14,828 nt of DNA, taken from Deltaproteobacteria bacterium (GTDB taxonomy: Bacteria > Desulfobacterota > Desulfobacteria > Desulfobacterales > ETH-SRB1). The notes under the pieces were generated by a model. It saw only the letters and a list, made by a program, of their open reading frames with translations, was not told the DNA's origin and did not search any database. The stretch lies in the NCBI GenBank assembly GCA_003647525.1, contig QMMZ01000012.1, positions 1-14,828 on the forward strand, in the 5' to 3' direction. Of this stretch, positions 1 through 14,828 are shown piece after piece (the stretch's first letter is position 1; every line of letters starts with the position of its first letter). The translations under genes and the position numbers were made by a program.

Positions 1-94
1 CATTTTGTAACCAATATGTCTTTAACTTTTTTCAGAAAACTTGTTTTTTTATTCTTTAGTCAATATTCTATTCAATCGTTGTACCTGATTGGTC

Positions 95-124
95 AGTTGG
101 GGAAGTTATTTCGTCCACGTTCCT
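95..124 (+). repeat. 30 bp dispersed repeat, left copy
   Basis: This 30 bp stretch begins agttggggaagttatttcgt and ends cgttcct. Its reverse complement occurs at 14710-14739 with a single mismatch (a versus c in the 23rd base). Sequence on either side of the two copies does not match, so the repeat unit is just this length. The inner edge lies where similarity of the next gene to DUF4143 ATPases starts. It looks like a short interspersed repeat or the end of a mobile element; I recall similar sequence in Desulfobacterota genomes but cannot check it here. Confidence 0.8.
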
Positions 125-854
125 TAGAGGTACGCTTCCGCCTGTAGTCGATGAAAGCCTGGAAGATACTTTTCGAACATTAAGATCCTATGTGCAGATC
201 TATCTAAAAGAGGAAATTCTTGACGAGGCAATTGTCAGAAATATCGGTGCATTTAGCCGGTTTCTGGACATGGCAACCGATCAGAGTGGAAAAATTGTCA
301 ATTTCTCAACCATCTCACGGGAAACAGGAGTGAGTGGCAAAACCGTAAAAGGTTACTATGAAATACTGGAAGACACGCTGGTCGCGATAAAACTTGAGCC
401 ATACCTGAAAAGCGCTCGAAAAAGGTTAGTAATGCATCCCAAATACTATCTTTTCGACATCGGCGTTATTAACGCCATTAACGGTAGAACATACATATCC
501 TCAGTAAAAGGGTCAAGCGTATACGGAATGCTGTTCGAGCATTTTGTCATCCTGGAGACCCATCGCCTGATTCATTATGCTGAAAAACCTTTTCGGATCT
601 TTCACTGGAGGTCTTCCCATGGAGCAGAGGTTGATATGATAGTAGAATCAGTCGATGTCTTGTGGGCAATTGAAATCAAATCTTCACCGGTAGTCAAATC
701 CGGCAATCTCAGAGGGTTAAAATCATTTATGGAAGATCATCCCAATGCCAGACCTCTTTGTATTTCCACATGCGATACACCATATATGGCAGGAAGGATT
801 CCGATTATTCCATGGCGCATGTTGTTTGGAAAAGACTACTTGAACCTTGCTTGA
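120..854 (+). pseudogene. DUF4143-type AAA ATPase, 5'-truncated remnant
   Basis: This is the C-terminal ~245 residues of an AAA+ ATPase of the DUF4143 (archaeal-type ATPase) family, normally about 380-400 residues. The frame is open from position 60, but family-like sequence starts only at about 120-125 with FLRGTLPPVV. It continues with YVQIYLKEEI, VRNIGAFSRFL, a winged-helix-like stretch (SRETGVSGKTVKGYYEIL) and the nuclease-like DUF4143 part HWRSSHGAEVDMIVE...AIEIKSS, with the D/E-x-K arrangement of PD-(D/E)XK folds. The Walker A and B motifs are missing, so ATPase activity must be lost. A GTG at 192 is the only reasonable internal start and lies well inside the domain. The break coincides with the inner end of the 95-124 repeat, which suggests insertion or recombination there. 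Such proteins are common as solitary accessory genes; their role is poorly known. Confidence 0.8.
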
Positions 855-1018
855 AATAACCATCCTAAAATATTGTATACTGCACAAAATTACGGATTAT
901 TGTGACAAGCGTAGCGATATTACCCCTATGACGTCAAGAAATTCCGTCATATATTTTGTCTTCGGTGAACTGTTACTCCTTGTTTTGTTTAGATCGTTGA
1001 ATAGGCAGCCGATTGCTT

Positions 1019-1413
1019 TTATAAAAACAGCTCTCTCAGCTTATCCTTGTCGTTTTTGATAATTTCCGGCTTTCCGGAATAAGCGATTTTGCCCAGCTTT
1101 ATCGAATAAACATGATGGCAAACTTCAAGCACCTCACGCACTTTTTGCTCCACGATAAGGACGGTTACCCCGAATTCACGGTTAATCTTGCGGATGTGGT
1201 TCATCATAAAAGTTACCAGCTTAGGTGAAAGACCAAGAGACGGCTCATCCATAAGAAGGAGTCTGGGGCTGTTGATCAAGGCTCTTCCTATCGCCAGCAT
1301 CTGCTTTTCCCACCGCTCAATTTGCCCGAGTTTTGCTTTTTTCGCTGCTCAAGTTCAGGGAAAAGCTCCCATATTTTATTCAGTTCAGTTTGAAAGTTTT
1401 TTTTAGGCAGATG
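1019..1413 (-). pseudogene. livF: livF remnant (branched-chain amino-acid ABC ATPase, C-terminal half, frameshifted)
   Basis: The minus-strand ORF at 1300-1019 gives MLAIGRALINSPRLLLMD followed by EPSLGLSP (Walker B and D-loop), then VLIVEQKVREVLEVCHHVYS with the H-loop region, and a C-terminal end typical of LivF. Upstream the homology continues in another frame: IWELFPELEQRK, then SGKLSGG, which is the ABC signature. Between signature and MLAIG one G is missing (GGG at 1309-1311 where LSGGEKQM needs GGGG), so the gene is frameshifted. The N-terminal half with the Walker A motif is absent; at about 1413 the frame runs into GxxExxY sequence. LivF would be one of two cytoplasmic ATPases of a leucine/isoleucine/valine importer. 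livM lies upstream on the same strand, but livG is missing. Confidence 0.85.
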
Positions 1414-1604
1414 AAACCCGCAATCAAGTTTGATGCCTTTGTATTCTACAGGAAGTGGATATTGCATTTTGAATGGTATGTCTCCTATTTTAACTCATGG
1501 GCAAGACACTGTTCATAAGTTGACTCAAGTAACCCTGGTCCCAAATGCCGATGAACTTCTAATGCACATCCAATAATACGATTTGATAATTTATCGAATT
1601 CCAT
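1414..1604 (-). pseudogene. GxxExxY family protein, frameshifted and 3'-truncated
   Basis: From ATG at 1604 the minus strand encodes 39 residues, [20 protein letters not shown] then [19 protein letters not shown] and TAG at 1487-1485. The first third of GxxExxY proteins looks like this ([17 protein letters not shown]). Shifting the frame by one base just after ELK restores the family sequence: GDIPFKMQYPLPVEYKGIKL then DCGF (1481-1414). So there is a 1-base deletion near 1485, and the C-terminal nuclease-like part is lost at about 1413, where the frame enters livF sequence. A ribosome site (AAGGA) lies 8-9 bases before the ATG, within a CACGAAGG repeat. The function of the family is not established; it has been compared with PD-(D/E)XK nucleases. 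Confidence 0.8.
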
Positions 1605-1633
1605 TCTTTGTGTCCTTCGTGCCCTTCGTGGTT
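1605..1633. repeat. CACGAAGG-type tandem repeat
   Basis: On the minus strand this reads AACCACGAAGGGCACGAAGG followed by ACACAAAG, directly upstream of the GxxExxY start. It is a short imperfect tandem array of CACGAAGG-like units. From memory, such arrays often lie next to GxxExxY genes; the second GxxExxY remnant at 10425-10611 is also bordered by related CACGGA sequence. It also supplies the ribosome binding site. Confidence 0.6.
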
Positions 1634-1642
1634 CAGTCCCCA

Positions 1643-2515
1643 CTATTTTTTAAAAGCATACTCCCCTATAAAGCCTTGAGGCCTGAAGAGCATAAAAATA
1701 ACCAAAAGAGCACCATAAATAATCTGTCTCATGTTAGCGGCAATTGAACTCGGCATACCTAAAAAGCGCAAAGCCTCAGGAAGAATAACCAGTACAGCCG
1801 CTCACAGAACAGAACCCCATATATTACCAACCCCTCCGATGATAACTATTGAGATAATAAAGATAGACTCCATGATGGTGAACGAGGTGGGATCAATGAA
1901 GCTTATATAATAGGCATACATCACGCCAGCAACAGAAGCCATGCCGGCGCCAATTACGAATATCAGTACCTTATAAGATGCCACGTTTTTCCCCATGGCC
2001 TGGGCAAATATTTCATCTTCACGTATGGACTTTAGCACACGGCTAAAGGGAGAAGTAACAATCTTGTGAGATACCCATAAAGTGATAATACAAAGGAGAA
2101 AGACAACAATCAGGAAATCGTAATGAGTAGCTATCTTCCAGCCGAAAATCGTGGGCTGCGGAATACCTGGCAGGCCCATGGGGCCGCCGGTAAAGGCAAC
2201 CCAGTTGCTCATGACACTGAAGGTTATTACCTGGAGGGCAAAGGTGGCAATAGCAAAATAATCGTCACGGATGCGGAGCGAAGGGATACCCACCAAGGCC
2301 CCTAAAAGACCCGAAAGAATCACGGCACAGCTTATATTAGCGAGAAATGGGCTATGGAGCTTCAGGGCTAATAGAGCAGCTACATACGCACCCACTCCGT
2401 AAAAGGCAGCGTGGGCAATAGATAAAAGACCTGCATATCCGGTAATGAGGTTAAGGGATACGGAAAGAATGACATAAATGCCGATGAGGATCAGGATGTG
2501 GAGTAAATATTCCAT
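1643..2515 (-). pseudogene. livM: livM (branched-chain amino-acid ABC permease) with internal TGA
   Basis: This is a LivM-type inner-membrane permease of a branched-chain amino-acid importer. Hydrophobic segments alternate along the protein, with family motifs NLITGYAGLLSIAHAAFYGVG near residues 22-42, the cytoplasmic loop FSRVLKSIREDEIFAQAMG (about 157-175) that contacts the ATPases, and IIGGVGNIWGSVL at the end of the ORF. At 1804-1802 a TGA interrupts the frame where the family has Gly (GGA to TGA, one base). The same frame then continues AAVLVILPEALRFLG to [14 protein letters not shown] and a TAG at 1645-1643, giving a normal length of about 290 codons. The start at 2515 has only a weak upstream AGG. 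livH and livG are not adjacent; livF downstream is broken too. Read-through is possible but unlikely given the state of the cluster. Confidence 0.88.
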
Positions 2516-2657
2516 TTTTAACTCTAACCTTTTTTTTGCTTTCTTTCATACCTGTCTTTACGTAATGAATTATCTCAAGAAGTTTTGGCATATCCTCATC
2601 AGGTATATCCTGCAATTCCTTAATAATCTCATCCTTATATTTGGTTTGTGAATTCAC
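2451..2657 (-). CDS. small antitoxin-like protein with read-through tail into livM
   Basis: A GTG at 2657 with an excellent AGGAGGT site seven bases upstream starts NSQTKYKDEIIKELQDIPDE followed by DMPKLLEIIHYVKTGMKESK. The amphipathic YKDEIIKEL...DMPKLLEIIHYVK pattern is typical of small type II antitoxin-like proteins that bind partners by helix; no toxin is next to it. After eight A bases (2530-2537 on the plus strand as T) the frame enters VRVKNGIF and overlaps the first 65 bases of livM. One more A would give KKKG and a TAG, so the natural product was probably about 43 residues and the long tail may result from a one-base contraction. The GTG overlaps the TGA of the upstream fragment. 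Family assignment is tentative. Confidence 0.5.
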   Translation of the reverse strand: MNSQTKYKDEIIKELQDIPDEDMPKLLEIIHYVKTGMKESKKKVRVKNGIFTPHPDPHRHLCHSFRIP

Positions 2658-2737
2658 TGATATACCTCCTGGCAAACTCTCTCCTTTGCCTGCTTTAGGT
2701 AATGAATTATCTCCAGTAGTTTTGGCATATCTTCAAA
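2654..2737 (-). pseudogene. duplicate antitoxin fragment
   Basis: The minus strand encodes FEDMPKLLEIIHYLKQAKER then VCQEVYQ and TGA. Its first 15 residues are nearly identical to residues of the adjacent small gene (EDMPKLLEIIHYVKTGMKE), also at the DNA level, so it is a tandem partial duplication that has lost its N-terminal half. The stop overlaps the GTG of the next copy. No start codon with a ribosome site is visible. Confidence 0.55.
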
Positions 2738-2751
2738 GGAAATTTATAATC

Positions 2752-3030
2752 TTATGGACGTTCCTCGTGCACGCTGGCGTTAAGTACAATCATTGGTAGT
2801 CCCTACAAAACAGTGCAGGTCAATAATTTCAACAAGTTACATATCATAGCTTCTGGCGACACATGGCGAAAAATCAGGTGTTTACAAAGCAAAACAGGGC
2901 GATGTTTCCAAACCTGCATTGCTTTGTAGGGACTACCGCCAATTTGGAGAAGATTAGGTAAATATTCTCCTGGCAATTTTTTTATTTCAAGATCCAGCAG
3001 TTCCTCATATCTTATCGATTTTGAGCTCAT
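2752..3030 (-). pseudogene. small antitoxin-like gene split by a MITE-like element
   Basis: ATG at 3030, preceded by AGAGGT, starts MSSKSIRYEELLDLEIKKLP followed by GEYLPNLLQI. This resembles the N-terminus of small antitoxin-like proteins (YEELL.LEIKKLPxEYxPNLLQ). After LLQI the reading frame enters an inverted-repeat element at 2941-2795. Joining across the element gives LLQMIVLNASVHEERP and a stop at 2754-2752, a product of about 42 residues. The uninterrupted ORF through the element instead gives a 75-residue chimera ending at 2803. No partner toxin is visible. Identification rests on sequence feel rather than a diagnostic motif. Confidence 0.5.
2795..2941. mobile_element. MITE-like element with ~26 bp terminal inverted repeats
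   Basis: The left end GGTAGTCCCTACAAAACAGT (2795-2820 with GCAGGT following) is the inverted repeat of 2913-2938 with 24 of 26 matches. The interior is about 90 bp and has no coding potential. ATT occurs immediately outside on both sides (2792-2794 and 2942-2944), consistent with a 3 bp target duplication, although the right end carries an extra GCCA. The element interrupts the small gene starting at 3030. It looks like a non-autonomous transposable element; no transposase is in the window. Confidence 0.65.
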
Positions 3031-3124
3031 AATAGACCTCTCATGGAATATAGATCTTGCCGAATAACTGATGAAGTAACGAAATCCGGCCTATCGTGGC
3101 TAAAGAAATAATCGGTGTGGCATT

Positions 3125-3314
3125 AGATACAACCTTTATACATTTTACTCTTGAACAATATGCGGGGTGGTTTTGCTTTCCTTCAGTGATAGCAGGATAG
3201 AATCGTCTATTTGTAGTCGCATTTCTGTCAACATATCTTTTCCTTTCCTAATGGATTTGCTCAAAAATCCATACCAAATTAGCTGGTTATGGTCAACAAA
3301 AAACCACCTTGCCC
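3125..3314. repeat. Diverged direct repeat, copy A (UPF0175 locus)
   Basis: Both outer parts match the block at 4397-4728: the left part (atacaacctttatacatttt...caatatgcggggtggtttt) and the right part (tcctttcctaatggatttgc...aattagctggttatggtcaac). Between them copy A keeps the 5' end of a UPF0175 gene and lacks its middle. Copy B shows the opposite loss, so the two blocks derive from one duplication followed by separate deletions. Confidence 0.75.
3145..3234 (-). pseudogene. UPF0175 family protein, N-terminal fragment with internal deletion
   Basis: ATG at 3234, with AGGAAAAG seven bases upstream, encodes 29 residues: MLTEMRLQIDDSILLSLKES followed by KTTPHIVQE. The first 20 residues look like the start of a UPF0175 protein (a small helix-turn-helix antitoxin-like family, about 80-95 residues). 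The last nine match the C-terminal end of the copy at 4423 (TKTTQHIV). The helix-turn-helix core is therefore deleted, about 60 residues. The product is presumably non-functional. Confidence 0.65.
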
Positions 3315-3364
3315 CGACCAAACCGAATACCGAACAAACCGCTGTCCTCAGAGGCATCTGTCAT

Positions 3365-3631
3365 TTAGCATCGCGTATTCAAGTATTCGCTGGAAACTTG
3401 GAATGATTGCCCTATCGGCTGAAAATCAGCCAGTTCTTGACGCATAAGTTTGGATCGAATTTGCTCAAAACGGCTGATAACTTCTTTGGAATAAAGTCGC
3501 TCGCCACAGTGCAAGCAAATTTCAGCGCGCGCACTTAATACCGCAGTGTGCTTTCCACCACGCAGAAGTTTCTCAACGTCTTTTTCGACCATTTCGCCAC
3601 CGCACACGGGGCACTTATCAAATGGTAGCAT
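3365..3631 (-). CDS. YgiT/MqsA-type zinc-finger antitoxin
   Basis: This 88-residue protein has two CxxC pairs, CPVC at residues 7-10 and CLHC at 39-42, with the family pattern CPVCGGEMVEKDVEKL...ICLHCGERLYS. These bind one zinc ion in YgiT-type (MqsA N-terminal-like) antitoxins. A C-terminal helix-turn-helix as in full-length MqsA is absent; the remaining ~40 residues are probably helical (EVISRFEQIRSKLMRQELAD). It overlaps the upstream DUF4258 gene by 14 bases, the coupling usual for toxin-antitoxin pairs, here with the toxin first. It would neutralise the DUF4258 protein and perhaps help repress the operon. A good ribosome site (AAGGAGA) lies before the ATG within the toxin gene. Confidence 0.82.
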   Translation of the reverse strand: MLPFDKCPVCGGEMVEKDVEKLLRGGKHTAVLSARAEICLHCGERLYSKEVISRFEQIRSKLMRQELADFQPIGQSFQVSSEYLNTRC

Positions 3632-3944
3632 CTTTTGGTCTCCTTGTTCGCCAGTTGATCCAGAGTTTTGGATCGGGACGATACACAGTAATTAGGACGG
3701 CCCAATGGTTTTCCTGATTGTAAGCCCAAACGCTGTGCACTGGGTCGTCCCTGAAAGTTTTACCATAGATTAGGCAACTCGGATATGGTCTATCGCTTGG
3801 ATACTCCTCGATAATCTCACCTTGAAATACAGTCATTAAGATTTCGTCGAAGGATAGCCGATCTGATTGCGCTTCCTCGTCAGCATGGTCCGTAATGCGT
3901 ATTCTATCGCACCTTATCGCGTCAATAATGTCTTCCAAATTCAC
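3618..3944 (-). CDS. DUF4258 domain protein, putative RNase-like toxin
   Basis: This 108-residue protein has the DUF4258 layout: an N-terminal helix LEDIIDAIRCDRIRITDHAD with the conserved His, the middle strand region VFQGEIIEEYPSDRPYPSCL, and the C-terminal HSVWAYNQENHWAVLITVYRP followed by DPKLWINWRTRR. The family belongs to the RelE/ParE-like group of toxins and is commonly encoded just before a YgiT-type zinc-finger gene, as here. The start is a GTG at 3944, with AAGGAA nine bases upstream. Length and motifs look complete, so this is probably a working module on an otherwise decayed stretch. Ribonuclease activity is inferred from the family, not visible in catalytic residues that I can name. 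Confidence 0.8.
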   Translation of the reverse strand: MNLEDIIDAIRCDRIRITDHADEEAQSDRLSFDEILMTVFQGEIIEEYPSDRPYPSCLIYGKTFRDDPVHSVWAYNQENHWAVLITVYRPDPKLWINWRTRRPKDATI

Positions 3945-4126
3945 GGGAAGTTCCTTTTGCAGTTTATGAGCAAATCGGGGGCAAAATCATCACTGTAAGG
4001 ACAAGTGACTCCCCGAACTGATAGGCTGTTGTAAAAGTTAAGGAATATCCAGGGAGAACTGTTGAAGACAGCGCTCCTTACCATTTTCTTTCTACCTCTA
4101 CGTCTTGATCCTTTAATTAGGCGAAT

Positions 4127-4348
4127 TTAAGCCGCATACCTAAGCACTTCTATTTCTGCCGCAACGTCTGCATTCTCAAGAGTTTTTTCCACACGCTCCA
4201 ATACAGGGTCATCTATTAAGTATTCCCTGCAACCGTCACACTGCAAGACGGGTACCTTCTTCAAAATAACAATGCTTGCTTCAGTTAATTTAAAGGGCAG
4301 ATCTGTGATCATAGATTTCATTGTAGATCCACACACATGACATTTCAT
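4127..4348 (-). CDS. YgiT-type zinc-finger protein, orphan antitoxin
   Basis: ATG at 4348 with a strong GAGGAGG site upstream starts a 73-residue protein, MKCHVCGSTMKSMITDLPFK and onward. CHVC at residues 3-6 and CDGC at 37-40 form the zinc-binding pairs of YgiT-type antitoxins, with the usual VPVLQCDGCREYLIDDPVLE block. A longer ORF reaches 4411 but lacks a ribosome site there. The gene normally follows a small toxin gene (DUF4258 or similar); here the upstream neighbour is a truncated UPF0175 gene, so it appears to be without its partner. It may be cross-acting with the DUF4258 protein encoded at 3618-3944, but the two YgiT proteins are quite different in sequence. Confidence 0.75.
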   Translation of the reverse strand: MKCHVCGSTMKSMITDLPFKLTEASIVILKKVPVLQCDGCREYLIDDPVLERVEKTLENADVAAEIEVLRYAA

Positions 4349-4396
4349 GGTGATCGCCTCCTCGTTTTGAAACCTTCCTCCCATTCTTGTGGGCTT

Positions 4397-4728
4397 GGAT
4401 ACAACTTTCATACATGTTATTCTTAAACAATATGCTGGGTGGTTTTAGTGCTGTTAATCATTTCATCAATAAGCGCTTCATCGTAATCAAAGATTGGCTC
4501 ATTTTCCGCTTGAAGCTTCCGGATAAATTCCAGGCGGGTATATCCGGCAAGTTCTGCGGCTTTCCCCAGGCTTAATTTATGCTTTCGATATAATTGGATG
4601 GCATGCTGAAAAAGCATTTCTTTAATAAAGGTGTCTTTGCTTCTCTTATACCTTTTCCTTTCCTAAGGGATTTGCTTAAAAATCCATACCAAATTAGCTG
4701 GTTATGGTCAACAGGAAACCGCCTTTAA
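4397..4728. repeat. Diverged direct repeat, copy B (UPF0175 locus)
   Basis: Copy B of the block described at 3125-3314. Its left part (atacaactttcatacatgtt...caatatgctgggtggtttt) and right part (tcctttcctaagggatttgc...aattagctggttatggtcaac) match copy A at roughly 85-90 percent by eye. Copy B keeps the middle and 3' end of the UPF0175 gene but has lost the first ~20 codons. Confidence 0.75.
4423..4638 (-). pseudogene. UPF0175 family protein, lacking N-terminus
   Basis: The minus strand encodes KDTFIKEMLFQHAIQLYRKH, then KLSLGKAAELAGYTRLEF with the helix-turn-helix of UPF0175 proteins, then FDYDEALIDEM, the conserved end of the family. The first ~20 residues are missing; they are still present in the copy at 3145-3234, and adding them gives 91 residues, the usual family length. 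The first in-frame ATG is at 4617, inside the first helix, without a clear ribosome site. UPF0175 proteins are usually antitoxin-like partners of PIN or DUF3368 toxins, none of which is seen here. The fragment may still bind DNA if translated. Confidence 0.7.
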
Positions 4729-5016
4729 GAATGAAGCCACATATCCCCTATCGCGGCTTGGTATGGCTCACTGTAAACGCCGAGAAAGCGCGGATTCTGA
4801 GGAGTGGAATAAACCGGGGATATATCATTAAAACTGTTGCAAGGATGGTTTTCCAAAAAAAGTAAGAACCAGGCATTAATAATTTCTTGCTTTCCTTGTA
4901 ATTTTTTTGATTAAAGAAGGCAGATCGTCATTCCTAAGAAAATAAGGCAAAAATACGGAATACACTCTTCTGCGTTTATTCGCTGGATCGAAAAAGAAAA
5001 CACATAGCTTCTCGCG
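4729..5016. other. Non-coding stretch
   Basis: No supportable gene is found on either strand. An 8 bp inverted repeat, ATATCCCC (4741-4748) and GGGGATAT (4816-4823), encloses 67 bases; short minus-strand frames near 4860-4930 (for example DDLPSLIKKITRKARNY) may be the end of a lost gene but cannot be assigned. Confidence 0.4.
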
Positions 5017-5395
5017 ATGGTGACAGAGGAATATTTTCAGCCGGCAAGACTCTATTATGATCTTTTTGATAAAGCAGAACTACAAAGGATCTTTTCAAGA
5101 CTGCGCTGCATGGATTATGATGGAATTCAGTACCGTTGGGTCTGGCTTTATTGCCATGGTTACCGATATTGCCGTTGTGTACAAACTGTTCAGACATAAT
5201 CCTGACGGCCCGCCCAGACATAATGACTTTTTTAGCGGAGATTCCGTAGAAATAAAAGACCCTGACAAACTGATGAAAGAACTTGCTGAGCTGACATCTT
5301 CGGCAGAAAATCCCACGGAAAAGTTGAGAATAGCTTTATCTCACTCAGAAAATACCGCTAAAAAAACACTTCCCCATGTTTTCATATATTTTTAA
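5017..5395 (+). pseudogene. Broken conserved-hypothetical gene (frame change and likely internal deletion)
   Basis: Two overlapping plus-strand frames appear to be halves of one gene. The first (from ATG 5017) reads MVTEEYFQPARLYYDLFDKA, then ELQRIFSRLRCMDYD and RWVWLY up to about 5150. It then degenerates into Cys/Tyr/Arg-rich sequence (CHGYRYCRC), the sign of an out-of-frame read. At about 5150 a different frame becomes protein-like: AMVTDIAVVYKLFRHNPDGP and then DPDKLMKELAELTSSAENPT to TAA at 5395. The combined product would be about 125 residues. I recognise the start only as a hypothetical-protein style and do not assign a function. The reading switch suggests a deletion whose length is not a multiple of three. 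No ribosome site precedes the ATG. Confidence 0.5.
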
Positions 5396-5453
5396 TGGGC
5401 TAAATGCTAAATTTAGATTCAAAATGAAAATTGCTGCACTACATTCCTTTTGC

Positions 5454-5481
5454 TTGACTTCCACATATCATAGCATATAAT
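5454..5481 (+). promoter_or_regulatory. Sigma-70-type promoter of the dinJ/yafQ operon
   Basis: TTGACT (5454-5459) and a perfect TATAAT (5476-5481) are separated by 16 bases. The start of transcription would be near 5488, giving a leader of about 180 bases before the antitoxin gene. Confidence 0.7.
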
Positions 5482-5488
5482 ATGCTAT
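5470..5488. promoter_or_regulatory. 19 bp palindromic operator over the -10 box
   Basis: ATAGCATATAATATGCTAT is a perfect odd-centred palindrome and contains the whole -10 box. Ribbon-helix-helix antitoxins of the RelB/DinJ type bind such palindromes and repress their own operon, so this is the probable autoregulatory site of the downstream pair. Confidence 0.7.
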
Positions 5489-5670
5489 ATTATACTAACC
5501 TAAATTGAGCGATTAGCAATTAGTTTAATGATTGCAAAATGTTTTTACTATTACAAATTCTCACCTGTTGGGTGTTATTTCCAATTAACCTAATGCCCTG
5601 ATTTTTTAGAGCTAAACGCTAATGGCTAACAGCTAATCGCTTAACATAGATATCAACAAAGGAGGGTAGT

Positions 5671-5934
5671 ATGGGATCAAGAAAAACAGCCAGCGCCAGA
5701 GCATTGATAGAGCCCGAGGTCAAGAAAGAGGCTGAAAAGATACTCAAAAGCCTTGGATTATCAGTTTCAACATCATTTGAATTGTTTTACAGGCAGGTTA
5801 TTGCCCAACGTGGGTTACCTTTTGAACTCCACGTTCCCAATGAAAAAACCATGAAAGCTATTGAAAATTCCAGACAAGGCAAAGGGAAGGCATTTTCTAC
5901 ACTTCAAGAACTTTTTGATGATCTCGGGATATAA
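5671..5934 (+). CDS. dinJ: RelB/DinJ family antitoxin
   Basis: This 87-residue protein has the family layout: an N-terminal ribbon-helix-helix part, SARALIEPEVKKEAEKILKS (about residues 8-27), LGLSVSTSFELFYRQVIAQR and GLPFELHVPN, and a C-terminal tail KAFSTLQELFDDLGI that wraps the toxin. In E. coli DinJ the same order is found, with LGLS.S.A...F..Q....GLPF. It would bind DNA as a dimer and neutralise the YafQ-type toxin encoded five bases downstream. The ATG follows a strong AGGAGGG site. A promoter with a palindrome lies about 180 bases upstream. The symbol is used because the partner toxin is clearly YafQ-like. Confidence 0.88.
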   Translation: MGSRKTASARALIEPEVKKEAEKILKSLGLSVSTSFELFYRQVIAQRGLPFELHVPNEKTMKAIENSRQGKGKAFSTLQELFDDLGI

Positions 5935-5939
5935 ACATA

Positions 5940-6209
5940 ATGAGATCAATCAAACGCGACACACAGTTCAAAAGGGACGTTGATCGTATAATCAAACGCC
6001 ATAAAGATGCGAACAAGTTGAAAAATATTATTAAGCGCCTGGCCAATGCTGAAAAACTGCCGCCACGAAATAAAGATCATCAACTCAAAGGCACATTAAA
6101 GGACTGTCGAGAATGCCATATTGAGTCTGACTGGTTGCTCATTTATCGTATAAAAGGAAGCGAACTTTGCCTCATTCGAACAGGAACACATTTAGATTTG
6201 TTTAAGTAG
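5940..6209 (+). CDS. yafQ: YafQ family mRNA interferase toxin
   Basis: This 89-residue protein belongs to the YafQ branch of RelE-type ribosome-dependent mRNA endonucleases. The hallmark stretch RECHIESDWLLIYRI and the end LIRTGTHLDLF are present. Residues that correspond to the E. coli YafQ active site are all there: H47, H60, D64, W65, R80, H84 and F88 (E. coli H50, H63, D67, W68, R83, H87, F91). It should cut mRNA in the ribosomal A site when free of antitoxin. It starts five bases after the dinJ stop, without its own strong ribosome site, so translation is likely coupled. Length is normal and no lesion is seen. Confidence 0.9.
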   Translation: MRSIKRDTQFKRDVDRIIKRHKDANKLKNIIKRLANAEKLPPRNKDHQLKGTLKDCRECHIESDWLLIYRIKGSELCLIRTGTHLDLFK

Positions 6210-6466
6210 TGTCTGAACGAAAATCCATGCTGCATGATTTGTTGGGTTTCGTGTTGCGTTGTCCGGGCGCATTACACCTTTCAAAAAGCAGCCTGCGCAA
6301 GCCCGCGACGTAATTTTTTTATAACATGGCTGAAAAGACAACATCCGGTGAAGAAGGGAGAGGCAGAAGGCCAGGTTGTGATCAGAAGGGTAAGATAGTC
6401 TCAAGATTAAGAAATTGGATATTAATGGAGCTTCGCTTTTTGCGGGATATGGACAAGCGATTAAAA

Positions 6467-7753
6467 ATGCAGATAGACGACAAAAAAGCAATATTCGGAT
6501 GGAGCATGTATGACTGGGCCAATTCGGCCTTTGCCACTACAATTATGGCTGGCTTTTTCCCGATTTTTTTTAAGCAATACTGGAGTGCGGGTGTTGATGC
6601 CACGGTGAGTACAGCAAGATTGGGGATGGCAAATTCGATTGGCGGTATCTTTGTAGCTCTATTTGCACCAATACTTGGAGCTATTGCCGACAAGGGAACA
6701 TCAAAAAAGAAGTTTCTAATGTTCTTTGCCTATATGGGCGTGGTTATGACTTTGTCCCTGTATATGGTTTCAAAGGGCAACTGGCCAATAGCCGTTGTTT
6801 TGTATGTTTTTGCAACTGTCGGATTCTCGGGAGGAAACATTTTTTATGATTCATTATTAACCGGTGTTGCTTCAAAAAAGAAAATGGATTTTGTTTCTGC
6901 GTTGGGATTTTCGCTGGGATATCTGGGCGGAGGCCTTCTTTTTGCTTTAAATGTATGGATGACCCTCAGGCCTGAAACATTTGGATTTGCTGATGCCGGA
7001 GAAGCTGTGAAATTTTCGTTCCTTTGCGTTGGTGCCTGGTGGGCGTTTTTCTCTATACCGCTCTTTATTTTTGTGAAAGAACCTGTGAGCAGAGATGCTG
7101 TATCCGGCGTGAATATGGTGAAAGCAGGCTTTGTCCAGTTAAAAGAAACTTTTCATCAGGTCAGTCGCCTGAAGCCCATATTCATATTTCTTATGGCGTA
7201 CTGGCTTTATATGGACGGGGTGGACACAATAGTACGTATGGCAGTAGATTATGGAATTTCAATCGGCTTTGAATCAAATGATTTAATAGTTGCTTTGCTT
7301 ATCACACAATTTATCGGATTTCCTTCCGCCATAGGATTTGGTTATCTTGGGGGCAAGATAGGCGCCAGGCGTTCAATTTTTATAGCAATTGGAGTTTATC
7401 TCTTTGTTTCCATATGGGGCGCTTTTATGCAGAACAAAATTGAATTCTATATTCTTGCCATTATCATTGGTATGGTGCAGGGCGGGATACAGGCATTAAG
7501 CCGCTCTTATTATGCCAAGATAATTCCTGTGGACAAATCAGCCGAGTACTTTGGCTTCTATAATATGCTTGGAAAATTTGCAGCGGTCATCGGTCCTGTT
7601 TTCATGGGATTAATCGGCCTTATGGTCAGACATATGGGATACAGCAGTGATATCGCGTCAAGAGTCAGTATTATGTCTATTTCGCTATTCTTTATTGCAG
7701 GCGGAACTTTATTATATTTTGTAGATGAAGAAAGAAATAATGAAAAAATATAG
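6467..7753 (+). CDS. MFS transporter, UMF1 family
   Basis: This ~428-residue inner-membrane protein has about 12 hydrophobic segments and begins with the UMF1-type signature FGWSMYDWANSAFATTIMAG (residues 10-29) followed by FFPIFFKQYW. The loop after the second membrane segment carries AIADKGTSKKKFL, the MFS motif A equivalent; a similar loop GYLGGKIGARRS occurs in the second half. The substrate is not known from sequence. The gene overlaps the next by 14-29 bases and that product is an Aas-like lipid enzyme. In E. coli the MFS flippase LplT precedes Aas and moves lysophospholipids inward, so a lipid-related role is inferred. In-frame ATGs also lie at 6449, 6425 and 6326; the residues they add do not look like the family, so 6467 is preferred, though none has a strong ribosome site. 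Confidence 0.88.
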   Translation: MQIDDKKAIFGWSMYDWANSAFATTIMAGFFPIFFKQYWSAGVDATVSTARLGMANSIGGIFVALFAPILGAIADKGTSKKKFLMFFAYMGVVMTLSLYMVSKGNWPIAVVLYVFATVGFSGGNIFYDSLLTGVASKKKMDFVSALGFSLGYLGGGLLFALNVWMTLRPETFGFADAGEAVKFSFLCVGAWWAFFSIPLFIFVKEPVSRDAVSGVNMVKAGFVQLKETFHQVSRLKPIFIFLMAYWLYMDGVDTIVRMAVDYGISIGFESNDLIVALLITQFIGFPSAIGFGYLGGKIGARRSIFIAIGVYLFVSIWGAFMQNKIEFYILAIIIGMVQGGIQALSRSYYAKIIPVDKSAEYFGFYNMLGKFAAVIGPVFMGLIGLMVRHMGYSSDIASRVSIMSISLFFIAGGTLLYFVDEERNNEKI

Positions 7754-10388
7754 TCTATTGAATAAATTGCTGGGACTGTTAGCTAAAATTCTAATCAGGC
7801 TTCGTTACAGCATCAAAATAAAAGGGCTGGATGATATAAAATCAAGGGGAAAAAGCAGCATTCTCTTTTTGCCGAATCATCCTGCATTGGTAGATCCTGT
7901 CATCATAGTTTCTATTTTGCACAAAAATTTTTTCCCGCACTCACTTGCCGTTGAATTCCGGCTAACTAATCCTTTGCTTGCATGGATAAGCAAACGCTTT
8001 GGAGCAAGGTTGATCCCTGATATTCCTAGAGCAGGACGTGCTGCTTCCACAGTTATTAAAGAAGTGCTTTCGGAAAGTATTGAACATATTCGAAGCAATG
8101 GGAATTTTTTGCTCTACCCTGCGGGCCACCTCAAAAGGAGTTTCATGGAAGAAATCCGGGCAACCAGCGCAGTCAAACTAATTCTGGAACAGGTTCCAGA
8201 TGTCCGTGTGGTTCTGGTACGTCAGAATGGCTTATGGGGAAGCAGTTTTAGCTGGGCTTCAGGCAAGAATCCGGATGTTATGTTTAACCTTAAGCAGGGC
8301 CTGAAGTATCTTTTTCTTAACGGCTTATTTTTCATGCCGCGCAGGCCGGTACAAATTGAATTTGTCGAACCAAAAAACTTTCCCCGCACAGCAGACCGGA
8401 TTACCATGAACCGTTTTTTAGAGGATTTTTACAATGCCGATGCTTCCCGAAATACCTATGTCCCATATCTTTTCTATGAGAAGGGTGGTGTTAGGATATG
8501 CCCTGAGCCGGAGCATGTAAAGATCGACTGGAAGACCGATGCTGTGCCTGAAACCACACAGAAACTGGTGATTGAATTTCTGGGGCAATTTACGGGGCAG
8601 ACAGACATAAAAAAAGATCATCATCTGGCGTATGACCTTGGACTGGACAGTCTTGCCGTTGCAGAAGTAATTGCATGGCTGGAAAAGGAATTCGGGTTTT
8701 CCCAGGTTGATACTGGTTCATTGAATACTGTCTGGGATGTAATGCAGGCTGCAATGGGCAAAGGAGTGGCATCTGATAATGTGCCATTGAAACCAGCGAG
8801 TCAGAGGTGGCTTAGACAACCTTCTTCAAACACTCAGTTAACCGTAGCCGAAGGGAGTACGATAACTGAGGTTTTTTTAAACCAGGCAAAACGGAATCCT
8901 TCCAAACTTATCATTGCAGATCAGGTAAGCGGCGAAAAGACGTATCGCGATATTATTGTTGCAATTATGGTGCTTAAACCCCTGATAAAGTCTTTACCCG
9001 GCAGCCATATAGGGATTATGCTGCCTGCATCGGCAGGAGCTACAACAGTTTATCTGGCTACCCTTTTTGCCGGCAAGATACCGGTTATGGTGAACTGGAC
9101 GGTCGGCCCTCGCAATATGGTACATTCACTTAATCTTATTGGTGTAAATAATGTATTGACCGCTAATGTACTGGTTAACAGGCTTTCAATGCAGGGAATA
9201 AACCTGGAGCAATTGAGCGATCGCTTTATATTTCTTGAAGATCTTCGCAAAAAAATTTCGTATAAATCCAAAATATCAGCCTGTTTAAGGAGCAGGCTAA
9301 CCTGGTCGTCGTTAAAACATCCTAAAATGAATGATATCGCTGTAATATTGTTTACCAGCGGTTCAGAAGGCCTGCCTAAAGCTGTACCTCTTTCGCATAG
9401 TAATATAATGACAAATATTAGAGATATCCCTTCAATGGCAACAGCTTGGGAGAAGGATGTTTTGGTTGGCATCCTGCCTCCATTCCATTCATTCGGCATT
9501 ACAGCAACAATTGTACTTCCGTTATCTATGGGTATTCGTACAGTATATAATCCAAATCCTACCGAGGCATTGACTATTGCACGTTTAATAGAAGAATACA
9601 GGGTATCGCTAATGGTCGGCACTCCCACATTTTTAAATGGCATCGTGAAAGCATCGAGCAGTAAACAGCTTCAAACATTACGCCTTGTCATCAGTGGTGC
9701 TGAGAAATGTCCGGCAGCAGTTTACAAGTCTATAAATGAACACTGCCCGAATATAAAACTTCTCGAAGGCTACGGTGTAACTGAATGTTCGCCAATTGTA
9801 TCTTTCAACATGGAAAATTCGCCAAAACCATATACGATCGGCAGGGTAATGCCATCGCTTGAATATATAATTATTAGTGTTGATACCGGTAAAGAAGTCG
9901 GCAGGAACAGAGCTGGGATGCTTCTGGTGCGCGGACCAAGCGTATTCAGCGGTTACCTGAACTATGACGGAGAATCTCCCTTTGTTGAACATAAAGGCAA
10001 AGAATGGTACAAAACCGGCGACCTTATATCCGAAGATGCTGAGGGAGTTTTAACCTTTTGCGGGCGATTGAAACGCTTTGTTAAGCTGGGAGGTGAAATG
10101 ATCTCACTGCCCGCTATAGAAGAGGTCTTAGTGCCACACTTTGCAGGTGATGACGAAGAGGGCCCTGTAATCGCAGTTGAGGCAACACCCAGCGAGGAAA
10201 ATCCCGAGCTGATATTATTTACGGTCAAGGATACAGATCGGGTATCGGTAAATTCCTGTCTTCGCGATGCCGGTCTCAGTGCTCTCCACAATATCAGGCA
10301 TGTGATAAAATTGGATGAAATACCGGTTCTGGGGACAGGTAAAACCAATTATCTGGAGCTCAAGAAACATTTAGAGGCATTGGTTTAA
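7740..10388 (+). CDS. aas: Trifunctional Aas-like protein: PlsC acyltransferase - acyl carrier protein - acyl-ACP synthetase
   Basis: About 882 residues in three parts. Residues ~1-230 are a PlsC/LPLAT acyltransferase with catalytic NHPALVD (N46, H47, D52) and a YPAG block (126-129) in place of the usual FPEG. Residues ~265-340 form an acyl carrier protein with the phosphopantetheine serine in DLGLDSLAVAEVI (S304). Residues ~375-882 are an AMP-forming ligase: TSGSEGLPK (539-547), GYGVTE (677-682), YKTGDL, GRLKR (775-779) and the C-terminal lysine in GTGKTNYLEL (K868). E. coli Aas (719 residues) has only the first and last parts. The enzyme likely activates a fatty acid, loads it on its own ACP and transfers it to a lysophospholipid at the membrane. 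ATG 7740 has a GAAGAAAG sequence before it; an in-frame ATG at 7725 is possible. It overlaps the transporter gene, indicating one operon. Confidence 0.9.
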   Translation: MKKYSLLNKLLGLLAKILIRLRYSIKIKGLDDIKSRGKSSILFLPNHPALVDPVIIVSILHKNFFPHSLAVEFRLTNPLLAWISKRFGARLIPDIPRAGRAASTVIKEVLSESIEHIRSNGNFLLYPAGHLKRSFMEEIRATSAVKLILEQVPDVRVVLVRQNGLWGSSFSWASGKNPDVMFNLKQGLKYLFLNGLFFMPRRPVQIEFVEPKNFPRTADRITMNRFLEDFYNADASRNTYVPYLFYEKGGVRICPEPEHVKIDWKTDAVPETTQKLVIEFLGQFTGQTDIKKDHHLAYDLGLDSLAVAEVIAWLEKEFGFSQVDTGSLNTVWDVMQAAMGKGVASDNVPLKPASQRWLRQPSSNTQLTVAEGSTITEVFLNQAKRNPSKLIIADQVSGEKTYRDIIVAIMVLKPLIKSLPGSHIGIMLPASAGATTVYLATLFAGKIPVMVNWTVGPRNMVHSLNLIGVNNVLTANVLVNRLSMQGINLEQLSDRFIFLEDLRKKISYKSKISACLRSRLTWSSLKHPKMNDIAVILFTSGSEGLPKAVPLSHSNIMTNIRDIPSMATAWEKDVLVGILPPFHSFGITATIVLPLSMGIRTVYNPNPTEALTIARLIEEYRVSLMVGTPTFLNGIVKASSSKQLQTLRLVISGAEKCPAAVYKSINEHCPNIKLLEGYGVTECSPIVSFNMENSPKPYTIGRVMPSLEYIIISVDTGKEVGRNRAGMLLVRGPSVFSGYLNYDGESPFVEHKGKEWYKTGDLISEDAEGVLTFCGRLKRFVKLGGEMISLPAIEEVLVPHFAGDDEEGPVIAVEATPSEENPELILFTVKDTDRVSVNSCLRDAGLSALHNIRHVIKLDEIPVLGTGKTNYLELKKHLEALV

Positions 10389-10405
10389 ATTGGTTTTTTG
10401 GTAAT

Positions 10406-10437
10406 AGTTCACCACGGATTTTCACGGAATTACACTG
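10406..10437 (+). repeat. CACGGA inverted repeat, left arm
   Basis: AGTTCACCACGGA (10406-10418) is a perfect inverted copy of 10625-10637, and the next bases (ttcacggaattacactg) match the rest of the right arm imperfectly. The arms enclose about 170 bases of GxxExxY coding remnant. The style resembles the CACGAAGG array beside the other GxxExxY remnant at 1605. Confidence 0.7.
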
Positions 10438-10611
10438 AACTATCAATAGATCCATTCTCAAGCGAGTTGTTTTGAAATAATTGATCAATTGGGTTTTGTT
10501 CTGATTTGTTATCTTTTTTATGGCCTTGTTTTCTACCAGGAGATCGACTTGTAATCTACGTTCAAATTTAATATTCTTATTTTTATACTCATTGTTTACA
10601 ATTTTCAGTGA
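10425..10611 (-). pseudogene. GxxExxY family protein remnant
   Basis: The minus strand has an open frame reading IVNNEYKNKNIKFERRLQVD then LLVENKAIKKITNQNKTQ and LINYFKTTRLRMDLLI. This matches the second half of GxxExxY proteins, where YKN..I..ERR.QVDLLVENKAI is followed by TQLINYFKTTRLRMGLLI. The conserved ELKAVE region between them is shortened (KAIKKITNQNK), and the N-terminal GxxExxY half and a start codon are missing. The frame runs through the left CACGGA arm into the end of aas. It is a dead fragment lying against the direction of its neighbours, with the inverted-repeat arms as its limits. Confidence 0.7.
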
Positions 10612-10637
10612 AACTCCGTGTCGTTCCGTGGTGAACT
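10606..10637 (-). repeat. CACGGA inverted repeat, right arm
   Basis: The minus strand reads AGTTCACCACGGAACGACAC then GGAGTTTCACTG, the partner of 10406-10437. The outermost 13 bases are identical. Confidence 0.7.
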
Positions 10638-10661
10638 TTTACAATTAGTGAAAGGTTAATA

Positions 10662-10691
10662 TTGACACTTATGGATTAGTTTAGATATAAA
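10662..10691 (+). promoter_or_regulatory. Sigma-70-type promoter of ppsA
   Basis: A perfect TTGACA (10662-10667) and TATAAA (10686-10691) are 18 bases apart, giving an expected transcription start near 10698 and a leader of about 75 bases before the ppsA ATG at 10772. It lies just outside the inverted repeat. Confidence 0.65.
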
Positions 10692-10771
10692 TAAATATTA
10701 TTATTAGTTGATCAGTATCGTCATTTTTTTATATTAATAAATTAACCCTAAAAGCTGATTAGGAGACAAAA

Positions 10772-13228
10772 ATGGCAGATAAACATGATAAAGCATTTAT
10801 TCTTTGGTTTGATGATATTTTAATCGGGGATGTTGCTCTGATTGGCGGCAAGAATGCCTCTCTGGGCGAGATGTATCAGAAACTTACCTCTAAAGGCGTT
10901 GCTGTTCCTCATGGTTTCGCCATCACAGCTTATGCTTACAGGTATTTGATTAAAACCGCGGGAATTGAAAATGATGTAATAGAGGCCCTGGCTGGGCTTG
11001 ATACCCATGACATGAAAAATCTTCAGGAACGCGGCAAGAAGGTCAGAGACATTATCAGAAATGCCGAGTTTCCCGATGACCTGAGGCAGGCCATTATTGA
11101 GGCCTATAAAAAAATGGAAGAGGAATATGGTCCAGATGTGGATGTGGCAGTCCGGTCGTCTGCTACAGCGGAGGATTTGCCGGATGCCTCTTTTGCGGGT
11201 CAACAGGAAACTTTTCTTAATATCAGAGGAACAGATGCTCTTATTGAAAACTGCCGGAAATGTTTTGCAAGCCTGTTTACCAACCGCGCAATTTCCTATC
11301 GCCACGACAAGGGATTTGGACAATTTGATGTTTACCTTTCCATTGCCGTTCAGAAAATGGTTCGCAGTGATGCGGCCTCATCCGGCGTTATTTTTTCAAT
11401 TGACACAGAGAGCGGTTTTAAGGATGCGATTTTTATCACAGGTTCCTGGGGCCTTGGCGAAAACGTAGTGCTTGGCGTTGTTAATCCCGATGAATATTAC
11501 GTCTTCAAGCCAACCCTTAAAGAAGGAAAGCGGCCGATTGTTGGCAAAAGGGTGGGAAGTAAAGAAGTTAAAATGATTTATAATTCAGATCTTCATGACA
11601 AAAAAACAGTCAAAAATATAGATACCACTCCTGAGGAGCGCGGAAGATATATATTAAGTGATGACGAAATTATCCAACTGGCCAAGTGGACCTGTATTAT
11701 CGAAGAGCATTATCAAAAGCCAATGGATATTGAATGGGCCAAGGACGGTGATGGCGTTAACGCGGGAACGGGCAAACTTTATATTCTACAGGCAAGGCCG
11801 GAAACCGTGCATTCACAAAGTTCATCAAAAAGAGTTCTTAAAACTTACGTACTGAAGGAAAAGGGCAAAGTCATTGCATCAGGACAGGCTGTTGGGACTA
11901 TGATAGGTCAGGGCGCAGCGCATATAATTGAGGATTCAGCCCATATTCACGAGTTCAAAAAAGGTGAAGTCCTGGTTACCGATATGACTGATCCTGACTG
12001 GGAACCAATCATGAAAATAGCAAGCGCCATAGTTACCAACCGTGGCGGAAGAACCTGCCATGCTGCAATAGTTTCACGTGAACTGGGAATTCCATGTCTA
12101 ATCGGCACCGTAAATGGTTCTGAAGTAATAAAAAACGGAAACGAGATAACTGTTTCATGTGCTGAAGGTGAAACCGGTAATATATATGAGGGACTTTTGA
12201 AGTTTGAAATAGATAGACTGGATCTTGACACATTGCCTCCCACAAAGACAGATATAATGATGAATGTTGGTATTCCAGAGAGGGCCTTTACTGAGTGTCA
12301 GATACCCAATGATGGTGTAGGCCTGGCCAGGGAAGAATTTATTATTAATTCTCATATTGGTATTCATCCCCTGGCTCTTTATTATTTCGACGATCTAAAA
12401 GCAAAAGCTAAATCTGATGAAAAGATCGCAGAAATTGTAACAGAAATTGAAGCTCTTACCACTGCTTACCCGGATGACAAGAAACAGTTCTTTATTGATA
12501 AACTGGCCGAAGGCGTTGGTCGTATTGGCGCTGGTTTTTATCCCAAGGATGTGATTGTACGATTATCAGATTTTAAGACTAATGAATATGCAAATCTGGT
12601 AGGCGGTACTTTGTACGAGCCGCATGAAAGCAATCCCATGATTGGCTGGCGTGGGGCCTCACGTTATTATGATGAGAAATATAAACCAGCCTTTGAGCTT
12701 GAATGTAAAGCCTTGCTCAAGGCCAGAAATGATATGGGGCTTACCAATATCAAACTGATGGTTCCTTTCTGCCGGACTCCTGAGGAAGGCCGTAAAGTAA
12801 TAGGGGTTATGAATGAATTCGGGCTTGTCCAGGGTGAAAACGAGCTGGAAGTATATGTAATGTGCGAAATCCCAAGTAACGTAATTTCAGCCGAGGCTTT
12901 TAGCGATGTCTTTGACGGTTTTTCCATTGGTTCCAATGACTTGACACAGTTAACTCTAGGCCTGGACCGGGATTCAGATCTTGTGGCTCACATTTTTGAT
13001 GAACGAAACCAAGCGGTTAAAGACATGGTACGTATGGTTATCGATGTGGCCAAACGCCGCGGGAGGAAAATTGGTATTTGCGGCCAGGCTCCCAGTGATT
13101 TTCCTGAATTTGCCACTTTTCTTGTAGAGTGCGGAATCGATTCCATGAGCCTGATTCCGGATACAGTTATAAAGACAAGGTTAGCGGTAGCTGAAAAAGA
13201 AAGAGAGCTTGGCATTAAAGCCGATTAA
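10772..13228 (+). CDS. ppsA: Phosphoenolpyruvate synthase (pyruvate, water dikinase)
   Basis: This cytoplasmic enzyme makes PEP, AMP and phosphate from pyruvate, ATP and water and feeds gluconeogenesis from acetate or pyruvate. The 818-residue protein has the three family domains. The N-terminal ATP-grasp part has GGKNASLGEM (25-34), VAVRSSATAEDLPDASFAGQ (125-144) and LYILQARPET. The central swivelling domain has the phosphocarrier histidine in TNRGGRTCHAAIVSRELGIP (H430). The C-terminal pyruvate-binding barrel has VGLAREEF, PHESNPMIGWRGASR, FSIGSNDLTQLTLGLDRDS (717-735) and GICGQAPSD with C770. E. coli PpsA is 792 residues; this length is normal for the wider family. All key residues appear intact. 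The start has AGGAG eight bases upstream. A SixA-like phosphatase gene follows after 34 bases, probably in the same transcript. Confidence 0.95.
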   Translation: MADKHDKAFILWFDDILIGDVALIGGKNASLGEMYQKLTSKGVAVPHGFAITAYAYRYLIKTAGIENDVIEALAGLDTHDMKNLQERGKKVRDIIRNAEFPDDLRQAIIEAYKKMEEEYGPDVDVAVRSSATAEDLPDASFAGQQETFLNIRGTDALIENCRKCFASLFTNRAISYRHDKGFGQFDVYLSIAVQKMVRSDAASSGVIFSIDTESGFKDAIFITGSWGLGENVVLGVVNPDEYYVFKPTLKEGKRPIVGKRVGSKEVKMIYNSDLHDKKTVKNIDTTPEERGRYILSDDEIIQLAKWTCIIEEHYQKPMDIEWAKDGDGVNAGTGKLYILQARPETVHSQSSSKRVLKTYVLKEKGKVIASGQAVGTMIGQGAAHIIEDSAHIHEFKKGEVLVTDMTDPDWEPIMKIASAIVTNRGGRTCHAAIVSRELGIPCLIGTVNGSEVIKNGNEITVSCAEGETGNIYEGLLKFEIDRLDLDTLPPTKTDIMMNVGIPERAFTECQIPNDGVGLAREEFIINSHIGIHPLALYYFDDLKAKAKSDEKIAEIVTEIEALTTAYPDDKKQFFIDKLAEGVGRIGAGFYPKDVIVRLSDFKTNEYANLVGGTLYEPHESNPMIGWRGASRYYDEKYKPAFELECKALLKARNDMGLTNIKLMVPFCRTPEEGRKVIGVMNEFGLVQGENELEVYVMCEIPSNVISAEAFSDVFDGFSIGSNDLTQLTLGLDRDSDLVAHIFDERNQAVKDMVRMVIDVAKRRGRKIGICGQAPSDFPEFATFLVECGIDSMSLIPDTVIKTRLAVAEKERELGIKAD

Positions 13229-13262
13229 GCGAAATTTTATAACTTATTGATAGGAGAACATC

Positions 13263-13727
13263 ATGGCACTTTTGCTTGTTCGGCATGGCAAGAGCTTGCC
13301 CTGGGACAAAGACCCTGCCAAGGGTCTTTCTGAAGAAGGAATTTCAGAAGTTGAGCATATTGCGGGGGTTGCAAAAAAATATGGGGTTAATGTTTCCCGT
13401 ATCATGCATAGCGAGAAAAAGAGAGCGCTCCAGACCGCAGAAATATTTGCATCAGCCCTGAAACCGGACGGCGGCATCCAGGAAATTAAGGGGATTAATC
13501 CTCTGGATGATGTGGCTGCTTTTGCCGATAAAATTGAAATCAGCGACAATTTAATGCTTGTCGGCCATTTACCCTTTATGCAAAGGCTGACTTCATACCT
13601 GATAACCGGATCCATCGAACAACCTGTGTTCAAGTTCCAGAATGGCGGCATACTGTGTATGGATAAAAATTTGGAAGCCGCCCAGACATGGTTTATAAAA
13701 TGGGCACTTATGCCACATCTCAGATAA
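13263..13727 (+). CDS. sixA: SixA-like phosphohistidine phosphatase (histidine phosphatase superfamily)
   Basis: This 154-residue protein starts with the RHG motif, MALLLVRHGKSLPWDKDPAK (R7, H8, G9), where H8 is the residue that takes the phosphate. MHSEKKRALQTAEIF supplies the second arginine (R54) and LMLVGHLPFM the second histidine (H102). The short length, the L-S-E-E-G motif after the RHG and the absence of an inserted lid match SixA rather than phosphoglycerate mutase. SixA in E. coli removes phosphate from phosphohistidine in proteins of phosphorelay or PTS type. Here it follows ppsA, whose enzyme works through a phosphohistidine, so PpsA is a reasonable candidate substrate (inference). 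A GATAGGAGA ribosome site precedes the ATG. Confidence 0.87.
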   Translation: MALLLVRHGKSLPWDKDPAKGLSEEGISEVEHIAGVAKKYGVNVSRIMHSEKKRALQTAEIFASALKPDGGIQEIKGINPLDDVAAFADKIEISDNLMLVGHLPFMQRLTSYLITGSIEQPVFKFQNGGILCMDKNLEAAQTWFIKWALMPHLR

Positions 13728-13728
13728 T

Positions 13729-13798
13729 TAATTTCACTGCGTTATCAGTCGTTGACGTATAACTAATACGCCTTCCTCCTTCTATCCTTGTGAAATTA
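13729..13798. repeat. Small inverted-repeat element between sixA and the last gene
   Basis: TAATTTCAC (13729-13737) and GTGAAATTA (13790-13798) are perfect inverted copies. The inside (gcgttatcagtcgttgacgt...taatacgccttcctccttct) has partial inner symmetry (GCGTTA against TAATACGC). There is no T-run, so it is not a standard terminator; it may be a REP-like or mobile palindromic unit. Confidence 0.4.
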
Positions 13799-13817
13799 TT
13801 TATCTGAAAGTCTATAC

Positions 13818-14711
13818 ATGCCTGAAAAAGATATTAGAGACAAAGCATACCTGAATCATAAAGACATACTTGATCTGAACTTTATAAGAATTCCTGGAAT
13901 ATATTATTACAGGAGGTATTATCGTGAAGGATTACGTTCTCATATCATGGAGGTCTTGAGGCCCGGAGATGTTGAAAAAGAAACAAAAGGCACAATTAAA
14001 AATGGAATTAAGTTATATTCAAGAGCGGAGCCCTTAAAAATATTAAGGATATTCAGGACAAAATTTAAAAGCTTAAAAGATGCTGAGGAAGAGTTAAGAA
14101 GAGTTAAAATCATCGCAACATATCTGGCTCCTGATTATCTTGCCAAACCTGAAGAATTCCTTGTTAATTATAGAAAAGGCGAAAAATGTGAAATCCTGCT
14201 GTGCGGACTTCAGGAGTATATTAAAGGCGAACTTATTGAACCGTGGGGACACTTTGATGATGATCATCTTATTTCGATGTTGGGCGACATGGGTATTAAT
14301 GATTCGGCAATGATAATCAGCAAATGGGCCCGCAAGATTCGCAAAAATGCTGAAACCTTTGTAAGCAAGATCAAGCAGATGATTATGGATACGGGTCATG
14401 TGCCGGATCTCGCAGGTGTCGGCAACCTTCTTCTCACTAAATCAGGAGATATCATGCTGGTGGATATCAACAATATCTCCAGCGTTTCATTTGATCATAC
14501 CATTAAACTTGATGACAGGGGCTATCCTGTCTGTGATAAATCCATTGAAGCCTTGTTTCTCCTTGAACGCAAATTATCAGGGAAATCTTTACTCATAGAC
14601 ACCCTTCCTTACAAGATATTCCTTGATCCGGAAAGGATGAAAGAAGTCAAAGCGATAGAGAAAAAATTCCATGAATCAATGGAGGGCTCTATGTACTATT
14701 GGCCATCTTAG
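13818..14711 (+). CDS. Protein with kinase-like catalytic segment, function unknown
   Basis: This 297-residue soluble protein has no signal or membrane segment. Residues 130-144 (GLQEYIKGELIEPWG) look like a kinase hinge, and residues 191-219 (DTGHVPDLAGVGNLLLTKSG then DIMLVDINN) match the catalytic and metal-binding loops of protein-kinase-like enzymes, with D197, N203 and D216 in the HxD...N...DFG places. A glycine-rich loop is not obvious; the N-terminal region has NGIKLYSRAEPLKILRIFR, where K74 could be the ATP lysine, and AEEELRRVKIIATYL could be helix C. It therefore resembles YrbL-like or other atypical kinases. It follows sixA by 90 bases on the same strand. The TAG at 14709-14711 overlaps the first bases of the 30 bp dispersed repeat, so the C-terminus might have been altered by it. 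Start ATG 13818 has only a weak ribosome site; a stop lies in frame just upstream. Confidence 0.6.
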   Translation: MPEKDIRDKAYLNHKDILDLNFIRIPGIYYYRRYYREGLRSHIMEVLRPGDVEKETKGTIKNGIKLYSRAEPLKILRIFRTKFKSLKDAEEELRRVKIIATYLAPDYLAKPEEFLVNYRKGEKCEILLCGLQEYIKGELIEPWGHFDDDHLISMLGDMGINDSAMIISKWARKIRKNAETFVSKIKQMIMDTGHVPDLAGVGNLLLTKSGDIMLVDINNISSVSFDHTIKLDDRGYPVCDKSIEALFLLERKLSGKSLLIDTLPYKIFLDPERMKEVKAIEKKFHESMEGSMYYWPS

Positions 14712-14739
14712 GAACGGGGACGAAATAACTTCCCCAACT
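14710..14739 (-). repeat. 30 bp dispersed repeat, right copy
   Basis: Inverted copy of 95-124, 29 of 30 bases identical. It overlaps the stop codon of the preceding gene. The remaining 89 bases to the end of the window hold no gene; the minus strand has a short open frame (FEIGQRWPEAVMHSWGSYFV) that reads through the repeat and cannot be assigned. Confidence 0.8.
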
Positions 14740-14828
14740 ATGCATCACAGCTTCAGGCCACCTTTGCCCGATCTCAAATCCCAAAAGTATCAAAATAGCC
14801 TGCTATTCCATCAACTTTTGTGATTTGA

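Follow-up and report, generated by a model that had tools for sequence, protein, structure and literature searches.

We have identified, in the window (the whole 14,828-nucleotide stretch that was analysed), a gene for a UMF1 transporter that overlaps a gene for a PlsC-ACP-AasS fusion protein (Table 1). We judge the chance to be slightly better than even that the pair constitutes an Aas-type lipid re-acylation module with a built-in carrier, in which an LplT-like flippase has been replaced by UMF1. The three-part enzyme is likely to restore fatty acyl chains to membrane lipids that have been damaged, and UMF1 seems to have supplanted the transporter that ordinarily flips lipids for it. In this scheme, UMF1 would deliver a lysophospholipid, or some other lipid with a single chain, to the cytoplasmic leaflet. 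A free fatty acid would be adenylated by the AasS domain and loaded at S304, on the phosphopantetheine arm of the built-in ACP, the loaded ACP would swing in cis to the PlsC-fold domain, and the H47/D52 dyad would move the acyl chain onto a lysolipid acceptor. UMF1 would thus have taken over a slot often filled by an LplT-like flippase.

Table 1. Features of the UMF1 and PlsC-ACP-AasS genes in the window
Feature	Position	Strand	Basis
UMF1 / Atg22-like MFS transporter, 428 aa	6467..7753	+	PF11700 and PF07690, BLASTP identities
Overlap of 14 nt, UMF1 3' end / fusion 5' end	7740..7753	+	sequence
PlsC-ACP-AasS fusion, 882 aa, Aas-like with internal acyl carrier domain	7740..10388	+	Pfam, NCBIfam Aas-type models below cut-off, AlphaFold
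PlsC-fold acyltransferase domain, residues 1-250	7740..8489	+	
HX4D catalytic motif H47-D52	7878..7895	+	counterparts of H36 and D41 in the alignment with E. coli Aas
YPAG, residues 126-129	8115..8126	+	FPEG at this place in the alignment with E. coli Aas
Acyl carrier domain, residues 269-342	8544..8765	+	
S304 in DLGLDSL, predicted phosphopantetheine attachment Ser	8649..8651	+	Ser conservation, model
Acyl-ACP synthetase (ANL) domain, residues about 360-882	8817..10385	+	PF00501, NCBIfam PRK06334, Foldseek

The arrangement of a PlsC-ACP-AasS protein with UMF1, as given in the original prediction, was confirmed by the overlapping genes, Pfam, and AlphaFold/Foldseek. Domain order, conserved catalytic residues, folds and gene overlap are each visible in the sequence or the model. 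As read from both, the ACP is in cis, with a PlsC-fold acyltransferase before it and an AasS-type ligase after it, and PlsC precedes AasS as in E. coli Aas. The full-length AlphaFold model of the fusion had a pLDDT of 87.3. Its PlsC fold matched solved PlsC, and the ACP fold anticipated around S304 was present, with this residue at the N-terminus of helix 304-318 (helix 2); helix 2 of the PF00550 acyl carrier domain begins at the Ser of D-S-L. Of the three domains expected from a domain search (PlsC, PP-binding and AMP-binding), the last two were recovered (PF00501 for AMP-binding), whereas PF01553 scored 19.3 bits on the window protein, below the gathering cut-off of 23. This cut-off was passed by the relatives L005, L010, L030 and L336. 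The synthetase domain had Foldseek ANL matches with E values down to 6.6e-34. The fusion matched NCBIfam PRK06334 (long-chain fatty acid-[ACP] ligase) at E 4e-119, below its cut-off, and reached 281 bits with PRK08043, the Aas equivalog, below the cut-off of 886.

Like LplT-Aas of E. coli (b2835-b2836), the locus has an MFS gene adjoining a single-chain PlsC-then-AasS enzyme, and both gene pairs overlap (8 nt in E. coli). The fusion's H47/D52 align with the catalytic His/Asp of Aas, H36/D41, and lysolipid acylation by Aas requires H36 (PMC11416262). In contrast, aas comes first in E. coli and the MFS gene first in the window, the transporters are LplT and UMF1, respectively, and FPEG of Aas is YPAG in the fusion. 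The ACP of E. coli is separate, its 719-aa Aas having no PF00550 match, whereas that of the fusion is a domain within it. A bypass of the free ACP pool by the internal ACP is plausible, and if the proposed reading is right, the carrier lies inside the repair enzyme's own chain, and acyl transfer could be studied in one polypeptide. The LplT-PlsC-AasS single-chain fusions (NCBIfam PRK08633 and PRK06814, 1140-1147 aa) share the set of transporter, acyltransferase and synthetase, but model length and alignment suggest that an ACP would not fit into them, and the window protein, at 456 bits, falls far short of the cut-off of 1221. The same enzyme family as in the window, with an MFS domain fused in front, occurs in four-domain MFS-PlsC-ACP-AasS proteins of about 1300 aa (e.g. 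L005 and P0045). The L005 enzyme is 65% identical to the window fusion and sister to the window's clade; its MFS domain, fused where UMF1 would be, is LplT-like and not UMF1.

The PlsC-ACP-AasS enzyme is a widespread family that extends beyond the window. No NCBIfam model specific to it was found, and a literature search judged by titles and abstract openings found no published protein of this kind; no biochemistry on any family member was found in the literature. PP-binding was present in 40/40 relatives. In scorable family sequences, the HX4D His was conserved in 216/216 and the Asp in 213/216. The carrier Ser was kept in 214 of 223 sequences, a set that contains near copies, and the nine that lost it form one Holophagae/Acidobacteria clade. 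This loss counts against the proposed reading, and the clade is a natural comparison for the contribution of the built-in ACP. The replacement of FPEG by YPAG was correctly noted but is not specific to this locus: residue 128 is A/S/G in 217/217 sequences and never E (pattern Y/F/W-P-A/S/G-G). We therefore rejected the idea that YPAG is peculiar to the window protein. With the Glu of FPEG missing throughout the family, the enzyme may use another acceptor than Aas does. This replacement and a family-specific GLWGSSFS-like block, both pointing to an altered acceptor, would also suit an enzyme that makes a special membrane lipid, whose export or flipping, in place of lysolipid uptake, would be the task of the MFS protein, and members of the family belong to phyla with unusual lipids. 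Nevertheless, no lipid-biosynthesis neighbour was recognised within the window and the LplT-like partners are akin to a known lysolipid flippase, and we regard this explanation as quite improbable.

The window's UMF1 scored 211.5 bits with PF11700, passing the gathering cut-off of 24.1, and 64.5 bits with PF07690, both on a longer frame starting at 6326. It is 93-94% identical to the UMF1 proteins of L001 and L002 and 66% identical to those of Sedimentisphaerales L010 and L021. The NCBIfam LplT model did not match it, and the best BLASTP alignment of LplT with UMF1 was a 22-column stretch only (E 0.056). Judged by these comparisons, UMF1 is an MFS family other than LplT, in agreement with the claim that the two are unrelated. 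We take PF11700 and TC 2.A.1.24 to coincide; yeast Atg22 is a vacuolar amino-acid exporter. As a PF11700 Atg22-like MFS protein, the window's transporter resembles the UMF1 family (TC 2.A.1.24), from which it differs in being linked to a lipid acyltransferase. The family's substrate was given as unknown in 2013 (PMC3924187), and no published lipid role for UMF1 was found among titles and abstract openings. If the lipid re-acylation reading is right, UMF1 gains a concrete and testable lipid cargo.

We surveyed the loci of the best 80 of at least 572 relatives for LplT-like and UMF1 genes; eight loci at contig ends were set aside, leaving 72 usable. Among these 72, the partner was an LplT-like MFS protein in 35 (15 fused, 20 adjacent) and, as in the window, UMF1 in seven, counting L003, whose upstream gene is masked by an assembly gap. 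In three loci an LplT-like gene was present but not next to the enzyme, and 27 had neither of the two MFS types scored nearby. UMF1 was fused to the enzyme in 0/109 loci, and PF11700 was absent from all 120 listed fusion proteins. Seven scanned LplT-like partners matched the MFS part of PRK08633 best and scored 61-98 bits with NCBIfam LplT (E 1.4e-16 to 5.6e-28); because its cut-off is 297, they are relatives of LplT and not LplT proper. The suggestion of a distinct repair module gains support from the 35 of 72 loci with an LplT-like MFS protein, although the three-domain enzyme itself proved to be widespread. The same loci bear on fatty-acid salvage for ordinary phospholipid synthesis, in which exogenous fatty acids would be activated on the enzyme's own ACP, PlsC would acylate lysophosphatidic acid, and UMF1 would import fatty acid or be unrelated in substrate. 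The top solved-structure match of the acyltransferase domain is indeed a lysophosphatidate acyltransferase (5kym), and the synthetase domain is like fatty acid-[ACP] ligases. However, LplT-like proteins are the commonest identified partner in these loci, E. coli LplT moves lysophospholipids (PMC11416262), and the domains follow the order seen in Aas; we therefore consider salvage unlikely.

On the fusion tree (97 of 110 rows, leaving out five duplicates and eight rows below 700 residues), UMF1-linked enzymes fall in two clades, each with an MFS partner different from the LplT-like one. UMF1 lies next to the fusion in 6/6 genomes of the window's clade in the order, and the adjacency recurs in a second clade, of Planctomycetota (L010, L021 and L033). 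The UMF1 label needs four changes as first labelled and three with L003 as UMF1, changes not separable into gains and losses. On the UMF1 tree, without the too-short L128 and L139, linked genes need five changes, four of them forced; in that tree L033 has a long branch, and L082, scored as alone, sits at a contig end. A single clade of UMF1 linkage was rejected on the basis of three changes on the fusion tree and five on the UMF1 tree. If the replacement reading is right, a different MFS family can step into the module's flippase slot.

An LplT-like gene was found in 0/11 UMF1-linked genomes tested; the nine other fusion genomes tested alongside all had one, an unfair control given that six were known beforehand to carry it. 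Among 39 fusion genomes, UMF1 was present in seven at E<1e-100 (10 at E<=1e-15), an LplT-like gene in 19, and both together in none. Across the mostly incomplete assemblies of the order, the two occurred together in 6/193 genomes (Fisher 4e-11). A Pagel test on an rpoB tree of the first 140 listed of 178 genomes with an rpoB match gave LR 25.0 and p 5e-5, with a simulation p of 0.0014 (1453 of 4000 simulations kept, those with a UMF1 number close to that observed). Exclusion persisted without the fusion genomes (Pagel p 1.6e-4, simulation p 0.005) and with UMF1 over 450 bits (p 0.008 in both). An independent-pairs test of exclusion was not significant (median p 0.25), the mean of 10 pairs being 2.8 opposite, 0.2 same and 7.0 without difference. 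That bacterial UMF1 is a second lysophospholipid flippase class substituting for LplT, beside the enzyme and in part without it across the order, is a tentative idea that we hold to be possible but doubtful.

The predicted linkage of UMF1 and the fusion recurs, then, in two clades, but as a local swap of the LplT-like partner, and 96 of the 102 UMF1 genomes in the order (193 genomes in all) are without the fusion. A universal pair was rejected on this count and on the seven of 72 usable loci, among the best 80 of at least 572 relatives, that have UMF1. To look at such genes, we took 20 fusion-less UMF1 loci; UMF1 was a listed ORF in 19 (L174 excepted), and Pfam scans covered at least one neighbour in 12 of these. 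Neighbours included a beta-CASP nuclease (L165), cytidylate kinase (L168), DUF302 (L171), ETF alpha (L172), and a cytochrome and formiminotransferase (L183); those scanned in L173 and L178 had no Pfam family. A nitroreductase gene is the immediate upstream neighbour, on the same strand, in L164, L166, L167, L169 and L170, five of 12 recovered fusion-less loci of the window's order, which led us to reject the view that fusion-less UMF1 genes have no constant neighbour. It hints at another or wider UMF1 role. UMF1 could instead serve in nutrient transport or efflux generally, its position next to the enzyme gene reflecting only chance or co-expression, with an enzyme that needs no partner. The nitroreductase loci, the many fusion-less UMF1 genomes and the 27 usable fusion loci with neither transporter nearby all favour this. 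It is nonetheless rather unlikely, in view of the constant adjacency in the window's clade, its recurrence in Planctomycetota, the exclusion with LplT-like genes, and gene overlaps in L001, L002, L004 and L092 as well as in the window, where the overlap makes translational coupling possible. In L094, L096 and L104, UMF1 and fusion matches are separated by 10-209 nt. Beyond the nitroreductase of L166 and L167 lies a CoA-activase-like protein.

In the window, the gene for the UMF1/Atg22-like MFS transporter overlaps the gene for the PlsC-ACP-AasS fusion by 14 nt (see table). The domain search bore out the carrier and synthetase parts of the original prediction, with AMP-binding at 217.4 bits and PP-binding at 27.9 bits (Pfam); the acyltransferase match was sub-threshold in the window protein (19.3, cut-off 23). 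The nearest NCBIfam models are Aas-type (PRK08633, PRK06334, PRK06814 and PRK08043), all far under cut-off. The fusion is a member of a family and no oddity: homologues at E <= 1e-30 numbered 2135 among 7993 scored candidates. Among the best 120 of these, nine proteins of ~1300 aa carry an extra MFS Pfam domain and none carries PF11700. Forty aligned members contained PF00550 and PF00501 in every case and PF01553 in 37 (E <= 0.01).

Features of the window and of related loci (L numbers)
Feature	Location	Remark
UMF1/Atg22-like MFS gene	window 6467-7753	PF11700, 211.5 bits (Pfam)
Fusion gene, 882 residues	window 7740-10388	Pfam and NCBIfam
Ser-less fusion members	L028, L030, L031, L036, L039, L044, L051, L056, L057	Ala, Val or Gly at ACP Ser
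Nitroreductase-family gene	L164 6692-7447	directly upstream of UMF1
Nitroreductase-family gene	L166 5231-5875	directly upstream of UMF1
Nitroreductase-family gene	L167 7516-8181	directly upstream of UMF1
Nitroreductase-family gene	L169 7435-8178	directly upstream of UMF1
Nitroreductase-family gene	L170 5047-5748	directly upstream of UMF1
Branched-chain amino-acid permease and 93-aa frame	window 1019-2515, minus strand	permease BPD_transp_2, 237 aa
MqsA-like zinc-ribbon protein	window 3365-3631, minus strand	sub-threshold
DUF4258 protein	window 3618-3944, minus strand	
RelB-family antitoxin	window 5671-5934	
YafQ-type toxin	window 5940-6209	
Inverted repeat	window 10401-10642	39-nt arms, 82% complementary, 164 nt between arms
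Short histidine phosphatase	window 13263-13727	PF00300

Residue conservation was counted over 223 aligned sequences, near copies included. The acyltransferase dyad is kept (H47 in 216/216, D52 in 213/216), as is the predicted phosphopantetheine Ser, S304, in 214/223. YPAG in place of FPEG had been noted in the window protein; the FPEG Glu is absent in all 217 sequences counted at that position, with A, S or G in its place, and YPAG is therefore a property of the fusion family. The nine sequences without the Ser all come from one Holophagae/Acidobacteria clade, a natural carrier-dead lineage; in one of them, L030, the PF00550 match is gone too. No LplT-like or UMF1 neighbour was found near seven of these loci, the other two being contig ends. 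Four (L028, L051, L056 and L057) have a related hydrophobic neighbour in common, with no Pfam match in the two scanned.

According to PMC11416262, lysophospholipids in E. coli are flipped by LplT and passed on to Aas, whose transferase domain uses acyl-ACP produced by the synthetase domain of the same protein; LplT and Aas bind one another, and acylation requires H36. The window enzyme has the domain order and dyad of E. coli Aas, but it carries its ACP in cis. Because order and dyad match, the most economical reading is that the enzyme would re-acylate lysolipids with its on-board ACP and that UMF1 would serve as the flippase; the loading of S304, acyl transfer in cis, and the identities of both the acceptor and the UMF1 cargo are all predicted. 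The family-wide loss of the FPEG Glu leaves room for a different acceptor. The elements are of already known kinds (Aas, LplT-Aas fusions, ACP and UMF1), and no paper on a PlsC-ACP-AasS enzyme or on UMF1 lipid transport was found among open-licence PMC papers. The transporter replacement is the most interesting part, since a function is thereby predicted for a family whose substrate is listed as unknown in PMC3924187.

Partners were surveyed in 80 loci fetched from named records (the best 80 of at least 572 relatives). The hydrophobic proteins next to the enzyme or fused with it clustered into two large classes, LplT-like (30) and UMF1 (six and the window's). Seven LplT-like partners were scanned; against NCBIfam LplT they gave E values of 1.4e-16 to 5.6e-28 and 61-98 bits (cut-off 297), and they scored higher still against the MFS segment of PRK08633. 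In that scan the L010 UMF1 protein gave no such match. A profile search of the same loci placed an LplT-like gene adjacent in 20, fused in 15 and elsewhere in the locus in three (directly downstream in one, L020), and UMF1 adjacent in six; 28 had neither, and eight were contig ends. One of the 28, L003, has the 3' end of a UMF1 gene next to a stretch of N. With L003 moved to UMF1 and contig ends left out, the 72 usable loci comprise 35 with an LplT-like partner, seven with UMF1, three with LplT-like elsewhere and 27 with neither, the last suggesting that an adjoining LplT-like or UMF1 transporter is not obligatory for the enzyme.

On a fusion tree built from 97 of 110 rows, UMF1-linked rows fall in two clades, that of the window and one of Planctomycetota (L010, L021, L033). 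The sister of the window's clade, L005, has a fused LplT-like MFS, and L019, within the Planctomycetota clade, has one adjacent. The UMF1 label requires three changes with L003 counted as UMF1, and fusion-linked UMF1 genes do not form a single clade on the UMF1 tree either. The survey also took in the order to which G001 belongs (G001 being the source genome of L001, with the title Desulfobacteraceae): among its 193 genomes the fusion is present in 12 and UMF1 in 102 (E <= 1e-30). UMF1 adjoins the fusion in all six fusion genomes with >=65% identity (G208, G001, G144, G004, G102, G176), three of which have a stop or contig break within one gene. The other 96 UMF1 genomes gave no fusion match at E <= 1e-80. 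The six fusion genomes at 48-52% identity had no UMF1 match.

No LplT-like gene was detected at E <= 1e-10 in the 11 UMF1-linked genomes. The same search found one in all nine other fusion genomes; as six were known beforehand to carry it, this mainly confirms a working search. Across 39 fusion genomes, UMF1 occurs in seven at E < 1e-100 (10 at E <= 1e-15), LplT-like in 19 at E <= 1e-30, and both in none. In the 193 genomes of the order, six have both, 96 UMF1 only, 42 LplT-like only and 49 neither (Fisher test, 3.7e-11, inflated by relatedness). To allow for this, an rpoB tree was built from 140 genomes, with the caveats of a single marker, FastTree with a midpoint root, and incomplete assemblies. 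A Pagel-type test on it gave LR 25.0 (p 5e-5), and p was 0.0014 when UMF1 was simulated along its branches; the two p values were 1.6e-4 and 0.005 without fusion genomes, and 0.008 in both with UMF1 restricted to >450 bits. The stricter independent-pairs test pointed in the same direction (2.8 opposite and 0.2 same of 10) and was not significant (median p 0.25). Of the LplT-like genes of this order, four were read as long frames (603-649 aa). Scans of three showed PF07690 and PF01553 with no synthetase domain, and in the fourth, L334, acyltransferase motifs only were observed. L332, L334 and L335 (633-649 aa) join an LplT-like MFS to an FPEG-type acyltransferase domain, the synthetase domain being absent in the two scanned, L332 and L335.

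Away from the enzyme, UMF1 is directly preceded on its own strand by a nitroreductase gene, 34 to 245 nt away, in five of 12 recovered fusion-less loci of the order. One of these, L164 (genome G044), encodes a UMF1 78% identical to the window's. This second context for UMF1 favours a different or broader role for at least some members of the family and weakens the case for a lipid substrate across the whole of it.

Other features of the window were also recorded. A type II toxin-antitoxin pair (RelB and YafQ types) lies just upstream of UMF1, and the DUF4258 gene followed by the MqsA-like gene resembles a second. The branched-chain amino-acid transporter operon may be broken, because both the permease and the 93-aa frame (no Pfam match, by eye similar to a LivF ATPase end) look short. 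The inverted repeat, which may be a small mobile or repetitive element, sits between the fusion gene and a pyruvate phosphate dikinase gene, downstream of which is a short histidine phosphatase that resembles SixA.
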